DNA from: Bifidobacterium bifidum ATCC 29521 = JCM 1255 = DSM 20456 | GTDB lineage: Bacteria; Actinomycetota; Actinomycetes; Actinomycetales; Bifidobacteriaceae | NCBI RefSeq assembly: GCF_001025135.1 | Contig: NZ_AP012323.1 | Location: forward strand, 1,736,001-1,800,000 | Direction of reading: 5' to 3' | Length of the DNA: 64,000 bases | In this document: positions 1-64,000 of the stretch, piece by piece | How positions within the stretch are numbered: position 1 is the stretch's first letter | Layout: every line of letters starts with the position of its first letter | Notes under the pieces: model-generated | The model's database searches: none | What the model was told of the DNA's origin: nothing | The model's input: the letters and a program-made list of their open reading frames with translations, nothing else | Made by a program: the position numbers and the translations under genes

Positions 1-855
1 CTCACCAGCCTCACGAACGTCCAGGCCGCCGGAGCGATCCGCACTACGGACCCGCTCACCCTCGCGGCCCTGCCCGACACCACCACGCCCCTCTACCAGA
101 TCACCCCCGGCCTGGCCAAACTCCTCGACACCAAACAGGACCCGAACACGACCGGGCTGATCGCATCCCAACAAGTCGCCGAAACGCTCGGCACCTCCAC
201 CGGCGGCACGATCGGCCTCGCCGACGGGCGCACCGCGCGCGTCAAAGGCATCTACCAATACCCCGACGACGGACGCACCCCCGGATACGCGTACGCGCTC
301 ATGGAGGAAACACCCGCCACCGGCACGTTCGACGCCTGCTGGGCCAAGACCTGGCCGCAAACCGACCGGACCCGCAACGCCCTATGGTCCACCCTCACCC
401 CGAACGCGAAAACCACCGGCGACGATGCACCCACCCTCGGCCAGCTCAACACCACCAAAGGCGACGGCTTCGACGGACAAACCCTCTACCGGCAACGCTC
501 CACACGCATCCTGCCCGCCTGCGGCGCACTCATCGCCCTCGCCATCGGATACCTGCTCATACGCGGCCGACGGCTCGAAATCGCCTCCGCACTGCATTGC
601 GGCGTACCCAAACCCGCACTCGCCACGCAGATCATCATCGAAACCGGCATCACCATCCTGCTCGCCACCGCCATCAGCCTGCCCATCGACATGACCGCCG
701 CCAGACTCCTCATCGACACCACCGACCGAACCGCCATCACCCTCAACGCCATACAAACCACCATCACCACCAACACCGCCTACCTACTCGCCACCACCAT
801 CACCGCCCTCCACATCAAAGAACGACATCTCTTCACCTACTTCAAAGAACGATAA
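1..855 (+). CDS. FtsX-like ABC transporter permease, C-terminal part (5' end outside window)
   Basis: The reading frame is open from base 1 and ends at TAA 853-855, so the start lies upstream of the window. The visible part has an extracytoplasmic-like stretch followed by two or three hydrophobic segments, the clearest being IALAIGYLLI and ILLATAISLPI, separated by a short loop with RGRRLEIASALHCGVPK. That basic loop, about 15 residues after a membrane segment, resembles the 'R..E...L...G' coupling loop of FtsX/MacB permeases, and three further FtsX-type ABC genes follow from 1.5 kb. The C-terminal membrane part is short and ends in charged residues. Base use is odd: the coding strand is very rich in C and A (ACC, ATC, CAC, AAA, CAA codons), unlike the G/C-balanced genes after 1.5 kb, which suggests a different origin. 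The family call is an inference from topology and context. Confidence 0.55.
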   Translation, partial: LTSLTNVQAAGAIRTTDPLTLAALPDTTTPLYQITPGLAKLLDTKQDPNTTGLIASQQVAETLGTSTGGTIGLADGRTARVKGIYQYPDDGRTPGYAYALMEETPATGTFDACWAKTWPQTDRTRNALWSTLTPNAKTTGDDAPTLGQLNTTKGDGFDGQTLYRQRSTRILPACGALIALAIGYLLIRGRRLEIASALHCGVPKPALATQIIIETGITILLATAISLPIDMTAARLLIDTTDRTAITLNAIQTTITTNTAYLLATTITALHIKERHLFTYFKER

Positions 856-1083
856 AGCGCAGAAAATCATTAAAATTACGTGATCCGTATATTCCGAAAT
901 CCTCATCATCGTCGGCGGACACTATCAGCACGGCATCCTACTCGATTCATAGGCTGCCGTTTTCATTTATCAATGCTCTCACGAAGGGAGCGTAAGACAT
1001 TTAGCGGCCACATCGAGGTAGGGGGCTGGCCATGCTGATCGGCTCCTCGTTGGTCTGCATGACGCGCGGGAGGACGGTATGCC

Positions 1084-1313
1084 GTGGCGGTGCGAATGGC
1101 GCATCGTCCGACGGGCTGGCGCACGGTGTTTGTGTCGCCGACGTTGCTGATGTTGCCGGGGGTAATATTGATGATGGCGTTGCCGGCGCGTGTTCGGGCG
1201 AATCCGACGTCTGGCACAAGACCGTCATCTGCTGGCTCGTCCTGGTCGCATACCTGTACATCCAATGCGAGAACTATGCGTTCGCCGCCTCGAAGGCGAG
1301 GCGCGAGCGCTGA
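1084..1313 (+). pseudogene. Frameshifted remnant of a small membrane protein
   Basis: Two overlapping frames each hold half of what looks like one short membrane protein. The frame beginning at ATG 1084 gives a hydrophobic helix (VFVSPTLLMLPGVILMMALP) and then turns into serine/proline-rich nonsense after about position 1200. The +2-shifted frame becomes protein-like at the same place (DVWHKTVICWLVLVAYLYIQ, followed by a basic tail) and stops at 1313. This pattern fits a single frameshift near 1197-1210 in a two-helix protein. No family is recognised. The gene sits between two ABC permease genes, so it could be a decayed component of the neighbouring exporter. The rest of the 856-1517 interval shows no other protein-like frame. 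Confidence 0.35.
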
Positions 1314-1517
1314 TTCCTCGCGGGCCGACGCATCGACGCGCCCCGAGATGGACCAAAATCCAGAATAACCGACATTCGCCGCTGTTCCGTCTTTCGCCCA
1401 AGGCGTATATCTACCCGTATCTTGAGGTGCATCATGTATTGTCGCGGCTAACTAACCGGCGAAACGCGGCATGTTTCGCATTTTGGGCGAAAAGCCCAAG
1501 GCCCACAGGAGGTATTG

Positions 1518-2885
1518 ATGACGTTCGTTGCACGGTCGGTGCGCTATGTTCTCAGAAAACGAGTGCGAACCATAGTGCTCCTCATAGTATTGACCATCAT
1601 AACAGCGAGCATGCTATCCACGATCGCGGTTTCTCGAGCAGCTCAACAGGCCGCCGGACGAATCGAGAAGGAAGCGGTCGGCGGATTCGTGCTGGCCAGC
1701 AATCTGCAGGGCAGCATGCTCACGCCTCGCGGAGGCGGCATGGTGCGTCCCGCCGACGTGCGCAGGATCGCCCAACTGCCCGGGGTCGATTCGTATATGG
1801 TCCGTCAGAACGCCACCGCCGACCTCGTGGGGGCGAATGTGGCGAAGGTCCCCGGCGGCGATGATTACGATGCGACCAAGGAGCAGCAGTTCGGCAACGC
1901 CGCCAACGTCATAGGCACGAATGATTCGTCGAAACTCAACGTGTTCACGTCGCGCACGCTCGGCATGGCCGAAGGACGGCATCTGAAGGCCTCCGACAAG
2001 TACACGTCGATGATCCATGAGGATCTCGCCAAAGCCAACGGGCTCAAAGTCGGAGACACGCTCACGCTCAAGGCCAACGCCTACGACGCCGACAACGAAT
2101 CACATTCGACGGCGACCGTCAAGACCACCATCGTGGGCATATTCAAGGGCGACAGCGCCAGAAAGGTATCCAGCCGAGCGGAACTGACCGCCAACACCAT
2201 CTACACCGATCTGGATACCACACGCGATCTGTACCAGTACAAGGACGGCAAGGAAATATACCAGGACGCCACCTTCGTGCTGTCCAAGGGCGTTGACGTG
2301 GAGAAGACCATGGACGCCGCAAAGAAACTCCCGGTGGATTGGAACAACTATCAGATCACGCGCAACGACCAGTATTCATCGAGCATGCTGCATGCCGCCC
2401 GCGGCGTGCGCTCCATGATGCGCGGCGCCCTGATCGGCGTGACCGTCTCGGCCGTGCTCGTGCTCAGTCTCATGCTGCTGCTGTGGATGAACGACCGCCG
2501 TCAGGAGATGGGCATACTGGTGTCCCTTGGCGTCGGCAAGCCCTCCCTGGTCGCCCAATACCTCACCGAGATGGTGCTGATCGGTCTGCCGTCCCTTGCC
2601 CTCGGCTGGCTGTGCGCGCAGGGAATGGCCCAATGGCTCGGCACCACGGCGCTCCATTCCGTGAACGCCTCCGCGGCGAAGGAGCTGAGCAGCATGGGAC
2701 AGGTCGGCGGCGACCTTGAATCCAGCATGTCGGTGCGCACCCTGGATTCGCTCACGGTGTCGGTCGACGGGACCGCCATGCTGTACGTGGCGCTCGGATT
2801 GTTGGCGGTGATGCTGGTGTGCGTCGCGGTGGCGTGCATACCGATGCTGCGCAAATCGCCGCGAGACCTGTCGGAGATTCGATGA
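1518..2885 (+). CDS. ABC transporter permease, MacB/FtsX type (first of pair)
   Basis: This 455-residue membrane protein is one of two permeases of an ABC exporter encoded with the ATPase at 4118. An N-terminal helix (about residues 19-38) is followed by a large extracytoplasmic MacB periplasmic-core-like domain to about 295, then three C-terminal helices (about 300-325, 350-370 and 430-450). The cytosolic coupling loop contains NDRRQEMGILVSLGVGK, which is typical of FtsX permeases. The start is placed at ATG 1518: AGGAGG at 1507-1512 lies 5 nt before it, whereas a TTG at 1515 would lie only 2 nt after the ribosome site. The stop overlaps the next start as ATGA, so translation is probably coupled. 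MacB-type systems export peptides, lipoproteins or antibiotics, or act in bacteriocin and antimicrobial-peptide resistance; the sequence does not give the substrate. Confidence 0.85.
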   Translation: MTFVARSVRYVLRKRVRTIVLLIVLTIITASMLSTIAVSRAAQQAAGRIEKEAVGGFVLASNLQGSMLTPRGGGMVRPADVRRIAQLPGVDSYMVRQNATADLVGANVAKVPGGDDYDATKEQQFGNAANVIGTNDSSKLNVFTSRTLGMAEGRHLKASDKYTSMIHEDLAKANGLKVGDTLTLKANAYDADNESHSTATVKTTIVGIFKGDSARKVSSRAELTANTIYTDLDTTRDLYQYKDGKEIYQDATFVLSKGVDVEKTMDAAKKLPVDWNNYQITRNDQYSSSMLHAARGVRSMMRGALIGVTVSAVLVLSLMLLLWMNDRRQEMGILVSLGVGKPSLVAQYLTEMVLIGLPSLALGWLCAQGMAQWLGTTALHSVNASAAKELSSMGQVGGDLESSMSVRTLDSLTVSVDGTAMLYVALGLLAVMLVCVAVACIPMLRKSPRDLSEIR

Positions 2886-4105
2886 TGAGCATGAATGTGT
2901 GGAAGCGTGCCACGTTGGCGATCGTACGCAAGCCGGTACGCAGCGGCATCATCGGTCTGCTGATGCTGATGGTCTTCACGAGCCTGGTGGCGCAGGTCGG
3001 AGTCTCGACGGCCCTGCGTACCATGTCCGACAGCATCGGCGCGGGCATGGGCATAGGGTTTACCGTCAGCGCCGGCGAGAATCCCATCAGCGCCGAGGAG
3101 GCGAGCCGGTTCTCGCGTATCCCCGGTGTGACGAAGACCGCCTATGCGACGAAGACCTTGGCGCAGGTGGATGGCGCGCGCCCGGTCATGCCCCGGCAGG
3201 GCCCCCGATTGGACTCCGATCTGGCCATGCAGGTCAGCGTGCTGGGCACCACCGATTCCTCATTGTCCGAGGAATTCCAGAGCGGCCTGTACCGTCTGGA
3301 GCAGGGCCGCCATATCTCGGGCGACGGCGACAATGTGCTGGTCCACCGCGACTTCGCGCTGCAGAACGGCCTATCGGTCGGCTCGACATTCCGTCTCCGG
3401 CAGGAGGGGCGCAACGCCACGGTGCGTGTGGCCGGGATCTTCTCCGGCAACGTGCAGGCCCAAAGCCCCTTGCCCTCGGACACTTCCGAGAACCTCATCT
3501 ATTCGGGTAGGCGAGTGACCTCCGCTCTGACCGGAAACGACCAGATCGGCATGATCCGATGCCTGTCGGATAATCCGCAGGACCTGTCCGCGGCGGTCAG
3601 TCAGGCCAAGACCATGGCCGGCGGCAAGTACGACGTCACCGACGATTCGGCCCGGCTCTCCGGCGTCCTGCAATCCGTGCAGACGGTGCGTGATCTGGTG
3701 CGCATGGTGCTGCTGTCCGTCTGCCTCGCGGACGTACTGGTGCTGGCGATGGCGCTGGTCTTCTGGATTCGCTCACGCATCCATGAGATAGGCACGCTTC
3801 TGGCCCTCGGCATCGGCAAGATGCGGATCGTCGCACAACTCGCCATCGAAACCGGACTCATGGCGGTGGTCGCCGCCCTGTGTTCGCTGGGCACCGGCGC
3901 CATGCTGTCGGGATACGTGTCTTCCCGACTGTTGCGCGATTCGGGCGTCGCGCCGTTGGAATCGTTGCACGTGGAGGCCTTGCCGCCTGAGCAGACGCTG
4001 CTCATCCTGCTGCTCGGATGCGCGGTCATCGCCGTGGCCCTTGCCGTGTCATGCGCCGCCGTGCTGTCCAAATCCCCGAAATCCATTCTTTCCTCTATGC
4101 GTTAG
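2882..4105 (+). CDS. ABC transporter permease, MacB/FtsX type (second of pair)
   Basis: A 407-residue paralogue of the preceding permease with the same plan: an N-terminal helix (about 20-40), an extracytoplasmic domain, then three helices near the C-terminus with the coupling loop RSRIHEIGTLLALGIGK. The frame is open further upstream, but the start ATG at 2882 overlaps the previous stop (ATGA) and begins MMSMNVWKRATLAIVRKPVRSG, the usual short basic cytoplasmic N-terminus of the family. Two different permease subunits plus one ATPase suggest a heterodimeric channel. The ATPase gene follows after 12 nt. Confidence 0.85.
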   Translation: MMSMNVWKRATLAIVRKPVRSGIIGLLMLMVFTSLVAQVGVSTALRTMSDSIGAGMGIGFTVSAGENPISAEEASRFSRIPGVTKTAYATKTLAQVDGARPVMPRQGPRLDSDLAMQVSVLGTTDSSLSEEFQSGLYRLEQGRHISGDGDNVLVHRDFALQNGLSVGSTFRLRQEGRNATVRVAGIFSGNVQAQSPLPSDTSENLIYSGRRVTSALTGNDQIGMIRCLSDNPQDLSAAVSQAKTMAGGKYDVTDDSARLSGVLQSVQTVRDLVRMVLLSVCLADVLVLAMALVFWIRSRIHEIGTLLALGIGKMRIVAQLAIETGLMAVVAALCSLGTGAMLSGYVSSRLLRDSGVAPLESLHVEALPPEQTLLILLLGCAVIAVALAVSCAAVLSKSPKSILSSMR

Positions 4106-4117
4106 GAGTCACCAATT

Positions 4118-4753
4118 ATGTCTAACTGTCTGCAACTGGACCATGTCGATTACGCCTACGGCGCGGCGAAGATCCTTGTTCTTTCGGATGTCAGCGCGGA
4201 TTTCGAATCCGGGAAGATGTATGCGATCACCGGCCCGTCCGGCGCCGGCAAGAGCACGCTGCTGTCGCTGCTGGCCGGCCTGGACGCCCCCTCCCGGGGA
4301 GTGGTCCGCTTCGAAGGGGAGGACATCGCCACATCGGGCTATGCGAAGCACCGTCGAGAGCACGTGTCCCTGGTGTTCCAGGACCATAACCTGATCGACT
4401 ACCTCACCCCCGAAGAGAACCTGCGGCTGGTCAGCACCAAGGCCGATATGAAGATCCTCGAGGAACTGGGTTTGAGCCGTGAGGAATCCAAGCGCAACAT
4501 CATGCACCTGTCGGGCGGCCAGCGTCAACGGGTGGCGGTCGGCCGCGCGCTGGTCGCCCCGGGCCGCGCGATCCTCGCGGACGAGCCGACGGGCAGCCTC
4601 GACCCGAAGATGACCGACGAGGTGATTCATCTGCTGCAGCACGCCGCCCATCAGCTCGGCAAATGCGTGATCGTGGTGACGCATTCCAAGCGCGTCGCCG
4701 ACTCCGCCGATGTCGTGCTGCGTCTCAGGAGCAAGAAACTGGCCCGGGTGTGA
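4118..4753 (+). CDS. ABC transporter ATP-binding protein, LolD/MacB type
   Basis: A complete 211-residue nucleotide-binding domain. Visible motifs are Walker A GPSGAGKST (about residues 39-47), a Q-loop in VFQDHN, the signature LSGGQRQRVAVGRAL, Walker B ILADEPTGSLD and the H-loop VVTHSKR. The LSGGQ-QRVA and DEPTGSLD forms are those of the LolD/FtsE/MacB family that energises FtsX-type permeases. It is the last gene of the three-gene exporter operon, 12 nt after the second permease, and it is followed by a strong terminator at 4811-4850. It presumably works at the inner face of the membrane with the two permeases before it. Confidence 0.92.
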   Translation: MSNCLQLDHVDYAYGAAKILVLSDVSADFESGKMYAITGPSGAGKSTLLSLLAGLDAPSRGVVRFEGEDIATSGYAKHRREHVSLVFQDHNLIDYLTPEENLRLVSTKADMKILEELGLSREESKRNIMHLSGGQRQRVAVGRALVAPGRAILADEPTGSLDPKMTDEVIHLLQHAAHQLGKCVIVVTHSKRVADSADVVLRLRSKKLARV

Positions 4754-4810
4754 CCCACCTGGGCCGGGCGGCACCCATACACCGCTTCGGCATTTCGGCA
4801 CCCCGCACCC

Positions 4811-4850
4811 CGGCACCCCGGCGACCCACTCGCGTTGCCGGGGTGCCGTA
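4811..4850 (+). terminator. Terminator after ABC exporter operon
   Basis: Twelve-base perfect arms (CGGCACCCCGGC at 4811-4822 and its complement at 4837-4848) close a 14-nt loop and are followed by TATTCGTTC. It lies 58 nt after the ATPase stop. Confidence 0.7.
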
Positions 4851-4885
4851 TTCGTTCTGCGACATAATGTCGTGATAATGGAACC

Positions 4886-5292
4886 ATGCCAGTGATGAAT
4901 GATGAAGTGCCCGGCGAGGGCGATTTCGACGCGGGGCGTCGACGTGGCGAGTTCGACGATATCACTTGGCGGATTCTAGCGGTGGTTGCAACACCTGGTG
5001 TTTTTTTTGGTGTTGCAACCACCGCTAGAATCCGCCTTTCTGGTGTTCCCCGAATCCAGGCAACCACCCAAGCTCGTCGAATACTTCGGCAAGGTGCTCC
5101 CCCTATGCCATGACCGGCCTGCTGGTGGTATATGCGCTACGCAACACGCCGATCCTGACCGGTTCGCACGGCATTCCGGAACTCATCGCCTGTGCCGTCA
5201 TCACATTGCTGCATCTGTGGAAGCGCAACATACTGCTTTCGACCGCCGGCGTCACCGCGGTGTATATGCTGCTGATACAGCTGGTGTTCTAG
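4886..5292 (+). pseudogene. azlD: azlD-like remnant (branched-chain amino acid exporter small subunit), broken
   Basis: Bases 5110-5292 encode MTGLLVVYALRNTPILTGSH and onward to LLIQLVF, a good match to the C-terminal half of AzlD, the small membrane partner of AzlC in branched-chain amino acid export. The preceding AzlD residues (FLVFPESRQPPKLVEYFGKVLP) are in another frame just upstream, at about 5037-5101, so there is a frameshift at about 5100-5108. The N-terminal third of AzlD and all of azlC are missing. In their place is a start at 4886 with a GATAAT -10 box 7 nt before it, encoding about 27 residues unlike AzlC/D, followed by the perfect hairpin at 4968-5036. This is a deletion remnant, not an active transporter. 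Confidence 0.6.
4968..5036. repeat. Perfect 28-bp inverted repeat (palindromic element E)
   Basis: Arms 4968-4995 and 5009-5036 are exact reverse complements over 28 bases, separated by a 13-nt T-rich loop (4996-5008). It is located exactly where the azlD remnant loses homology. No other copy is seen in the window. Confidence 0.9.
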
Positions 5293-5361
5293 GAGCATGC
5301 CTGGCGGCGAGTCCCGTCAAGGATGGATGAGGAACCCGCCGCCCAACCTGCCGCAGAACCG

Positions 5362-6417
5362 TCACTCGAACGGATACTTCAGCCCCCACTTCGCCCGCAG
5401 CTCGTCCATGAGCTCGACGATGCGCAGCGAATCGGCGTGCGGCATCTCGGCGCACTCCTCGCGCCCGTCGAGAATCGCGTTCGCCGCGGCGGCGACCTGA
5501 TACTCGTAACCGGTCAGCTGCGCCGGCACATCGTAATGCTCCGCCACGGCATGGTCGGCGCCGTATACGTCGATCGCTTCGATGTTGTTGATGTTGCGGC
5601 ACACCACGTACCCCTTGTCGCCCCAAATGCAGCCCGCACGGTCGGAGCAGGCGAGCATCGACGACGTGGACACCGCCATCACGCCATTGGCGTAATACAG
5701 CGTGGTCGAGTTCTGCGCGTCCACGCCGGTCGGGGCGTATGGCGTCATCGACGTCTCGACGCGCTCGACCGGCACCTCGCCGTGGCCGCCCATCACCATG
5801 TCGATGAAATTGAGCGGGTACACGCCGACGTCGAGCAGCGCCCCTCCAGCCATCGCGGGATCGCTCATACGCGCCTTGCCCGACACCGGATAGCACAGGT
5901 TCGCCGAAATCGACCGCAGCTCGCCGATCGCGCCGGAGGCCACGATCCGGTCGACGATGGCCCGCGACGGCATGTAGCGCGTCCAGATAGCCTCCGTGCA
6001 CAGCAGACCGCTGCCGTCGGCCGCATCGAGCAGCGCACGGGCCTGCGCGGCGTTCGCGGTGAACGACTTTTCGACCAGGATGTTCTTGCCGGCCTTCAGG
6101 CAGGCGATGCCCTGCTCGGCGTGCAGGCTGTGCGGCGTGGCGATATACACCAGATCCACGTCCGGGTCGGCCAGCAGCTCGTCATACGAGCCATACGACA
6201 CCGGGAACCCGTATTCGGCCGCGAACGCCGCGGCCCTGCCCCCGTCACGCGCGGCGACCGCATACGGCGCTACCAGACCGGCATACCGCGGGTCCGCCGC
6301 CATCGCCACCAGTGTTCGCGCCATCGAATGCGCGATGCGCCCGGCGCCCAGAATCGCCACGTTGATGCGCAACCCCTGCGCTTCGGCCTCGGCACGTCTG
6401 CCGTTCAGTCTGCTCAT
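5362..6417 (-). CDS. Gfo/Idh/MocA family NAD(P)-dependent oxidoreductase
   Basis: A 351-residue protein with an N-terminal Rossmann fold: VAILGAGRIAHSMA (about residues 15-28) is the dinucleotide-binding glycine motif. The family signature ILVEKSF follows near residue 100, the variant of the EKP motif that contributes the catalytic lysine. GGALLDVGVYPLNF around residue 185 is the typical substrate-domain stretch of this family (trans-dihydrodiol/glucose-fructose oxidoreductase-like). Such enzymes act on sugars, inositols or their derivatives; the substrate cannot be told here. The frame is open to 6444, but AGGAGGA at 6421-6427 lies directly before two ATGs, and the second (6417) has the more workable spacing. 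It is the last gene of a same-strand group with the phosphatase, folA and thyA. Confidence 0.85.
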   Translation of the reverse strand: MSRLNGRRAEAEAQGLRINVAILGAGRIAHSMARTLVAMAADPRYAGLVAPYAVAARDGGRAAAFAAEYGFPVSYGSYDELLADPDVDLVYIATPHSLHAEQGIACLKAGKNILVEKSFTANAAQARALLDAADGSGLLCTEAIWTRYMPSRAIVDRIVASGAIGELRSISANLCYPVSGKARMSDPAMAGGALLDVGVYPLNFIDMVMGGHGEVPVERVETSMTPYAPTGVDAQNSTTLYYANGVMAVSTSSMLACSDRAGCIWGDKGYVVCRNINNIEAIDVYGADHAVAEHYDVPAQLTGYEYQVAAAANAILDGREECAEMPHADSLRIVELMDELRAKWGLKYPFE

Positions 6418-6552
6418 CATTCCTCCTCGAACGTTCCGATACATGTTCCGATGGAATACGCGGGTATCCCCGCGAAACCGGCTGTCAATGCACCAGAATA
6501 ATCCGGTGAACGATATCCGCCCGGCTCGCCGCGGCGCAATCCGGCGAATATG

Positions 6553-6591
6553 ACGCGACGCGCCCGGCAGTCATGCCAAGGCGCGTCGCGT
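6553..6591. terminator. Hairpin downstream of phosphatase gene
   Basis: Perfect 12-base arms ACGCGACGCGCC (6553-6564) and complement (6580-6591). It lies between the phosphatase stop (6644) and the oxidoreductase start (6417), so it could limit read-through, but a U-tract is present only on the plus side. Confidence 0.5.
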
Positions 6592-6643
6592 TTCATCGCA
6601 TCTCGTCGCGTGCCGCCACGCTCCGGCGGCCGGCCGCATGCCG

Positions 6644-7162
6644 TCATCCGATCTGCCGTTCCACCCAATCGACGATGTACGGCGCGACCTCCTGAATCTG
6701 GCCGATGGCCACCTGGAACTCGTGGGGCCCGCCATACCAGGGATCCACCAGGTCGATGGAGTCCTCGCGGCCGGCCGCCGGCTTGGGCAGGTTCGGGTCG
6801 AAACTGCGGTACATGTGCACTTCGGCGCGCTTGGAGGACGGCAGCTGCCGCAGCAGTGCGCGCATATGCGAGGCCGTCATCGGCAGGAACAGGTCGGTTT
6901 CCTTGATCTCCTCGCGCGTGACGCGATGGGCGAAATGATGCGTGGGGATCTCATACCCGTCGGCCCGCAGCACGCGCACGGCGCGCGGGTCGATAGGATG
7001 GCCGTACTCCTCGTCGCTCACGCCGCTGGACAGGACGCGCACGCGGTCCTCCCCTATCCCACGCGACTCGAATTCGGCGCGAAGGATGATCTCCGCCATG
7101 GGCGAGCGGCAGATGTTGCCCGTGCACACGGTCATCACGGTGTATGGGTGCTGCTGTGTCAT
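6644..7162 (-). CDS. Low-molecular-weight protein-tyrosine phosphatase
   Basis: A 172-residue cytoplasmic phosphatase. The P-loop C-T-G-N-I-C-R-S-P occupies residues 13-21, giving the CX5R nucleophile loop with Cys13 and Arg19. The general-acid aspartate sits in DLVDPWYGG near residue 140, the usual DP-[WY] motif of the family. Length is typical or slightly long for LMW-PTPs (about 150-165). CAGGAG precedes the ATG. In actinobacteria such enzymes (PtpA-like) dephosphorylate tyrosine kinases or act in capsule and stress control; no cognate tyrosine kinase is present in the window. It follows folA after 69 nt on the same strand. Confidence 0.92.
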   Translation of the reverse strand: MTQQHPYTVMTVCTGNICRSPMAEIILRAEFESRGIGEDRVRVLSSGVSDEEYGHPIDPRAVRVLRADGYEIPTHHFAHRVTREEIKETDLFLPMTASHMRALLRQLPSSKRAEVHMYRSFDPNLPKPAAGREDSIDLVDPWYGGPHEFQVAIGQIQEVAPYIVDWVERQIG

Positions 7163-7231
7163 GATGGCTCCTGATGGTTTCCGATGGGCGCCTGTGCGTA
7201 AGGCGCCCGGTGAACTTGCGCGCGCGGCGAT

Positions 7232-7891
7232 TCAGCCGATCTTGCGATAGGTGACGAAGCGGTACCGCTTGATTCCGCTGTCGTCCTTCTGCGTTCTCTT
7301 CCAATGGCCGGGGTCGGCGACCTCCCACAGGCCGGCGTCGACCAGAGCATCCATATCGGGCGCATACGTGTCTGCGTCCACTGAGGTCTGGATCTTCGTC
7401 ACGAACGCCTTGCTGGCGAAAGGCAGCGCCTCCTGGAAGACCTGCGCTCCACCGATCACCCAGATCTCGCTGCGGTCAAGCCCGTCGTCGGGAATGGCCT
7501 CCTGCCGCGCGATGTCGAGCGCCGCATCCAGATCGGTGACGACCGTGGCGCCCAGCGCCAGATACTGGGGATTGTGCGATACCACGATGTTGTCACGATT
7601 GGGCAGCGGGCGGTACTTCACGTTCAGTGACTCCCATGTCCTGCGTCCCATGATCACCGGGTGAGAGACGGTGAGCTCCTTGAAACGTTTCATATCCTCC
7701 GGCAGATGCCAAGGCATGCCGCCGTCGAACCCGATGGCACCGGGACGGCCGTCTTTGTCGTCAGCTTCGGCCCAAATCAGGTTCACTGAAAACGTCTTGG
7801 GAAAGTCATCACCCCAATCATCGGCTTTCTCCTGCCCGGCGAACCCGGGCTCCGGTTCGTGATAGCCGTTGCGGCTACTATCATGCTCCAT
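7232..7891 (-). CDS. folA: Dihydrofolate reductase
   Basis: A 219-residue enzyme reducing dihydrofolate to tetrahydrofolate with NADPH. Family motifs are in order: GFDGGMPWHLPEDMKRF (substrate-binding Trp, and the catalytic acid in the following helix), MGRRTWESL (cofactor) and WVIGGAQVFQEAL. The frame is open far upstream because thyA lies on the same strand. The start is placed at ATG 7891: AAGGA lies 9 nt before it, and the N-terminal extension of about 37 acidic residues then precedes the first beta strand. A GTG at 7900 is directly at the ribosome site and less likely. It lies 47 nt after thyA. ThyA generates dihydrofolate and FolA recycles it, the classical pairing. Confidence 0.95.
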   Translation of the reverse strand: MEHDSSRNGYHEPEPGFAGQEKADDWGDDFPKTFSVNLIWAEADDKDGRPGAIGFDGGMPWHLPEDMKRFKELTVSHPVIMGRRTWESLNVKYRPLPNRDNIVVSHNPQYLALGATVVTDLDAALDIARQEAIPDDGLDRSEIWVIGGAQVFQEALPFASKAFVTKIQTSVDADTYAPDMDALVDAGLWEVADPGHWKRTQKDDSGIKRYRFVTYRKIG

Positions 7892-7938
7892 TTCATTCAC
7901 TCCTTGAATCGGACTGGGACAATAGTGTAATGGTCGGT

Positions 7939-8811
7939 TCAGACCGCGACCGGCGCCTTGATGGTGGGATGGTGCCGGTAGTCGACGATCGTAAAATCCT
8001 CGTACTGGTAGTCGAACAGCGAATCGGCCTTGCGGATCTCGATCTTCGGATACGGGTACGGCTCGCGCGACAGCTGCTCCAGCACCTGATCGACGTGGTT
8101 GTCGTAGACGTGGCAGTCGCCGCCGGTCCAGACGAATTCGCCCGGTTCCAAGCCGGTCTGCTGCGCGATCATCATTGTCAGCAGCGAATACGAAGCGATG
8201 TTGAACGGCACCCCGATGAACATGTCGCACGAACGCTGGTACAGCTGGCAGCTGAGCCGCCCGTCGGCCACGTAGAACTGGAACAGGGCGTGGCAGGGCG
8301 GCAGCGCCATGTTCTCGACCTCGGCCGGGTTCCATGCGCTGACCACCATGCGACGGGAGTCGGGGTGGTTGCGGATCAGGTCGAGGACATTGCCGATCTG
8401 GTCGATGGTGCGATTCGGGTCTTCGGGAGTCGGCGCGGGCCAGCTGCGCCACTGCACACCGTACACGGGACCGAGGTCGCCATTCTCGTCCGCCCAGTCA
8501 TCCCAGATGTGCACGTTGTGCTCCTGCAGCCAGCGCACGTTGCTGCTGCCCTTGAGGAACCACAGCAGCTCGTATGCCAGTCCCTTGAAGAACACGGTCT
8601 TGGTGGTGAGCAGCGGGAATCCTTCTGACAGGTCGAAACGCATCTGCTGCCCGAACAGGGATATCGTTCCCGTGCCGGTGCGATCGGACTTGAGCGTGCC
8701 TTCGAGCATGATCCGGCGCACCAAATCCTCGTACGGCGTGGGGACGTCACTGTGAGGACGGGCGGGGATACGGGTGCGGATATCTGCGAGTTGTTCCGGT
8801 GTCAAAGCCAT
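7939..8811 (-). CDS. thyA: Thymidylate synthase
   Basis: A 290-residue ThyA that methylates dUMP to dTMP with methylene-tetrahydrofolate. The conserved stretches are SDRTGTGT (phosphate-binding Arg loop), the [13 protein letters not shown] helix, the catalytic cysteine in [30 protein letters not shown] and the C-terminal [10 protein letters not shown]. The frame runs to 8874, but family similarity and a GGGTGG upstream favour ATG 8811 ([11 protein letters not shown]). Its length is somewhat above E. coli ThyA because of an N-terminal extension. It is the first gene of the thyA-folA pair. A palindromic element lies upstream at 8893-9034. Confidence 0.96.
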
Positions 8812-8892
8812 GCCACCCAGTGTAACGACAGCGGCTAACAGCCCGACGCGAGTGGCGGAGACGACGGACGGCAACGTGCGATGGATGCGGTA

Positions 8893-9034
8893 GCGTCACG
8901 CTGTGCGGGTACCGTCACTGTGTGCGCCCTCGCACACAGTGACGGTACCACAAACCCCAGTGTTTCCAGCGGTTTCCAAGAAACCGTCACGCCACGAACC
9001 CGCACAGCGTGACGGTACCCGCACAGCGTGACGC
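8893..9034. repeat. REPIN-like composite palindrome, family B copy 1
   Basis: Arms 8893-8918 and 9009-9034 are exact 26-base reverse complements. Overlapping the left arm is a second perfect hairpin with 16-base arms (8911-8926 and 8931-8946). The common half-site is CGTCAC(T/G)(C)TGTGCG. The same half-sites recur at 56112-56254 and, degraded, at 17092-17157. The element fills most of the gap upstream of thyA. The remaining bases to the OsmC-like gene at 9265 carry only a plausible promoter (TACATT near 9206). Confidence 0.85.
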
Positions 9035-9264
9035 CGAAACATGGCATGCACAGGCGATTTCGGAGATGAAACGCCGGACGAGACGGGGGTAGACACCCCA
9101 AACCAGACCCAGATCAGACCAAAGTACCCATCGAGCAGACGTGCTCGGGCCGGAGGGGCGTCCAGCCGAACGCGTATCACGACCCATGGCGAACGATTGT
9201 GGTCTACATTAGAGGTATGTGTGACGCGGCAGGCGCGTCATGACGACTACACGAGGAGATACGC

Positions 9265-9678
9265 ATGGGCAAGCGACTTTGGGTCGAGCGCAACAAGGAT
9301 GGTTCATGGGATGCGTTCAGCGATGACGGCGCTCACATCAAGTTCGGCAAGGGCCGCGGAGTGTTCACCCCCGGAGACCTGATGAAGATCGCGCTGGCGG
9401 GCTGTGCCGCGCTGTCCAGCCAGTTCGCCATCGAGCACACACTCGGTGACGGCAAGGGCGCGAAGATCGTCGTGGACGGCACATATGACGCCGACAGCGA
9501 TGCCTACATCAACTTCAACGAGCAGGTCGTAGTGGATGCCACTGACGCGAAGCTGAGCGAAGAGGATGCGGACAAGCTCAAGGAGCGTGTCACGCGCCAC
9601 ATCGAAAAGGGCTGCACCGTCAAGCACACCTATGTGCAGGAGACGCCGGTGCGCATGGACGTGACGGTTCGCCACTGA
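9265..9678 (+). CDS. OsmC family protein
   Basis: A 137-residue OsmC/Ohr-fold protein. Recognisable parts are the N-terminal strands ending in GKGRGVFTPGDLMKIALAGC, where the helix carries the first reactive-type cysteine in AGCAALSS, and the second cysteine in IEKGCTVKHT near residue 115. These are the spacing and context of the two active-site cysteines of OsmC-type hydroperoxide reductases, which reduce organic peroxides in the cytosol. GAGGAG lies 8-9 nt before the ATG. The gene stands alone, with terminator-like hairpins after it. Confidence 0.85.
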   Translation: MGKRLWVERNKDGSWDAFSDDGAHIKFGKGRGVFTPGDLMKIALAGCAALSSQFAIEHTLGDGKGAKIVVDGTYDADSDAYINFNEQVVVDATDAKLSEEDADKLKERVTRHIEKGCTVKHTYVQETPVRMDVTVRH

Positions 9679-9693
9679 GGCATCGCGGAGCTC

Positions 9694-9722
9694 CTCCCCT
9701 GTCATATAACGGCACGGGGGAG
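9694..9722 (+). terminator. Weak terminator after OsmC-like gene
   Basis: CTCCCC...GGGGAG with an inner GT/AC pair, 15 nt after the stop. Confidence 0.4.
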
Positions 9723-9767
9723 TTCATGCTACCGCGTCCGGCACGAGCGCCGGCACAACAACATCAT

Positions 9768-9798
9768 GGCCCCGCCGGGCATCGAGTCCGGCGGGGCC
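9768..9798. terminator. Bidirectional terminator between convergent genes
   Basis: Perfect 11-base arms GGCCCCGCCGG (9768-9778) and complement (9788-9798), in the gap between the OsmC-like gene and the convergent UspA gene. Confidence 0.6.
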
Positions 9799-9819
9799 AC
9801 TGCATGCATCAGAGCCGAA

Positions 9820-10860
9820 TCAGGCCTTGTGCTCGGGGTCGATGGCCGAATCGATCTGCTCGACGACCTCCGGCTGCGCGGCCGGCACCGGCAGCTCCTC
9901 GACACCGCCGATGGACTCCAAGGGCTTCGGCTCGACATCGGCCGGCGAGCTCGGAACCGTGTCAAGACGGGATTCCGCGGCTTCGACGTACTTGCGGGGT
10001 ACGACATACACCGGGCCGACGGCGTGCTGGATCAGTCCCTGGCTGGTGGAGCCCAGCAGCAGGCCGGTGAACCCGCCGCGGCCGCGGGAGCCGACGACGA
10101 CCACGTCATGGTCATAGCTGGCCTTGGTCAGCGCCTGCACGGCGTTGCCCGGCACCACGGTGCGGGTGATCTTCAGATCGGGGTAGGACTCCTCGATCGG
10201 CTTGATGCGTACCTCAAGATCCTCCATGAAGGATTCCATCACGGCCTTGTCGCCGTCCGAGCCCTGCACCTTCGGCGCGGCGGAGATCACGTCGAGTTCG
10301 GCACCCCACATGTTGGCGAACGAGGCGGCGATGTCCAGCGCCTTCAGACCCCACTTCGACTCGTCGGAGCCAACCGCCACCTTGGTGATCGTGTTGTTCA
10401 GGTGCATCAGGTTGCCGTCGTCGTCGGTATAGGGCACGACGACGATCGGGCAGTACGCGTACGCGGGCAGCGACGAGCTGGTGGTGCCGAGCAGGCGCTC
10501 GGCCAGTCCGCCCTTGCCTCGATTGCCGATGACGATGAGATTATAGTTGCGCGACAGCTCGACGAACACGGACGCCGGGTCACCGGTGACGATCAGCGTC
10601 GCCGCCTCGACGCCCTGCTCGTCGGCGATGGCCTTGGCCTTGGAAAGAATCTCCTGTGCGTCGCTGTGCGCCGCGTTGTCATCACCCATCGCGGTGTACG
10701 TGGCGTCGAACGACACTGCGGCGTAGCTGGGCAGCGAATACGCGCATACGATCTGCAGCATCAATCCCGCATGCTTGGCAAAATTGGCGGCCCACCACGT
10801 GGCCTTGTAACTGGCATGAGAACCGTCCACCCCAACCAGAATCGCCTTCTCGTTGATCAT
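9820..10860 (-). CDS. Universal stress protein, two UspA domains
   Basis: A 346-residue protein with two UspA domains in tandem (about 4-143 and 158-300) and a Pro/Glu-rich tail. Both domains begin with a VGVDGS/VGSDES strand and end with the ATP-binding signature G-2x-G-9x-G-S/T: GNRGKGGLAERLLGTTSSS in the first and GSRGRGGFTGLLLGSTSQG in the second, so both should bind ATP. Tandem Usps of this kind are characteristic of actinobacteria. AAGGAGG lies just upstream of the ATG. The C-terminal tail of about 45 residues is low in complexity and is not part of the fold. Confidence 0.92.
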   Translation of the reverse strand: MINEKAILVGVDGSHASYKATWWAANFAKHAGLMLQIVCAYSLPSYAAVSFDATYTAMGDDNAAHSDAQEILSKAKAIADEQGVEAATLIVTGDPASVFVELSRNYNLIVIGNRGKGGLAERLLGTTSSSLPAYAYCPIVVVPYTDDDGNLMHLNNTITKVAVGSDESKWGLKALDIAASFANMWGAELDVISAAPKVQGSDGDKAVMESFMEDLEVRIKPIEESYPDLKITRTVVPGNAVQALTKASYDHDVVVVGSRGRGGFTGLLLGSTSQGLIQHAVGPVYVVPRKYVEAAESRLDTVPSSPADVEPKPLESIGGVEELPVPAAQPEVVEQIDSAIDPEHKA

Positions 10861-11068
10861 GGCAACCTCCTTAAGGTAACACCGATGCAGCGGCGCATCG
10901 GGTCATAGTTCCTAGAATACCGCGTACGCGTCAGGATGCGGGATGAACATCAGTCATTTTGCCGATTGAGAACAATGCCACATTCCTGGCGTCGGTGTGT
11001 CATAACGCGCGGCAGCGCAGCGGAAGCGGGCACGGCATCGTCGCCGCATCACCTGTCGAAAAAGCACG

Positions 11069-11092
11069 ACAGCGCCCCAATGGAGGCGCTGT
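11069..11092 (-). terminator. Terminator after NlpC/P60 gene
   Basis: ACAGCGCC / GGCGCTGT hairpin about 50 nt beyond the stop of the minus-strand hydrolase gene. The rest of 10861-11139 shows no gene. Confidence 0.5.
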
Positions 11093-11139
11093 GCAGTGCG
11101 AAATATCGTTCGAAGACTCTTCGACCCGAAGCAACCGGC

Positions 11140-11919
11140 TTAGATGATTCGGTAATACTCGAAGGAAGCGTATACGGGCACGATGGACACGCTCTTGCCG
11201 GGGCGCGGCGCGTGAATCATCAGACCGTTGCCGACGTAGATGCCCACATGGCCGGATCTCCACATCAGGTCGCCCGGCTGGGGATCGCTGACCTTCGTGC
11301 CGTGAGCCTGAGCCCACGCACGCTGCTGATAGTCGATACGCGGCAGGCTGATGCCGAACTTGGAGTACACGTACTGCGTGAAGCCCGAGCAGTCGAATCC
11401 CGACGGCGTGGTGCCGCCGTACACATAGGGCACGCCCTGGAACTGGGAGGCGTAGGCGACCACGCCGGCGCCATTGGCGCTGACCGGGGCATTGACCGCA
11501 CCGTCATTGGAGACGGACGACGAGCTGGTGCTGCTGGTCGCGGCCGATGCGCGGGAACGGCTGACCTCCGCCGCCTGCAGGCGAGCGGCTTCGGCGGCGG
11601 CCTTCTCGGCGGCCTTGCGCTCCTCTTCGGCCTTCTTGGCCTCTTCCTCGGCCTTTTTCTCGGCCGTGGACTTGGTTTCGGGCACGTTCAGGGATTCCAC
11701 ACCGCCCCAGCTTTCGCTGTCATCGGAGCTGACCGATACGGTCTCCTTGAGCAGATCCTTACGCGCGGTGTTCATCTTCGGGAACGAGCGAGAAGAGGTA
11801 ATCGCCTTCCTGCTCGCATTATCGGAACCGGCCAAGGCGACAGGCACCGATACCGTGAACAACGCCACCGCAGCTGCTGCGGCGGTGATAGTCGAAATAA
11901 TCTTCTTGCAAATCATCAT
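11140..11919 (-). CDS. Secreted NlpC/P60 peptidoglycan endopeptidase
   Basis: A cell-wall hydrolase that cleaves stem-peptide bonds of peptidoglycan. The N-terminus (TITAAAAAVALFTVSVPVALA) is a signal peptide. An Ala/Glu/Lys-rich helical region (KKAEEEAKKAEEERKAAEKA) of likely coiled coil follows in the middle. The C-terminal domain of about 110 residues is NlpC/P60, with catalytic Cys in PSGFDCSGFTQYVY, His in RSGHVGIYVG and the third polar position as His in MIHAPRPG. The start is uncertain: two adjacent ATGs at 11919 and 11916 put the signal peptide at the N-terminus without a good Shine-Dalgarno sequence, and the frame is open to a GTG at 11970. It is followed downstream by another hydrolase of different class on the same strand, which suggests a shared role in daughter-cell separation. 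Confidence 0.9.
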   Translation of the reverse strand: MMICKKIISTITAAAAAVALFTVSVPVALAGSDNASRKAITSSRSFPKMNTARKDLLKETVSVSSDDSESWGGVESLNVPETKSTAEKKAEEEAKKAEEERKAAEKAAAEAARLQAAEVSRSRASAATSSTSSSSVSNDGAVNAPVSANGAGVVAYASQFQGVPYVYGGTTPSGFDCSGFTQYVYSKFGISLPRIDYQQRAWAQAHGTKVSDPQPGDLMWRSGHVGIYVGNGLMIHAPRPGKSVSIVPVYASFEYYRII

Positions 11920-12096
11920 CGAGGCATGATTGTAGCACACAGGCATGCATCTTCGCCTGAAAACATTCACGATAGGAAATCACGCCATATCGGCGACATC
12001 ACGGGAAAACCGGCAATCTTCACACGACCGGCGCGACACTCCCGGGAGAATAATAGAGATGAATCTCACTGACGGGGACCGAAGACCCGCCGAAAA

Positions 12097-13119
12097 TCAG
12101 TAGTGGATGTACTGGAAGTCGTTCACGTTGGAAAGGGTGCGGGATACCGGCTTGCCGTTCAGCGAAGCGCCGCACTCCGAGATGGTGACCGTGCCGTCAG
12201 CGTTGATGCTCTCCACGATGGCGACATGGCCATACACGGAACTCGCGCCTTCCTGGCCCGCGCGGAACACCATGACGTCGCCCTTGTGGCGAGGCGTGTT
12301 GTCCACCCAGTAGCCGTGCGCACGAGCGGAGTTCGCCCAGTCCTGACCATTGCCGAAATATGATCCGACGGGCAGGCCGAGCTGATGGCGACGCAGGTAT
12401 GCCCACCACGTGCACTGGCTGAACGCATAGGCGAGACCGCTGTCGCCCGTGGCATGGTTCGGGCTGAATCCTTCGGGCAGCTTGCCGGCATCCTGGTCGA
12501 CCAGCACCGCGACCTGCGGGTTGTTCGCCAGGGAGCGGGACAGCTGGCTCACGTCAATGGCGGAGTTCTTGTCGTTCAGCTCCCAGTTGCCGTTATTGGT
12601 GGTCTGCACGGATTTGGCGTCGGCGATCGTGTTGCTCGTCTTCGCGTCGGCCGCGCCGCTCGTGGCCGCGGCTGCGGTCTGGTCGGAGGCGATGGGGCCG
12701 AGCTCGGTACGGGATTCGGAACGCGAGACCGTCGAACCGGTCACGCGGGCCAGCTGAGTGGTCGTCGTGGCGGGATCGTCGGCCAGCAGACGAGAGTTGG
12801 ACGACTGCTGGATATTGGAAAAGGCCAAGGCGGTGGCCGCAGTGCCGACCAGAGCCGCAAGGGATGCGGATGACATCATGTACGACTTGCGCTGCGCGGC
12901 CTTCGCGGTCTCGCGGATGGCCCGGCGGGTCATCGGGGCGACCTCGTTCAGCTTGGCTGCAAGAACAGGGTCGATGGCGAGCGCCACGGCATCGCCGTTG
13001 GCCGCCCGCACGGCACGCACGGCCCTGGCCGTGTGGGAACCCCGGGAGGAGCGGAATAACGCCGAAGGGCTGGTGCGCTGAACGGAACCCTTATTGGCCT
13101 TATGCGCAGCATGCCTCAT
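12097..13119 (-). CDS. Membrane-anchored CHAP-domain peptidoglycan amidase/endopeptidase
   Basis: A 340-residue protein whose C-terminal 120 residues form a CHAP domain: catalytic Cys in FSQCTWWAYLRR and His in YGHVAIVES, followed by the acidic residue in SECG. A basic N-terminal region precedes a hydrophobic segment (SASLAALVGTAATALAF) that can serve as a signal anchor, and a Ser/Thr/Ala-rich linker connects to CHAP. Unlike typical secreted CHAP proteins, about 80 charged residues lie before the hydrophobic segment, so it may be membrane-anchored with a cytoplasmic tail. AAAGGAG stands upstream of ATG 13119. The gene is divergent from serC. Confidence 0.88.
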   Translation of the reverse strand: MRHAAHKANKGSVQRTSPSALFRSSRGSHTARAVRAVRAANGDAVALAIDPVLAAKLNEVAPMTRRAIRETAKAAQRKSYMMSSASLAALVGTAATALAFSNIQQSSNSRLLADDPATTTTQLARVTGSTVSRSESRTELGPIASDQTAAAATSGAADAKTSNTIADAKSVQTTNNGNWELNDKNSAIDVSQLSRSLANNPQVAVLVDQDAGKLPEGFSPNHATGDSGLAYAFSQCTWWAYLRRHQLGLPVGSYFGNGQDWANSARAHGYWVDNTPRHKGDVMVFRAGQEGASSVYGHVAIVESINADGTVTISECGASLNGKPVSRTLSNVNDFQYIHY

Positions 13120-13270
13120 ACTTTTTGCTCCTTTAATACCATCGCGATGCGGCCTTCCGAAGACGCCGCACGTTCATCACGGTTGACCAGCTTACCGCGG
13201 GGTGCGGCCATCGGCAACCCGACCGCATCCGACACATGAACGCCGATCCCCATCAATCCGCATCATTGGC

Positions 13271-13276
13271 TAGTGT
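13271..13276 (+). promoter_or_regulatory. -10 box of leaderless serC transcript
   Basis: TAGTGT ends 7 nt before the serC ATG, and no Shine-Dalgarno sequence is present, so transcription should start at or next to the initiation codon. Confidence 0.55.
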
Positions 13277-13283
13277 TGAACAT

Positions 13284-14426
13284 ATGGACAATATCGTGAA
13301 CATCCCGTCCTCAATGAAGCCCGAAGACGGACGATTCGGCTCCGGCCCCAGCAAGATCCGCCCCGAGCAGGTGGACGCGCTCGAACGCGGCGGCAAGACG
13401 CTCCTCGGCACCTCACACCGGCAGACGCCGGTGAAATCCCTGGTCGCCTCCATCCGTGAAGGACTCGGTTCGTTCTTCTCCCTGCCCGACGGATATGAGA
13501 TCGCGCTCGGCAACGGCGGCGCGAGCGCCTTCTGGGACATCGCCTGCGCGTCGCTCATCGCCGGCAAGGCCGCATTCGGCACATACGGCTCATTCAGCAC
13601 GAAGTTCGCCAAGTCGGCGCAGAGCGCGCCCTTCCTCGACGACCCCGTCATCTTCGCGGGAGAGCCGGGCACCTATCGGCTCCCCGAGCGCACCGACGGC
13701 GTGGACACCTACGCGTGGGCGCACAACGAGACCTCCACCGGCGTGTCGGCACCGGTGCGGCGCGTGGAAGGCAGCGACGAGCAGAACGCGATCGTCGTGG
13801 TCGATGGCACCAGCGCTGCCGGCGCGTTGCCGGTGGATGTCAGTCAGACCGACGCGTACTACTTCTCCCCGCAGAAGGCGTTCGGCTCCGACGGCGGCCT
13901 GTGGATCGCGGTGCTGTCGCCGCGCGCCATCGCACGTGCGCAGCAGGTCGAGGGCGAAGCCAAGCTCGAAGGCTCCCGCCGTTGGGTTCCGCCGTTCCTC
14001 TCGCTGACCTCTGCGCTCGACAACGCACGCAAGGATCAGACCCTGAACACGCCGTCGGTCGCCACGCTAATCATGCTGGAGAACCAGGTGCGCTGGCTCA
14101 ACGAGAATGGCGGCATGGCCTGGTCCACGGCACGTTGCGCGCAGTCCGCCGCGCTGCTGTACGAGTGGGCGGAGCGCAGCGAATACGCCCGGCCGTTCGT
14201 CGCCGACCCGGGCTCGCGCTCCAATGCGGTCGTCACCGTCGACCTGGATGACGCGGTCAGCGCCAAACAGGTCATCGCCGCGCTGCGCGAGAACGGCATC
14301 GTAGACACGTCCGGATACCGCAAGCTCGGGCGCAACCAGCTGCGCATCGGCGTGTTCCCCTCGGTGGAGCCGTCGGACGTGGCCGCGCTCACCGCGTGCA
14401 TCGATTACGTCGTCGAGCACCTGTGA
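13284..14426 (+). CDS. serC: Phosphoserine transaminase
   Basis: A 380-residue PLP enzyme of the actinobacterial SerC type, converting 3-phosphohydroxypyruvate and glutamate to phosphoserine. Seen are the N-terminal GSGPSKIRPEQ, the LLGTSHRQTPVK phosphate-binding region, WAHNETSTGV, the aspartate strand IVVVDGTSAAGALP and the PLP lysine in YYFSPQKAFGSDGG (about residue 200). The frame is open from 13236, but the family N-terminus and the -10 box favour ATG 13284. Divergent from the CHAP hydrolase and followed by a small membrane protein. Confidence 0.95.
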   Translation: MDNIVNIPSSMKPEDGRFGSGPSKIRPEQVDALERGGKTLLGTSHRQTPVKSLVASIREGLGSFFSLPDGYEIALGNGGASAFWDIACASLIAGKAAFGTYGSFSTKFAKSAQSAPFLDDPVIFAGEPGTYRLPERTDGVDTYAWAHNETSTGVSAPVRRVEGSDEQNAIVVVDGTSAAGALPVDVSQTDAYYFSPQKAFGSDGGLWIAVLSPRAIARAQQVEGEAKLEGSRRWVPPFLSLTSALDNARKDQTLNTPSVATLIMLENQVRWLNENGGMAWSTARCAQSAALLYEWAERSEYARPFVADPGSRSNAVVTVDLDDAVSAKQVIAALRENGIVDTSGYRKLGRNQLRIGVFPSVEPSDVAALTACIDYVVEHL

Positions 14427-14522
14427 CGGACGCGGCAGCAAGAGCCGCCCGATCATCAAGGACTGAACGCTCGGGCGGGTGCCGGTGTATGTACCGCCAC
14501 CCGCCCGATTCATCCCATGCGC

Positions 14523-14528
14523 TAAGGT
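14523..14528 (+). promoter_or_regulatory. -10 box of leaderless DUF2530 transcript
   Basis: TAAGGT lies 8 nt before the ATG at 14537, with no ribosome site between. Confidence 0.45.
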
Positions 14529-14536
14529 ATATAGGT

Positions 14537-14791
14537 ATGAAATTCGCAGCCATCATCAATCCTGAAGTACGCAAGCCGGCACCGAAACCGGTGCGCGTCG
14601 ACCTGCGCAAGACGTTCCTCATCGGCTGCGTGCTGTGGTCGGTCGCGCTGATCGTCAGCGCGATACTGCTCGCGTGCGGGCTGGATGTGCTGCAATTGCT
14701 CATCATGTGCGCGGCCGGACTGATCATCGGCGTCATGATGCTGGTATGGGAGCATTTCGACCGCTGGGATTACCGGCGTCTCGGCAACTGA
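14537..14791 (+). CDS. Small two-helix membrane protein, DUF2530-like
   Basis: An 84-residue protein with a basic N-terminal cytoplasmic segment (VRKPAPKPVRVDLRKTF) and two predicted membrane helices, about residues 29-48 and 52-70, ending in a charged tail with WEHFDRWDYRRLG. Length, topology and position beside central metabolism genes match the actinobacterial DUF2530 family, whose function is unknown. The upstream open frame to 14396 is the tail of serC in another frame and is not used. It is convergent with the kinase gene at 14798, only 6 nt apart. Confidence 0.7.
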   Translation: MKFAAIINPEVRKPAPKPVRVDLRKTFLIGCVLWSVALIVSAILLACGLDVLQLLIMCAAGLIIGVMMLVWEHFDRWDYRRLGN

Positions 14792-14797
14792 GCCGTA

Positions 14798-16066
14798 TCA
14801 GTCCCCCACCGGCAGCGACAGCGTGAACGTGCTGCCCTGCCCGGGAGCGCTCCACACCGTCACATCGCCGTGATGGGCGAGCGCCGCATGCTTGACGATC
14901 GCCAATCCCAGACCGATGCCGTCGGTCGTGCGCTCGTTCTGGTTGGAACCGCGGTAGAACCGTTCGAAGATACGGGGCAGATCGGCCTTCGGCACGCCCT
15001 CGCCATGATCGATGACACGCACCACGGCGTTCTTCCCGTCCGAAGACAGGGCGACGGAGACGCCGACCGCCCCGCCTGGGTGTGAATACACGATCGCATT
15101 CTCCACCATCTTGCGCACGGCCATGCGAATCTGATCGGCCTCCCCGTGAATCATCACGGGGCTCTTGCCGCCGACCCGCACCTGCACCCCGGCATCCCGC
15201 GCAGTGCCGGCAAGATCATCCACGGCCCCGGAAACCTGCGAGAACAGGTCGCAACGGTTCGCCTCCGAAGCCGTCACCGGCTCCTGAGCCTTAATCAGCA
15301 TCAGCAGGTCAGAGATCATGCGGTCGAGCCGCACACAGGAATGCCGCACCTGCCGCGCGTGGTTCGACAGCTGCTCGTGGCTCACGTCCGCGCTCTCCAA
15401 CGAATCGGCCAGCCGCTCCAGCGCGCGGGTCGGTTGCAGCAGCTGTTCGGAGACGTTCGATATGAACGAGTCTCGAATCTGAGCGAACCGGATCGACTCG
15501 CTGACATCGTTGATCAGCACGAGCACCAGATGGTCGCCGATGCGTCCCACCGTCACCTTCAGCCAGTTCGGCCGAGACGAGGCCTCTGCGGTCAGGCCGT
15601 CATCGGCAGCCGCGGCATCGAATCCGTTCATCGTCATGAACTGCTCCGGCGTCTGAGTCTCCAGGTCGAACGAGCACCGGGAACCGTCCTTCATCACCTT
15701 GTGCACCGCGTCAAGCAACGTAGGTTCGATCAGCGTGTCATCACGCACCAAGCCGAGTCTATAGGCCGCAGGATTGGCACGGACCACCTCGTCCTGATCG
15801 TCCACCACGACCGACGCCAGCGAGAGCATCGACAGCACCAGCTGGGTGGAGTCATCCAGATCATCGGCCGGCTCGTCATCCTCCTGACGACGGCGCGCGC
15901 CGCGACGCCGAGACTGCAACGACGGCAAGCGGTCATTGCTGCGCAGCGCGTTCATGATGACGGGCTGCAGCCGGTCCGCGATGAAAAAGCCGATTCCCGC
16001 CAATGCGGCCAGCGCCAATAGCGCGAAAACTACAAAAATCCATACCGACGGCTGAAACTGAGGCAT
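14798..16066 (-). CDS. SenX3-like sensor kinase homologue lacking the H-box histidine
   Basis: A 422-residue membrane protein: one helix at residues 9-30, a PAS-like region (about 75-190), a dimerisation domain (about 196-260) and an ATP-binding domain with N-box MVENAIVYSHPGG, G1 RVIDHGEGVPK, F-box RIFERFYRG and G2 GIGLGLAIVKHAA. In SenX3 the phospho-accepting histidine is in NVSHELKTP. Here the aligned stretch is NVSEQLLQP (residues 204-212), so His is replaced by Glu207 and the flanking Glu-Leu-Lys-Thr is also changed. Classical autophosphorylation therefore looks impossible although the ATP pocket is intact. No RegX3-type regulator is adjacent. GACAAT lies 6 nt upstream of the ATG (probably leaderless). 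It is divergent from phoU. Confidence 0.85.
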   Translation of the reverse strand: MPQFQPSVWIFVVFALLALAALAGIGFFIADRLQPVIMNALRSNDRLPSLQSRRRGARRRQEDDEPADDLDDSTQLVLSMLSLASVVVDDQDEVVRANPAAYRLGLVRDDTLIEPTLLDAVHKVMKDGSRCSFDLETQTPEQFMTMNGFDAAAADDGLTAEASSRPNWLKVTVGRIGDHLVLVLINDVSESIRFAQIRDSFISNVSEQLLQPTRALERLADSLESADVSHEQLSNHARQVRHSCVRLDRMISDLLMLIKAQEPVTASEANRCDLFSQVSGAVDDLAGTARDAGVQVRVGGKSPVMIHGEADQIRMAVRKMVENAIVYSHPGGAVGVSVALSSDGKNAVVRVIDHGEGVPKADLPRIFERFYRGSNQNERTTDGIGLGLAIVKHAALAHHGDVTVWSAPGQGSTFTLSLPVGD

Positions 16067-16249
16067 GGTTCCATTGTCTCACACCGAGAGGCGACATGCG
16101 GCGAACGTGAATTCCGGGTGAACCAGCCAATGAATTTTGAGACAATTTCAAGAACCTGACCGCCACGCACTAGGCAAACACAGCTTATGCGGCTTACACT
16201 TGATAGAGGTTCCATCAAGAGCAACTACATAGCATGAAAGGCTACAACA

Positions 16250-16930
16250 ATGCGCGTTATTTTTGACGAGGAGCTCAAGGCCGTTGCCGATGACCTCGAT
16301 CGCATGGTGCAAGACGTGCGCAAGGCCATCAACGGGGCCGGAGACGCCTTGCTGAAGCAGGATGTCGAAGCCGCCCAGAGCGTCATCGACGGCGACATCG
16401 AGATCGATGCCCTCGAATCCAGCGTCATCGACCAGTGCATCCGTCTGCTCGCCAAGCAGAACCCGGTGGCGACCGACCTGCGAGTCGTCGTATCGACGCT
16501 GCGGCTCGCTGCGACCTTCGAGCGCATGGGCGATTTGGCGAAGCACATCGCCGAAGCTGCACGCCGCATCTACCCCGAACCGGCGCTGCCGGCCGAGGCC
16601 ACGGAGCTGTTCACCGAGATGCAGCAGTTCCTGTCGATGACCGCCGACCGCATCGTCGTCATGCTGCAGGACCGCGACGCCAAAACCGCCGAGGAGATCA
16701 TCCTCGACGACGACAAGCTCGACGCGCTGCACCACAAGACCTTCGACCTGGCTCTGTCCGACAAGTGGACCGGCAGCCGTCAGCAGCTGATCGACGTCGT
16801 GCTGCTCGGCCGCTTCATGGAGCGTCTTGGCGACCACGCCGTGTCGGCCTCCCGCCGCGTCGTGTACATCGTGTCCGGCTTCGATCCGAGCAAGGAGCCG
16901 TCGCGCGACGAGGACGGCGCCGTCGAGTGA
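16250..16930 (+). CDS. phoU: Phosphate transport system regulatory protein PhoU
   Basis: A 226-residue, all-helical protein with two PhoU repeats (about 6-95 and 117-205). Metal-binding acidic motifs are visible: E-x-x-x-D in the first repeat (VIDGDIEIDALES) and EEIILDDDKLDALH in the second. PhoU senses phosphate status through the Pst transporter and restrains the partner kinase. No pst genes are in the window; the divergent gene is the SenX3-like kinase homologue, which keeps the senX3-phoU association. GAAAGG is 8 nt before the ATG. A clear terminator follows at 17001-17034. Confidence 0.95.
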   Translation: MRVIFDEELKAVADDLDRMVQDVRKAINGAGDALLKQDVEAAQSVIDGDIEIDALESSVIDQCIRLLAKQNPVATDLRVVVSTLRLAATFERMGDLAKHIAEAARRIYPEPALPAEATELFTEMQQFLSMTADRIVVMLQDRDAKTAEEIILDDDKLDALHHKTFDLALSDKWTGSRQQLIDVVLLGRFMERLGDHAVSASRRVVYIVSGFDPSKEPSRDEDGAVE

Positions 16931-17000
16931 CGACGACCGCGGCGATGCCGTCACCGGCATTCCGCCATAACTGAACTTCTCTCCACGGAGAGTCCCATGA

Positions 17001-17034
17001 ACGGCGAGACGGCCACGGCTGCTCGCCGTTTTTG
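17001..17034 (+). terminator. Rho-independent terminator after phoU
   Basis: ACGGCGAG (17001-17008) pairs with CTCGCCGT (17022-17029), followed by a run of T. Confidence 0.75.
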
Positions 17035-17091
17035 TATGCCCCGACGGGCGGTGCGCGGCTTTGGAACCCGGATCATAGACTCCATCGCGAC

Positions 17092-17157
17092 GTCACCGTG
17101 CGTGAGTTGCGTCACCGCGCGCGCCCTCGCAGCGTGACACCCCGCACGAGTCACGCT
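17092..17157. repeat. Degraded family B half-sites (copy 3)
   Basis: CGTCACCGTGCG, GCGTCACCGCGCGCG, CTCGCAGCGTGAC and CGCACGAGTCACG occur within 66 bases. They resemble the half-sites of the palindromes upstream of thyA and of the PTS gene but no longer form a long perfect stem. Confidence 0.5.
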
Positions 17158-17370
17158 TCGCCGCGCTCCCAGTCAGCGGAAGCGGGAATGGTGCGAATCG
17201 GCGAGAAGACGGCCACGACCATGCCCGCCGTGGCCAGCGCACACACCACGGCGGCGATCAGCGTGAACCCGCCCGGCACGAACCGCAGCATGCCGCCGAC
17301 CACGACCGGTGCCACGGCGCCGAATACGCCGAGCAGCGTTTCGCATACCGAGGAGACGCCCCCCTCGGCC
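17151..17370 (-). pseudogene. C-terminal remnant of an MFS transporter
   Basis: The minus strand encodes, up to a stop at 17151-17153, a stretch with two typical MFS C-terminal helices (ETLLGVFGAVAPVVVGGML, then FTLIAAVVCALATAGMVVAV) and a hydrophilic tail. Nothing upstream continues the protein and no start is present; the breakpoint is near 17370, just before the gpmA terminator. This is the last sixth or so of a major-facilitator permease left by a deletion. Confidence 0.6.
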
Positions 17371-17404
17371 TACATCACACACGTCGGGGCGTGGCCGGAT
17401 ACGC

Positions 17405-17435
17405 AAAAGGGCCGCTCCCATGAGGGAACGGCCCT
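17405..17435 (-). terminator. Terminator after gpmA
   Basis: Read on the minus strand, AGGGCCG...CGGCCCT forms a hairpin (with additional TTCCCTC/GGGAG pairing inside) followed by TTTT. It is 30 nt beyond the gpmA stop. Confidence 0.75.
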
Positions 17436-17464
17436 ATGCATCAGGCTAATGCCAGGTCAGAGAA

Positions 17465-18205
17465 TCACTTCTGGCCCTGAGCGGCGACGGCGGCGGCACC
17501 GGCGGCGGCGGCCTCCGGGTCCAGGTACTCGCCACGCGGCTTGACCGGCTTGAAGTTCTCGTCCAGCTCGTAGAGCAGCGGGATGGCGGTCGGGATGTTG
17601 ACCTTGGCGATCTCGTCCTCGGACAGGTTGTCGAGCATCTTGACGATGGCACGCAGCGAGTTGCCGTGGGCGGCGATCAGCACGGTCTTGCCGGCGCGCA
17701 GCTCAGGCTCGATGGCGGACTCGAAGTAGGGCTTGACACGCTCGACGACGTTGGCCAGGCACTCGGCTTCCGGAACCGGGTCACCGGCGTAACGCGGGTC
17801 GTGGTTCTGCGCGTACTGGTCGTTCGGGTCGATCTCGGGCGGCGGGGTCGCGTAGGAGCGACGCCACAGCATGAACTTCTCGTCACCGTACTCCTGACGA
17901 ATCTCGGTCTTGTTCTTGCCCTGCAGAGCGCCGTAGTGACGCTCGTTGAGACGCCAGTCACGCTGAACCGGAATCCACAGGCGATCGGCGGCATCCAGTG
18001 CGATGTTGGCGGTATTGATGGCACGACGCAGCAGGGAGGTGAAGACGATGTCCGGCAGGACGTTCTTCTCCTTGAGCAGCTCGCCACCACGCTTGGCTTC
18101 GGCTTCGCCCTGCTCGGTCAGCGGGACGTCCACCCAGCCGGTGAACTGATTGGTCTTGTTCCATGCGCTCTGTCCGTGACGGAGCAGTACTAGTTTATAA
18201 GTCAT
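17465..18205 (-). CDS. gpmA: 2,3-bisphosphoglycerate-dependent phosphoglycerate mutase
   Basis: A 246-residue glycolytic enzyme interconverting 3- and 2-phosphoglycerate. The phospho-histidine is His10 in [10 protein letters not shown]. The second conserved His is in [15 protein letters not shown], and [14 protein letters not shown] and the long insertion after RRSYATPPP are those of the cofactor-dependent family. The C-terminus carries an Ala-rich tail. The frame is open to 18286, but [11 protein letters not shown] at 18205 is the family start and TAGACT lies 7 nt before it. The gene is 77 nt from the prenyltransferase on the same strand. Confidence 0.96.
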
Positions 18206-18212
18206 AACTCGC

Positions 18213-18218
18213 AGTCTA
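18213..18218 (-). promoter_or_regulatory. -10 box of leaderless gpmA transcript
   Basis: TAGACT on the minus strand, 7 nt before the ATG, with no Shine-Dalgarno sequence. Confidence 0.55.
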
Positions 18219-18282
18219 CCGCTCAGCCCGGCCAAATTCGAGCCTTTGTTCACCGTTTCGCCGAACGCTTGCGCAGGAATAC

Positions 18283-19248
18283 TCACACCATCAGCGAAAT
18301 CAGCAGGATGACGGCGAAGAACGGGGGCTGGAAGCAGGCGTCCGACAGCGCTTTGCGGAATTCCTTACGGCCCGTGCTGGTCACCATGCGCCACGGCACG
18401 CCGATGCCGGACAGCATGAGGATGCCGCCCCACGGCGTCCACAGCAGCATCACCACCCACACGCCGATCGCCCATGCGACGACGCAGCAGACGCCCAGCA
18501 TCACGCGGGCGCCACGCTCCCCCATGCGCACTGCGAGCGTGCGCTTGCCATGCCGGCGATCCTCGTTGATGTCACGCAGGTTGTTCACCATCAGTATCTG
18601 GCATGACAACAGCCCCGCGACAACCGCGCACAACACGCCGAGCACGCTGACCGAACCGCTCAGCGCATACTGCGTGCCAAGCACGGCGGCCAAACCGAAG
18701 AACAGGAACACCGAGAGTTCGCCGAATCCCGCATATCCGTATGGATGCTTGCCTCCGGTGTAGAACCAGCCGGCCAGCAGGCAAAGCACGCCGACCAGCA
18801 GCAGCCACCACGCCTGTGACAGGACGACGGCGACGAGGCCGCACACGCAGGCCAGCAGAGCGCTCACCACGGCGGCGACGAGTACATGCTTCGCCGGAAC
18901 CAGGCCGGACGCGGTCAGCCGCATGGGCTTCTTGGTCTTCTTCTCACTGCCACCGCGGCCCTCATCGACACCGCGGATGCCATCGGAATAGTCATTGGCG
19001 TAGTTCACCGCGATCTGCAGTAACACGCCCACGCACACGCACAGCAGCGTGACGAGCCAGAACCGAGACATCATCGCCTGCGCATCGGCGGTGACCGCCG
19101 CGCATTGCGACGTGTCGGACCGGGTCTGCGCGCAGTTGAGATCGCCCACGATCACCGGATACGCGCAGCATGCGCCCACCGCCACGGAGGACAGGGAGGT
19201 CGTCAAGGTTTTCGGGCGTGCGCCGGATATCCACAGTTTCACAGTCAT
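18283..19248 (-). CDS. menA: UbiA-family prenyltransferase, MenA-like
   Basis: A 321-residue membrane protein with about eight or nine hydrophobic helices. The first aspartate-rich motif [12 protein letters not shown] (about residues 81-92) and the second [19 protein letters not shown] (about 217-235) are those of 1,4-dihydroxy-2-naphthoate octaprenyltransferase. MenA attaches the isoprenoid tail in menaquinone synthesis. No other men gene is in the window, and fermentative bifidobacteria are generally thought not to make menaquinone, so the real acceptor is open. TACACT lies 7 nt before the ATG (leaderless). Confidence 0.85.
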
Positions 19249-19255
19249 ACAGTCC

Positions 19256-19261
19256 AGTGTA
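19256..19261 (-). promoter_or_regulatory. -10 box of leaderless menA-like transcript
   Basis: TACACT on the minus strand, 7 nt before the ATG. Confidence 0.55.
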
Positions 19262-19364
19262 CGTGCCTTTCACGGATTCCGTGGATATGTCGTCATGATC
19301 ATCCGCCGACATCAGCACGCCCCGCTGGCGGGGGGGCTGTCGGCACAGCATCGATACATGAACA

Positions 19365-19400
19365 GGCGGGGCTCCACGCACACACGCGTGGAGCCCCGCC
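19365..19400 (-). terminator. Terminator after lysS
   Basis: Perfect 15-base arms (19365-19379 and 19386-19400) around a 6-nt loop, lying between lysS and the menA-like gene. Confidence 0.7.
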
Positions 19401-19464
19401 ATATCGTTTCAATCGGTCATCGCCCGCAGTCCGCACGCAAGGCCGGCAGCGGCCCGCCGCACGT

Positions 19465-21156
19465 TTACTGCAACGCCAGCGGCTTGACCAGAGGGAAGGT
19501 GATGGTCTCGCGGATCGTGGCACCGGTCAGGGCGATGAGCAGTCGGTCGATGCCCATGCCCATGCCGCCCGCCGGGGGCATGCCCACGCCGAGGGCCTCC
19601 AAGAAGTCCTCGTCGATGTCGCAGGCCTCCTCGTCGCCGGCCAGCGCGTCCTTGGCCTGGGCCACGAAACGCTCGCGCTGCACGATCGGGTCGTTGAGCT
19701 CGGAGTAGCCGGTGGCCAGCTCGAAGCCGCGCACGTAGAGGTCCCACTTCTCCACCACGCCGGCCTTGTTGCGGTGGCCCTTGACCAGCGGGGAGGTCTC
19801 GACCGGGAAGTCGCGCACGAAGGTCGGCTCGTATAGCTTGTCCTCGTAGAAGTGCTCCCACAGGTGCTCGACGAGCTTGCCGTGGTTCTCAACGTCGTCA
19901 CGCTCCACGCCGAGCTTGTCGGCGATCTCGCCCAGATGCTCCACGGAAGTGCCGGGGTTGTCCGGCCCGCCGTTCGGCACGATCTCTTCGCCGAGCGCCT
20001 CGGAGAGCGAATCATACATGCTGATGGTCTTCCAGTTGCCGCCGAAATCGTATTCGGTGCCGTCGAGCAGCGTGACCTTATGGGAGCCGAACACGTCCAT
20101 CGCGGTCTTCTGCACGAGCTCCTTGACCAGCTGACCGATGGTGTCGTAGGTGCCGTACGCCTGGTAGGCCTCGACCATCGTGAACTCGGGGGCATGCGTG
20201 GCGTCGACGCCCTCGTTGCGGAAGTCGCGGTTGATCTCGAACACGCGGTCGATGCCGCCCACGAGGCAGCGCTTGAGGAACAGTTCCGGCGCGATGCGCA
20301 GATAAAGGTCCAGGTCGAAGGCGTTCATGTGCGTGGTGAACGGACGGGCGGCGGCACCGCCGTGGATAGTCTGCAGCATCGGCGTCTCGACCTCAAGGAA
20401 GTCGTGGTCATCGAACGTGCGGCGCAGCGAGGCGACGGCCTTGGACCGGTTGCGCACCATGTTGCGCACCTTCTCATCGGCGATCATGCCGATGTACGGC
20501 TTGCGCGTGCGCGTGTCGTCGTTCAGGTCCTTGTGCAGGGCGGGCAGCGGCTGCAGCGCCTTGGACGCGATGGCCCATTCGGTGGCGAACACCGACAGCT
20601 CGCCGGTCTTGGACGCGATCACGCGGCCGCGCAGGTACAGGTGGTCGCCGAGGTCCACAAGCTGCTTGAACTGCTTGAGCGAGTCAGCGCCGATCTCCTT
20701 CTTGGAGATCATGCCCTGGATCTTCGTGCCGTCGCCGGCCGACAGCTGCACGAAGCACAGGCCGCCGCCGTTGCGCAGAAACAGGACGCGCCCGGCGATG
20801 CCGACCACGTCCTCGGTCTCCTGACCGGCTTCAAGCTTGCCGTCATACTTGGCGCGCACGGCCTCGATGGTGTCGGTCACGTCGAGGTGCACCGGGTAGG
20901 GCTGCATGCCGGCCTCAAGCATCATCGCGCGCTTGGCGACGCGCATCTGCACCTGCTCGGGGTGCGCGAGCGGGCCGAACTCCTTGTTGGAGGGATCGAC
21001 GGCCTCGTCCAAAGTTGCGCCGGCGCCGATGCGGTCGCGGATGGCTGCGTCCTGTCGCAGCAGCATCTCGGCACGTTCGACCGTGGTCATGACGGGAACA
21101 GCGGGCGCCGTCTCGTCGTCGTTCAGGGATTCGGGGGTTTCTTGCGTCTGACTCAT
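19465..21156 (-). CDS. lysS: Lysyl-tRNA synthetase, class II
   Basis: A 563-residue class II synthetase charging tRNA-Lys. It has an N-terminal helical extension of about 80 residues, the OB-fold anticodon-binding domain (about 100-220, with [20 protein letters not shown]) and the catalytic core with motif 2 ([20 protein letters not shown]) and motif 3 ([13 protein letters not shown]). The frame is open to 21228, but [13 protein letters not shown] at 21156 has TACACT 8 nt upstream and no ribosome site, again a leaderless arrangement. Divergent from tRNA-Pro. Confidence 0.97.
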
Positions 21157-21164
21157 AATGTCAC

Positions 21165-21170
21165 AGTGTA
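21165..21170 (-). promoter_or_regulatory. -10 box of leaderless lysS transcript
   Basis: TACACT on the minus strand, 8 nt before the ATG at 21156. Confidence 0.55.
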
Positions 21171-21285
21171 ATGAGATGGCGATACACGCCGAAAGTCCGT
21201 TGATATTCCGCGGTTTTCGGGATGCCACGCCACGCCGGTTTGGCTTGTCCGGGATTTCGTTGTATTATAGCCTGCGTTGCCAAAA

Positions 21286-21359
<74 letters not shown>

Positions 21360-21365
21360 CAACAT

Positions 21366-21402
21366 GAAGGCCAGATCGCGTCAGCGGTCTGGCCTTCTTC
21401 TT
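21366..21402 (+). terminator. Terminator after tRNA-Pro
   Basis: AAGGCCAGA..CGC pairs with GCG.TCTGGCCTT with one bulged base per side, followed by CTTCTT. Confidence 0.7.
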
Positions 21403-21522
21403 ACCGGTGGCTTGGCAGCTCCCGCAGTCTCACACTGCGGGACCACCACAACCATCAGCGACAATCACAACAAACGACACCCACGCGCGGGCACGCCCGC
21501 GAGATGTGATGAAGAGGGAACC

Positions 21523-22710
21523 ATGAAGAAAAGCCTGCTTGCCTTGGCTTCCGGCGCGTTCATCCTCGGCGCGGCCGAATTCGTGATGATGGGCATCCTG
21601 CCCCAGACCGCCGAGGCGATGCACGTCGATATCCCGACCGCCGGCCACTTCATTTCCGCCTATGCGATCGGCGTGTGCATCGGCACGCTGATCCTGGTGT
21701 TCGGGCGCAAGATCCCGCCGAAGCAGCTGATCATCATGTTCATGGTGATCGCCTTCGTCGGCAACGTCCTGTCGGCGTTCTCCGTCAATGCGCCCATGCT
21801 GCTGGCTGCCCGTTTCATCTCGGGACTGCCCCACGGCGCGTTCTTCGGCACTGCCACGCTGATCGCCAAGACCGTGGCCGACAAGGGCAAGGAGGCGCAG
21901 GCCGTCTCCGCCATGGTCACCGGTCAGACCGTCGCCAACATGATCGGCGTGCCGGCCGGCACGCTGATGTCGGAGTTCCTGTCATGGAGGCTTGCGTTCA
22001 TCGTGCTCAGCGCCTGGGCCGCGATGACCGTGTTCCTCGCGCTTGCCTGGGTTCCCGCCATCGCGCCGGTGAAGGACGTCGGTCTGGCCGGCCAGTTCAG
22101 GTTCCTCCGAAAGCCTGGACCGTGGCTGATTCTGGGCGCGGTGTTCACCGGCAACGCCGGCGTGTTCTGCTGGTGGAGCTACGTGTCGCCGTGGCTGCAG
22201 AAGACCGGCGGATACGACAGCGACATGGTGCCGTTCCTGATGATGCTCGCCGGATTCGGCATGGTGGTCGGCGGCATCATCGGCGGGCGTATCACCGACA
22301 ACTGGCGTCACGCGGGAACCGCAGCCCTCGGGCAGGCGATCTCCGGCGTCGGCCTGCTGCTGGTGTTCCTGGTGCCCGGCAACCATGTGAGCGCCGCCAT
22401 CTTCACGTTCTGGATCGCGTTCGGCCTGTTCTTCATCTCCGCCCCACAGCAGCTGCTGATGACCGAATCCGGCAAGGGCGGCGGCGAGCTGCTGGCCGGC
22501 GCGGCCGTGCAGGTGGCGTTCAACTTCGGCAACGCGGTCGGCTCGATGGTCGGCGGCGGCATGCTGAACTTGTCAGGCATGAACTACCACTTCACCGCAT
22601 TGGGCGGCGTGCCGCTGGCGGTCATCGCGGTGGCGCTGCTGACCATATACTCCATGCGTCACGAGACGCACACCGACGCGCTGGAGCGTATGCGCGAGAT
22701 CACGGTGTGA
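21523..22710 (+). CDS. MFS transporter, DHA1/AraJ-like exporter
   Basis: A 395-residue permease with twelve predicted helices. The N-terminus FILGAAEFVMMGILPQTA with the nearby FISAYAIGV is the start of the DHA1 drug/sugar efflux group (AraJ/YdhP-like). Motif A-like GRKIPPKQ between helices 2 and 3 and a central cytosolic loop (APVKDVGLAGQFRFLRKPG) divide the two six-helix halves. Such proteins export sugars or drugs by proton antiport; the substrate is not evident. GAGGGA lies before ATG 21523. The frame is formally open to 21277, through the tRNA, but nothing supports that extension. Confidence 0.88.
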   Translation: MKKSLLALASGAFILGAAEFVMMGILPQTAEAMHVDIPTAGHFISAYAIGVCIGTLILVFGRKIPPKQLIIMFMVIAFVGNVLSAFSVNAPMLLAARFISGLPHGAFFGTATLIAKTVADKGKEAQAVSAMVTGQTVANMIGVPAGTLMSEFLSWRLAFIVLSAWAAMTVFLALAWVPAIAPVKDVGLAGQFRFLRKPGPWLILGAVFTGNAGVFCWWSYVSPWLQKTGGYDSDMVPFLMMLAGFGMVVGGIIGGRITDNWRHAGTAALGQAISGVGLLLVFLVPGNHVSAAIFTFWIAFGLFFISAPQQLLMTESGKGGGELLAGAAVQVAFNFGNAVGSMVGGGMLNLSGMNYHFTALGGVPLAVIAVALLTIYSMRHETHTDALERMREITV

Positions 22711-22725
22711 GTTTCGCGGGATATA

Positions 22726-22793
22726 GCTCTCAAAACTCGCAGATACAAGTGGAATTTCGCTGAATCACCGGTATATCTGCGAGTTTTGAGAGC
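22726..22793. repeat. Palindromic element, family A copy 1
   Basis: Twenty-base perfect arms: GCTCTCAAAACTCGCAGATA at 22726-22745 and its complement at 22774-22793, with a 28-nt loop. The arms are nearly identical (one base different) to those at 52747-52816. It lies 16 nt after the MFS stop and may serve as its terminator. Confidence 0.9.
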
Positions 22794-22886
22794 GGGGTTT
22801 GTTATATAACTCACATCACACGCCGAAAACGTCATCACCAAGGCTTCCTAGACTGGTAGAAACCGGTTTCATGGCAAGGAGATGAC

Positions 22887-24950
22887 ATGAACGATGATGC
22901 ACTGATGGCGAAGCTGATGGCCGCGTTCGACGATGACGCGGCACCGGACCAAGCCGGGGACGAGCCCCGACCTTCCGAGCAGCCTTTTGACACGCAACGG
23001 TTCCTCGCCGGGCTCGACGCGATCTTCGACGCGCACGCCGCCGCCAAGGCAGGGCCGTACCTGGAGCAGGCCATGATCGACGCGGAGAACGCCGGCGATG
23101 ACGCCGGGCTGCTCACCGTGCTGAACGAGACGATGGGGTTCTACCGCTCGCAAGGCCGACACAAGGAGAACCAGTGGATCGTGCAACGGGCGCTGGAGCT
23201 CGCGACCCGTATGGGCATCACGGGCACCGAGGCATGGACGACCACCCTGATCAATGCGGCCACCGCCATGCGGGCGGCCGGCCAGTACGACCAGTCCGAG
23301 GATCTGTACAAGCAGGCGCAGGCGTCCAGCGAGCGCACGCTCGCCCCCAGCGACCGGCGACTCGCCGCCCTGCACAACAACCTGTCGATGCTGTACAGCG
23401 AGACCGGGAAAACGCATCAGGCCGAGGTGGAGCTGGGCGAGGCCCTGCGCATACTGGAATCGTCGAGCCCGGATGCCGAAACCGACCTCGACGTGGCCTC
23501 GACGCACACGAATCTGGCGTTGACGCTGCTCGCCGAAGACAAGCTGTCCGCCGCGAGCTGGCATGCGGCGAAGGCGTTGGAGATCTACCGCAACGGTCAT
23601 CTTGAGCACAGCGCCCATTACGCTTCGGCGCTGGCCGGCTACGCGCAGGTGCGTTTCCACCAGCATGATTACGGGCAGGCGGTGAACCTGTACTGCCAGG
23701 CCCTGCAGGTCATCGAGGAATGCTACGGCAAGGACACTGATTATTACCGCATCACCGAGAGCAACCTGCGGCAGGCCGAACACGAGGCCTCCGAGCATGC
23801 CCCCGCGAATGTTTCACAGAATGTTTCACAGGATGCGAGCGCAGGTGGGAATGGTTCCGGCACGCCCGGCACAGCACCCGCCGGCACCCCATCCGCCGCC
23901 GTTCCGTCCGCTACCGCCTCACCCACCGGCACCTCACCCATATGCGGCCTCAAGCTGGCACGCGAATGCTGGAACGCCTACGGCAAACCGCTCATCGCCG
24001 ACAAATACCCGGAATATCAGGGGCGCATCGCGGCGGGACTGGTGGGCCACGGATCGGAATGCTACGGGTTCGATGACGATCTCTCGCGCGACCATGATTT
24101 CGGCCCACGCTTCTGTCTATGGCTCACCGACGAGGATTATGCGGCGATCGGCGAGCGCCTTCAGGCCGATTACGAGGCGCTCCCCCAATCGTTCATGGGA
24201 TACGGCCCGCGCGAGTCCACCGCCAGGGCTCAGGGTGCAGGCAGGCGCGACGGAGTGTTCCGCATCGGCGATTTCTTCGAGTCGATCACCGGATACCGTC
24301 AGGCGCCAAGCACCAACAACCCGCACGAGTGGCTGATGCTGGATGAGGCGACGCTTGCCGCCGCCACCAACGGCGAGGTGTTCGCCGACCCGTTGGGCAA
24401 GTTCCTCGACACCCGGCAGGGGTTCAAGACCATGCCGGAGGACGTGCGGCTGGCGCTGATATCCAAGCGTCTGGGCATGATGGCGCAGGCCGGGCAATAC
24501 AATGTGCCGCGCATGCTCGCGCGCGGCGACGGTGCGGCCGCCTGGCTGTCGATCGGCGAGTTCGTGCAGGCGGCGGCATCACTGGTGTTCCTGCTCAACA
24601 ATCCGATCACCGTGGGATACCTGCCGTATTACAAGTGGCGGTTCGCCGCGCTTCGGCGGCTGTCGTCCCGCATGGCGGCGAGGCTCGCCGATGTGTGCGG
24701 GCAGCTGGAGACGCTGCTGCGGCTGAGCTCCGCCGCCTGCTATGGCGGTGCCGGTTTCGGCGAGGGCGGCAAGGGGTCGGCACCGGTCGCCGAGAAGATA
24801 TCCCAGACCATCGAGCACGTCTGCGCCGAGGTCGTGGCCGAGCTGCGCCGAGAGGGACTGACCGGCAGCGACGAGACGTTCCTGGAGTGGCAACGGCCAT
24901 ATGTCGAGGAGCACATCGCCAGCGACGCGGCTTGTCTGCATTCCCTGTGA
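22887..24950 (+). CDS. TPR-repeat protein with C-terminal DUF4037
   Basis: A 687-residue cytoplasmic protein. Residues about 60-300 contain TPR-like helical repeats (for example AATAMRAAGQYDQSEDLYKQ, LHNNLSMLYSETGKTHQAEV, ASALAGYAQVRFHQHDYGQA). An Ala/Pro/Thr-rich linker (about 308-350) joins a C-terminal domain starting at CGLKLARECWNAYGKPLI. The latter has GHGSECYGFDDDLSRDHDFGPRF, the nucleotidyltransferase-like GS..D.(D/H)D core of DUF4037 proteins; the paired acidic residues could bind metal. ATG 22887 has AAGGAG upstream. The next gene (DUF4125) is 68 nt downstream on the same strand. Function unknown; the NTase relationship is inferred from the motif. Confidence 0.8.
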   Translation: MNDDALMAKLMAAFDDDAAPDQAGDEPRPSEQPFDTQRFLAGLDAIFDAHAAAKAGPYLEQAMIDAENAGDDAGLLTVLNETMGFYRSQGRHKENQWIVQRALELATRMGITGTEAWTTTLINAATAMRAAGQYDQSEDLYKQAQASSERTLAPSDRRLAALHNNLSMLYSETGKTHQAEVELGEALRILESSSPDAETDLDVASTHTNLALTLLAEDKLSAASWHAAKALEIYRNGHLEHSAHYASALAGYAQVRFHQHDYGQAVNLYCQALQVIEECYGKDTDYYRITESNLRQAEHEASEHAPANVSQNVSQDASAGGNGSGTPGTAPAGTPSAAVPSATASPTGTSPICGLKLARECWNAYGKPLIADKYPEYQGRIAAGLVGHGSECYGFDDDLSRDHDFGPRFCLWLTDEDYAAIGERLQADYEALPQSFMGYGPRESTARAQGAGRRDGVFRIGDFFESITGYRQAPSTNNPHEWLMLDEATLAAATNGEVFADPLGKFLDTRQGFKTMPEDVRLALISKRLGMMAQAGQYNVPRMLARGDGAAAWLSIGEFVQAAASLVFLLNNPITVGYLPYYKWRFAALRRLSSRMAARLADVCGQLETLLRLSSAACYGGAGFGEGGKGSAPVAEKISQTIEHVCAEVVAELRREGLTGSDETFLEWQRPYVEEHIASDAACLHSL

Positions 24951-25018
24951 CAGGGCGTGACCGGCACGGGAGATGACGGCGGCAACGACGATAACGGACA
25001 ACGGGAAAGAGGCGGCGG

Positions 25019-25630
25019 ATGAGCGACCAGCTGATCGAGCGGATAGTGCGTCATGAATGGGATCAGTTCCAGCGCACGAACAACGAGGGCGGGCGGGCCG
25101 CCTGCCAAGGCAATTGGCCGGTGTTCCGGCAGATGCGCACGAGCCAGTTCATGACATGGCCCGATCCGCTGCTGGACAGTTATCTGGCCGATCTGGTCGA
25201 AGCCGAGCGTGTCGGGCGCAATCTGGTCACGGAGAAGTACGGTCGCATGATGGAGTCCACGGCACCGCAGGATTTCCATGACAACATCGAACCGTACATA
25301 CCCCGGTTGAGCGATGAACGTATCGCGACGCAGGAGCATGTCATCGCGACGCAGGTGGCGTGGGCCGAGGACTTCCGTGCCCGCTACCCGAAACTCGGCC
25401 GGGCCATGCGCGTGCTGCGCACCGCGGAGGACACCGCGCAATCCACGTCGTTCGAAACATATCTGCGCGGGGAGCTCGGCACCTACTCGGAACGCACGAT
25501 GGCCCTGTACCGGCGTTTCGTCGACGATCTGCTCCAAAAGGGTCGGAACCTGACCGAGGAGACGATCGCCCACACCGTCGCCCTCGCAGGTTTCGCCGAT
25601 CTCGCCGAAGCGGAGGCCGCACAGGGCTGA
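25019..25630 (+). CDS. DUF4125 family protein
   Basis: A 203-residue soluble, mostly helical protein. The N-terminus IVRHEWDQFQRTNNEGGRAACQ and the stretch WPVFRQMRTSQFMTWPDPLL are characteristic of DUF4125, which commonly stands next to DUF4037 proteins, as here. No signal peptide, membrane helix or catalytic motif is obvious; the conserved HEW...QxxxNEGGRA could form a ligand site. AAAGAGGCGG lies upstream. It is followed by a GC-rich hairpin (GCCTTGCCGGC / GCCGGCAAGGC near 25641-25671) that may end the operon. Confidence 0.8.
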   Translation: MSDQLIERIVRHEWDQFQRTNNEGGRAACQGNWPVFRQMRTSQFMTWPDPLLDSYLADLVEAERVGRNLVTEKYGRMMESTAPQDFHDNIEPYIPRLSDERIATQEHVIATQVAWAEDFRARYPKLGRAMRVLRTAEDTAQSTSFETYLRGELGTYSERTMALYRRFVDDLLQKGRNLTEETIAHTVALAGFADLAEAEAAQG

Positions 25631-25640
25631 CGCGGGAATC

Positions 25641-25671
25641 GGTGCCTTGCCGGCAGGGCCGCCGGCAAGGC
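25641..25671. terminator. Terminator after DUF4037-DUF4125 operon
   Basis: Self-complementary GGTGCCTTGCCGGC / GCCGGCAAGGCACC pair between two convergent genes. Confidence 0.6.
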
Positions 25672-25684
25672 ACCGATCGATATG

Positions 25685-26662
25685 TCACTCGTCATGGGGC
25701 GTTCGTGCGTTGCGCGCTATCTTTGCCAGAGACCAGATGATGGCGATCAGGATCAGCGCCCCGCCGACCACCGCGCACCCGATGGCGAACATCACGCGGG
25801 GATCCATATCGAACCATGCGAGCACGCCATTGGGGAACCTCACTCCGAACAGGATCGCCACCGCGCCGACCAGCAGCATGAACACACCCAATGTCAGTGT
25901 GGCGGCGCTCGGCCCTGTCTTGCGGATGACCGGACGCACCGGCACGTCCCGCGGCACTTGCACGTAATTGGAGCCCGCACCCGGCTGGACCCAGGGACCG
26001 GCCGGAGCGGCGTATGCAGGACCCGCATCCGGGCGGTTCGGTCCGTATCCGTCATGCTCTCGCGGGGGCTGCGTGCTGTACAGCGGAATCTGCTGAGGTG
26101 CCGGACCGGGCTGCTCTGTATCACCCGCGGCGAAGGCCGTGGCGGCATCAGGCTGTTGCGTGGCGCCCGCGCCTGTGGATGGCGCGGCGGCAAGAGGCTG
26201 CCCTTTGTCAGGAACATCGCCGGCCGTTGTGGCTCCGGCCGGAACATCGCCGGTTCGCCGATCGGAAGCGGCGGCGGGACTCCCGAATGCGTCGGCGGCA
26301 GGCTCGGTCTCGGTCTGGCCGTCATCCACGGGGGCCGCCGATTCGTCCGAAACCGCCCCGGCCGCAAGTGGTTCGGCAGACAACTTCTCGGTCGACGCGG
26401 AGTCAACCGGCAACGACTTGGTCTCGGCCTGCGGCACCGCGACCTTTTCTACCGGCATCGCCTCTGTCTCGGCAACCGGCAGCGTCTGTGTCGGCTCGAC
26501 CGGCAACGCCTGCGTCGGCTCGACCGGCAACGCCTGCGTGACGGCAGAAGCCTGTTCGGACACGCCGCCGACCAGTGTCGGCAAAGCCTCGGTCTGCTCG
26601 AAATCCGCAGGCATCGCCTCGGCATTCGGAAGATGCCGTGTCATATCGTGATCGTCATTCAT
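25685..26662 (-). CDS. Pro/Ala/Thr-rich protein with two C-terminal membrane helices
   Basis: A 325-residue protein of unknown family. About 235 N-terminal residues are low complexity and disordered, with imperfect repeats of the type QALPVEPTQ (QALPVEPTQALPVEPTQTLPVAETEAMPVE). Two hydrophobic helices close the protein (about 253-275 and 287-312) with a short basic tail. AAGGAG stands 5-6 nt before ATG 26662. It is 32 nt downstream of the PspC-domain gene on the same strand and probably co-transcribed, which suggests an envelope-associated accessory role. No catalytic motif is seen. Confidence 0.75.
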   Translation of the reverse strand: MNDDHDMTRHLPNAEAMPADFEQTEALPTLVGGVSEQASAVTQALPVEPTQALPVEPTQTLPVAETEAMPVEKVAVPQAETKSLPVDSASTEKLSAEPLAAGAVSDESAAPVDDGQTETEPAADAFGSPAAASDRRTGDVPAGATTAGDVPDKGQPLAAAPSTGAGATQQPDAATAFAAGDTEQPGPAPQQIPLYSTQPPREHDGYGPNRPDAGPAYAAPAGPWVQPGAGSNYVQVPRDVPVRPVIRKTGPSAATLTLGVFMLLVGAVAILFGVRFPNGVLAWFDMDPRVMFAIGCAVVGGALILIAIIWSLAKIARNARTPHDE

Positions 26663-26694
26663 GATGTGCTCCTTGTATCATTCGCCCGCAGTGC

Positions 26695-28410
26695 TCACAG
26701 GGCGTCATCGGATGAGCATCCGCCGCTGTCATCGACATAACGGACGGCCACTTTCCCCTCGATGGTGTACGGCACGTTGATGATCAGTTCGGGCCCGCCT
26801 TCGGGAATGGTGCTGTAATCGAGGTTGGATGCGCCGCCGTCGCACGCCGGCTTCTCACCGGAACGGCCCGAGAACGTGTTGTCCAGACGCAGGAAATCGT
26901 ATCCCCACTGGTTTCTGGTGATCGTATACCGGCCTCCGATAGAACCGACGAGCCGATACCCGTCGCTGCGCTTGCCGAACGCAAAGCTGCATCCTTGCGG
27001 CAAAGTCAGAATCACCCGGGCCCGATAGGCCGAGATGCGCAGGTCCCCGACCGGACACGTCGATTGCCTGACCTTTCCGTCGACATCCGTCACCTTGTGG
27101 GGGCTGATGCCGGGCACGCCATCTCGCGTCAGATCAATGCTGACGCGGTCGTCGCCGTAATTCGTGCCGACGAACCGCACGCCCTGTTGCAATCGGGCGA
27201 TCTGCTGATCGGTGGCGCCATATTTCGTGACTCCGCGAACATTGACCAGCGTGCCGCCTTCGGACTGCATGGCATCCACCGTATAGCTGTAAGCGACGTT
27301 GACGCCCAGTACGCAGACCGCGACGAACGCGGCGGTCCAGGCGAGCGGAATCAGGCCTCCGGAGCGGCGTCCCATCAGGCCAAGCACCGTTATGACAGCA
27401 CCCAGAGCCAGGCAGACGCCGCCAATCCACAGCGTGAGCACACGGGTCATCGATTCGATGGATGAGTTGTCGTTTGCCAGCATCAGAACCGCACCGGAGA
27501 CGAGCATCAGCCCGATCATGCCGATGACGATGGCGAAACCGGCCGGCTTGCGGCGCTCGTATTTCGGTGGAAGAGGCCCCGCCGATGGGCGATACGGAGA
27601 CGACTGGTACGGCATGGGAGGACGTGCGGGCCGATCGGCGGTATGGGGCTGGCCGAAGCCGTATCCCGGAGCGGGCTGCTGGAACGGCTGACGCACCGAC
27701 GCTACGGAGGACTCCGCTGCACTTCCCGCGGTTTCCGGCGCGGTGGGCCCTGATGAGCCAGCCGTGCCGGCATCGGCCGCCTGCTCTCCCGTGTCCGCAC
27801 CGTCATAGGCGTATGACGAGGCCGGCCATCCGCGCCGGTATGAGCCGTTCTCAGAATCGCCGGTACCGCTGGCATCGCTGACGCCGCTGCCCGACCCGTA
27901 TCCGCCATGCCGCCGGTTGGCGTTCTGCACCAGGGCCCACAGCACCAGCGCCGCGCACAGGGCCGCCGCGAGACCGGCACCGGGGACGGCGACCGCCAGC
28001 ATCATCATGATTATCACGCCAAGCATGTTCCAATCCCAGCGCCCGTCGATCAGCTCCTCGCCGAGGATACGGCCATCCCGCGCATCGGGCAGCAGCGCCC
28101 ATGCGATGGCATACAGCGCCAAACCGAATCCGCATAGCACCACGCTCGCCAGCACCAGTGCCCGCACCAGAGTCGGGCTCCATCCCACGCGCTGCGCGAT
28201 GGCGCTGCACACGCCGGCGATCCACCGGTCGTCCCCGCGCTCCATCGCGCTGCCGCGGATCCACGAGAAGAACCGGTCGCTCTGCCGCTTCGGCTTCGGC
28301 TGGGGTCCGGGCGCAGGAGAGCCGTACGGATTTGAACCGTACGAATCCGAACCATTCGTGCCGGGGCCGGCGGCGCCACCCGCGTCATAGGCATACGTTG
28401 TATCGTTCAT
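26695..28410 (-). CDS. PspC-domain membrane protein
   Basis: A 571-residue protein. A Gly/Ser/Pro-rich N-terminus is followed by a PspC domain (about 35-105: DDRWIAGVCSAIAQRVGWSPTLVRALVLASVV, then a helix ending in WALLPD). Further hydrophobic helices follow (about 125-155), then a disordered linker, a membrane region (about 280-375) and a C-terminal extracytoplasmic beta-rich domain with repeated Gly-Arg strands. PspC proteins sense envelope stress. The gene is divergent (113 nt) from a second PspC-domain protein fused to a histidine kinase. The start at 28410 removes an upstream frame with no ribosome site. This layout matches the PspC/LiaS-LiaR-like loci of actinobacteria. Confidence 0.85.
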   Translation of the reverse strand: MNDTTYAYDAGGAAGPGTNGSDSYGSNPYGSPAPGPQPKPKRQSDRFFSWIRGSAMERGDDRWIAGVCSAIAQRVGWSPTLVRALVLASVVLCGFGLALYAIAWALLPDARDGRILGEELIDGRWDWNMLGVIIMMMLAVAVPGAGLAAALCAALVLWALVQNANRRHGGYGSGSGVSDASGTGDSENGSYRRGWPASSYAYDGADTGEQAADAGTAGSSGPTAPETAGSAAESSVASVRQPFQQPAPGYGFGQPHTADRPARPPMPYQSSPYRPSAGPLPPKYERRKPAGFAIVIGMIGLMLVSGAVLMLANDNSSIESMTRVLTLWIGGVCLALGAVITVLGLMGRRSGGLIPLAWTAAFVAVCVLGVNVAYSYTVDAMQSEGGTLVNVRGVTKYGATDQQIARLQQGVRFVGTNYGDDRVSIDLTRDGVPGISPHKVTDVDGKVRQSTCPVGDLRISAYRARVILTLPQGCSFAFGKRSDGYRLVGSIGGRYTITRNQWGYDFLRLDNTFSGRSGEKPACDGGASNLDYSTIPEGGPELIINVPYTIEGKVAVRYVDDSGGCSSDDAL

Positions 28411-28523
28411 GCTTCCATTACAGCAGCAACCGGCCGCCGCACGCATCGGGGGACACCCTGATTGTTCCCTGAACCGGGGCGTTATGCCCCATGTCGTCTT
28501 CCCCGGAGGCGCACAATGGGACC

Positions 28524-29969
28524 ATGATCCAGCCGAACAACCCATACCGGCAGCCGCACGCGCCCCGTCGGACGCAATGGCAGGCCCGCCGCGCCCAACC
28601 GCCGTCCGCCGCGCCGAGCCTGCCATTGATGCGCCCGCGGAACGGGCGCGTCCTCGTCGGCGTGTGCCGTGGCGTGAGCCTACATCTGGGAGCGCCCGTA
28701 TGGCTGGTGCGACTCGCGTTCGCCGCGGCCGCTCTCGCGTTCGGGGCCGGCGTCATCGCATACGTGTTCCTGTGGATGTTCATGCCGGTCGGCGATCCCG
28801 TCGCCGCCGCGCAGGCCATGTCGGATGCGGCCTCGACAGGTTTCGCCGAGCCGCTCTCCCGCGGTAATGCGGCATACGCCGGCACCGCGGGTGACAGTGG
28901 CCGCAGCGACGCCGACGACTCCTCGGAGGGACTGGCGGCGGCTCTGCGCCGCGCCCCGAAACCTTCACTGGTGGCATTGGCCGGTCTGGTGTTCATCGCC
29001 ATAAGCGTGCTGCTGTCGTTTGCCGGCGGACGGGAGCTGATCGTGCCGCTGGCCGTCGCCGTCGGCGGCCTCGGACTGGCATGGTCGCGGTTTGACGCGG
29101 ACGAGGGCAAACTGCCATCGATGCTTGGCGGCATCGTGCTTCTGTTCGTCGGCTATGCGATCTTCGTGTTCACCAGCACGGTTCCGGGGTGGGGCGCGTC
29201 CCCTCGCCGCATCATCATCGGCGGGTTCGTACTGCTGGCCGGCACGGCTCTGGCGATCGTGCCTTGGGTGAGCACGCTCATCCGCTCCCTATCCACCGAG
29301 CGCGCACTCAAGGAGCGTGAAGAGGAACGTGCCGACATGACCGCGCACCTGCACGATGGCGTGCTGCAGACGCTCGCCCTGATCCAGCTGCACAGCGACG
29401 ACCCGCAGACCGTGTTCTCGCTCGCCCGGCAGCAGGAGCGCGAACTGCGCGAATGGCTGTATCAGGAACGCACCACATCGGACCGTTCGGTCAGCGCCGG
29501 GCTGAAGGCCATCGCCGCGCAGACGGAAGACGAGCACGGCAAACCGATCGAAGTGGTGACCGTGGGCGACGCGAGGCCCAGTGCCCAGACCGACGCGCTG
29601 CTCGATGCCACGCAGCAGGCGCTCATCAACGCCGTGACGCATGGCGGCGAGCCCATCTCCGTGTATTGCGAGGCCGGCGCCGACAAGGTTGAGGTCTTCG
29701 TGCGCGATCATGGCGATGGGTTCGACGTGAACGCGATTCCCGAGGGCCGGCTCGGCATCCGCGAGTCGATCATCGGGCGGATCCGACGACGGGGCGGTAC
29801 AGTGGAGATCGTATCGAGGCCGCATTGGGGCACCGAGGTGCGCATGCACATGCCGGTCGCAGGCGGACGGCAACCGAACCAGCGGGGCGATGCCACGAAC
29901 GCCGGCGGGCAGCATGGACGACCGCCATCCGGCGCGGCATCATACACACGCACGCAGAGGGAAACATGA
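28524..29969 (+). CDS. PspC-domain histidine kinase (NarL/LiaS type)
   Basis: A 481-residue sensor kinase. An N-terminal PspC domain (about 33-92: GRVLVGVCRGVSLHLGAPVWLVRLAF) is followed by several membrane helices (about 145-260) and a HisKA_3 dimerisation region with the phospho-histidine in TAHLHDGVLQTLALIQLH. The HATPase_c domain then follows with N-box ATQQALINAVTHGG, G1 VRDHGDGFD and GTEVRMHMP. A fused PspC input domain indicates a membrane-stress sensor. The stop overlaps the regulator start (ATGA). The frame is open to 28491, and the exact start (28524 here) is not certain. Confidence 0.9.
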   Translation: MIQPNNPYRQPHAPRRTQWQARRAQPPSAAPSLPLMRPRNGRVLVGVCRGVSLHLGAPVWLVRLAFAAAALAFGAGVIAYVFLWMFMPVGDPVAAAQAMSDAASTGFAEPLSRGNAAYAGTAGDSGRSDADDSSEGLAAALRRAPKPSLVALAGLVFIAISVLLSFAGGRELIVPLAVAVGGLGLAWSRFDADEGKLPSMLGGIVLLFVGYAIFVFTSTVPGWGASPRRIIIGGFVLLAGTALAIVPWVSTLIRSLSTERALKEREEERADMTAHLHDGVLQTLALIQLHSDDPQTVFSLARQQERELREWLYQERTTSDRSVSAGLKAIAAQTEDEHGKPIEVVTVGDARPSAQTDALLDATQQALINAVTHGGEPISVYCEAGADKVEVFVRDHGDGFDVNAIPEGRLGIRESIIGRIRRRGGTVEIVSRPHWGTEVRMHMPVAGGRQPNQRGDATNAGGQHGRPPSGAASYTRTQRET

Positions 29970-30799
29970 TTCGACAGGTGAAGCATATGGGTCAGGCAGA
30001 CAGCACAAGCATCGGACCGACATCAGGAGCGGATGCGAGGCAAGGGGCGGCCGGTGAGTTCGGCAGCGTGGAGTGCAACGACGTGGAGTCCGGCAGAGCC
30101 ACTGATACGGATACCACTCCCCGCGAAGCTGCGGCGACGCCGATTCGCGTGGCCGTCGTCGACGACCATGAGATGTTCCGCGCCGGTGTCATCGCCACGC
30201 TGCAGCCGTACTTCCACATCGTCGGGCAGGCCGCCGACGTGGAAGGCTCGATCGCGATGATCGCCGACATCAGACCGGACGTGGTGCTGCTCGACGTGCA
30301 CGTACCCGGCGGCGAGGGAGGAGGAGGCGCGGAGATCCTCGCCAAATCGCAGCCGCTCTCCCCCGCTTCCGCGTTCCTGGCGCTGTCGGTGTCGGATTCG
30401 CCGCAGGACGTCGGCTCGGTGATTCGTGCCGGCGCACGCGGATACGTTACCAAAACCATCACCGGCGACGATCTGATCTCATCCATCAAGCAGGTGCACG
30501 AAGGGTATGCGGTGTTCTCGCCGAAACTGGCCGGATTCGTGCTGTCCGCCTTCCAGGGGGCGCCGATGGACGGGGCCGGCGGCGCGCGGGGCCGCGACGA
30601 GGAGCTGGACCTGCTGTCAGGCCGCGAGCAGGAGGTCATGCGCCTGATCGCCCGCGGATACACATACAAGGAGGTCGCCGCCGAATTGTTCATCTCCATC
30701 AAGACCGTGGAGACCCACATGTCAAACGTGCTGCGCAAATTGCAGCTGTCCAACCGCACTGAACTGACCCGCTGGGCAGCCGACCGCCGCATCGTATGA
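29966..30799 (+). CDS. NarL/LuxR-family response regulator
   Basis: A 277-residue regulator paired with the preceding kinase. About 60 non-homologous N-terminal residues precede the receiver domain: RVAVVDDHEMFR (acidic pair), phospho-acceptor Asp in VVLLDVHVPGG, and the conserved Lys in YVTKTITGDD. The C-terminal LuxR HTH has LSGREQEVMRLIARGYTYKEVAAELFISIKTVETHMSNVLRKL. ATG 29966 overlaps the kinase stop; a second in-frame ATG at 29987 is possible. Probable targets are its own locus and the divergent pspC gene, but no operator can be shown. Confidence 0.92.
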   Translation: MIRQVKHMGQADSTSIGPTSGADARQGAAGEFGSVECNDVESGRATDTDTTPREAAATPIRVAVVDDHEMFRAGVIATLQPYFHIVGQAADVEGSIAMIADIRPDVVLLDVHVPGGEGGGGAEILAKSQPLSPASAFLALSVSDSPQDVGSVIRAGARGYVTKTITGDDLISSIKQVHEGYAVFSPKLAGFVLSAFQGAPMDGAGGARGRDEELDLLSGREQEVMRLIARGYTYKEVAAELFISIKTVETHMSNVLRKLQLSNRTELTRWAADRRIV

Positions 30800-30920
30800 G
30801 GCAAGGCACGACCGGCGCGGCGACATTTCCATGCCGACGGTGAAACGGACGCCACCCACGTAGAGCGTTCTTCATACACTGGTAACGAACAAAACCCTAT
30901 CCTCGTCGGAAGGAAACAGC

Positions 30921-32369
30921 ATGACCGCTGAAGCAAACGTCGGTGTCGTCGGACTGGCCGCAATGGGAGCGAGCCTCGCCCGCAATCTCGCCCGTCACGG
31001 CAACAAGGTGGCGGTGTTCAACCGTCACTATTCGCGTACCGAGAAACTCATCACCGAGCATGGCAGCGAGGGCGAGTTCTTCCCCGCGAAGACGATGGAG
31101 GAATTCGTGGCATCGCTGAAGAAGCCGCGCACCGCGATCATCATGGTCAAGGCGGGCGAGCCGACCGACGCGATGATCGGCCAGCTGGCCGATCTGATGG
31201 AGCCGGGCGACATCATCGTCGACGCCGGCAACGCGCACTTCCCCGATACGATCCGCCGCGAGAAGGCGATCAGCGCCCGCGGACTGCACTTCGTCGGCTG
31301 CGGCGTGTCCGGCGGCGAGGAAGGCGCCCTGCTCGGACCCTCGATGATGCCCGGCGGCAGCGAGGAGTCCTGGAAGACGCTCAAGCCGATCTTCGAGTCC
31401 ATCGCGGCGAAGGCCGAGGGTGAGCCGTGCGTGACGCATATCGGCGAGAACGGCGCTGGCCATTTCGTGAAGATGGTGCACAACGGCATCGAATACTCCG
31501 ACATGCAGCTCATCTCCGAGAGCTACGACCTGATGCGTCGCGCGCTCGGTATGACGCCGGCTGAGATCGGCGACGTGTTCGAGGAGTGGAACAAGACCGA
31601 GCTGGAGTCCTACCTGATCGAGATCACCGCCGACGTGCTGCATCAAGTCGACAAGAAGACCGGCAAGCCGCTGGTCGACGTGATCGTGGATCACGCGGGC
31701 ATGAAGGGCACCGGCACGTGGACCGTGCAGTCGGCGCTTGATCTGGCCGTGCCGGTGACCGGTATCGCCGAGGCCGTGTTCGCGCGAGGACTGTCCGGGC
31801 AGGCCGAGCTTCGCGCCGAAGCCCAGAAGCAGGACTTCGAGGGACCGTCCGGCGTGGTGCCGATGGCCGAGGAAGACAAGGTCGCGTTCATCAATGACAT
31901 CCGCGAGGCGCTGTACGCTTCGAAGATCGTCGCGTACGCCCAGGGCTTCAACGAGATCACCGAAGCCGCCAAGGTGTATGACTGGAAGATCGATCTGGCT
32001 GCGGTGGCGCGCATCTGGCGCGGTGGCTGCATCATCCGTGCAAAGTTCCTGAACCGCATCTCCGACGCGTTCGAGAACGGCGAAGCCAACGTGTCTCTGC
32101 TGTTCGCCCCGTACTTCAAGGACGCGATCGAGACCGCCGAGCGCTCGTGGCGACGCGTGGTCTCCCGTGCGATTACATTCGGCATCCCGGTGCCGGTGTT
32201 CGCCTCCTCGCTGGAGTACTTCGACGGCCTGCGCTCCCCGCGCCTGCCCGCCGCCCTGATCCAGGGCCAGCGCGACTACTTCGGCGCCCACACCTACCAG
32301 CGCACCGACATGCCCGGTGCTTTCCACACGTTGTGGGCTGAGCCTGGCCGTGAGGAAATCATTGCGTGA
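30921..32369 (+). CDS. gnd: 6-phosphogluconate dehydrogenase (decarboxylating)
   Basis: A 482-residue enzyme oxidising 6-phosphogluconate to ribulose 5-phosphate with NADP. It has the Rossmann motif VGVVGLAAMGASLARNLARHG, the substrate loop GCGVSGGEEGALLGPSMMPGG, the catalytic Lys in GAGHFVKMVHNGIEYSDMQ, and C-terminal YFGAHTYQRTD. The Rossmann glycine motif is GxAxxG rather than GxGxxG or GxAxMG, as in other long-form Gnds. AAGGAAA is upstream of the ATG, with TACACT at 30875-30880 as a likely -10 box, so this gene has a normal leader. It is convergent with pgl-opcA-zwf. Confidence 0.97.
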   Translation: MTAEANVGVVGLAAMGASLARNLARHGNKVAVFNRHYSRTEKLITEHGSEGEFFPAKTMEEFVASLKKPRTAIIMVKAGEPTDAMIGQLADLMEPGDIIVDAGNAHFPDTIRREKAISARGLHFVGCGVSGGEEGALLGPSMMPGGSEESWKTLKPIFESIAAKAEGEPCVTHIGENGAGHFVKMVHNGIEYSDMQLISESYDLMRRALGMTPAEIGDVFEEWNKTELESYLIEITADVLHQVDKKTGKPLVDVIVDHAGMKGTGTWTVQSALDLAVPVTGIAEAVFARGLSGQAELRAEAQKQDFEGPSGVVPMAEEDKVAFINDIREALYASKIVAYAQGFNEITEAAKVYDWKIDLAAVARIWRGGCIIRAKFLNRISDAFENGEANVSLLFAPYFKDAIETAERSWRRVVSRAITFGIPVPVFASSLEYFDGLRSPRLPAALIQGQRDYFGAHTYQRTDMPGAFHTLWAEPGREEIIA

Positions 32370-32518
32370 TTTCCGGTGACAGCCGCGAGGAGACACCGAG
32401 CCTCGCGAAGCGAGACCCCAATCGTAGGGGCCGAAGGCGAGCCTGGTCATAAGCAAACACCGAGCCTCACCACAAGCCCCTCTCTACCGCTCGCAGATCG
32501 AACGCGAACCATACGAAT

Positions 32519-32560
32519 GATGGCGCAGGCTCCCCTAGGGGCGCCTGCGCCATCGTGTTT
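32519..32560 (+). terminator. Terminator after gnd
   Basis: Arms GATGGCGCAGGC (32519-32530) and complement (32543-32554) with an inner CCCC/GGGG pair, followed by GTGTTT. The interval between gnd and this hairpin contains a GCGAAGCGAGACCCC..GGGG copy of the family I hairpin near 32402-32441. Confidence 0.65.
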
Positions 32561-32691
32561 CATCGGCACACCATTCATATCGTGTGGTTCCCATTTTTCA
32601 CACAGACGTTTTTCGCGCACAGTAATCGCAACCAGCCGCATCCCAACATCACCAATCAACGCCCAGTCACCGCCGGCGGTGCATATCCTCC

Positions 32692-32898
32692 TGTACAACG
32701 CGCGCATTGTAGGCAAACGCAGCAGTTGTACATACACCGTCCCGAGAGACCTCGCACACCATTCCTCATTTCGTTGGAATTCCAACGTTTCCAGGAACTC
32801 CGTCGGTGTACAACAGTGGGCGCAATCGTTTTCAACGGCTGTTGTACAGATTCCGCCCCGTACAACGCGCGCATTATGCCATTTCGCGGGAGTTGTAC
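32692..32898. repeat. Cluster of three GTACAAC palindromes (family C)
   Basis: Three successive hairpins share the half-site TGTACAAC/GTTGTACA: 32692-32699 with 32725-32732, 32807-32815 with 32840-32848, and 32860-32866 with 32892-32898. Between the first and second is the perfect 16-bp palindrome CGTTGGAATTCCAACG (32772-32787). The first unit also holds CGCATTGTAGGCAAACGC, which recurs almost unchanged in the 44.6-kb element. The remainder of the 870-bp gap 32370-33238 shows no protein-like frame. Confidence 0.8.
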
Positions 32899-33120
32899 AC
32901 GCATCGGCATCGCAACCCTGCGCGCTTCTTGCGCTGCATCCCATTCGCATGCCGGACCGCACCGGGCACGCAATGAACCCTCGGGCGGAGTGAACGAAAT
33001 TCGCAATACGACCGGATTGTCCAGTACGATCGTCGAACCGCATCGCCATGATTGACAGACCGGCCTCAATCTCATGCCATGATGAACACCAATCAGATCT
33101 TATTTCACGATGGGAGACGC

Positions 33121-33162
33121 GGCACGAAACGGCAAAACCATGCATCTTTGCCGTTTCGTGCC
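33121..33162. repeat. Perfect 16-bp hairpin (family H)
   Basis: GGCACGAAACGGCAAA (33121-33136) and its exact complement (33147-33162) around a 10-nt loop, between convergent gnd and pgl. The arm resembles the inner stem of the element at 58080-58221 (GTGCGAAATGGTCGTTT). Confidence 0.8.
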
Positions 33163-33177
33163 ACGGAATCCTCGAAT

Positions 33178-33235
33178 TGTCTCGTTATCCGAAATAACAG
33201 GCGTCAAATACCGAACTATCCGATAGTCGAGACAA
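33178..33235 (-). terminator. Hairpin immediately downstream of pgl
   Basis: TTGTCTCG (33178-33185) and CGAGACAA (33228-33235) with partial pairing inside, directly abutting the pgl stop. Confidence 0.45.
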
Positions 33236-33238
33236 ACC

Positions 33239-34027
33239 TCACAGCTTGCTGGCGGCGTCCTGGTCGATGTACCAGATGAGTTCCTCGCCGTCGGCGAAGG
33301 AGCTCGGGGCCTGCGGATTGCGCGGCTGGGCGAAGGCGGCGGCGACCGCATCGGCCTTGCGCTCCCCGGACGCGAACACCCACGTGTGCCGCGAACGGGC
33401 GATCATGGGAACGGTGAGCGTCACGCGCAGCGGCGGCGGCTTCGGCGAATCGCGCACGCCGGCGACCAGCACATGCGGGTCGTCGATCAGCACTTCAGGC
33501 CGGCCGGGGAACAGCGACGCGAAATGCGCATCCGGGCCGACGCCGAACAACGCGATGTCCAGCGTCGGCTCCTCCCCCAGCTGCTCGATCAGCTCCTTTT
33601 GGTAGGCGGCGGCCGCATCGGCCAGCACCGCATCGTTCTCCTCGTCGGTGGCTGCGGCGATCTGTGCGGCGTCGCGCGTGTCAGCGGGCATCTCGTGGAT
33701 GTTCTCCTCCGGCATCAGCCCGCGCTCCACCAGGATGTTCAGGAACCGCCGCGCCTGCTTGGCGTTGCGGTCGTCGCTGTCCTCGGGCACGAACCGCTCG
33801 TCGCCCCACCAGATGTGCACGCGCGAGGCGTCCAGGTCATCGGCCAGCGGGTCGGTGCCGATCGCGCGCAGCACGCGATTGCCGTCGGTCCCGCCGGTCA
33901 GCGCTATATCCACGCGGCTGCGCCCCGGTTCGGCGAGCAGGTTCCTGATCGTGGTCAGCACGCGCACGGCCACAGCTTGCGCCAGAACATCGGGGTTCGG
34001 GCATGTTACGGTTTTTCTTTGCGACAT
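33239..34027 (-). CDS. pgl: 6-phosphogluconolactonase
   Basis: A 262-residue DevB-type lactonase hydrolysing 6-phosphogluconolactone. Recognised segments are DIALTGGTDGNRVLRA (usual SGGSTP-like phosphate loop, here divergent), VHIWWGDERFVP, and GVGPDAHFASLFPG, where the family has GxGxDGHxASLFPG. The Gly to Ala and Thr to Phe changes in this last loop are unusual, but the catalytic His is kept. AAAGGAG lies 8-9 nt before the ATG. It is separated from opcA by 155 nt containing a strong hairpin, so it may have its own promoter. Confidence 0.93.
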   Translation of the reverse strand: MSQRKTVTCPNPDVLAQAVAVRVLTTIRNLLAEPGRSRVDIALTGGTDGNRVLRAIGTDPLADDLDASRVHIWWGDERFVPEDSDDRNAKQARRFLNILVERGLMPEENIHEMPADTRDAAQIAAATDEENDAVLADAAAAYQKELIEQLGEEPTLDIALFGVGPDAHFASLFPGRPEVLIDDPHVLVAGVRDSPKPPPLRVTLTVPMIARSRHTWVFASGERKADAVAAAFAQPRNPQAPSSFADGEELIWYIDQDAASKL

Positions 34028-34139
34028 CAGTTACAGCTCCTTTGTCGTTCTGATTCGGTCTTCACGCGCCCGGGCATGGGCGCGTGACGGTTCCGTGACG
34101 CTCACGCATCGTCGTTCATTCGTTGATTCACCGATTGCC

Positions 34140-34177
34140 GTCGGGCCGGCGCCTTGCGGTCGAGACGCCGGCCCGAC
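34140..34177 (-). terminator. GC hairpin between opcA and pgl
   Basis: Perfect 12-base arms GTCGGGCCGGCG (34140-34151) and complement (34166-34177), just after the opcA stop. No U-tract is present, so only partial attenuation of pgl is expected. Confidence 0.5.
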
Positions 34178-34182
34178 AGTGC

Positions 34183-35172
34183 TTATTCGGCAGGATGAAT
34201 CAGATTCCATCCCTGGGTGATGACTTCAGCATACACTTCATCCGGGTCGAGCTGACGCAGCTCTTCGCTCAGGCATTCCTCAAGCGTCCTCGTGGGCACG
34301 CTGATGGATTGCGGCGACTGGCCAGGCGTGCTGATGACGGCGATGCCCTCCTTCGCGTCCGGCCGCTCCAGACTGAGCGTCCCGTCCGCGCGCGTCAGGT
34401 ATACGCCGGTCACGGCGGTCGCGCCGGGCACCTCCTCCATGATGACGGGCACGTTGAGCTTCAGCCGCAGCCAGGCCGCCAGCAAATCCATGGGCAGGAA
34501 GCCCTTCGGACCGGAGACCTTCACCGTGCTGATCGGCAGGTGCGGCGGCTGGTCGAGCATGGTGGCGAGCATCGCACGCCACACCGTCAGGCGCGTCCAT
34601 GCCATGTCCACGTTCTTCGGCGACCAGTTGCGGCGCAGATCCTCGATGGTGCGGTAGGGGTTCGACGAGTGCATGGCGTCGGTGATGCGACTCCTCGCCA
34701 TCGCGCCGAGCAGGTCCTTGGACGGGTTGGCCGGCGCCTCGTTCGGCCACCACGCCACGACCGGCGCGTCGGGCACGAGCAGTGGGATGACCAACGTGTC
34801 GGGATGATGGACCAGCCCACCACGCGGGTGCAGCACGATGATCTCACCGGCACCGGCGTCCGCGCCGAAGCGCACCTGGGCGTCCAGATTGGAATTGTCG
34901 TACGCCGCATCCGCGTCCTCGGCGGGCTTGGGCGCACCCTCGACGGGCTTGCGCACGCCATTTCCACGCCGCGGGGAGATGGCGATGACACGGCACGGGT
35001 GCTCGCGGCTGGCGGCGTTGGCCAGTTCCAGCGCCTGCTCCAGCTCGTCCTCGGTGGTGGAGATCAGCAGCGTCAGCACGCGGCCGGTCGCCGACTCGCC
35101 GCGCTCCTCGTGCAACTCGTCGATCTTCTGCGATATCTCGCGGGTGCGGGTGTTCGGCATTTCGATAATCAT
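34183..35172 (-). CDS. opcA: Glucose-6-phosphate dehydrogenase assembly protein OpcA
   Basis: A 329-residue actinobacterial/cyanobacterial accessory protein that allosterically supports glucose-6-phosphate dehydrogenase. Family landmarks are RVLTLLISTTEDELEQAL near the N-terminus, EIIVLHPRGGLVHHPDTLVIPLLVPDAPVVAWWP, TDAMHSSNPYRTIEDLRR, TRLTVWRAMLATMLDQP and the long FLPMDLLAAWLRLKL segment. The start overlaps the zwf stop (ATGA), so the two are translationally coupled, as in other actinobacteria. Confidence 0.95.
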   Translation of the reverse strand: MIIEMPNTRTREISQKIDELHEERGESATGRVLTLLISTTEDELEQALELANAASREHPCRVIAISPRRGNGVRKPVEGAPKPAEDADAAYDNSNLDAQVRFGADAGAGEIIVLHPRGGLVHHPDTLVIPLLVPDAPVVAWWPNEAPANPSKDLLGAMARSRITDAMHSSNPYRTIEDLRRNWSPKNVDMAWTRLTVWRAMLATMLDQPPHLPISTVKVSGPKGFLPMDLLAAWLRLKLNVPVIMEEVPGATAVTGVYLTRADGTLSLERPDAKEGIAVISTPGQSPQSISVPTRTLEECLSEELRQLDPDEVYAEVITQGWNLIHPAE

Positions 35173-36722
35173 GGCATCCTCCAGTGGCGTCCGTCGCGTG
35201 CGAGCATTTCATCGGCCTCCGTCGGCCCCCACGTGCCGGCACGATACGGCTGCGGCTGACCGAGCGTGGACCAGAATTCCTCGATCGGGTCGAGGATCTT
35301 CCACGACAGGTTGACCTCTTCGGTGGTCGGGAACAGCGGCGGGTCGCCGAGCAGCACGTCGAGAATCAGTCGCTCGTATGCCTCCGGCGAGCTCTCCGTG
35401 AACGAACGGCCGTAGCTGAAGTCCATCGAGACGTCACGTACCTCCATCGCCGTGCCGCCAGGCACCTTGGAGCCAAAGCGGATCGTCACGCCCTCGTCGG
35501 GCTGTACGCGGATCACGATCGCGTTCTTGCCGAGCTCGCGTGTCGCGGTCGACTCGAACGGCAGGTGCGGCGCGCGTTTGAACACGACGGCGATCTCGGT
35601 GACACGCTTGCCGAGACGCTTGCCGGTACGAAGATAGAACGGCACACCGGCCCAGCGGCGGGTGTCGATGTCAAGCCGGATCGCCGCATAGGTCTCGGTG
35701 GTAGACGCCGGGTCAATGCCCTTCTCCTCCAGGTATCCGACGACGTCATGCGAGCCCTGCCAGCCGGCGGCGTACTGTCCGCGAGCGGTGTGTGCGGCGA
35801 GGTCCTTCGGCAGACGCACCGCGGAGAGGATCTTCGTCTTCTCGGCGGTCAGGTCGGAGGCGGTGAACGAGACCGGCTCCTCCATGGCGGTCAGGGCCAG
35901 CAGCTGCAGCAGATGATTCTGGATGATGTCGCGCGCTGCGCCGATGCCGTCATAGTATCCGGCGCGGCCGGCCACGCCGATGTCCTCGGCCATCGTGATC
36001 TGCACGTGGTCGACGTAGTTGGCGTTCCAGATCGGCTCGTACATCGCGTTGGCGAAACGCAGCGCCAGCATGTTCTGCACGGTTTCCTTGCCGAGATAAT
36101 GGTCGATGCGGAACACGCTCGACGGGTCGAACACCTCGGAGACCACACGGTCGAGCTCCTTGGCGCTGGCCAGATCGTGGCCGAACGGCTTCTCGATGAT
36201 CACGCGTCGCCATGCGCCCTCGGACGAGCGGGCCAGTCCGCAGTCGGCGAGCTGACGCGCCACCACGGGGAACGCCCGCGGCGGCACCGACATGTAGAAG
36301 GCATGGTTGCCGCGCGTGCCCCGGTCGCGGTCCAGTTCAGCGACCGTGTCGCTCAACCGCGCGAACGCCGCGGAGTCATCGAACGTCCCCTGCACGAAAC
36401 GGATGCCCTTTGCGAGCTGCTTCCACGTCGATTCGCGGAACGGGGTGCGGCAATGCTGCTGCACGTGCTCGCGGACGAAATCCCTGAAATGGTCTTCGGT
36501 CCAGTCGCGGCGTGCGAAGCCGGTCAGTCCAAAGCTCGGCGGCAACAGGCCGCGGTTGGCGAGGTCATAGATCGCGGGCAGCAGTTTCTTGCGCGACAAA
36601 TCGCCGGTCACGCCGAAGATCACGATGCTGCACGGGCCTGCGATGCGCGGCAGGCGCAAATCGCGCGGATCGCGCAGTGGATTGGTCCACGCGGTTGGCG
36701 TGGCGGAAACGGAATCAGTCAT
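35169..36722 (-). CDS. zwf: Glucose-6-phosphate 1-dehydrogenase
   Basis: A 517-residue NADP-dependent enzyme opening the oxidative pentose phosphate branch. It has the N-terminal nucleotide motif IVIFGVTGDLSRKKLLPAIY, the active-site signature RIDHYLGKE, EKPFGHDLASAKEL and VPFYLRTGKRLGKR. Of several in-frame ATGs, 36722 is chosen because TACTAT lies 7 nt before it and there is no ribosome site (leaderless, as for neighbours); the frame extends to 36755. It is first in the zwf-opcA-(pgl) unit convergent with gnd. Bifidobacteria ferment mainly through the fructose-6-phosphate shunt, so this branch probably serves NADPH and pentose supply. Confidence 0.97.
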   Translation of the reverse strand: MTDSVSATPTAWTNPLRDPRDLRLPRIAGPCSIVIFGVTGDLSRKKLLPAIYDLANRGLLPPSFGLTGFARRDWTEDHFRDFVREHVQQHCRTPFRESTWKQLAKGIRFVQGTFDDSAAFARLSDTVAELDRDRGTRGNHAFYMSVPPRAFPVVARQLADCGLARSSEGAWRRVIIEKPFGHDLASAKELDRVVSEVFDPSSVFRIDHYLGKETVQNMLALRFANAMYEPIWNANYVDHVQITMAEDIGVAGRAGYYDGIGAARDIIQNHLLQLLALTAMEEPVSFTASDLTAEKTKILSAVRLPKDLAAHTARGQYAAGWQGSHDVVGYLEEKGIDPASTTETYAAIRLDIDTRRWAGVPFYLRTGKRLGKRVTEIAVVFKRAPHLPFESTATRELGKNAIVIRVQPDEGVTIRFGSKVPGGTAMEVRDVSMDFSYGRSFTESSPEAYERLILDVLLGDPPLFPTTEEVNLSWKILDPIEEFWSTLGQPQPYRAGTWGPTEADEMLARDGRHWRMP

Positions 36723-36729
36723 ACGCACC

Positions 36730-36735
36730 ATAGTA
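36730..36735 (-). promoter_or_regulatory. -10 box of leaderless zwf transcript
   Basis: TACTAT on the minus strand, 7 nt before the ATG at 36722. Confidence 0.55.
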
Positions 36736-36842
36736 GTGATGCGCGTGCATCTCATGGCCCATTCCTCTCAGAAAGAACCATGCAATGCAGCACATCGCGG
36801 GATTTTGGCGCGGTGAGAACCGCTCCGGGACCACCCCCAGTC

Positions 36843-37024
36843 GCTACGCGACAGTCCCCGCCAGCGGGGGCGAGACAGCACAGTCGCTACGCGACAGTCC
36901 TCCGGGCCCTGCAATCAAGGACGGCCTTGCAGCCGCATCTCTCTGATGCGCCTGCCGGCTCATACTCGCCTATAGACAGCCCACCGGGCTGTCTACTGTA
37001 CGGCTCGTCCCGCCAGCGGGGGCG
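36843..37024. repeat. Family I short repeats (TCGCTACGCGACAGTC / CCGCCAGCGGGGGCGA)
   Basis: TCGCTACGCGACAGTC occurs twice (near 36840 and 36885), and CCCGCCAGCGGGGGCGA occurs near 36857 and again near 37010; each can fold on itself. A related copy is at 51408-51440, and a more distant one near 32402-32441. The palindrome CAGCCCACCGGGCTG lies between. Apart from these, the 312-nt gap 36723-37034 shows no gene. Confidence 0.65.
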
Positions 37025-37034
37025 AAAGCTGGCG

Positions 37035-37559
37035 TCAGAGCGTGGGCTGGTCCGTCTCCCCGCTCTGCTCGCCGGTCTCGCCCTCATCCTCCCGCAGTCC
37101 GGATTCGAGTCTCCGGTTGCGTTCGCGGAGCCTGTCGTTCTCCGCGGTCAGCTCGTGGATGTACCGGATCTGCTGCGCTATGAGCATATCGCGCAGGTCC
37201 TTGGCCGCCGATCCGCCGAAATTCTCGCGGATCGTGGCCGCGCGAATCGGCGCCGGCGGAATCAGCGGATTGCCGGTACGCGGGAACTTGTCAGCGGATA
37301 TCGGCTCGGCGTCGTCATCAGCCGGTTCCATCATCTTCCAACGCGCGATGCACCGTTCGATGCGCTTGTATCCGATAAGCGACGGGTCAAGCCCGACGTC
37401 GCGGAATATACCCGTCGGCGAGTCCCCCGCACGATACCGCTGCATGCAGTATTCGCGGAACTGGCCGGTGTATCGGATGCGGTTCCGTCCGACGCTGTTC
37501 ACGGCAGGCAGTGAACGCAGGTAGTCAATCTCGTCGTCGTCAAACTCTCTGTCTTTCAT
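37035..37559 (-). CDS. HTH-domain protein, transposase-associated type
   Basis: A 174-residue protein. Residues about 20-65 (RIRYTGQFREYCMQRYRAGD, then SPTGIFRDVGLDPSLIGYKR) form a helix-turn-helix of the type found in orphan HTH proteins that accompany IS3-family transposases in Gram-positive bacteria. The C-terminal third (AKDLRDMLIAQQIRYIHELTAENDRLRERN) is a predicted coiled coil, suggesting a dimer. GGAGGG stands 7 nt before ATG 37559. No DDE transposase, terminal inverted repeats or target duplication are visible around it, so it is a solitary regulator-like gene or an IS relic. Function unknown. Confidence 0.7.
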   Translation of the reverse strand: MKDREFDDDEIDYLRSLPAVNSVGRNRIRYTGQFREYCMQRYRAGDSPTGIFRDVGLDPSLIGYKRIERCIARWKMMEPADDDAEPISADKFPRTGNPLIPPAPIRAATIRENFGGSAAKDLRDMLIAQQIRYIHELTAENDRLRERNRRLESGLREDEGETGEQSGETDQPTL

Positions 37560-37702
37560 GATGGTGCCCTCCAGCACTCTTCTCATCGATAGAGATGAAC
37601 ATGAAACGGAGGTTCGCCAGGATTCACTGCACTGTCTTCCCCGCAGTATCCTCCGAATCGGGACGCCCGCCCTGCCTCGTGAAAGGCAGGCGGATGGCCG
37701 AG

Positions 37703-38167
37703 TCAGCCGCCGATATGCGATTCGCGGCGTGCACGGGTCATCATCGGCGACGTGCCTGGCAGCCGTGTCTCGCCCAAAGCAGTCGCGACGGATGTCACCG
37801 CGGCGTAGGTCTCCGACTTCACAGGGACTTCCGAGGGTTCGGGGGTGTTCGGCGCGTCGGGGGTGGAGGTTTTCAGCACGGGCTTGGCATCGGCCATGGA
37901 ATCGATCATGTGACCATCGACTTCGCCGGTCAGGATGACGTCGACGCCATTGGCGATGTCAAGCGTTGCGGCCAGAGCGATGTTGGCGGCCGGAGCGGCG
38001 GATCCGGCCTTGGCGGCGGTCAGCGGGGCCTCATCACCCACGCGCATGACTGGGGATTGCGCCTTGTGCACCGCGTTTGCGGCGGCGGCATCGCCTGTAT
38101 ATTTGCTGGATGATATTGATAATCGTTGCCTGAACCTGACGACGAAACGTCGATTTTCCCGAAACAT
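37703..38167 (-). CDS. Small hypothetical protein, Ala/Thr-rich
   Basis: A 154-residue frame with a basic N-terminus (MFRENRRFVVRFRQRLSISS) followed by an Ala/Thr/Pro-rich region and no clear membrane helix or known motif. GAAGGA 6 nt before ATG 38167 and Bifidobacterium-like codon use support expression; the absence of any recognised family does not. The frame is open to 38221. About 60 nt upstream of the start is an 11-base C/G homopolymer. It could be a real accessory gene or the remnant of a longer secreted protein. Confidence 0.45.
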   Translation of the reverse strand: MFRENRRFVVRFRQRLSISSSKYTGDAAAANAVHKAQSPVMRVGDEAPLTAAKAGSAAPAANIALAATLDIANGVDVILTGEVDGHMIDSMADAKPVLKTSTPDAPNTPEPSEVPVKSETYAAVTSVATALGETRLPGTSPMMTRARRESHIGG

Positions 38168-38227
38168 GATATATCCTTCACTTCTTGCTTCGGGAGGGTT
38201 CATCCTACGCAAAAAGCGCAAAACAAG

Positions 38228-38238
38228 CCCCCCCCCCC
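38228..38238. repeat. Homopolymeric C tract (11 C)
   Basis: Eleven consecutive C on the plus strand (G on the minus strand), about 61 nt upstream of the small hypothetical gene, in its probable promoter region. Confidence 0.9.
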
Positions 38239-38373
38239 GTGATTTCGAAGTGTAGCGCCAGCGGGAAGATATTTGGGGGACTATGTTTCTAAGGGGTTAT
38301 GACGGGGAGTTACGGGGGTGTCTTTGGCGGCGCGATATGGTCATGCAGGAGACCATGTGTGTGCGAGCACGTC

Positions 38374-38412
38374 GGTATGGCCGGTCACCCCATACAGGTG
38401 CCCGGCCATACC
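38374..38412 (-). terminator. Hairpin downstream of the GH89 gene
   Basis: GGTATGGCCGG (38374-38384) and complement (38402-38412), extended by CACC/GGTG inside. It stands just beyond the stop of the GH89 gene, without a clear U-tract. Confidence 0.5.
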
Positions 38413-38420
38413 GCAGCCGG

Positions 38421-41400
38421 TCACCGGCGACGGGAGCGCGCCGTCGTGATGGAGAATCCCGCGGCAAGCATGATGCATGCCGTCACTGCGAGCAGCAGCG
38501 TCTGGGCGCCCGTCTTCGAGAGGGTTTCCGTGCCCGCCGTGCCGGGTTTGGAGGTATCGGCGTTGCCGCCGGCGCCGGGTTTGACGCCACCGGGACGCTC
38601 GGGCTGTCCGCCGCTGCCAGGCTGTTCGGGATCCTCGCCACCTCCTGGTTCCTCACCGCCGCCGGGCTGCTTGCGCTCCAGCCCGTCGCGAGCCTGAGTC
38701 AGGGCCTTTACGGCCTTGTCCAGATCGCCCTGCGTGGTGGATCGCCGTCCGCACTCCTCCTGCGCGGCGGCCAACGCCTCGGCGAACGCCTTCCACGATT
38801 CGGCAGTGTAATCGCCTTCTCTGAGAGCCTGAGCCGACGCGATGGCGTCGGACAACGGGCCACGGTCCAGACGCGCGTCGGACAGCGCGGCGATGGCATC
38901 ATTCAGCCGTGCCGCAAGGGCGTCCACGTCGGACTGGGAGATGTGCGCCATGTCGGTGGCTACGGCGGCGGCAAGAGCCTCGCGCATCGTCGCCCACGCA
39001 GCCCTGTCGTACTGCGATTCGACCAGACCGTTCGCCGCCCGCTTCGCCGCATCCAACGCGGCCGCATCGATGTGCACGATTGACTCGTTGAACGCGGTCG
39101 TCGCCTGGCGCAGCGCGTCCGCCGCGGCGTCCACCTTATCGGCGTCTCCGGCGGCTGCACCGTGTGCGGCCTTGGCGTCGTCGATGGCCTGGCGCAGAGC
39201 GTCCGCGGCGCTTTGCGGATGCTGCCCCTCGTATTCGCCGACGCTGCCCGCCGTCTGCGCGTCCTCCAGCGTCTTGACCGCCGCATCCAGCACGACCTGA
39301 TAGCGCTCCTGCGCGTCAAGCTGCGCGAGCGCCGTGTCGGCCGACCGCCGCAACGCAGCCGCGGCGTCATCGAGATCCTGTTGCGTCACCGTGCCGTAGG
39401 CGTCGGAGACCTGCTTGGCGCTTGCCCTCGCCTCGGCCAATGCGGCCGACGACGCGGGCAGGCCATGCGCGTCCAGAGACGCGATCAGCGCCGCGGCGTC
39501 ATCGATCGCCACATACAGCGCGTTGCGGTCGAGCGACACGTAGCCGGTGCGGTAGAACTCGGACACCGCGTCTTCGACGGTCGTCGTCCACCGGCCGGCC
39601 TCGCGCGAGGTCAGTCCGGCGTCCAGCGCCGCCCGCGCCCGCTCCAGCACGACTTCGAGCTTGGTCTTCGCCGCCCGGGTGACGTTGCCGGCGTATTCGC
39701 CGACGGTGAGCTTGCCGAGCGCGGTCTCGACGGACGAGAGGTAGCTTTCCAGAGACGCCCCTGCATCCGCCTGATACAGGTACAACTCGTTGATGGCGAC
39801 GGGGTTCTCGTTGAGCACGGTGATGCGTACCGCGTCGGTGTAGACGGGCCGTGCAAGGCGGGCCACGATCTCCGGCTTCATCTGCGCATTGCCGGAATAG
39901 TCGGTCAGCGTCTTCCACTGGTCGGCTGCACCATCGCCCGCACCGCCGCCGTCCTGCGGCACCACGCGGTATTCGGCCTTGAACCGCACCGGCTCGCTGT
40001 TACCGGAGGCCAGCAGGCCGAGCATGTTGATGTCCGCGGCCTTCGCGAGCGTGAATGTCAGGGTCTTGTCAGCCGTGGCCGTCAAGGTGGCCGCGCTGTC
40101 GCGGTCTCCGTCCGTCAGCTTGGCGAGGTCGGCGGCCGTGAGCGTCGAGCCGTCCGAGGCCGTCGTCTTGGCGTCGCGAGCCACGTTGCCGGGCGTCGCG
40201 TAGACCTCGATCTCGGACACCAGCGGCCATGCGGGCGAGCCGCTGGAGGGGATGCGGGCGTCGGCGATGTCCATGCGGATGCGTGTGATGCTCATGCCGA
40301 CCGGCACGTCCATCACGATGCCCTGCTGTTTGCTCAGGTCGGCTTCGGTTCGTTCGGCGACCGTATGTTCGTCGCCGTTCGCGTCGATCACCTTCAACGT
40401 GAACTGCATGCTGCGGTCGGGCTGGCCTTCCTCGAACTTGAGCCGTATGCTGTCGACCTCACGGGCTTTGGCGTAGTCGAGCTGGAACCATGCCGGCGTG
40501 GCGCCGTCGCGGGACACCCATGCGGTCGCCTTGCCGTCCACCAGCGCGCCGGCGTTCTCGGGCGCGTCCTTGGTGGGCGACGACGTGATGGCGGCCGAGG
40601 TGGCGATGTTCACGCCTTCGATGGTGTCGCCGGCCTCCTGCAGCAGTTCGAGTTCGGCGAGCGCCGGCCATGCGGTGCCACCGACCGACCCCGTGAACTC
40701 CACGGTGACGTGTTCGACCTCCTCGCCAAGATTCGCCGCATACACCTGATCGAGGGCGCCCTGGTTCTGCGTCTCGTCGATCAGTGTCCGCTCGGTACCG
40801 TCAGCGAGCCCCGCGACGACCCTGAACTGGAACAGGCGGCCGGCCGTCTCGAACACGAGCCGCACGCGGTCCACACGCTGCGCCGACGCCAGGTCGATCC
40901 GATACCAGTTCGGGTCGGACCCGTTGCCGACCCACAGCGTACCGTCGTCGCCGTCGTTGCCGTTCGACGCGGGCCGCTCGCTGGGGCCGGCGCTTGCGGC
41001 GCCGCCGAGCGCCAGGTTCGTGTACTCGGGCTGCGGCTGCGCGGCTCCCCAGACGGACAGCTCGTAGATGCCGGTCAGGTCCCGCCCGTTCGTCGAATGC
41101 AACTTCCAACGCACCTTGGAGCCGAGTATGTCGGCGGCGACCTCGTTCTTGGAGCTGACGGCATCGGCTTCGCTGCGGCCTATCTCGACCCATCCCGAGC
41201 CGTTCCAGACCTCGATCTCGTAGCGCAGCGGGAAGTCGGCCGCGATCTGCTGCAGGGTGATGCCGGCGCCGGTGATCGAATACGTGCCGCCGAGGTCGAC
41301 CACCAGCGTGGCGTCGGTCTTGCCCGTCTGCGTCCAGCCGGTGTCGGTGTTGCCGTCGGTCACGTCCGGGACGACGGTGCCGGTGTCCTCGTCGGTCACG

Positions 41401-44294
41401 TCATGTCCCAGCGCCAGGTTCGTGCGTTCGACCGCGGTGCCACCGTCGGTGACGTCGTCCATCGCGGTGACCGAATACTGGTCGAGGATGATCTTGCCGA
41501 GCGCTTTCTGGTCGACATCATCCGCGGCTTCGGTCGCGAAACCATACCCGTCCTCGTCGCTTTTGCGGTTCGCCCACTGCCAGCCGTAGTCGAACCAGTC
41601 CGGGTCGGTGAAGTCGGTGCCGTGCTCCAGTTTGTTCAGCCGGTTGTCCACGTACGTCTTCCACCGCCGATAGTAGTAGTCGCCGGTCAGCCCGGCCCAC
41701 TGGCGGTTGGAATAGTCGATGAGCGAGCCGTTCTTGTTCAGACCCCACGTGGTGACGAGCGCACGCGCGTTGAGCTCGAACAGGTCGGCGGTCCAATCGT
41801 CCGCGCCGTCGAGCATCGTGCGGGCATCGTCGATCCATGCGCCCACGAGGAAGTCGTCCGAGCTGGAAAGCAGCTTGTCCTGCGCCTTGATGATGTCCAG
41901 CATCCGGGACGACAGTGTCCGGAACGTCTCCAGATCGCCCGACTTGTACGCCTGCCCGGCGAGCGGCTGGTATTCCTGGAAGCTGTTGGCCAGCACCTGC
42001 CGCATCACGTCGACGTAATCGTAGCGGAAGCCGGCCGAGTCCTTGTACGAGTCATACGCCTGCTCGAACAGGGCCGCGGCCTTCTCGAACTGCCGCTTGT
42101 CGTAATCTATGTCGCTGTGGCCCCACGTGGACGCCGAGCCGATGGTGTTGTCGGACGGGCGGGCGTTGATGATGGATTCGCTCGCGCCCTGATAGTATTC
42201 GCCGTCCGTGTGCTTGTAGGCGGTGTCAAGCAGGATGCCCCACGCCTTCTCGATCGTCCCGTCGGTTCCGCCGTACCGGCGCTCGGCATACTCCTGCGTC
42301 CAGGAGCGATAGTCGACCGGATCCTGCTCCCAGGTCATGTCGAACAGCAGCTCGTAGACGATCGGCGAATTGTCGATGGCTTCGGGCGTGATGCCGATGC
42401 CGCGCATATAACCGCTGGAGTTGTAGGCTTTCGTGATGTCCTGGGAGATCACCTCCGGCACTCCGTCAAGGCCCATGCGTCCGCCGAAGTTGTGCAACAT
42501 GTTCCACACCCACGGCACGCCCTGGTTCTCCATCGCGCTGGCCTGCGAGCGCAGGTCGCTCTGCAGGTCGAGCACGAGCGCCTGGCCCTTGTCCGCGAGC
42601 CCGGAGAGCTTCGTCTCGTCGATGCCCCACTGCCACTGCTGCATCACCCACACGGCCGCCGGGTCATGGTCGAGCATCTTGCGCTGCACGGTGCGGTAGA
42701 TGTCGACGATGTCGAAGCCGTCTGGAACCATGCCGCCCTCATGGAACGGATCGACCGCGTAGTAGTTCGACACCTTGCCGAACACGTTCTCCTGAGCTTT
42801 GTAGAACGTGTCGCCGACCTTCTGGAAGTAGTCCTCCTTGCCGGCCGCCTTGTCGGCGTCGGTCAGATACGTCTTGATCATGTACGGGCGGTCGAAACCG
42901 GACCATGTGCCGGACGACGCGGCCACCGACGTCGGGTTCTTCTCCTGGAAGTCGGCCGGCACCTGACCGCCGAAGCCCTGGATGACCGGCGTGATGCCGT
43001 ACGCCTGCATGCGGTCGTGTATCCTGCGGCCGAGCTCGACGCGCTGCTCGAACCATGCGGCGGGCAGGGGGCCTCCGACCGAGTACAGGTTCTGCATGTA
43101 GAACCATGCGTAGTATCCCGGCCCGGACAGGTATTCGCGCACCTCGTCGTCGCTGTAGCCGTATTGGGTGAGCGTCTCGCGCAGCACCTCCTCCTGTCCG
43201 ACGATGTCGAGCATGAGGTTCACGCCGTTCATCGCCGCCCAGTCGAGGAACGGCTCGTAATCATCCCAGTTCCAGAACGCCATCGTGTACGAGTAGGTGC
43301 AGAAGTTGAGCGCGTACCGGTACTCGTAGTTCGTGTATTTGAGGATTTTCCGGCCGACTGCAGGCAGGCTCTCCGGCATGGACAGCTGGGAGCCGAACAG
43401 CGGGTTGTAGTCGACCTTGCACCAGTGGCGCAGATAATAATTGAGGCCGGACGCGAGCGAGACGCCGTTGTTGCCGCGGATGGAGATCCGGCCGTCGCCG
43501 GTGTCTGAGATTTCGAACACGTCCTTGCCGTCAGCCTTGCCGCGCAGCTGGAAGTCGAACTTGTCGACCCACCGCTCGCCGATCACGCGGCCGACGAGGT
43601 TTCTGACCTCGGTGACGGTCTTCTCGGCGGCATAGTCGGAGTCGGTCTCTACGCGGGCCCACTCCCGGCCCCACGAGCTTGAGTCGAAGTCGGTGACGGA
43701 GATGGCCTTGGGGCTGGCCTGCTCGTCGGAGACCTTGGTGCCGTGGAAAGCGACTTCGGCGAGGTTGACCTGCTGGGCGGCGGAGTTGTAGCTGACGCTG
43801 ATGCGCGCGTATGCGGCTTCGGTGGCATCGATGGGATGCGTGTCGGCGGCACCGCTCGCGGGGGCGTCATCGCTCTTGTAGGCCACCTTGCCGTAGTCGG
43901 CGCCGTCCTTGGACAGATAGACCTCGTAGTGGTAGTACGAGCCGGTGAGGTTGGTGATGTCGATCTGCGAGATGCTGTATGTGCCGTGCAGGTCGAAGTC
44001 GAGGAAGCGGCGGTAGTCCTGCATCGACGAGTCTGCGGGCGACTGCCAGTAGGTCGCCGGATCGCCGTCGACTGCGGCGGCCGCAGCATGGCCGTCCGCG
44101 GCGGCACCGCTCGCCGTGACGCCGGCGATCGCCGGTTCCACGGCGCGCGCGAGGCGTCCGGATGTGATCAGGCCGCACATGAGTGTCGCCATGGCGACGA
44201 GCAGGGCCGTCGCGCGACGCCGCCATGATCGGGGGCAGGTCGGAGGATGTTCGGGCGAGTGCCCACGACGATGACGAGCGGATGAAACCATCAT
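38421..44294 (-). CDS. agnB: Cell-wall-anchored alpha-N-acetylglucosaminidase, GH89
   Basis: A 1957-residue surface enzyme. Signal peptide (about 1-52), then an F5/8-type-C-like carbohydrate-binding module (about 55-187). The GH89 region (about 195-930) has YEYRYALNFCTYSYTMAFWN and VPWVWNMLHNFGGRMGLDG, the hallmarks of NAGLU enzymes. By comparison with the human and clostridial enzymes, Glu519 (DPFHEGG) should be acid/base and Glu638 (GITPEAID) nucleophile. More F5/8C-like modules follow (about 1000-1500), then FIVAR-type helical repeats (for example ESQYDRAAWATMREAL, EGDYTAESWKAFAEAL), a Gly/Pro linker and sorting signal LSKTG (from residue 1925) with helix and RSRRR. It removes terminal alpha-1,4-GlcNAc from gastric-type mucin O-glycans. 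The start at 44294 precedes the signal peptide; an ATG three bases later (44291) is the alternative. Confidence 0.93.
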   Translation of the reverse strand: MMVSSARHRRGHSPEHPPTCPRSWRRRATALLVAMATLMCGLITSGRLARAVEPAIAGVTASGAAADGHAAAAAVDGDPATYWQSPADSSMQDYRRFLDFDLHGTYSISQIDITNLTGSYYHYEVYLSKDGADYGKVAYKSDDAPASGAADTHPIDATEAAYARISVSYNSAAQQVNLAEVAFHGTKVSDEQASPKAISVTDFDSSSWGREWARVETDSDYAAEKTVTEVRNLVGRVIGERWVDKFDFQLRGKADGKDVFEISDTGDGRISIRGNNGVSLASGLNYYLRHWCKVDYNPLFGSQLSMPESLPAVGRKILKYTNYEYRYALNFCTYSYTMAFWNWDDYEPFLDWAAMNGVNLMLDIVGQEEVLRETLTQYGYSDDEVREYLSGPGYYAWFYMQNLYSVGGPLPAAWFEQRVELGRRIHDRMQAYGITPVIQGFGGQVPADFQEKNPTSVAASSGTWSGFDRPYMIKTYLTDADKAAGKEDYFQKVGDTFYKAQENVFGKVSNYYAVDPFHEGGMVPDGFDIVDIYRTVQRKMLDHDPAAVWVMQQWQWGIDETKLSGLADKGQALVLDLQSDLRSQASAMENQGVPWVWNMLHNFGGRMGLDGVPEVISQDITKAYNSSGYMRGIGITPEAIDNSPIVYELLFDMTWEQDPVDYRSWTQEYAERRYGGTDGTIEKAWGILLDTAYKHTDGEYYQGASESIINARPSDNTIGSASTWGHSDIDYDKRQFEKAAALFEQAYDSYKDSAGFRYDYVDVMRQVLANSFQEYQPLAGQAYKSGDLETFRTLSSRMLDIIKAQDKLLSSSDDFLVGAWIDDARTMLDGADDWTADLFELNARALVTTWGLNKNGSLIDYSNRQWAGLTGDYYYRRWKTYVDNRLNKLEHGTDFTDPDWFDYGWQWANRKSDEDGYGFATEAADDVDQKALGKIILDQYSVTAMDDVTDGGTAVERTNLALGHDVTDEDTGTVVPDVTDGNTDTGWTQTGKTDATLVVDLGGTYSITGAGITLQQIAADFPLRYEIEVWNGSGWVEIGRSEADAVSSKNEVAADILGSKVRWKLHSTNGRDLTGIYELSVWGAAQPQPEYTNLALGGAASAGPSERPASNGNDGDDGTLWVGNGSDPNWYRIDLASAQRVDRVRLVFETAGRLFQFRVVAGLADGTERTLIDETQNQGALDQVYAANLGEEVEHVTVEFTGSVGGTAWPALAELELLQEAGDTIEGVNIATSAAITSSPTKDAPENAGALVDGKATAWVSRDGATPAWFQLDYAKAREVDSIRLKFEEGQPDRSMQFTLKVIDANGDEHTVAERTEADLSKQQGIVMDVPVGMSITRIRMDIADARIPSSGSPAWPLVSEIEVYATPGNVARDAKTTASDGSTLTAADLAKLTDGDRDSAATLTATADKTLTFTLAKAADINMLGLLASGNSEPVRFKAEYRVVPQDGGGAGDGAADQWKTLTDYSGNAQMKPEIVARLARPVYTDAVRITVLNENPVAINELYLYQADAGASLESYLSSVETALGKLTVGEYAGNVTRAAKTKLEVVLERARAALDAGLTSREAGRWTTTVEDAVSEFYRTGYVSLDRNALYVAIDDAAALIASLDAHGLPASSAALAEARASAKQVSDAYGTVTQQDLDDAAAALRRSADTALAQLDAQERYQVVLDAAVKTLEDAQTAGSVGEYEGQHPQSAADALRQAIDDAKAAHGAAAGDADKVDAAADALRQATTAFNESIVHIDAAALDAAKRAANGLVESQYDRAAWATMREALAAAVATDMAHISQSDVDALAARLNDAIAALSDARLDRGPLSDAIASAQALREGDYTAESWKAFAEALAAAQEECGRRSTTQGDLDKAVKALTQARDGLERKQPGGGEEPGGGEDPEQPGSGGQPERPGGVKPGAGGNADTSKPGTAGTETLSKTGAQTLLLAVTACIMLAAGFSITTARSRRR

Positions 44295-44429
44295 TGATTG
44301 CCCTTGTCTTCTCTTGATTTTCAGTAAGAACCGCGCCGGCGAACATTGCCGGATTTTGTTAACAATATATACAAAGAATGGGACATGGCGCGCCCGCATC
44401 ACGCCGCGCCGCGCCGCTTTCAACCGCCC

Positions 44430-44646
44430 CTGTACCACACAATGCGATTTTTGGCGGTTTTTGTGCTGGTGTGGTACAGCGCCGATTCAGGACAATTCGG
44501 GCGAATTCCTCAGATCATTGGAAAATGGCGGTTCCTGAATTCTTGTTCGTTGCCATACCAGCTCAAAAACGCGTCGAAATCGCATTGTGTGGCAAACGCT
44601 GTGCCACACAATGCGATTTTGACCACAAATTGACGTGGTGTGGCAC
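44430..44646. repeat. Competing palindromes with CACACAATGCGATTT core (family D)
   Basis: Unit 1: CTGTACCACAC (44430-44440) pairs with 44469-44479. Unit 2: 18-base perfect arms 44577-44594 and 44602-44619 around a 7-nt loop. Unit 3: GTGCCACAC (44601-44609) pairs with 44638-44646. Units 2 and 3 share bases and are mutually exclusive. CACACAATGCGATTTT occurs directly twice and once inverted. The element fills the gap between the GH89 gene and tRNA-Ser; 44295-44725 holds no gene. Confidence 0.85.
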
Positions 44647-44686
44647 AATCCCCAGATGCCGGACCGCGGATATGCCGGCAATAGAC

Positions 44687-44718
44687 AAAAAGGGTTCCAG
44701 GCGATGCACCCGGAACCC
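44687..44718 (-). terminator. Terminator after tRNA-Ser
   Basis: On the minus strand GGGTTCC..GGAACCC is followed by TTTTT, 8-40 nt beyond the tRNA. Confidence 0.75.
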
Positions 44719-44725
44719 CGATATG

Positions 44726-44810
44726 CGGACAGGGCGAGATTCGAACTCGCGGTGGCTTGCACCACAACGGTTTTCAAGACCGTCTCTTTAGGCCGCTCAG
44801 ACACCTGTCC
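44726..44810 (-). tRNA. tRNA-Ser (anticodon TGA)
   Basis: Read on the minus strand: acceptor GGACAGG with CCTGTCC and discriminator G, anticodon arm ACGGT-CTTGAAA-ACCGT giving TGA, a long variable arm (TGTGGTGCAAGCCACC region) typical of class II tRNAs, and T-arm CGAGTTCGAATCTCG. Located 86 nt from serS, the synthetase that charges it. Confidence 0.95.
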
Positions 44811-44896
44811 TTATGTGCGCCACGAAGCGCACAAGATTCAATTATACATCCGGCGTGGATGTTCTCCGCCACCGGATGCGGTCGACGCCGAAGCGA

Positions 44897-46183
44897 TCAG
44901 GCTTCCCACTTGGTCGGCTCGATGACTTCCTTGCCGCCCATGTAGGGGCGCATGGCCTGCGGAATCTCGATGGAGCCATCCTTCTGCTGATGGTTCTCCA
45001 GGATCGCGACGAGCCAGCGCGTGGTGGCCAGCGTGCCGTTGAGCGTGGAGACCGCGCGGGTGGAACCGTCCTCGTTGCGCTCGCGGATGTTCAGGCGGCG
45101 GGCCTGGTACTCGGTGCAGTTCGAGGTGGAGGTGAGCTCGCGGTAGCGGCCCTGGGTCGGGATCCACGCCTCGGTGTCGAACTTGCGGGCTGCGGAGGAG
45201 CCGAGATCGCCGGCGGCGGTGTCGATGACGCGGTACGGCACCTCGACCTTGGCGAGCATCTCCTCCTCCATGCTCAGCAGGTGCTGGTGCTCCTTGTAGG
45301 AGTCCTCCTGCTTGGTGTAGACGAACATCTCCACCTTGTCGAACTGGTGCACGCGGATGATGCCGGACGTATCCTTGCCTGCGGCGCCGGCCTCGCGGCG
45401 GTAGCAGGAGCTCCAGCCGCAGTAGCGCAGCGGGCCGTTGGACAGGTCGAGGATCTCGTTCTCGTGCATGCCGGCGAGCGCCACCTCGGAGGTGCCGACC
45501 AGGTACTGCTCGTCAGGCTCGCGCAGACGGTAGATCTCGTCGGCGTGGGAGTTGAGGAAGCCGGTGCCGGCCATGACTTCGGGACGCACCAGCGTCGGGG
45601 TGATGGCGAGCACGAAGCCGTGCTTCTCGGCCTGATCGACGGCCATGGTCAGCATGGCGATCTGCATGCGGGCGACCGCGCCGCGCAGGAAGTAGAAGCG
45701 GGAGCCGCCGACCTTGACGCCGCGGCGCATGTCGATGCCGGCCACGCCGGTGCCGAGGGTCAGGTGGTCTTTCGGCTCGAAGCCTTCGGCCGCGAAGTCG
45801 CGGGGCTGGCCGACCTTCTTGACGACAACGTAATCGTCCTCGCCGCCTTCCGGGGCCTCGGGTTCGACGACGTTCGACAGCTTCCACATGGCGGTGGTGT
45901 ATTCCTCGGCGGCGACGTCCGCGGTGGCCTTGTATTCGGCGACCTTGGCGGACAGCTCCTTGGTCTGCGCGATCAGCGCGGCCTTCTCGTCGGCGGGCGC
46001 GGCGGCAACCTTCTTGCCGATCTCCTTCTGCTGGGCGCGGGCCTCCTCGAACTCCTTGAGCGCGAAGCGACGGGTCTCGTCGGAGCGCAGCACCTCGTCG
46101 ACTAGTTCGACGGATTCGCCGCGCTTGCGCTGGGATTCCTTGACAATGTCAGCATGTTCGCGAATGAATTGAATATCAAGCAT
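44897..46183 (-). CDS. serS: Seryl-tRNA synthetase
   Basis: A 428-residue class II synthetase. It has the N-terminal antiparallel coiled-coil arm (about 5-105: IVKESQRKRGESVELVDEVL, KEIGKKVAAAPADEKAALI), and the core with motif 2 RREAGAAGKDTSGIIRVHQF and motif 3 TLNGTLATTRWLVAILENHQ. The frame is open to 46306, but MLDIQFIREHADIVKES at 46183 is the family start and TAGTGT stands 7 nt before it with no ribosome site. Confidence 0.97.
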   Translation of the reverse strand: MLDIQFIREHADIVKESQRKRGESVELVDEVLRSDETRRFALKEFEEARAQQKEIGKKVAAAPADEKAALIAQTKELSAKVAEYKATADVAAEEYTTAMWKLSNVVEPEAPEGGEDDYVVVKKVGQPRDFAAEGFEPKDHLTLGTGVAGIDMRRGVKVGGSRFYFLRGAVARMQIAMLTMAVDQAEKHGFVLAITPTLVRPEVMAGTGFLNSHADEIYRLREPDEQYLVGTSEVALAGMHENEILDLSNGPLRYCGWSSCYRREAGAAGKDTSGIIRVHQFDKVEMFVYTKQEDSYKEHQHLLSMEEEMLAKVEVPYRVIDTAAGDLGSSAARKFDTEAWIPTQGRYRELTSTSNCTEYQARRLNIRERNEDGSTRAVSTLNGTLATTRWLVAILENHQQKDGSIEIPQAMRPYMGGKEVIEPTKWEA

Positions 46184-46190
46184 GTGCCTA

Positions 46191-46196
46191 ACACTA
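46191..46196 (-). promoter_or_regulatory. -10 box of leaderless serS transcript
   Basis: TAGTGT on the minus strand, 7 nt before the ATG. The remainder of 46184-46479 shows no gene and should also hold the promoter of the divergent nuclease gene. Confidence 0.55.
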
Positions 46197-46479
46197 CCGC
46201 CGTAAGCCGACACGGACAATACCCCTCGACCGGCCCTTGAACGGCCCGCCGCACACATCACGGCCACTCCCTCCCCTCGGCCGGCGCGGCCGTTGCATCG
46301 CCGCATCCGACTACGGAGCCGGAGAACAGAGTTCCGAGCGGATTCACATGACGTTCATTGCGGCTCCATGTGCCGTCTCTTCGGGCTTCCTACGCTGGCG
46401 TTGCACATCGGTTCCCGTGCGACGACCGTTCGCGCCCTGCGACGCGTCGCTCGGGAATCTTCAGCAAGAAGGAGTATCC

Positions 46480-49400
46480 ATGCGTATTTCAACACGCATT
46501 CAAAGCCTGCTGGTCTCGGCAGCGCTGCTGGTGCCGCTGGTGGCGATGCCAGTCACCGCAGCCTACGCGCAGCCGACCGAGGAAAAGACCGCGGCGTCCT
46601 GGTCGGGCGTCGTCATCAACGAGGCGTATCTGTCCGGCGGCAGCAAGGGCGCCGCATACAAGAACAAATTCATCGAACTGTACAACACCACCGACAATGA
46701 CGTGACGCTCGACGGCACCTCGCTGCAGTACCGTCCGGCGAGCGGCACGGGCGCGAGCAACGCCGCCGCCGACCTGACCGGCGTCATCAAGGCCAAGGGC
46801 CACTATCTGATCAAGGCGGGCTCGAACGGCTCCGACGGTGCCGAGCTGCCGCAAGCGGACGCCACCGCCACCAACCTCAACGCCAGCGGCACCAAAGGCA
46901 CGCTGTTCCTCGCCGCCACGACAAGCAAGCTCAGCCCGGCCGTCGGCGACACCACGGCGAACGCCGACATCATCGACGCGCTCGGCTACGGCGACACCAA
47001 CACGTTCGAGAAGGCGGCTGCCACCGCGCCGAAGAGCAACGCCGACGTGAAGTCGCTGAACCGCGCGAACGGCGTGGACACAAACGACAACAGCGCCGAC
47101 TTCACGCTGAGCGCCGACATCACCCCCGAAGGCACCGGCGAAGGATCCCAGCCGACACCGAAACCAGACCCGACGCCCGGCGACTGCCCGACCGGCGAGG
47201 CCGAAATCGCGCAGATCCAGGGCACCACCGACACCAGCCCGTGTGTCGGCAAGACCGTGACCACCACAGGCGTGGTGACCGCGGCCTACCCGGACGGCGG
47301 ATTCAACGGCTACACCATCCAGACGCCGGCAACCGGAGGCGCGGTCGACCTCGCCGAGCACAAGGCGTCCGACGGCCTGTTCGTATACGATTCGAAGAAC
47401 GTCAAGGATCTTCAGATCGGCGACTATGTCAAGGTCAACGGCACGATCAGCGAATACTACGGCCTGACCGAGCTCAACGCGAGCTCCGTCACGAAGCTCT
47501 CCGACAAGGTCGAGGCCCCGAAGGCCTCCACCGTGGCGTTCCCGAAGACCGACACCGAGCGCGAAAGCCTGGAAAGCATGCTGATCGCGCCGCAGGGCGA
47601 CTACACCGTTTCGGACGTGTACAACACGAACAAGTACGGCGAGATCGGACTCGCGGCATCGAACAAGCCGTTCCTCAACCCCACCGTCAAGGGCCTCAAG
47701 GGCGACGCCGAAACCGGTGCCGCATACCAGGCCGAACTCGACCGCATCGAAGCCGAGGGCGTGTACCTGGACGACGGCTCCAGCCGCAACTTCCTCGACA
47801 CGAAGTACCCGGACAACGCCGACACGCCGCTGCCGTACCTGTCGAACGACCAGCCGGTGCGCGTGGGCGAGAAGGTCACGTTCACCAAGCCCGTCGTGCT
47901 CGACTACCGCAACAGCGCGTGGCGCTTCCAGCCGACCGAACGCCTGACCGGAGACAACGCCGACGCGCAGCCGGTGACGTTCACCAGCACCCGCACCGAC
48001 ACGCCCGATCTGGCCGCGGTCGGAGGCGACATCAGGCTCGCCACGTTCAACGTGCTCAACTACTTCTCCACCACCGCCGACAAGACCGGCTGCTCCACGA
48101 GCAACGCCTACACCGACCGTGACGGCAACCCGGTCACCGCGAAGAACTGCGACGTGCGCGGCGCATGGGACAAGGCCAACATGGAACGCCAGCGGGCGAA
48201 GATCGTCAAGGCCATCAACAACCTCGGCGCCGACGTGGTCTCGCTGGAGGAGATCGAGAACTCTGCCAAGGCCGCCAGCTCCGTGCCGGCATCATTCAAG
48301 GGCGAGCGCCGCGACTACGCGCTCTCCACGCTGGTCGACGCGCTCAACGAGCAGGCCGGCGAAGGCACCTGGGCCTACGTGCCCAGCCCGCAGACCGTCC
48401 CCGACCTCGACGTGGAGGACGTGATCCGCACCGCGTTCATCTACAAGCCCGCCAAGGTCGCGACCGTCGGCGAAACCCGAATCCTCACCGACTCCGACGC
48501 ATTCAACGGCAAGAACGGCTACGAGCACGGCCGCCAGCCCGACGCCCAGGCGTTCAAGGCCAAGGGCGCCGCCGACTCCGATGCGTTCCTCGTCGTCGCC
48601 AACCACTTCAAGTCCAAGGGCTCGGCGAGCAACGCGCTCAACCAGGATCCCGGCGACGGCTCCGGCAACGCCGACTACACCCGTCAGGCGCAAGCCGACG
48701 CGCTGCTCGCGTTCACCGATGAGGTGAAGAGCGATCTCAAGCTGGAGAAGGTCTTCCTCGTCGGCGACTTCAACGCCTACTACGCCGAAAAACCGATCCA
48801 GAAGATCGTGGCGGCCGGACACACCGACCTAAGCGAGCAGGTGAGCGAAAAGACCGGCAAGTACACCTACGCCTACACCGTCAAGGACGAATCCGGCAAC
48901 ACGAACGGAGGGGTCGGCTCGCTCGACCACATCTTCGCCAACGAGGCCGCGATGCGGTCCGTGACCGGCGCGGACATCTGGAACATCAACTCCGTCGAAT
49001 CCGTGGCGCTGGAATACTCGCGCTACAACTACAATGCGAAGAACCTGTACCAGGCCGATCAGTTCCGCGCCTCCGACCATGATCCGGTGATCATCGGAAT
49101 CTCGGCCTCCGGCACGACCGGCGGCACGGCCACGCTGAATCTGCTGAACTTCAACGATTTCCATGGCCGTATCGGCAAGAACCTGACGGTGCCGTTCGCC
49201 GCTACCATCGAGCAGCTGCGCGCCGAGCACCCGGATTCGTCGCTGCTGCTGGCGGCCGGCGACAGCATCGGCGCCTCGCTGTTCAATTCGTCGGTGCAGA
49301 AGGACCAGCCGACCATCGACGTGCTCAACGCGCTGGGGCTCAAGGCCTCCGCGGTCGGCAACCACGAGTTCGACCAGGGGTACGACGACCTGACCGGCCG

Positions 49401-51273
49401 CGTGATCGGCACCGACGGCAAGCGCAACGCGCAGTGGGATTATCTCGGCGCGAACGTGTACAAGAAGGGCACCGGTACGCCGGCGCTTCAGGAATACAGC
49501 ATCCAGAACGTCAATGGCGTGCGGGTCGGCGTGATCGGCGTGGTCACGCAGGAGACCTCCACGCTCGTCTCCCCCGGCGGCATCGAAGGCATCGAGTTCG
49601 GCGACCCGGTCGAGGCCGTGAACCGCGTGGCCCGTCAGCTCACCGACGGCGACGAGTCGAACGGCGAGGCCGACGTGATCGTGGCCGAATACCACGAGGG
49701 CGCCGCCTCCAACGAGGATGGCGCCACCGCCAAGCCGACCATCGACGAGCAGAAGGCCGCCAGCCCGGTGTTCAAGAAGATCGTCGACGACACCGACCCG
49801 GCGGTCGACGTGATCTTCACCGCGCACACGCACATGAAGTACTCGTACACCGATCCGGCCCACAACGGACGCCCGGTCATCCAGACCGGCAGCTACGCCG
49901 CGAACATCGGCCAGGTCGTGCTCGACTACGACAAGGCCACCGGCACCGTCACCTACCGCAAGTCCGGCAACGTGGCGGTCGACACCAGCAAGAGCGACGA
50001 CGAGCTCGCGGCCGCCGGCGACGACACCGTCAGGAACGTGAAGAGCATCGTCGACGCCGCCGTGGCCAAGGGCCAGGAGGAAGGCGACAAGCCAGTCGGC
50101 TCCATCGCCGCCGACATCACCACCGCCTTCAAGGACGGCGCGCGCGACGACCGTGCCTCCGAATCCACGATGGGTAACCTCGTCGCCGACTCGCTGCTCG
50201 ACTCACTGTCGTCCGAGGACCGCGGCGGCGCCGAAATCGGCGTGGTGAACCCCGGCGGCCTGCGCGCCGAATTCTGCAAGACCGGCGACAACGAGAAGTG
50301 CACGATCGCCGCCGACGGCACCATCACCTATGCCCAGGCCAACGCCGTGCTGCCGTTCCTCAACAACCTGTGGACCACCACACTCACCGGAGCCCAGTTC
50401 AAGGAAGCCCTCGAACAGCAGTGGCAGACCGACGCCGACGGCAACGTGCCCTCCCGCCCGTACCTGCAGCTCGGCCTGTCGCACAACGTCTCCTACACCT
50501 ATGATCCGAACGCGGCGCAGGGCAATCACATCACTTCGGTGACCGTGAACGGCAAGCCGCTCGACCTCAAGCGCGAGTACCGCATCGGCTCCTTCTCGTT
50601 CCTGCTGCAGGGCGGCGACAACTTCCGCGCCTTCGCCGCCGGCAAGGACACGAAGGACACCGGTCTGGTCGACCGTGACGCATGGATCGACTACATCTCC
50701 AAGAACTCGCCGCTCAAGCCGCGCTACGACCGTCGCGCGGTGGCCGTCACCGGCATCCCGGCCGGTGGCAAGGTCACGGCCGGTACCTCGTTCGATCTGC
50801 AGTTCTCGAAGCTCACGCTCACCTCGCTGGGCGTGCCCGCCGAGACCAAGCTGGTCGCCACGATCGACGGCACCGAGGTCGGCTCCGCGGCCGTCAAGGA
50901 CGGCGACACCGCCACATTGCAGGTCGCGGTTCCCGCCGGGCTGCCGGCTGGCGCGGCGACGCTCACCGTCAAGGCCGTGACCAACGGCACAACCGTGACG
51001 CTGCCGCTGACCGTCGCCGCCGGCACCTCGACCGAACCTCAGCCCGGCAAGCCCGGCAAGCCCGAGCAGCCTGGTCAGACGAAGCCCGGTACGGGCGATG
51101 AACGGCACGACGGCGCGAACAACGCAGCCGGCAATGGCGGCAACGCCGGCGCCGTCGAGCAGCTGTCGCAGACCGGCGCACCCGTGGTGGCGGTGGTCGT
51201 CGCCATGATGGCGTTGCTGGCCGCCGGTCTCACCGCGGTCCGCACGTCGAAGCGAGCCGATCGCATACGCTGA
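46480..51273 (+). CDS. Cell-wall-anchored nuclease / 5'-nucleotidase fusion
   Basis: A 1597-residue surface protein. Signal peptide (about 1-31, ending AAYA). Lamin-tail domain (about 40-190, VVINEAYLSGGS...FIELYN). OB-like region with GKTVTTTGVVTAAYPDGGFNGYTIQ (about 250-340). ExeM/NucH-type endonuclease-exonuclease-phosphatase domain (about 520-870: IRLATFNVLNYF, VVSLEEIEN, VVANHFKSKG, VFLVGDFNAY, SLDHIF, ASDHDPV). Metallophosphatase domain (about 885-1130: LLNFNDFHGR, AAGDSIGAS, VGNHEFDQG, FTAHTHMK) and 5'-nucleotidase C-terminal domain (to about 1410, STMGNLVADSLLD, VNPGGLRAEF). Sorting signal LSQTG from residue 1562, then helix and basic tail. It would cut extracellular DNA or RNA and dephosphorylate the nucleotides for nucleoside uptake. 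AGAAGGA precedes ATG 46480; the upstream open frame is not used. Confidence 0.9.
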   Translation: MRISTRIQSLLVSAALLVPLVAMPVTAAYAQPTEEKTAASWSGVVINEAYLSGGSKGAAYKNKFIELYNTTDNDVTLDGTSLQYRPASGTGASNAAADLTGVIKAKGHYLIKAGSNGSDGAELPQADATATNLNASGTKGTLFLAATTSKLSPAVGDTTANADIIDALGYGDTNTFEKAAATAPKSNADVKSLNRANGVDTNDNSADFTLSADITPEGTGEGSQPTPKPDPTPGDCPTGEAEIAQIQGTTDTSPCVGKTVTTTGVVTAAYPDGGFNGYTIQTPATGGAVDLAEHKASDGLFVYDSKNVKDLQIGDYVKVNGTISEYYGLTELNASSVTKLSDKVEAPKASTVAFPKTDTERESLESMLIAPQGDYTVSDVYNTNKYGEIGLAASNKPFLNPTVKGLKGDAETGAAYQAELDRIEAEGVYLDDGSSRNFLDTKYPDNADTPLPYLSNDQPVRVGEKVTFTKPVVLDYRNSAWRFQPTERLTGDNADAQPVTFTSTRTDTPDLAAVGGDIRLATFNVLNYFSTTADKTGCSTSNAYTDRDGNPVTAKNCDVRGAWDKANMERQRAKIVKAINNLGADVVSLEEIENSAKAASSVPASFKGERRDYALSTLVDALNEQAGEGTWAYVPSPQTVPDLDVEDVIRTAFIYKPAKVATVGETRILTDSDAFNGKNGYEHGRQPDAQAFKAKGAADSDAFLVVANHFKSKGSASNALNQDPGDGSGNADYTRQAQADALLAFTDEVKSDLKLEKVFLVGDFNAYYAEKPIQKIVAAGHTDLSEQVSEKTGKYTYAYTVKDESGNTNGGVGSLDHIFANEAAMRSVTGADIWNINSVESVALEYSRYNYNAKNLYQADQFRASDHDPVIIGISASGTTGGTATLNLLNFNDFHGRIGKNLTVPFAATIEQLRAEHPDSSLLLAAGDSIGASLFNSSVQKDQPTIDVLNALGLKASAVGNHEFDQGYDDLTGRVIGTDGKRNAQWDYLGANVYKKGTGTPALQEYSIQNVNGVRVGVIGVVTQETSTLVSPGGIEGIEFGDPVEAVNRVARQLTDGDESNGEADVIVAEYHEGAASNEDGATAKPTIDEQKAASPVFKKIVDDTDPAVDVIFTAHTHMKYSYTDPAHNGRPVIQTGSYAANIGQVVLDYDKATGTVTYRKSGNVAVDTSKSDDELAAAGDDTVRNVKSIVDAAVAKGQEEGDKPVGSIAADITTAFKDGARDDRASESTMGNLVADSLLDSLSSEDRGGAEIGVVNPGGLRAEFCKTGDNEKCTIAADGTITYAQANAVLPFLNNLWTTTLTGAQFKEALEQQWQTDADGNVPSRPYLQLGLSHNVSYTYDPNAAQGNHITSVTVNGKPLDLKREYRIGSFSFLLQGGDNFRAFAAGKDTKDTGLVDRDAWIDYISKNSPLKPRYDRRAVAVTGIPAGGKVTAGTSFDLQFSKLTLTSLGVPAETKLVATIDGTEVGSAAVKDGDTATLQVAVPAGLPAGAATLTVKAVTNGTTVTLPLTVAAGTSTEPQPGKPGKPEQPGQTKPGTGDERHDGANNAAGNGGNAGAVEQLSQTGAPVVAVVVAMMALLAAGLTAVRTSKRADRIR

Positions 51274-51300
51274 CCGGCCAGCTGAACTGGCCACAGTCCT

Positions 51301-51351
51301 CCGCGTGGTGGGACGCGCCCCAACGGGTGCCTCCCGCCACGCGGATTTTTT
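51301..51351 (+). terminator. Terminator after nuclease/nucleotidase gene
   Basis: CCGCGTGGTGGGA (51301-51313) pairs with TCCCGCCACGCGG (51332-51344), with one G-T pair, followed by ATTTTTTAT. The following bases to 51595 contain a family I repeat (51408-51440) and no gene. Confidence 0.8.
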
Positions 51352-51595
51352 ATGCGCGCAGCGAGACCGGGGGTGGTCGCCAACACACCAAGCCACCGTC
51401 AGACTCGCTACGCGAGCCAGCTCCCACCAGCAGGAGCAAGACGACGCACCTCCCAATGACAACACAAGACCGAGGCCGGTCGCCGTGGCATCCGCTTCGT
51501 TCCTCTCCCCACGCATGCCCCCGCCCGTGAATATCGTGTGGGAATCGTCGAATTTCGGCAGGGCGAAACCATTACAAGCCACTTGAACGTTCACA

Positions 51596-52735
51596 ATGGG
51601 AGGTATGCCGCTAGCCGCCATCATCACCATAGCCGTCATCGCCGGCGTCATCGTCCTCATCGTCGCCGTGACGTTCGCCCTTCGCGCCCGCCGCCACAAG
51701 CGCCTGTCGCAGCAGCTCGTCAAACGCAACGACGATCAGGTGCATTACGTCTTCGTCGTGAACCCGTCCAAGCCGCAGGCCGCCCAGCGGCGCGCGCACA
51801 TCGAACAGTTCTGCCGTGACAAGGGACTGACCGACGTGGAATTCATCGACACGCAGCTCGACAAGGACGGCCGCGCATGCGCCAAGGAGGCGCTCGCCAA
51901 CGGCGCCGACGTAGTGGTCGCGGTCGGCGGCGACGGCACTGTCCGCACGGTCGCGAGCGCCATGTCCGGCACCGGCCATGCCATGGGCATCATCCCGATC
52001 GGCACCGGCAACCTGTTCGCCCGCAACATGGGTATTCCGATCGACGACATCGACGCGGCGCTCACCGTCGCCACATCGCACGGGTCGCGGCACGTGGACG
52101 TCGGCCGTCTCTCGCTGCTGGACGATCCGAAGGCCGATCACGGCCACGCATTCCTGATCATCGCCGGGGTCGGTTTCGATGCCGCCATGATCGACGACAC
52201 CGACCCGCAGCTGAAGAAGAACATCAGCTGGCTGGCGTATTTCGTCGGCGGCGTGAAGAACCTGTTCACCCCGAAATACCGGGGCGACGTGACCATCACC
52301 AGCACGGACGGCAGCATGCACACCCGTCATGGCGTGGCATTCCGCACGTTCATGGCCGGCAACTGCGGGCAGATCCCCGTGTTCTCGCTGATGCCCAACG
52401 CCTCATACGACGATGGCATCCTCGATTTCGAGATCATCGACACATCGGGCGGCATTTTCGGCTGGGCGAACCTGTTCGGCGATGTGGTGCACCAGACCAT
52501 CACCGGCAAGCCCGGATCGAACCCACTGTCGACGAATTCGACGATGGACCAGATTCAGGGAGTGAGCGCGGAGATCACGCTGGAGAAGCCGGTGCTAGCC
52601 CAGGTCGACGGCGACATGCTCGGCCGCACGCGGCATCTGCGATTCACCGTCGACCGCGAGGCGCTGTGCGTGCGCGTGCCGGAGGTCGCGCCCGACATGT
52701 CAGCGACGGGAATCATCCCGCCGATTCGCGATTGA
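51596..52735 (+). CDS. Diacylglycerol kinase family lipid kinase
   Basis: A 379-residue membrane-anchored lipid kinase-like protein. An N-terminal helix (about 4-27) is followed by the DAGK catalytic domain: VFVVNPSKP at the first strand, VVAVGGDGTVRTVAS (GGDGT nucleotide motif) and IPIGTGNLFARN. The C-terminal beta-rich domain includes GNCGQIPVFSLMPNASYDDG and AQVDGDMLG. Relatives (DgkB, YegS, BmrU) phosphorylate diacylglycerol or other lipids. Start codon ambiguous: ATG 51596 or ATG 51605, the latter only one base after GGGAGG. It is followed by a family A palindrome and convergent with the antiterminator gene. Confidence 0.88.
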   Translation: MGGMPLAAIITIAVIAGVIVLIVAVTFALRARRHKRLSQQLVKRNDDQVHYVFVVNPSKPQAAQRRAHIEQFCRDKGLTDVEFIDTQLDKDGRACAKEALANGADVVVAVGGDGTVRTVASAMSGTGHAMGIIPIGTGNLFARNMGIPIDDIDAALTVATSHGSRHVDVGRLSLLDDPKADHGHAFLIIAGVGFDAAMIDDTDPQLKKNISWLAYFVGGVKNLFTPKYRGDVTITSTDGSMHTRHGVAFRTFMAGNCGQIPVFSLMPNASYDDGILDFEIIDTSGGIFGWANLFGDVVHQTITGKPGSNPLSTNSTMDQIQGVSAEITLEKPVLAQVDGDMLGRTRHLRFTVDREALCVRVPEVAPDMSATGIIPPIRD

Positions 52736-52746
52736 TACGAAACCGA

Positions 52747-52816
52747 CGCTCTCAAAACTTGCAGATAGAGGCCGTTTTTCATGGAAAATGGCCTCTATCT
52801 GCAAGTTTTGAGAGCG
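52747..52816. repeat. Palindromic element, family A copy 2
   Basis: Exact 27-base arms 52747-52773 and 52790-52816, with extra pairing (TTTTC/GGAAA) inside the 16-nt loop. The outer 20 bases match copy 1 at 22726-22793 except for one compensated base pair (C-G to T-A). It reaches to within a base of the antiterminator stop and can act as terminator for both convergent genes. Confidence 0.95.
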
Positions 52817-53662
52817 CTACTCATGCTTACGCGCATCCGCGACGACCCGTGCGACGTGCAACGCCAGGTATGCGACCTCATCTTCGGTGAGGTTGGAGCC
52901 CAGACGCAGCGAGGCGACGGTGCCGATGGTCTGCGCGCACTGCATGGCCTTGGGATATGACTGCCGGATCGATGCGATGATCGGCTCGGGTTCCTTGTCG
53001 AGCTGCTTGCCCTGATGGATGCGTACGAACAGGTAGCGCAAATGGGTGATGAACCGGCCGACGTTGACGCTGTGCTGATCAAGCGAGACGCCGTAGGTCT
53101 GCTCGATGATGGTCAGCATCTGCTGGATGACGCCGGTCATCTTGTATGTGTCGGACAGGTCGCCGTTCGCGAAGCCGGCGTTGACCAGATGCAACGCCAA
53201 TGCCACGGCCTCGCTGCCGGGCAGGACACCGTTCAGGTGACGGTTGAGTTCATTGACCAGCCGCGAGGCCTGCGCGTACTCGGACGCGTACAGCGACTGG
53301 ACTTCCGCCTGCAGCGGATATGCGATGTTGACGTGGCGCTGCGCCCTCTGCACCGCACCGGTGATGTGGTCGGCGAGCGCCATGACAAGCGTGGGCTGCG
53401 ATTCGGCCTGTTCCGCGAGCCCGGTCGCCGTCATGGCGTCCGTCACCAGTCGAATGATCTCCGGAGGTATCTCGGACAGCAGTTCCGCGATATGGTCCGG
53501 GTCTCGGCCGTCGGCCGGAACGAACACGCGCACGATTTTCGCGTCGTCGACGCGCTGGCCGGGTTTGGCCTGGAATCCCAGGCCGCGCCCGGTGACGATG
53601 ACCTCGCGGGCACCGTCCTTGGCGAGTACGACGTTGTTGTTGAACACGCGAAGAATTTTCAC
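52817..53662 (-). CDS. LicT/BglG-family transcriptional antiterminator
   Basis: A 281-residue RNA-binding regulator. The CAT domain (about 1-56: MKILRVFNNNVVLAKDGAR, GRGLGFQAKPGQRVD) is followed by PRD1 (about 65-170, with histidines in ALADHITGA and ALALHLVNAG) and PRD2 (about 175-281, with THLRYLFVRIHQGKQ and YLALHVARVV). Such proteins, phosphorylated on PRD histidines by the PTS, bind a ribonucleic antiterminator hairpin when the sugar is present and prevent leader termination. It lies 50 nt downstream of the PTS gene, whose leader has the matching attenuator at 55858-55908. Confidence 0.94.
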   Translation of the reverse strand: MKILRVFNNNVVLAKDGAREVIVTGRGLGFQAKPGQRVDDAKIVRVFVPADGRDPDHIAELLSEIPPEIIRLVTDAMTATGLAEQAESQPTLVMALADHITGAVQRAQRHVNIAYPLQAEVQSLYASEYAQASRLVNELNRHLNGVLPGSEAVALALHLVNAGFANGDLSDTYKMTGVIQQMLTIIEQTYGVSLDQHSVNVGRFITHLRYLFVRIHQGKQLDKEPEPIIASIRQSYPKAMQCAQTIGTVASLRLGSNLTEDEVAYLALHVARVVADARKHE

Positions 53663-53712
53663 GGCATTCCTTCCGGCCGCTCGGCCGTTGCGCCGATTGG
53701 CTCTTGATGCGG

Positions 53713-55791
53713 TCAGCGCTGGATGTCCAGCACTTCCTGGCCCGCCTGCACGTCCACGCCCGTCTTCGGGGTGACGCCGGCAAGCGCCGCGGTGTTCAGC
53801 ACCGTCATCAGTGTCGTGGTGCTGTATCCCGCCTCCTTGACCTTATCAAAGTCGACGGTCACCAGCGTGTCGCCCGCGTTCACGCGCTGGTTGGCGCTGA
53901 CGGCAACGTGGAAGCCCTCGCCGTTCATCTTCACCGTGTCGATGCCGACGTGCACCAGCACTTCGATGCCGTCGTCGGTCTTCAGGCCGAAGGCGTGACC
54001 GGTCTCGGCCACGGTCTGCAGCACGCCGGAGACCGGCGCGACCACGGTGGAATCAGTGGGCTGGATGCCCACACCCTCGCCGAGCGCGCGGGAGGCGAAC
54101 ACCGGGTCGCCGGCGTCGTCGAGCGACACGACATGGCCTGCGACGGGGGCGCCGACCGTGGTGGTGCGAACGGCGGTGGCAGTAGCGGTCGCGGTGGCGG
54201 TCGCCACCGGTGCAGCGTCCGCCGGCGCCGTCTCGACGGCGGTCCCGTCAGACTCGCTGGCGGCGTTCATCTCGGCCTTCTGCTCGGGAGTACGGTAATC
54301 GAGCATGATGATCAGCACCATCGAGACGATGAACGACACGGCGATGGAGACGGCGTACACCCACATCTGGCTGAACACCGGGATGGTGAGCAGGGAGGTG
54401 AACGCGAACGCGTTGGTGGTCACGCCGCGCACCGATTCGCCGGCTGCAGTGACGGACGGGAACAGCCAGCCGAGCACCGCGATGACGACGCCACCGGCGA
54501 AGCAGCCGACCAGCATGCGCTTGTAGATCAGCTTGTAGCGCAGGTGGATGCCGTACAGGCTCGGCTCGCCCTCGCCACCGAGCAGGCCGGCGGCGAGGGC
54601 GCCGAGCGAGGTCTGGCGCATGTCCTTGTTCTTGTCGCGGATGGAGATGAACAGCACGCCGGCGGTCGCGCCGAAGCAGGCGAAGTTCCACACGCCCATC
54701 GGGCCCTGGATGAAGTCGTAGCCAAGGGACTGGATGTTCATCAGCATCAGGGCGTTGAGCGGCCAGTGCAGGCCGAGCGGCACAAGGAACGGGTAGAGCA
54801 TCGGGATCAGGATCGCGAAGATGAACGGGGCGTGGCCGTTGAGCCAGGCCAAGCCGACACCGAGCCAGTTGCCGGCGAGGATGCCGAGCGGGCCGATGAG
54901 GAAGGCGGTGAGGGCGCCGACGATGATCATCGAGAAGAACGGCACGAACACGATCTGCACGCTGTCAAGGATAATCTTCTTGAGCCCGTGGTAGACGAGC
55001 GCGAGCACGGCAGCCATCAGCAGCGGCACGAACACGTTGCCGCTGTAGTCGTTGAGCAGCATCGGAATGCCAAACACCTTGGTCGAGCAGGAGGTGGTGC
55101 CCAGCGTGGCGCTCTTGACGCAGGTGGTCACGCCCTTCCACTTTTCGGAGTCCATCAGGTCGGCGAACTGCGGGGTCATCAGAGCGGCCATAATGGAGCC
55201 ACCGAGCCACGGGTCGACCTTGAGCTTCTTCGAGGCGTTGTAGGCAATCATGATCGGCAGGAAGTAGAACACGCCCTTCCAGATGGCCTTGATGAACACC
55301 AGGCTGGTGTTGGCTTCCTCGCCCGGCACGATACCGATGGAGATGCACAGGTTGATCAGGGCGATGATGATCGACGCGCCGAGCAGCACGCCCAGGATCG
55401 GGCGGAACGAGTCGGACAGGTACTCGAAGAACGAGTCCATCCACGCGACTTTGCCGCGCACCTTGGCGCGCTCGGCGGCTTTGACGTCGGCATCGGACTG
55501 CGCCTTGTCGCCGGCGACCGCGCCCTTGCCAGCGCCGACGCCCGCCATCTCGGGCAGGTGCATGATGTTCTCGTACATTGTGGCGACCGCGCCGCCGATG
55601 ACGACCTGGTAACGGTCGCCGGACTGCGGCACCGCTCCCAGCACGCCCTTCATGGTCTCCAGCCGGTGCTGGTCTACTTTGCCCGCGTCGACGAGTTCGA
55701 AACGCAGGCGAGTCACGCAGTGCGTCAGGCTCTTGACGTTGCCCGCGCCACCGATCGCTTCGATGATCTGCGATGCAGTTGATGCTGCCAT
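53713..55791 (-). CDS. PTS EIIBCA transporter, glucose/beta-glucoside family
   Basis: A 692-residue sugar permease-kinase. EIIB comes first (about 1-80) with phospho-Cys26 in SLTHCVTRLRF. A linker precedes the EIIC membrane domain (about 115-480, about ten helices; the substrate-loop region is GGEGEPSLYGI), then an Ala/Thr-rich linker (VATATATATATAV) and EIIA (about 540-685) with the phospho-His in IEVLVHVGIDTVKM. The B-C-A order is that of the beta-glucoside/glucose group. Bifidobacteria have been reported to carry a glucose-specific PTS next to an antiterminator gene, and this locus fits; beta-glucosides remain possible. AAAGGGA precedes ATG 55791. The leader holds an attenuator. Confidence 0.93.
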   Translation of the reverse strand: MAASTASQIIEAIGGAGNVKSLTHCVTRLRFELVDAGKVDQHRLETMKGVLGAVPQSGDRYQVVIGGAVATMYENIMHLPEMAGVGAGKGAVAGDKAQSDADVKAAERAKVRGKVAWMDSFFEYLSDSFRPILGVLLGASIIIALINLCISIGIVPGEEANTSLVFIKAIWKGVFYFLPIMIAYNASKKLKVDPWLGGSIMAALMTPQFADLMDSEKWKGVTTCVKSATLGTTSCSTKVFGIPMLLNDYSGNVFVPLLMAAVLALVYHGLKKIILDSVQIVFVPFFSMIIVGALTAFLIGPLGILAGNWLGVGLAWLNGHAPFIFAILIPMLYPFLVPLGLHWPLNALMLMNIQSLGYDFIQGPMGVWNFACFGATAGVLFISIRDKNKDMRQTSLGALAAGLLGGEGEPSLYGIHLRYKLIYKRMLVGCFAGGVVIAVLGWLFPSVTAAGESVRGVTTNAFAFTSLLTIPVFSQMWVYAVSIAVSFIVSMVLIIMLDYRTPEQKAEMNAASESDGTAVETAPADAAPVATATATATATAVRTTTVGAPVAGHVVSLDDAGDPVFASRALGEGVGIQPTDSTVVAPVSGVLQTVAETGHAFGLKTDDGIEVLVHVGIDTVKMNGEGFHVAVSANQRVNAGDTLVTVDFDKVKEAGYSTTTLMTVLNTAALAGVTPKTGVDVQAGQEVLDIQR

Positions 55792-55849
55792 CTCACATCC
55801 CTTTCCGTGAATCTTCCATTGATCCGTCTCCGGTGCCGGGTCGCAAAAC

Positions 55850-55909
55850 AAAAAAAAGACCTGAGATATGGATAGTAGATATGGATAGTCCTATCCGTAT
55901 CTCAGGTCT
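55850..55909 (-). promoter_or_regulatory. Antiterminator/terminator attenuator in the PTS leader
   Basis: In the leader RNA (minus strand), GACCUGAGAUACGGAUAG (from 55891-55908) can pair with its near-complement from 55858-55875 and is then followed by a U-run (55850-55857), a textbook terminator. The 13-base sequence AGATATGGATAGT is present twice in tandem on the plus strand (55864-55876 and 55877-55889), so the same 5' arm can instead pair with the nearer copy (stem of 11 around a 2-nt loop, 55878-55901), which blocks the terminator. The adjacent antiterminator protein is the expected switch. The rest of the 55792-56448 gap holds the family B palindrome and no gene. Confidence 0.85.
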
Positions 55910-56111
55910 TGCGTCTTGTCGACTTGCAACCCTGCATCGAGTCGATTGGTATGTTAACTTCAGATGAACTGCGACACGCCGATAAATCACAAAGATGGCA
56001 TCGCAACCATTCGGACGATGAGCTGGTGGCCGATGCGGCCCGCCTTTCATCTATATAAACATCCATATAAGCATCATCGCCGGCTCACGCGACGCATGTT
56101 TCGCGGGCACC

Positions 56112-56254
56112 CGTCACTGTGCGCGGGTCGCGTCACGCTGTGCGACCCCGCACCAAGTGACGCTATGACGAAAACCCTTGCAATCACTGGGCTTTGGGGA
56201 TATCGTCACTGTGCGAGGGGTCGCGCAGCGTGACGCGGCCCGCGCACAGTGACG
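56112..56254. repeat. REPIN-like composite palindrome, family B copy 2
   Basis: Arms 56112-56149 and 56218-56254 are reverse complements over about 37 bases with only two G-T-compatible differences. Half-sites CGTCACTGTGCG and CGTCACGCTGTGCG alternate as in the copy upstream of thyA, and both loops share a CCAGTG-containing segment. Further half-sites continue to about 56276. Confidence 0.85.
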
Positions 56255-56448
56255 CAAAACCCGCGCAGCGTGACGACCGGTCGGAACATAGAGCACCGAC
56301 CGGCCGTATGGCGTGGAACCATTTTCGGATCTCGCCGCGCGAGACATCACCCGCAATTGACGGGGCGGGCGGCGCGCTCGCGGCTCAGCCCGCACGTACG
56401 CCGCCTTACGGACGCATCACGGCGCCCATCCGCGAAGACCCGCTACCG

Positions 56449-57290
56449 CTACAGCGTGAACTTCCGGGAAGCGGCGGCTCCGGTCGTGGCGAAATCGGAG
56501 CCCTTGGACTGCAGCGAGGCCACGGCCGTCACCTTGTGCGAGCCGGGCGCAAGCGCCTTCGGCAGACGAACCGTCCAGGCACCGGCGTTCCCGACGATCG
56601 CGACGTAGCTCTTGCCATCCACCGTCACCGTGACCTTCGCGCCGGCGGCGGCATCGACCATACCGGATATCTGGCCGGCGGCGAGCTTGGCGAACTTCGG
56701 CTGTCCGACGTTGATGGACAGGTTGAAGCCGTGCTTGAACATCGCCTCGGCGTTGTACTTGCTGTCAACGATGGCGAAGCCACCGGCGACCGCATCGTCA
56801 TCGGCCGCGTCATCGCAGGAGCTCATGTTGCCGTACGAATCCACGCCGATCGAGTAGTGGCCGGACACGATGGCACCGCCCGAGTCACCGCTCAGCAGGA
56901 AGGCGCTGAAGTGGAAGTCGTACACGTCGAGCAGCTCGCCGTTGTCGTTCACGCTTTCGGTGACCTTGTCGGCGGTGACGACGCCGCATGTCCAACCGCT
57001 GGTCGAACCGGACTTGCAGGCGGGCATACCGATGGTGACGCAGACGCGTCCCAGACCTGCAACGGGATGCCATCATCCTGCGTGAAATTACCCACACCCT
57101 TGGTGGTCAGGTCTGGGCCGGTGGTGTCTGCGCCTCACGTGGACAGCTCGGCCGGGTTCTTGTACTTGCTCGTGGACAGGCGGTCGAGTATACCGGCATC
57201 GTTGTTGTCGCCGACATGGCCGTATGCGGTCGCGCCGACGGTGTCGCGCAAATCGGAGACGTTCTCCTTGCGGCTGCGTACGTGGTGGAT
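56449..57290 (-). pseudogene. Trypsin-like serine protease remnant (interrupted)
   Basis: The longest open part (56449-57027) encodes the C-terminal half of a chymotrypsin-fold protease with catalytic Ser in LLSGDSGGAIVSG and a C-terminal beta-domain (SGMVDAAAGAKVTVTVDGKS). Upstream protease-like sequence continues in two other registers: GRVCVTIGMPACKSG spans a frameshift near 57040, and an in-frame TGA occurs near 57137 between NPAELST and GADTTGPDLTTKG. The N-terminus, including the catalytic His region, is lost at about 57290, where the opposite strand becomes pilin-like. It is therefore not functional. Confidence 0.65.
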
Positions 57291-57294
57291 GCCG

Positions 57295-57753
57295 GGCACT
57301 ACCACGAACGCAGCCGATGGCACTGTCACTTTCGACCAGCTGCCGTTCGACGCTGCCGGCACGTACGAGTACACGCTCGTGCAGGTCGCCGGCAACGCCG
57401 ATGGCGTCACGTATGACAGCACCGAGTACGCGGCGACCATCACCGTGACCGCGACGGCCGACAACACGCTGACCGCCGCCGTCTCGTATGCGAAGGATGG
57501 CGAGACCGTTGACGCGGCCACGTTCGCCAACATGCACAAGGCGCCGACGAAGCCTGGCGAGCCGACGCAGCCGGCTGAGCTCGTTAGTTAAGCCCGGTAC
57601 CAAGCCGACCAAGCCCAGCAAGCCGAAGGTCACGATCTTCAAGCCGCAGGTTCAGGTCGCGCCTTCCGCCGATGCGGTGAAGACGCTCGCGAAGACCGGT
57701 TCCACGACCGGTGCCATCGTGATTGCCGCCCTCTTCGCGGCAAAGGCCAATCC
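57295..57753 (+). pseudogene. C-terminal remnant of an LPXTG-type pilin/isopeptide surface protein
   Basis: From about 57300 the plus strand encodes GTVTFDQLPFDAAGTYEYTL and the following strand pattern of a streptococcal-pilin (Spy0128-like) isopeptide domain, then a Pro/Lys-rich linker (KAPTKPGEPTQPAE) that hits a stop at 57591. A +1 frame continues the linker (VKPGTKPTKPSKPK) to a sorting signal LAKTG and the start of its hydrophobic tail (AIVIAALFAA), after which homology ends. The 5' part is missing, and a frameshift plus tail truncation make it inactive. Confidence 0.65.
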
Positions 57754-57829
57754 ATCAACCTCTCGCCGGTTCCAAGCGCCTTTGATTCCCCATGCCGTTG
57801 GCATATCGGCGTCGATGGCCAACACAGAC

Positions 57830-58078
57830 CGCCTCTGCCGTGCCATTTCCACTCGTCCCTTCCTCCCGCGTCTCCATCCCCTATGTTCCGCCCTTCGCCA
57901 TCCTGTCCTCCGGGGCTATCCGTCGTACTCTGTCACTCCACTAATCAATCCTCTAGGGTCAATCGTGCTTCCTCGCATCCTTGTCGCCGTGCCCCTTTTC
58001 CGCCATGTCCCTTTCCTCCGCGTCTCTTTTCGCTGCATTCTTTTCCGCCTTCCCCCTCCCCGCCGTCATCCTCTTATC
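57830..58078 (+). other. Polypyrimidine-biased intergenic stretch
   Basis: About 250 bases in which the plus strand is strongly C/T-rich (for example TTTCCTCCGCGTCTCTTTTC, TTCCGCCTTCCCCCTCCCC). No protein-like frame or repeat unit is evident. It separates the pilin remnant from the palindrome at 58080. Confidence 0.5.
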
Positions 58079-58079
58079 T

Positions 58080-58221
58080 GGTACACCGGTACATTACGGG
58101 TTCAAATAGCCGTTATTCACAATTGCATGTGCGAAATGGTCGTTTTTGGGCTTTGAAACGACCATTTCGCACGGGGGATACCAGATAACGGCTATTTGAA
58201 CCCGTAATGTACCGGTGTACC
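58080..58221. repeat. Nested perfect palindrome (family F)
   Basis: Exact 37-base outer arms (58080-58116 and 58185-58221) enclose an exact 17-base inner hairpin (58129-58145 with 58156-58172). The inner stem resembles the family H hairpin at 33121-33162. Total length 142 bases, ending 142 nt before pgm. Confidence 0.95.
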
Positions 58222-58363
58222 TAATGACAGAGCGGATAGAGCTGGGCGCACATGGCATGCGCAGGCAGCACGCCCGGCAACATCACCAACATTCTCGAAC
58301 AAAAAATCACAATTTCTCACAAAAACGTAACCCAAATGACACCGGTCGTGGCAAAATAGAAGC

Positions 58364-60040
58364 ATGGTAGCAAACAATGCGGGCAAGCCCGCCACCCCAG
58401 CTGATCTGATCAATGTCGACGAAGTCATCGGCAAGTACTATGACCTCGTCCCCGACCCGGCGGTTCCGGAGCAGCGTGTCATCTTCGGCACGTCCGGCCA
58501 CCGTGGTTCGTCCCTGAAGACCTCGTTCAACGAGGCCCACATCGTCGCCATCACACAGGCCATCGCCGAGTACCGCAAGAAGGCCGGCGTCACCGGCCCG
58601 CTGTACCTCGGACGCGACACCCACGCCCTGTCCGGTCCGGCCGAGAAGACCGCCATAGAGGTGCTCGTCGCCAACGGCGTGCACGTGCGCGTCGACTCCC
58701 GCGGCGATTTCGTCCCCACGCCAGTCGTCTCCCAGGCGATCCTGACGCACAACCGCGCGGCCGACGGCACCCAGCGCTTCGAAGGCGAGGGCCTGGCCGA
58801 CGGCATCGTGGTCACCCCGAGCCACAACCCGCCCACCGATGGCGGCTTCAAGTACGATCCGGTCACCGGCGGCCCGGCACCGGCCGAGACCACCAACGCC
58901 ATCGCCGCCCGCGCCAACGAACTGCTCGGCGACTTCAAGTCCATCAAGCGAGTGCCCTACGAGGAGGCCATCAAGTCCGAGTACGTCGAGGGCTTCGACT
59001 TCCGCGAGCACTACGTCGCCGACCTGGGCAACGTCATCGACTTCGACGTGATCCGCGACTCCGGCGTGCGCCTGGGCATCGATCCGCTTGGCGGCGCCTC
59101 CGTGAACTATTGGCCGCTCATCAACGAGAAGTACGGCCTGAACATCGGCGTGGTGCGCCCCGAGGTCGACCCGACCTGGCGCTTCATGACCATCGACCAC
59201 GACGGCAAGATCCGCATGGATCCGAGCTCCCCGTACGCGATGAAGGGCCTCGTGGACCAGCTCAACGCCGGTGCCTGGGACAAGTACGACCTGGTGGGCG
59301 GCACCGACCCGGACGCCGACCGCCACGGCATCGTCTGCCCGAACTGGGGCGTGATGAACCCGAACCATTACATCGCCGTGTGCGTCGAGTACCTGTTCGG
59401 CGGCAACCGTCCGGGCTGGCCGGAAGGCACCGGCATCGGCAAGACCCTGGTCTCCTCCTCCCTGATCGACCGCGTGGCCTCGTCCATCAACGCGAAGCTC
59501 GTCGAGGTTCCGGTCGGCTTCAAGTGGTTCGTGGATCCGCTGTTCAGCGGCGAGGTCGCGTTCGGCGGCGAGGAGAGCTCCGGCATGAGCTTCCTGCGCC
59601 GCGACGGCCGCGTGTGGACCACCGACAAGGATGGTCTGATCCCCGACCTGCTGGCCGCCGAGATCACCGCCAAGACCGGCAAGAACCCCGCGCAGCTGCA
59701 TCAGGATCAGGTGGCTCGCTTCGGCGAGAGCTGGTACAAGCGCGTCGACACCCCGACTACGCTGGAGCAGAAGGCCAAGTTCGCCAAGCTCACCGGCGAT
59801 GACGTGGCCGCCACGCAGCTGGCCGGCGAGGACATCACCGCCAAGCTGACCGAGGCGCCGGGCAATCACGCCAAGATCGGCGGCCTGAAGGTCACCACCA
59901 AGGATAACTGGTTCGCGGCCCGCCCGTCCGGCACCGAGAACATCTACAAGGTGTACGCCGAATCCTTCGTCTCCCCCGAGGCGCTCGACAAGGTGCTCGA
60001 CGAGGCCAAGCTCGTCGTCGACAAGGCATTGGGCGAATGA
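58364..60040 (+). CDS. pgm: Phosphoglucomutase, alpha-D-glucose phosphate-specific
   Basis: A 558-residue enzyme interconverting glucose 1- and 6-phosphate. The four domains carry [10 protein letters not shown] at the N-terminus, the phospho-serine in [13 protein letters not shown] (about residue 150), the metal-binding DPDADRHG loop, the sugar-specificity [10 protein letters not shown] and the C-terminal phosphate loop [10 protein letters not shown]. Length is usual for the bacterial Pgm group. CAAAAT lies 6 nt before the ATG and no ribosome site is present, so it may be leaderless. It supplies glucose 6-phosphate from the galacto-/lacto-N-biose pathway and from glycogen. A hairpin terminator follows. 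Confidence 0.96.
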
Positions 60041-60097
60041 GATCCACGCAACGCATGGCCGGGCTGGCGGCCCGTTAGCCACCAAACGACCGACCCC

Positions 60098-60136
60098 GAG
60101 GCCCTTTGCGGATCAGCTTCCGCGAAGGGCCTTCGC
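60098..60136 (+). terminator. Terminator after pgm
   Basis: AGGCCCTT-TGCGGA pairs with TCCGCG-AAGGGCCT with one internal mismatch region, followed by TCGCATTA. Confidence 0.6.
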
Positions 60137-60244
60137 ATTACACCCATGGGCCGTCTGGATGAACGCCGTGACCGGGCCCACCTCGGGTGTGGATAACCAT
60201 GTGGATAAGTCCGATTCACGCTTCGCTCCGCCCACCGCATCTGA

Positions 60245-60262
60245 TATGATGACGGTATCATA
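60245..60262. promoter_or_regulatory. Candidate operator TATGAT-N6-ATCATA
   Basis: An exact dyad (TATGAT at 60245-60250, ATCATA at 60257-60262) about 160 nt upstream of the RclA-like gene, in the likely promoter zone. No regulator gene is adjacent. Confidence 0.4.
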
Positions 60263-60310
60263 GCCGCATAGGACAGGACTACGGCTCCGACTTCGGCGCG
60301 CGTGCGTACA

Positions 60311-60395
60311 GTGGTGCGCCCACTCGCGTCGACCGGTCCCATCGTCGCCAAGGAAGGGGACGAAAGACGGATACACCTCGGTTTGGGCGCACCAC
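60311..60395 (+). promoter_or_regulatory. Structured 5' leader of the RclA-like gene
   Basis: GTGGTGCGCCCA (60311-60322) and its exact complement (60384-60395) enclose 61 bases and end 25 nt before the ATG. An RNA made from the upstream promoter would fold this closing stem just before the ribosome site. Confidence 0.45.
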
Positions 60396-60420
60396 CATCC
60401 GCATAAGTAAGGACATCACC

Positions 60421-61845
60421 ATGACCAGCACCAGCAGCACCGACGTTCCATCCGCGATTTCCGCGAACGCCCTCATCATCGGATTCGGCAAGGGAGGCAA
60501 GACATTGGCCGCAAAGCTCGCTTCAACGGGCCGAACTGTCGTCGTGGCCGAAGCGAGCGCCGACATGTACGGCGGCACCTGCATCAATATCGGATGCCTG
60601 CCGTCCAAATCACTGATCCTCTCCGCCGATCGGGCGCGGCGAGAGGGCGCGAACCGTACCGCCGAAACCCGCGAAGCGGCATTCGAAGCCGCCATCAGGG
60701 AGAAGCGGCGCGTCACCGCGATGTTGCGCGACAGAAACTACCATAAGCTGGCCGACCAGGGCAACATCACCGTGATCACCGGCCGCGCGCGCTTCACCGG
60801 CGCCCACAGTGCGGAAATCACCACCGCCGACGGACCGGTCGCCGTGGCCGCGGACATGATGTTCATCAACACCGGTGCCACGCCGCACATTCCGGACATT
60901 CCCGGCATTCGCACCACTCCGGGCGTATACACCAGCACCGGTCTGATGGACGTCGACGAGCTTCCGCAACGGCTGGTGATCATCGGCGCCGGATTCATCG
61001 GACTTGAGTTCGCTTCGATGTTCGCCGATTTCGGCACGGCGGTCACCGTGCTGCAGCACAGCGACGAGTTCCTGCCACGCGAGGACGAGGATGTGGCGGC
61101 CGCGATCCGTGCACAGCTGGAATCGCAGGGGGTCAGGTTCCTGTTCGGCGCGGACACCAAGGCGATCACATCGGCGGATGACGGCATCAGGCTGTCCGTC
61201 TCGATGAGGGGCACGTCGGACGTCGGCTCCGAAGCGCGTCTGTGCCTGTCCACCGACGCGGTGTTGGTGGCCACCGGACGCACGCCGAACGTCGAGGGCC
61301 TGAATCTCGAGGCGGCGGGCGTGGAACTCACCGAACGCGGCGCCGTGAAGGTCGACGACCTGCTGCGTACCACCGCCGACGGCATCTGGGCTTTGGGCGA
61401 CGTGAACGGCGGCCCGCAGCACACGTACATCTCGCTGGACGACTACCGCGTAGTATGGTCTCAGCTGAACGGTTCCGCGCGCCCGTACACGCTGAGCGAC
61501 CGTCGCAACGTGCCGTCAAGCACGTTCCTGCACACGCCGTATTCGCGTGTGGGCCTGAATGAGCGCGAGGCGAAGGCGGCGGGACTGGATTACGTGGTCA
61601 AGCGACTGCCGGTGGCCACGGTGCCCAAGGCCCAGGTGATGCGTCGGCCGGAGGGCATGATGAAGGCGCTCGTCGAGAACGGCACCGACCGCATTCTCGG
61701 CGCGATGCTGCTCGCCGCCGAATCGCACGAGGTGATCAACATCGTCAAGCTGGCGATGGATATGGGCGCGCCGGCCAGTACACTGCGCGACATGATGTTC
61801 ACGCATCCGACCATGGCCGAAGCGCTGAACGACCTGTTCGCGTAA
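60421..61845 (+). CDS. RclA-like FAD/NAD(P) disulfide oxidoreductase
   Basis: A 474-residue class I flavoprotein disulfide reductase. The N-terminal FAD motif is LIIGFGKGGKTLAAKLA, followed by the redox pair Cys-x4-Cys in YGGTCINIGCLPSK. The NAD-binding motif is IIGAGFIGLEFASMFADFG, the second FAD motif is GIWALGDVNGG, and the C-terminal interface ends with FTHPTMAEALND. The N-terminal 'GFGKxGKTLA...MYGGTCINIGC' form is that of RclA, a Cu(II)/NADH oxidoreductase for reactive chlorine resistance in E. coli, more than of lipoamide dehydrogenase or MerA. Defence against host oxidants is the likely role. TAAGGA precedes the ATG; a structured leader lies upstream. Confidence 0.88.
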   Translation: MTSTSSTDVPSAISANALIIGFGKGGKTLAAKLASTGRTVVVAEASADMYGGTCINIGCLPSKSLILSADRARREGANRTAETREAAFEAAIREKRRVTAMLRDRNYHKLADQGNITVITGRARFTGAHSAEITTADGPVAVAADMMFINTGATPHIPDIPGIRTTPGVYTSTGLMDVDELPQRLVIIGAGFIGLEFASMFADFGTAVTVLQHSDEFLPREDEDVAAAIRAQLESQGVRFLFGADTKAITSADDGIRLSVSMRGTSDVGSEARLCLSTDAVLVATGRTPNVEGLNLEAAGVELTERGAVKVDDLLRTTADGIWALGDVNGGPQHTYISLDDYRVVWSQLNGSARPYTLSDRRNVPSSTFLHTPYSRVGLNEREAKAAGLDYVVKRLPVATVPKAQVMRRPEGMMKALVENGTDRILGAMLLAAESHEVINIVKLAMDMGAPASTLRDMMFTHPTMAEALNDLFA

Positions 61846-61897
61846 CGGTCGCGGATCGCGCGTGTCCGCGATACATTTACACAGCGTCCAACAAATC

Positions 61898-61930
61898 GGG
61901 GCTCCCCTCCTTGGATTGGAGGGGAGCCCC
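61898..61930. terminator. Bidirectional terminator
   Basis: Perfect 13-base arms GGGGCTCCCCTCC (61898-61910) and complement (61918-61930) between the convergent RclA-like gene and the surface protein gene. Confidence 0.8.
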
Positions 61931-61957
61931 TTGGGTTATCGGCTAGTCAGCCTGCCG

Positions 61958-64000
61958 TCACACCTCACGGCGGCGACGGGCGTAGGCCACGGCGCCCAGG
62001 CCAGCGCACGTGGCGAGCGCGATGATGATCGCGAACACCTGCACGTCGGCGCCGGTCTTGGAGATGTCGTCACCCTTATGAGTGCCGCTCTGGGTTCCGT
62101 CGCCCTTGTTGTCACCGGGTGCCTGCGACTTGAGAGTCAGGCCCTTGATGGCGGCTTCAAGCGCGTCGGCCATCGCGTCGACCTTGCTCTGCTGGTCGAT
62201 GGTCAGTCCGCGCTTCACGGCCTTCTTGGCCGCCTCGAACTTCGCCACCGAGTCGGCGGTGTAGCCGCTCAGGTCCGAGGGGACCTTGGCGAGCAGGTCA
62301 TCGATCTTGCCGTAGTCAGCGGACTTGTAGGCAAGCTTGGCCTCGGCGGCTTCGAACGCCTCCTTGGCTTCGGTGAACTCGGCAATCCCGACTTCGCCTT
62401 CACCGGCGGCGGCCAGCTTCTTCAGCGCCTTGTAGGCGTCGGAGTAGGCCTTGTAGCTGGCGTCGGTGTAATAGCCCTTGTCGTTGTCCTTGAGCTTGAT
62501 GCCGTCCACGTAGTCCTTGACGCCGGTGGCGCGGGCATCCAGCTTGGCGACCGCAGCGTCGATGGCGGCGACGCGCTCGGCGAGCTCCTTGACGGTGCCG
62601 GACTTGTACAGCGTGTCGAGACCCTTGACGACCGGGTCGGAGGTGGTGTCGTCCTTCGCGGCGAGCAGCTTGGAGAGCGCCTCGTAGCTGGCCGTGGTGT
62701 ACTTGGACGAGTCGACCTTGCCGGCTTCGGCGACCTTCGCCTTGAGTTCGACGGTGGAGACCAGGGCCTCCTTCGCCGCCTTCATGGCGTCGATGTTCTG
62801 CTGGTTGAGGCCGGCATCCCCCTTGACCTTGTCGCTCTTCGCCTTGGCGATGGCGTCGGTCAGGGCCTTGTAGCTGTCGGTGGTGTACTCGCTGCCGTTA
62901 ACCTTTTCCATGTCGGCGATGGTCTCGTCGAGCACGGTGGTGTCGGGCGGCGTCGTGGTGCGCACCAGCGCGTTCTCGGCGGCGGTCAGCGCGGTCAGCG
63001 CGGCGGCCACCGAATCGGTGGTGCCGTTGACCAGCTTCGCCTTTGCGGCCTTGAGCGCGTCGGAGTACGCCTTCCACGAGTCGGCGGTGTAGTTCGCCTC
63101 CACGTAGTTGCTCTCGTGCGCGATCTGGGCCTTGAGGGCGGCGACGTTCACCAGCGCGGTCTTGGCGGTGGTGTACTCGGCGGTCTTGGTCTTGAACGTG
63201 GCCGGCTTGGTGCCGTCGGCGGCGATCAGGGTGTCGAGCGCCTCCTTAGCGGCCTTGAAAGCCGCGTAGGAGTTCGTGGTGTAGTCGGCCTCGTCGATCG
63301 TGGCGAAGCTGTCGACGGCGATCGTCGCGAGCTCACGCTGGTAGGTGGAGTCCTTCAGCGCGGCGAGAGCGTCATCGACGGCCTTCTTGAGGCTTGCGGC
63401 GTCTGCTGTGGACAGGTTGTTCGTGTCCTTCAGCGCTTCCTTGACCTCGTCGAGCGCGTCGGTGTACGCGGTGAACGTCACTGTCGTGTAGAAGTGGCCG
63501 TCGTTGGTGACGGCTGCATCCACGAGCTTGCGCAGCGCGGCGACCGCGGCAGCGTCGGCCTTGGTCTGCGCGGCGTCGATGGCGCTTTGCACGGCGCTGG
63601 CTGCGGCGTCGATCGAAGCCTTGCCGACCAGCGGGCTGCCGTACACCGCCTGGGCGGTGGCCTTGGCCTCGTCATACGCGGTCTTGGCGTTCGCGGTCCA
63701 GGCGGAAGTGTCGACGGTCGCGTCGATCTTCTCCTTGAGCGCCGCCTTGGCCGTGGTGATGTCGGCGTCGGTGTCGGCCGAGTCGAGCGTGATGAACTCG
63801 GAGATCTCGGGGATGGCGTCACCCCACGCGATCTTGACGCTGAGCAGCTGCTTGCCGTCCGGCACCTTGAACTCGTTGATCGCCTGTTCCAGCGTTCCGA
63901 ACGTCACCTCGGAGGTGGAGCGGGCGGCTGTACGAGCCGTCACACCGGAAGTGGTTCCGGTCGCCGCGTCGTACACCGTACCGGTGACGGTCGCGCCACT
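61958..64000 (-). CDS. FIVAR-repeat cell-wall-anchored surface protein, C-terminal part
   Basis: The minus-strand frame is open to the window edge, so the N-terminus is missing; about 680 residues are visible. A beta-rich piece at the edge with AWGDAIPEISEFITLDSADT is followed by about eight FIVAR-type three-helix repeats, each with a 'Y(T/S)xxSYxAL..AL..AK' core (for example SEYTTDSYKALTDAIAKAK, SSKYTTASYEALSKLL, KGYYTDASYKAYSDAYKALK). It ends with sorting signal ISKTG, a helix (VFAIIIALATCAGLGAVAYA) and RRRREV. FIVAR repeats are common at the C-terminus of bifidobacterial extracellular glycosidases. A catalytic domain upstream is therefore likely but cannot be seen. Confidence 0.88.
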   Translation of the reverse strand, partial: SGATVTGTVYDAATGTTSGVTARTAARSTSEVTFGTLEQAINEFKVPDGKQLLSVKIAWGDAIPEISEFITLDSADTDADITTAKAALKEKIDATVDTSAWTANAKTAYDEAKATAQAVYGSPLVGKASIDAAASAVQSAIDAAQTKADAAAVAALRKLVDAAVTNDGHFYTTVTFTAYTDALDEVKEALKDTNNLSTADAASLKKAVDDALAALKDSTYQRELATIAVDSFATIDEADYTTNSYAAFKAAKEALDTLIAADGTKPATFKTKTAEYTTAKTALVNVAALKAQIAHESNYVEANYTADSWKAYSDALKAAKAKLVNGTTDSVAAALTALTAAENALVRTTTPPDTTVLDETIADMEKVNGSEYTTDSYKALTDAIAKAKSDKVKGDAGLNQQNIDAMKAAKEALVSTVELKAKVAEAGKVDSSKYTTASYEALSKLLAAKDDTTSDPVVKGLDTLYKSGTVKELAERVAAIDAAVAKLDARATGVKDYVDGIKLKDNDKGYYTDASYKAYSDAYKALKKLAAAGEGEVGIAEFTEAKEAFEAAEAKLAYKSADYGKIDDLLAKVPSDLSGYTADSVAKFEAAKKAVKRGLTIDQQSKVDAMADALEAAIKGLTLKSQAPGDNKGDGTQSGTHKGDDISKTGADVQVFAIIIALATCAGLGAVAYARRRREV

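Follow-up and report, generated by a model that had tools for sequence, protein, structure and literature searches.

In Mycobacterium smegmatis, phosphate sensing by the histidine kinase SenX3 requires its PAS domain, with neither the membrane anchor nor the Pst transporter being required, and purified PhoU alone together with phosphate shifts SenX3 toward phosphatase activity (PMC12301784). In Salmonella, PhoU contacts PhoR at its kinase domain as well as at its PAS domain (PMC9239213). The phosphatase motif that follows the phospho-accepting His of such kinases is E/DxxT/N, with Thr at position +4 as its phosphatase residue (PMC11502775). Proteins with a kinase-like architecture can also signal in other ways. 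DivL has Tyr at the phospho-acceptor site, a conserved regulator-binding patch, weak ATP binding and a dispensable CA domain (PMC4211667). NifL of Azotobacter vinelandii combines PAS with a kinase-like domain that does not hydrolyse the ATP/ADP it binds; the protein works through binding to a partner, which nucleotide stabilises and in which the small nutrient-sensing protein GlnK takes part (PMC9866876). For bifidobacteria, PhoR-PhoP is described as conserved in Bifidobacterium breve in a paper (doi 10.1128/AEM.00804-12) known here through its citation in PMC10329679. The literature found on bifidobacterial phosphate or senX3 covers this His-bearing pair or uses the senX3 label without the motif; none of the pseudo-histidine kinase literature found concerns bifidobacteria, and subscription journals may hold an earlier mention.

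The locus described here lies in a 64,000-nucleotide stretch of Bifidobacterium bifidum ATCC 29521 (contig NZ_AP012323.1, positions 1,736,001–1,800,000; hereafter the window, whose numbering is used throughout). An open reading frame at 14798–16066 on the minus strand, which contains RDSFISNVSEQLLQPTRALERL in translation, encodes a 422-residue paralogue of SenX3/PhoR identified by Pfam, orthologue alignment and tree as a His-less pseudo-histidine kinase (below, the pseudokinase). Its layout is the PAS-DHp-CA arrangement of the SenX3/PhoR type, with all parts on the minus strand. An N-terminal helix (residues 6–42; 15941–16051) probably spans the membrane once, judging from the predicted model and the hydrophobic sequence. 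The PAS-like domain (residues 72–187; 15506–15853) is too diverged for Pfam: its PAS_9 match is weak (E 0.17) and the block is delimited on the predicted model. The DHp helices (residues 189–260; 15287–15502) are placed by predicted model and conservation, and the HisKA match reaches 15.4 bits against a Pfam cut-off of 26.9 (19 bits in a six-frame search). The CA domain (residues 270–420; 14807–15259), placed by Pfam, predicted model and alignment, has a clear HATPase_c match (5.7e-26). The same imbalance recurs in 23 diverse orthologues, where HATPase_c is matched in 23/23 and HisKA in 7/23 at E 0.1. The H-box (residues 204–212; 15431–15457) reads NVSEQLLQP where active relatives have NVSHELKTP, and the codon GAA at 15446–15448 places Glu207 in the position of the phospho-accepting His. 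DivL, too, is characterized by a kinase fold in which a residue other than His occupies this site.

The 183-base intergenic region at 16067–16249 separates the pseudokinase gene from the divergent phoU gene (16250–16930, plus strand; 226 residues; PF01895 1.4e-33, TIGR02135 phoU_full over cut-off). On the other side, a small DUF2530-like membrane protein is encoded convergently at 14540–14791 on the plus strand; its match (E 1.4e-4) is under the cut-off and it is a conserved neighbour. Phosphoglyceromutase (gpm; 17465–18286, minus strand) lies beyond phoU, and is next to phoU in outgroup senX3 loci too. With serC and menA these genes make up the flanks, and no response regulator adjoins the pseudokinase. 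The substitution in the H-box and the lack of an adjacent regulator, both reported in the earlier note, are thereby confirmed, and its view that conventional autophosphorylation is unlikely is supported, with none expected. The window also holds a second HATPase and response-regulator pair (29592–30487, plus strand), which is unrelated to the phosphate locus.

Orthologues were found in 96 of 112 Bifidobacterium genomes, six or more further genera of the family also have them, and the set analysed comprises 128 sequences from the Bifidobacteriaceae. They were compared with 58 active relatives, namely 20 SenX3 proteins from the same order but outside the Bifidobacteriaceae and 38 bifidobacterial PhoR entries, which count the PhoR of the window genome twice. 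At the phospho-acceptor position the orthologues have Glu (100), Gln (13), Arg (6), Asp (3), Val (2), Asn (2) or Thr (2); His is found in 0/128 of the aligned orthologues and in 58/58 active relatives (38/38 PhoR entries, 20/20 outgroup SenX3), which excludes chance, an isolated mutation or a sequencing error. The earlier note proposed an alignment across bifidobacteria to see if Glu is universal; it is the loss of His that is universal (128/128), whereas Glu itself is present in only 100/128. In a collection of named genomes the sole bifidobacterial orthologue, from B. simiiventris, has the H-box NVSEQLIKP, and the other 79 loci, from other Actinobacteria and Firmicutes, nearly all have SHEL or GHEL, with no motif read in one of them (L293). 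In the most diverged likely orthologue (L245, genome G184), which is truncated by a contig end, the entire H-box is gone.

The losses extend well beyond the His. The +1 position is Glu in 58/58 active proteins and Gln in 120/128 orthologues, and an acid is absent there in 128/128. The +3 Lys is mostly replaced by a hydrophobic residue and the +4 Thr is variable, the corresponding segment in the window being QLLQ. The first N-box Asn is present in 58/58 active proteins and 0/128 orthologues, where Lys takes its place in 124 (Lys319, codon 15110–15112, in the window) and Arg, Arg, Glu and Cys in the rest, and drift is seen in the ATP lid (D374, R377, T381). This Asn helps to hold Mg in GHKL proteins, so nucleotide binding by the pseudokinase could be Mg-independent or ADP-favouring, and the change to Lys together with the drifted lid suggests that it may be weak or Mg-independent. 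By contrast with these losses, N323, D353, G355, G357, the F box (F367, R369, F370), R372, G385, K392 and H393 are invariant in 128/128 and G387 is kept in 127/128. As read from the alignment, the nucleotide pocket is preserved with one catalytic-type residue lost; the earlier statement that the ATP-binding motifs are intact is almost correct, the exceptions being the first N-box Asn and several lid residues. The docking face for response regulators, which we take from general knowledge of DHp structure to comprise H+4, +7, +8, +10, +11, +14, +15 and the start of helix 2, has an entropy of mostly 2–3.4 bits in the pseudokinases versus about 0 in PhoR, and the DHp core is fixed (F201, L209, L216, L219, A237, D253, L254, L257, Q261). 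Other positions have become newly fixed relative to active relatives: T137, T139, R165, N167 and W168 in the PAS region (T137, R165 and W168 in 128/128, T139 in 127/128), D253 at the DHp base, and Q312, K319 and Q376 in the CA domain. Such coordinated loss accompanied by new fixed residues looks like a changed job rather than decay.

A tree built from the PAS-DHp-CA region with the H-box left out places all pseudokinases in one clade (SH-aLRT 100) and bifidobacterial PhoR in another (100); both fall among the SenX3 proteins of the order, where their proximity to one another is weakly supported (87). Outgroup loci have the order gpm, phoU and, divergent from it, senX3-regX3, in some cases followed by pstSCAB. 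In the Bifidobacteriaceae the senX3 slot beside phoU is occupied by the pseudokinase, and phoR-phoP-pstSCAB forms a separate operon. Tree and locus together show that the pseudokinase is a member of the SenX3/PhoR family by descent. From its sequence, neither phosphorylation nor dephosphorylation of RegX3/PhoP would be predicted. Five HisKA kinases of the ordinary kind are encoded in the window genome, all with an OmpR-type regulator close by, and the pseudokinase makes a sixth; the active PhoR has NVSHELKTP and its own regulator and lies beside pstSCAB (L128). The RegX3/PhoP-like regulator for which the earlier note suggested searching therefore exists, but it is paired with His-bearing PhoR elsewhere in the genome rather than orphaned, and no second regulator of this type was found in that genome. 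A separate orphan OmpR-type regulator (L335, 1381–2187; genome C1:1971380–1972186), with an atypical receiver undetected by Pfam Response_reg, resembles actinobacterial GlnR as judged by eye.

Distribution was assessed by scanning 189 Bifidobacteriaceae genomes, with counts compiled by hand and thresholds set on bimodal E-values (about 1e-55 for the pseudokinase, 1e-80 for PhoP). Every genome counted with a pseudokinase has phoU and pst, and no pseudokinase without phoU was seen in these scans. PhoP is absent in 49 pseudokinase-bearing genomes, which corresponds to 9–11 changes on the 128-sequence tree, and the pst loci of eight PhoP-less genomes, read directly, contain no phoR or phoP. In one genome (G164) the pseudokinase gene is divergent from phoU and stands immediately ahead of pstSCAB, with the regulator absent. 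Three loci of one genus (L154, L155 and L251 in genus g8) have the pseudokinase directly 5' of pstS-pstC (pstSCAB in L251), so that it replaces senX3-regX3 at the head of the pst operon, with no response regulator. Two genomes have diverged PhoR-PhoP pairs in which His was read directly (G022, L243; G154, L244), the phoR and phoP genes of G022 being on opposite strands and not in one operon, and at another locus (L240, G007) one phoR-phoP pair precedes two tandem pstSCAB sets. In the genus set, genomes without the pseudokinase also lack PhoR-PhoP and mostly retain phoU. In six loci (L176–L181) the pseudokinase is cleanly missing between phoU and the DUF2530 gene, with phoU and pst retained, which indicates that the gene is dispensable in such family members. 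PhoU itself differs with this distribution: R105 (codon at about 16562–16564 of the window) and F5 are invariant in 125/125 pseudokinase loci and replaced in 14/14 examined genomes without pseudokinase and PhoR (L176–L181, L337–L344), a pattern that is suggestive only and may reflect a single event because these 14 genomes are probably one clade.

Median pairwise dN/dS is 0.135 (35 non-overlapping pairs; 0.094 in the DHp and 0.092 in the CA domain), compared with 0.067 for phoU and 0.088 for PhoR, and nearly all orthologues have open frames; the gene is under purifying selection. The pseudokinase is therefore not a pseudogene with broken frames, and a decaying relic without function, which might have been proposed from the loss of a signature kinase residue and the missing gene in some family members, is barely credible and is refuted by the dN/dS values together with the residues invariant over 128 sequences. 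Both outcomes that the earlier note considered fatal to its proposal, His in sister strains and relaxed selection, have thus failed to appear. Nor is the protein likely to be the phosphatase that was offered as one option: a canonical phosphatase of PhoP is contradicted because both key positions of the E/DxxT/N motif have been lost and the docking face is unconserved. The suggestion that Glu207 mimics phospho-His and locks the protein permanently 'on' accords with Glu being the commonest residue at the site, and is weakened because Gln, Arg, Asp, Asn, Val and Thr are also accepted, with at least 13 Glu/non-Glu changes by parsimony on the tree (20 over all states) and no return to His; the +1 and N-box losses suggest that the chemistry was abandoned rather than mimicked, and we regard mimicry as improbable. 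Chemistry by another route, such as ATP-dependent phosphorylation of a different residue or of PhoU, or a non-canonical phosphatase activity, would account for the G1, F and G2 residues being fixed family-wide, but the complete loss of the first N-box Asn and of the +1 acid (each 128/128), the drifted lid and the missing phosphatase Thr leave it a very slim chance.

Two other readings would keep the pseudokinase tied to a two-component pair. It could form mixed dimers with active PhoR as a dominant-negative or allosteric subunit that tunes the kinase/phosphatase balance; shared ancestry, a conserved DHp dimer core and the presence of PhoR-PhoP alongside it in the majority of Bifidobacterium genomes are consistent with this, as is the higher frequency of Glu207 where PhoP is in the genome (83/91 sequences versus 17/37 without). 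The Glu-PhoP association is not significant on eight independent pairs, however, and serves as no more than a lead, and the 49 PhoP-less genomes keep the pseudokinase with dN/dS no higher (median about 0.135, 7 pairs), so a strict PhoR-PhoP-only modulator is weakened and mixed dimerization appears unlikely. Alternatively, the protein could bind a response regulator, PhoP or another, and relay its state without kinase activity, in the manner of a reversed receiver sensor. DivL provides the precedent (PMC4211667), and its structure 4q20 is among the nearest solved structures by sequence (E 7.2e-20), but DivL orthologues conserve the docking patch near Tyr, whereas the corresponding face is variable in the pseudokinase, and the genome has no spare RegX3/PhoP regulator; we consider this highly improbable.

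The phosphorylation site and docking face are lost, yet the gene is under selection, so the pseudokinase probably signals by binding, with PhoU as the likeliest partner. The best-supported model makes it a PAS-containing protein that binds nucleotide and partners PhoU, and through PhoU also Pst, with no phosphotransfer in its signalling, since retention of PAS, dimer and CA domains with the regulator face dropped means that the parts that would meet PhoU have been kept; we judge it about evenly balanced between right and wrong. Of the roles offered in the earlier note, a scaffold fits best, in the form of a PhoU-linked and nucleotide-dependent one. We infer nucleotide binding, PhoU binding and an effect on phosphate uptake as the three components of such a role. 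A SenX3/PhoR duplicate would have remained in the ancestral slot next to phoU and been converted to a pseudo-histidine kinase no later than the base of the Bifidobacteriaceae. It would have retained the membrane anchor, PAS domain, DHp dimer and nucleotide-binding CA domain, and dispensed with phosphorylation, with the classical motif for phosphatase activity and with the face that docks a response regulator. PAS- and nucleotide-gated binding to PhoU could then set the amount or form of free PhoU, which would act on the Pst transporter and, where present, on the active PhoR-PhoP pair. Extended to the whole family, the pseudokinase would be a phosphotransfer-free adaptor for phosphate signalling: gated by nucleotide and by its PAS domain, it would partner PhoU, control phosphate uptake directly and no longer use response regulators at all; we advance this broader proposal tentatively, at somewhat less than an even chance. 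If true, it would explain why PhoU and Pst are retained in bifidobacteria without PhoR-PhoP.

Dozens of bifidobacterial genomes have lost the kinase-regulator pair and still have PhoU, Pst and a dead kinase, which makes signalling by binding alone testable. Confirmation would add a pseudo-histidine kinase beyond the well-studied DivL. Pseudokinase genes can be annotated as senX3 or sensor kinase, and such labels would mislead reconstructions of bifidobacterial networks. The SenX3 (PhoR) proteins of Actinobacteria are the closest homologues by sequence and tree and share the PAS-DHp-CA layout and the slot divergent from phoU and near gpm; unlike them, the pseudokinase is without the His, the +1 Glu, the phosphatase Thr and the first N-box Asn, has a variable docking face and has no RegX3 neighbour. 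Active bifidobacterial PhoR is a paralogue about 35% identical to it that keeps NVSHELKTP and a regulator of its own. DivL of Caulobacter and relatives, the nearest known pseudo-histidine kinase, likewise has a kinase fold in which His is replaced and PAS and DHp-CA are kept (PMC4211667), in an unrelated genomic setting and pathway. The features that DivL retains are close to the reverse of those retained here: its conserved docking patch is not found in the pseudokinase, which has lost this face and holds the nucleotide site of its CA domain mostly fixed. NifL belongs to another family and pathway, has a conserved His of its own and inhibits an activator, NifA; it is nevertheless the nearest working model for the pseudokinase, by a likeness in proposed mode of action and not by orthology.
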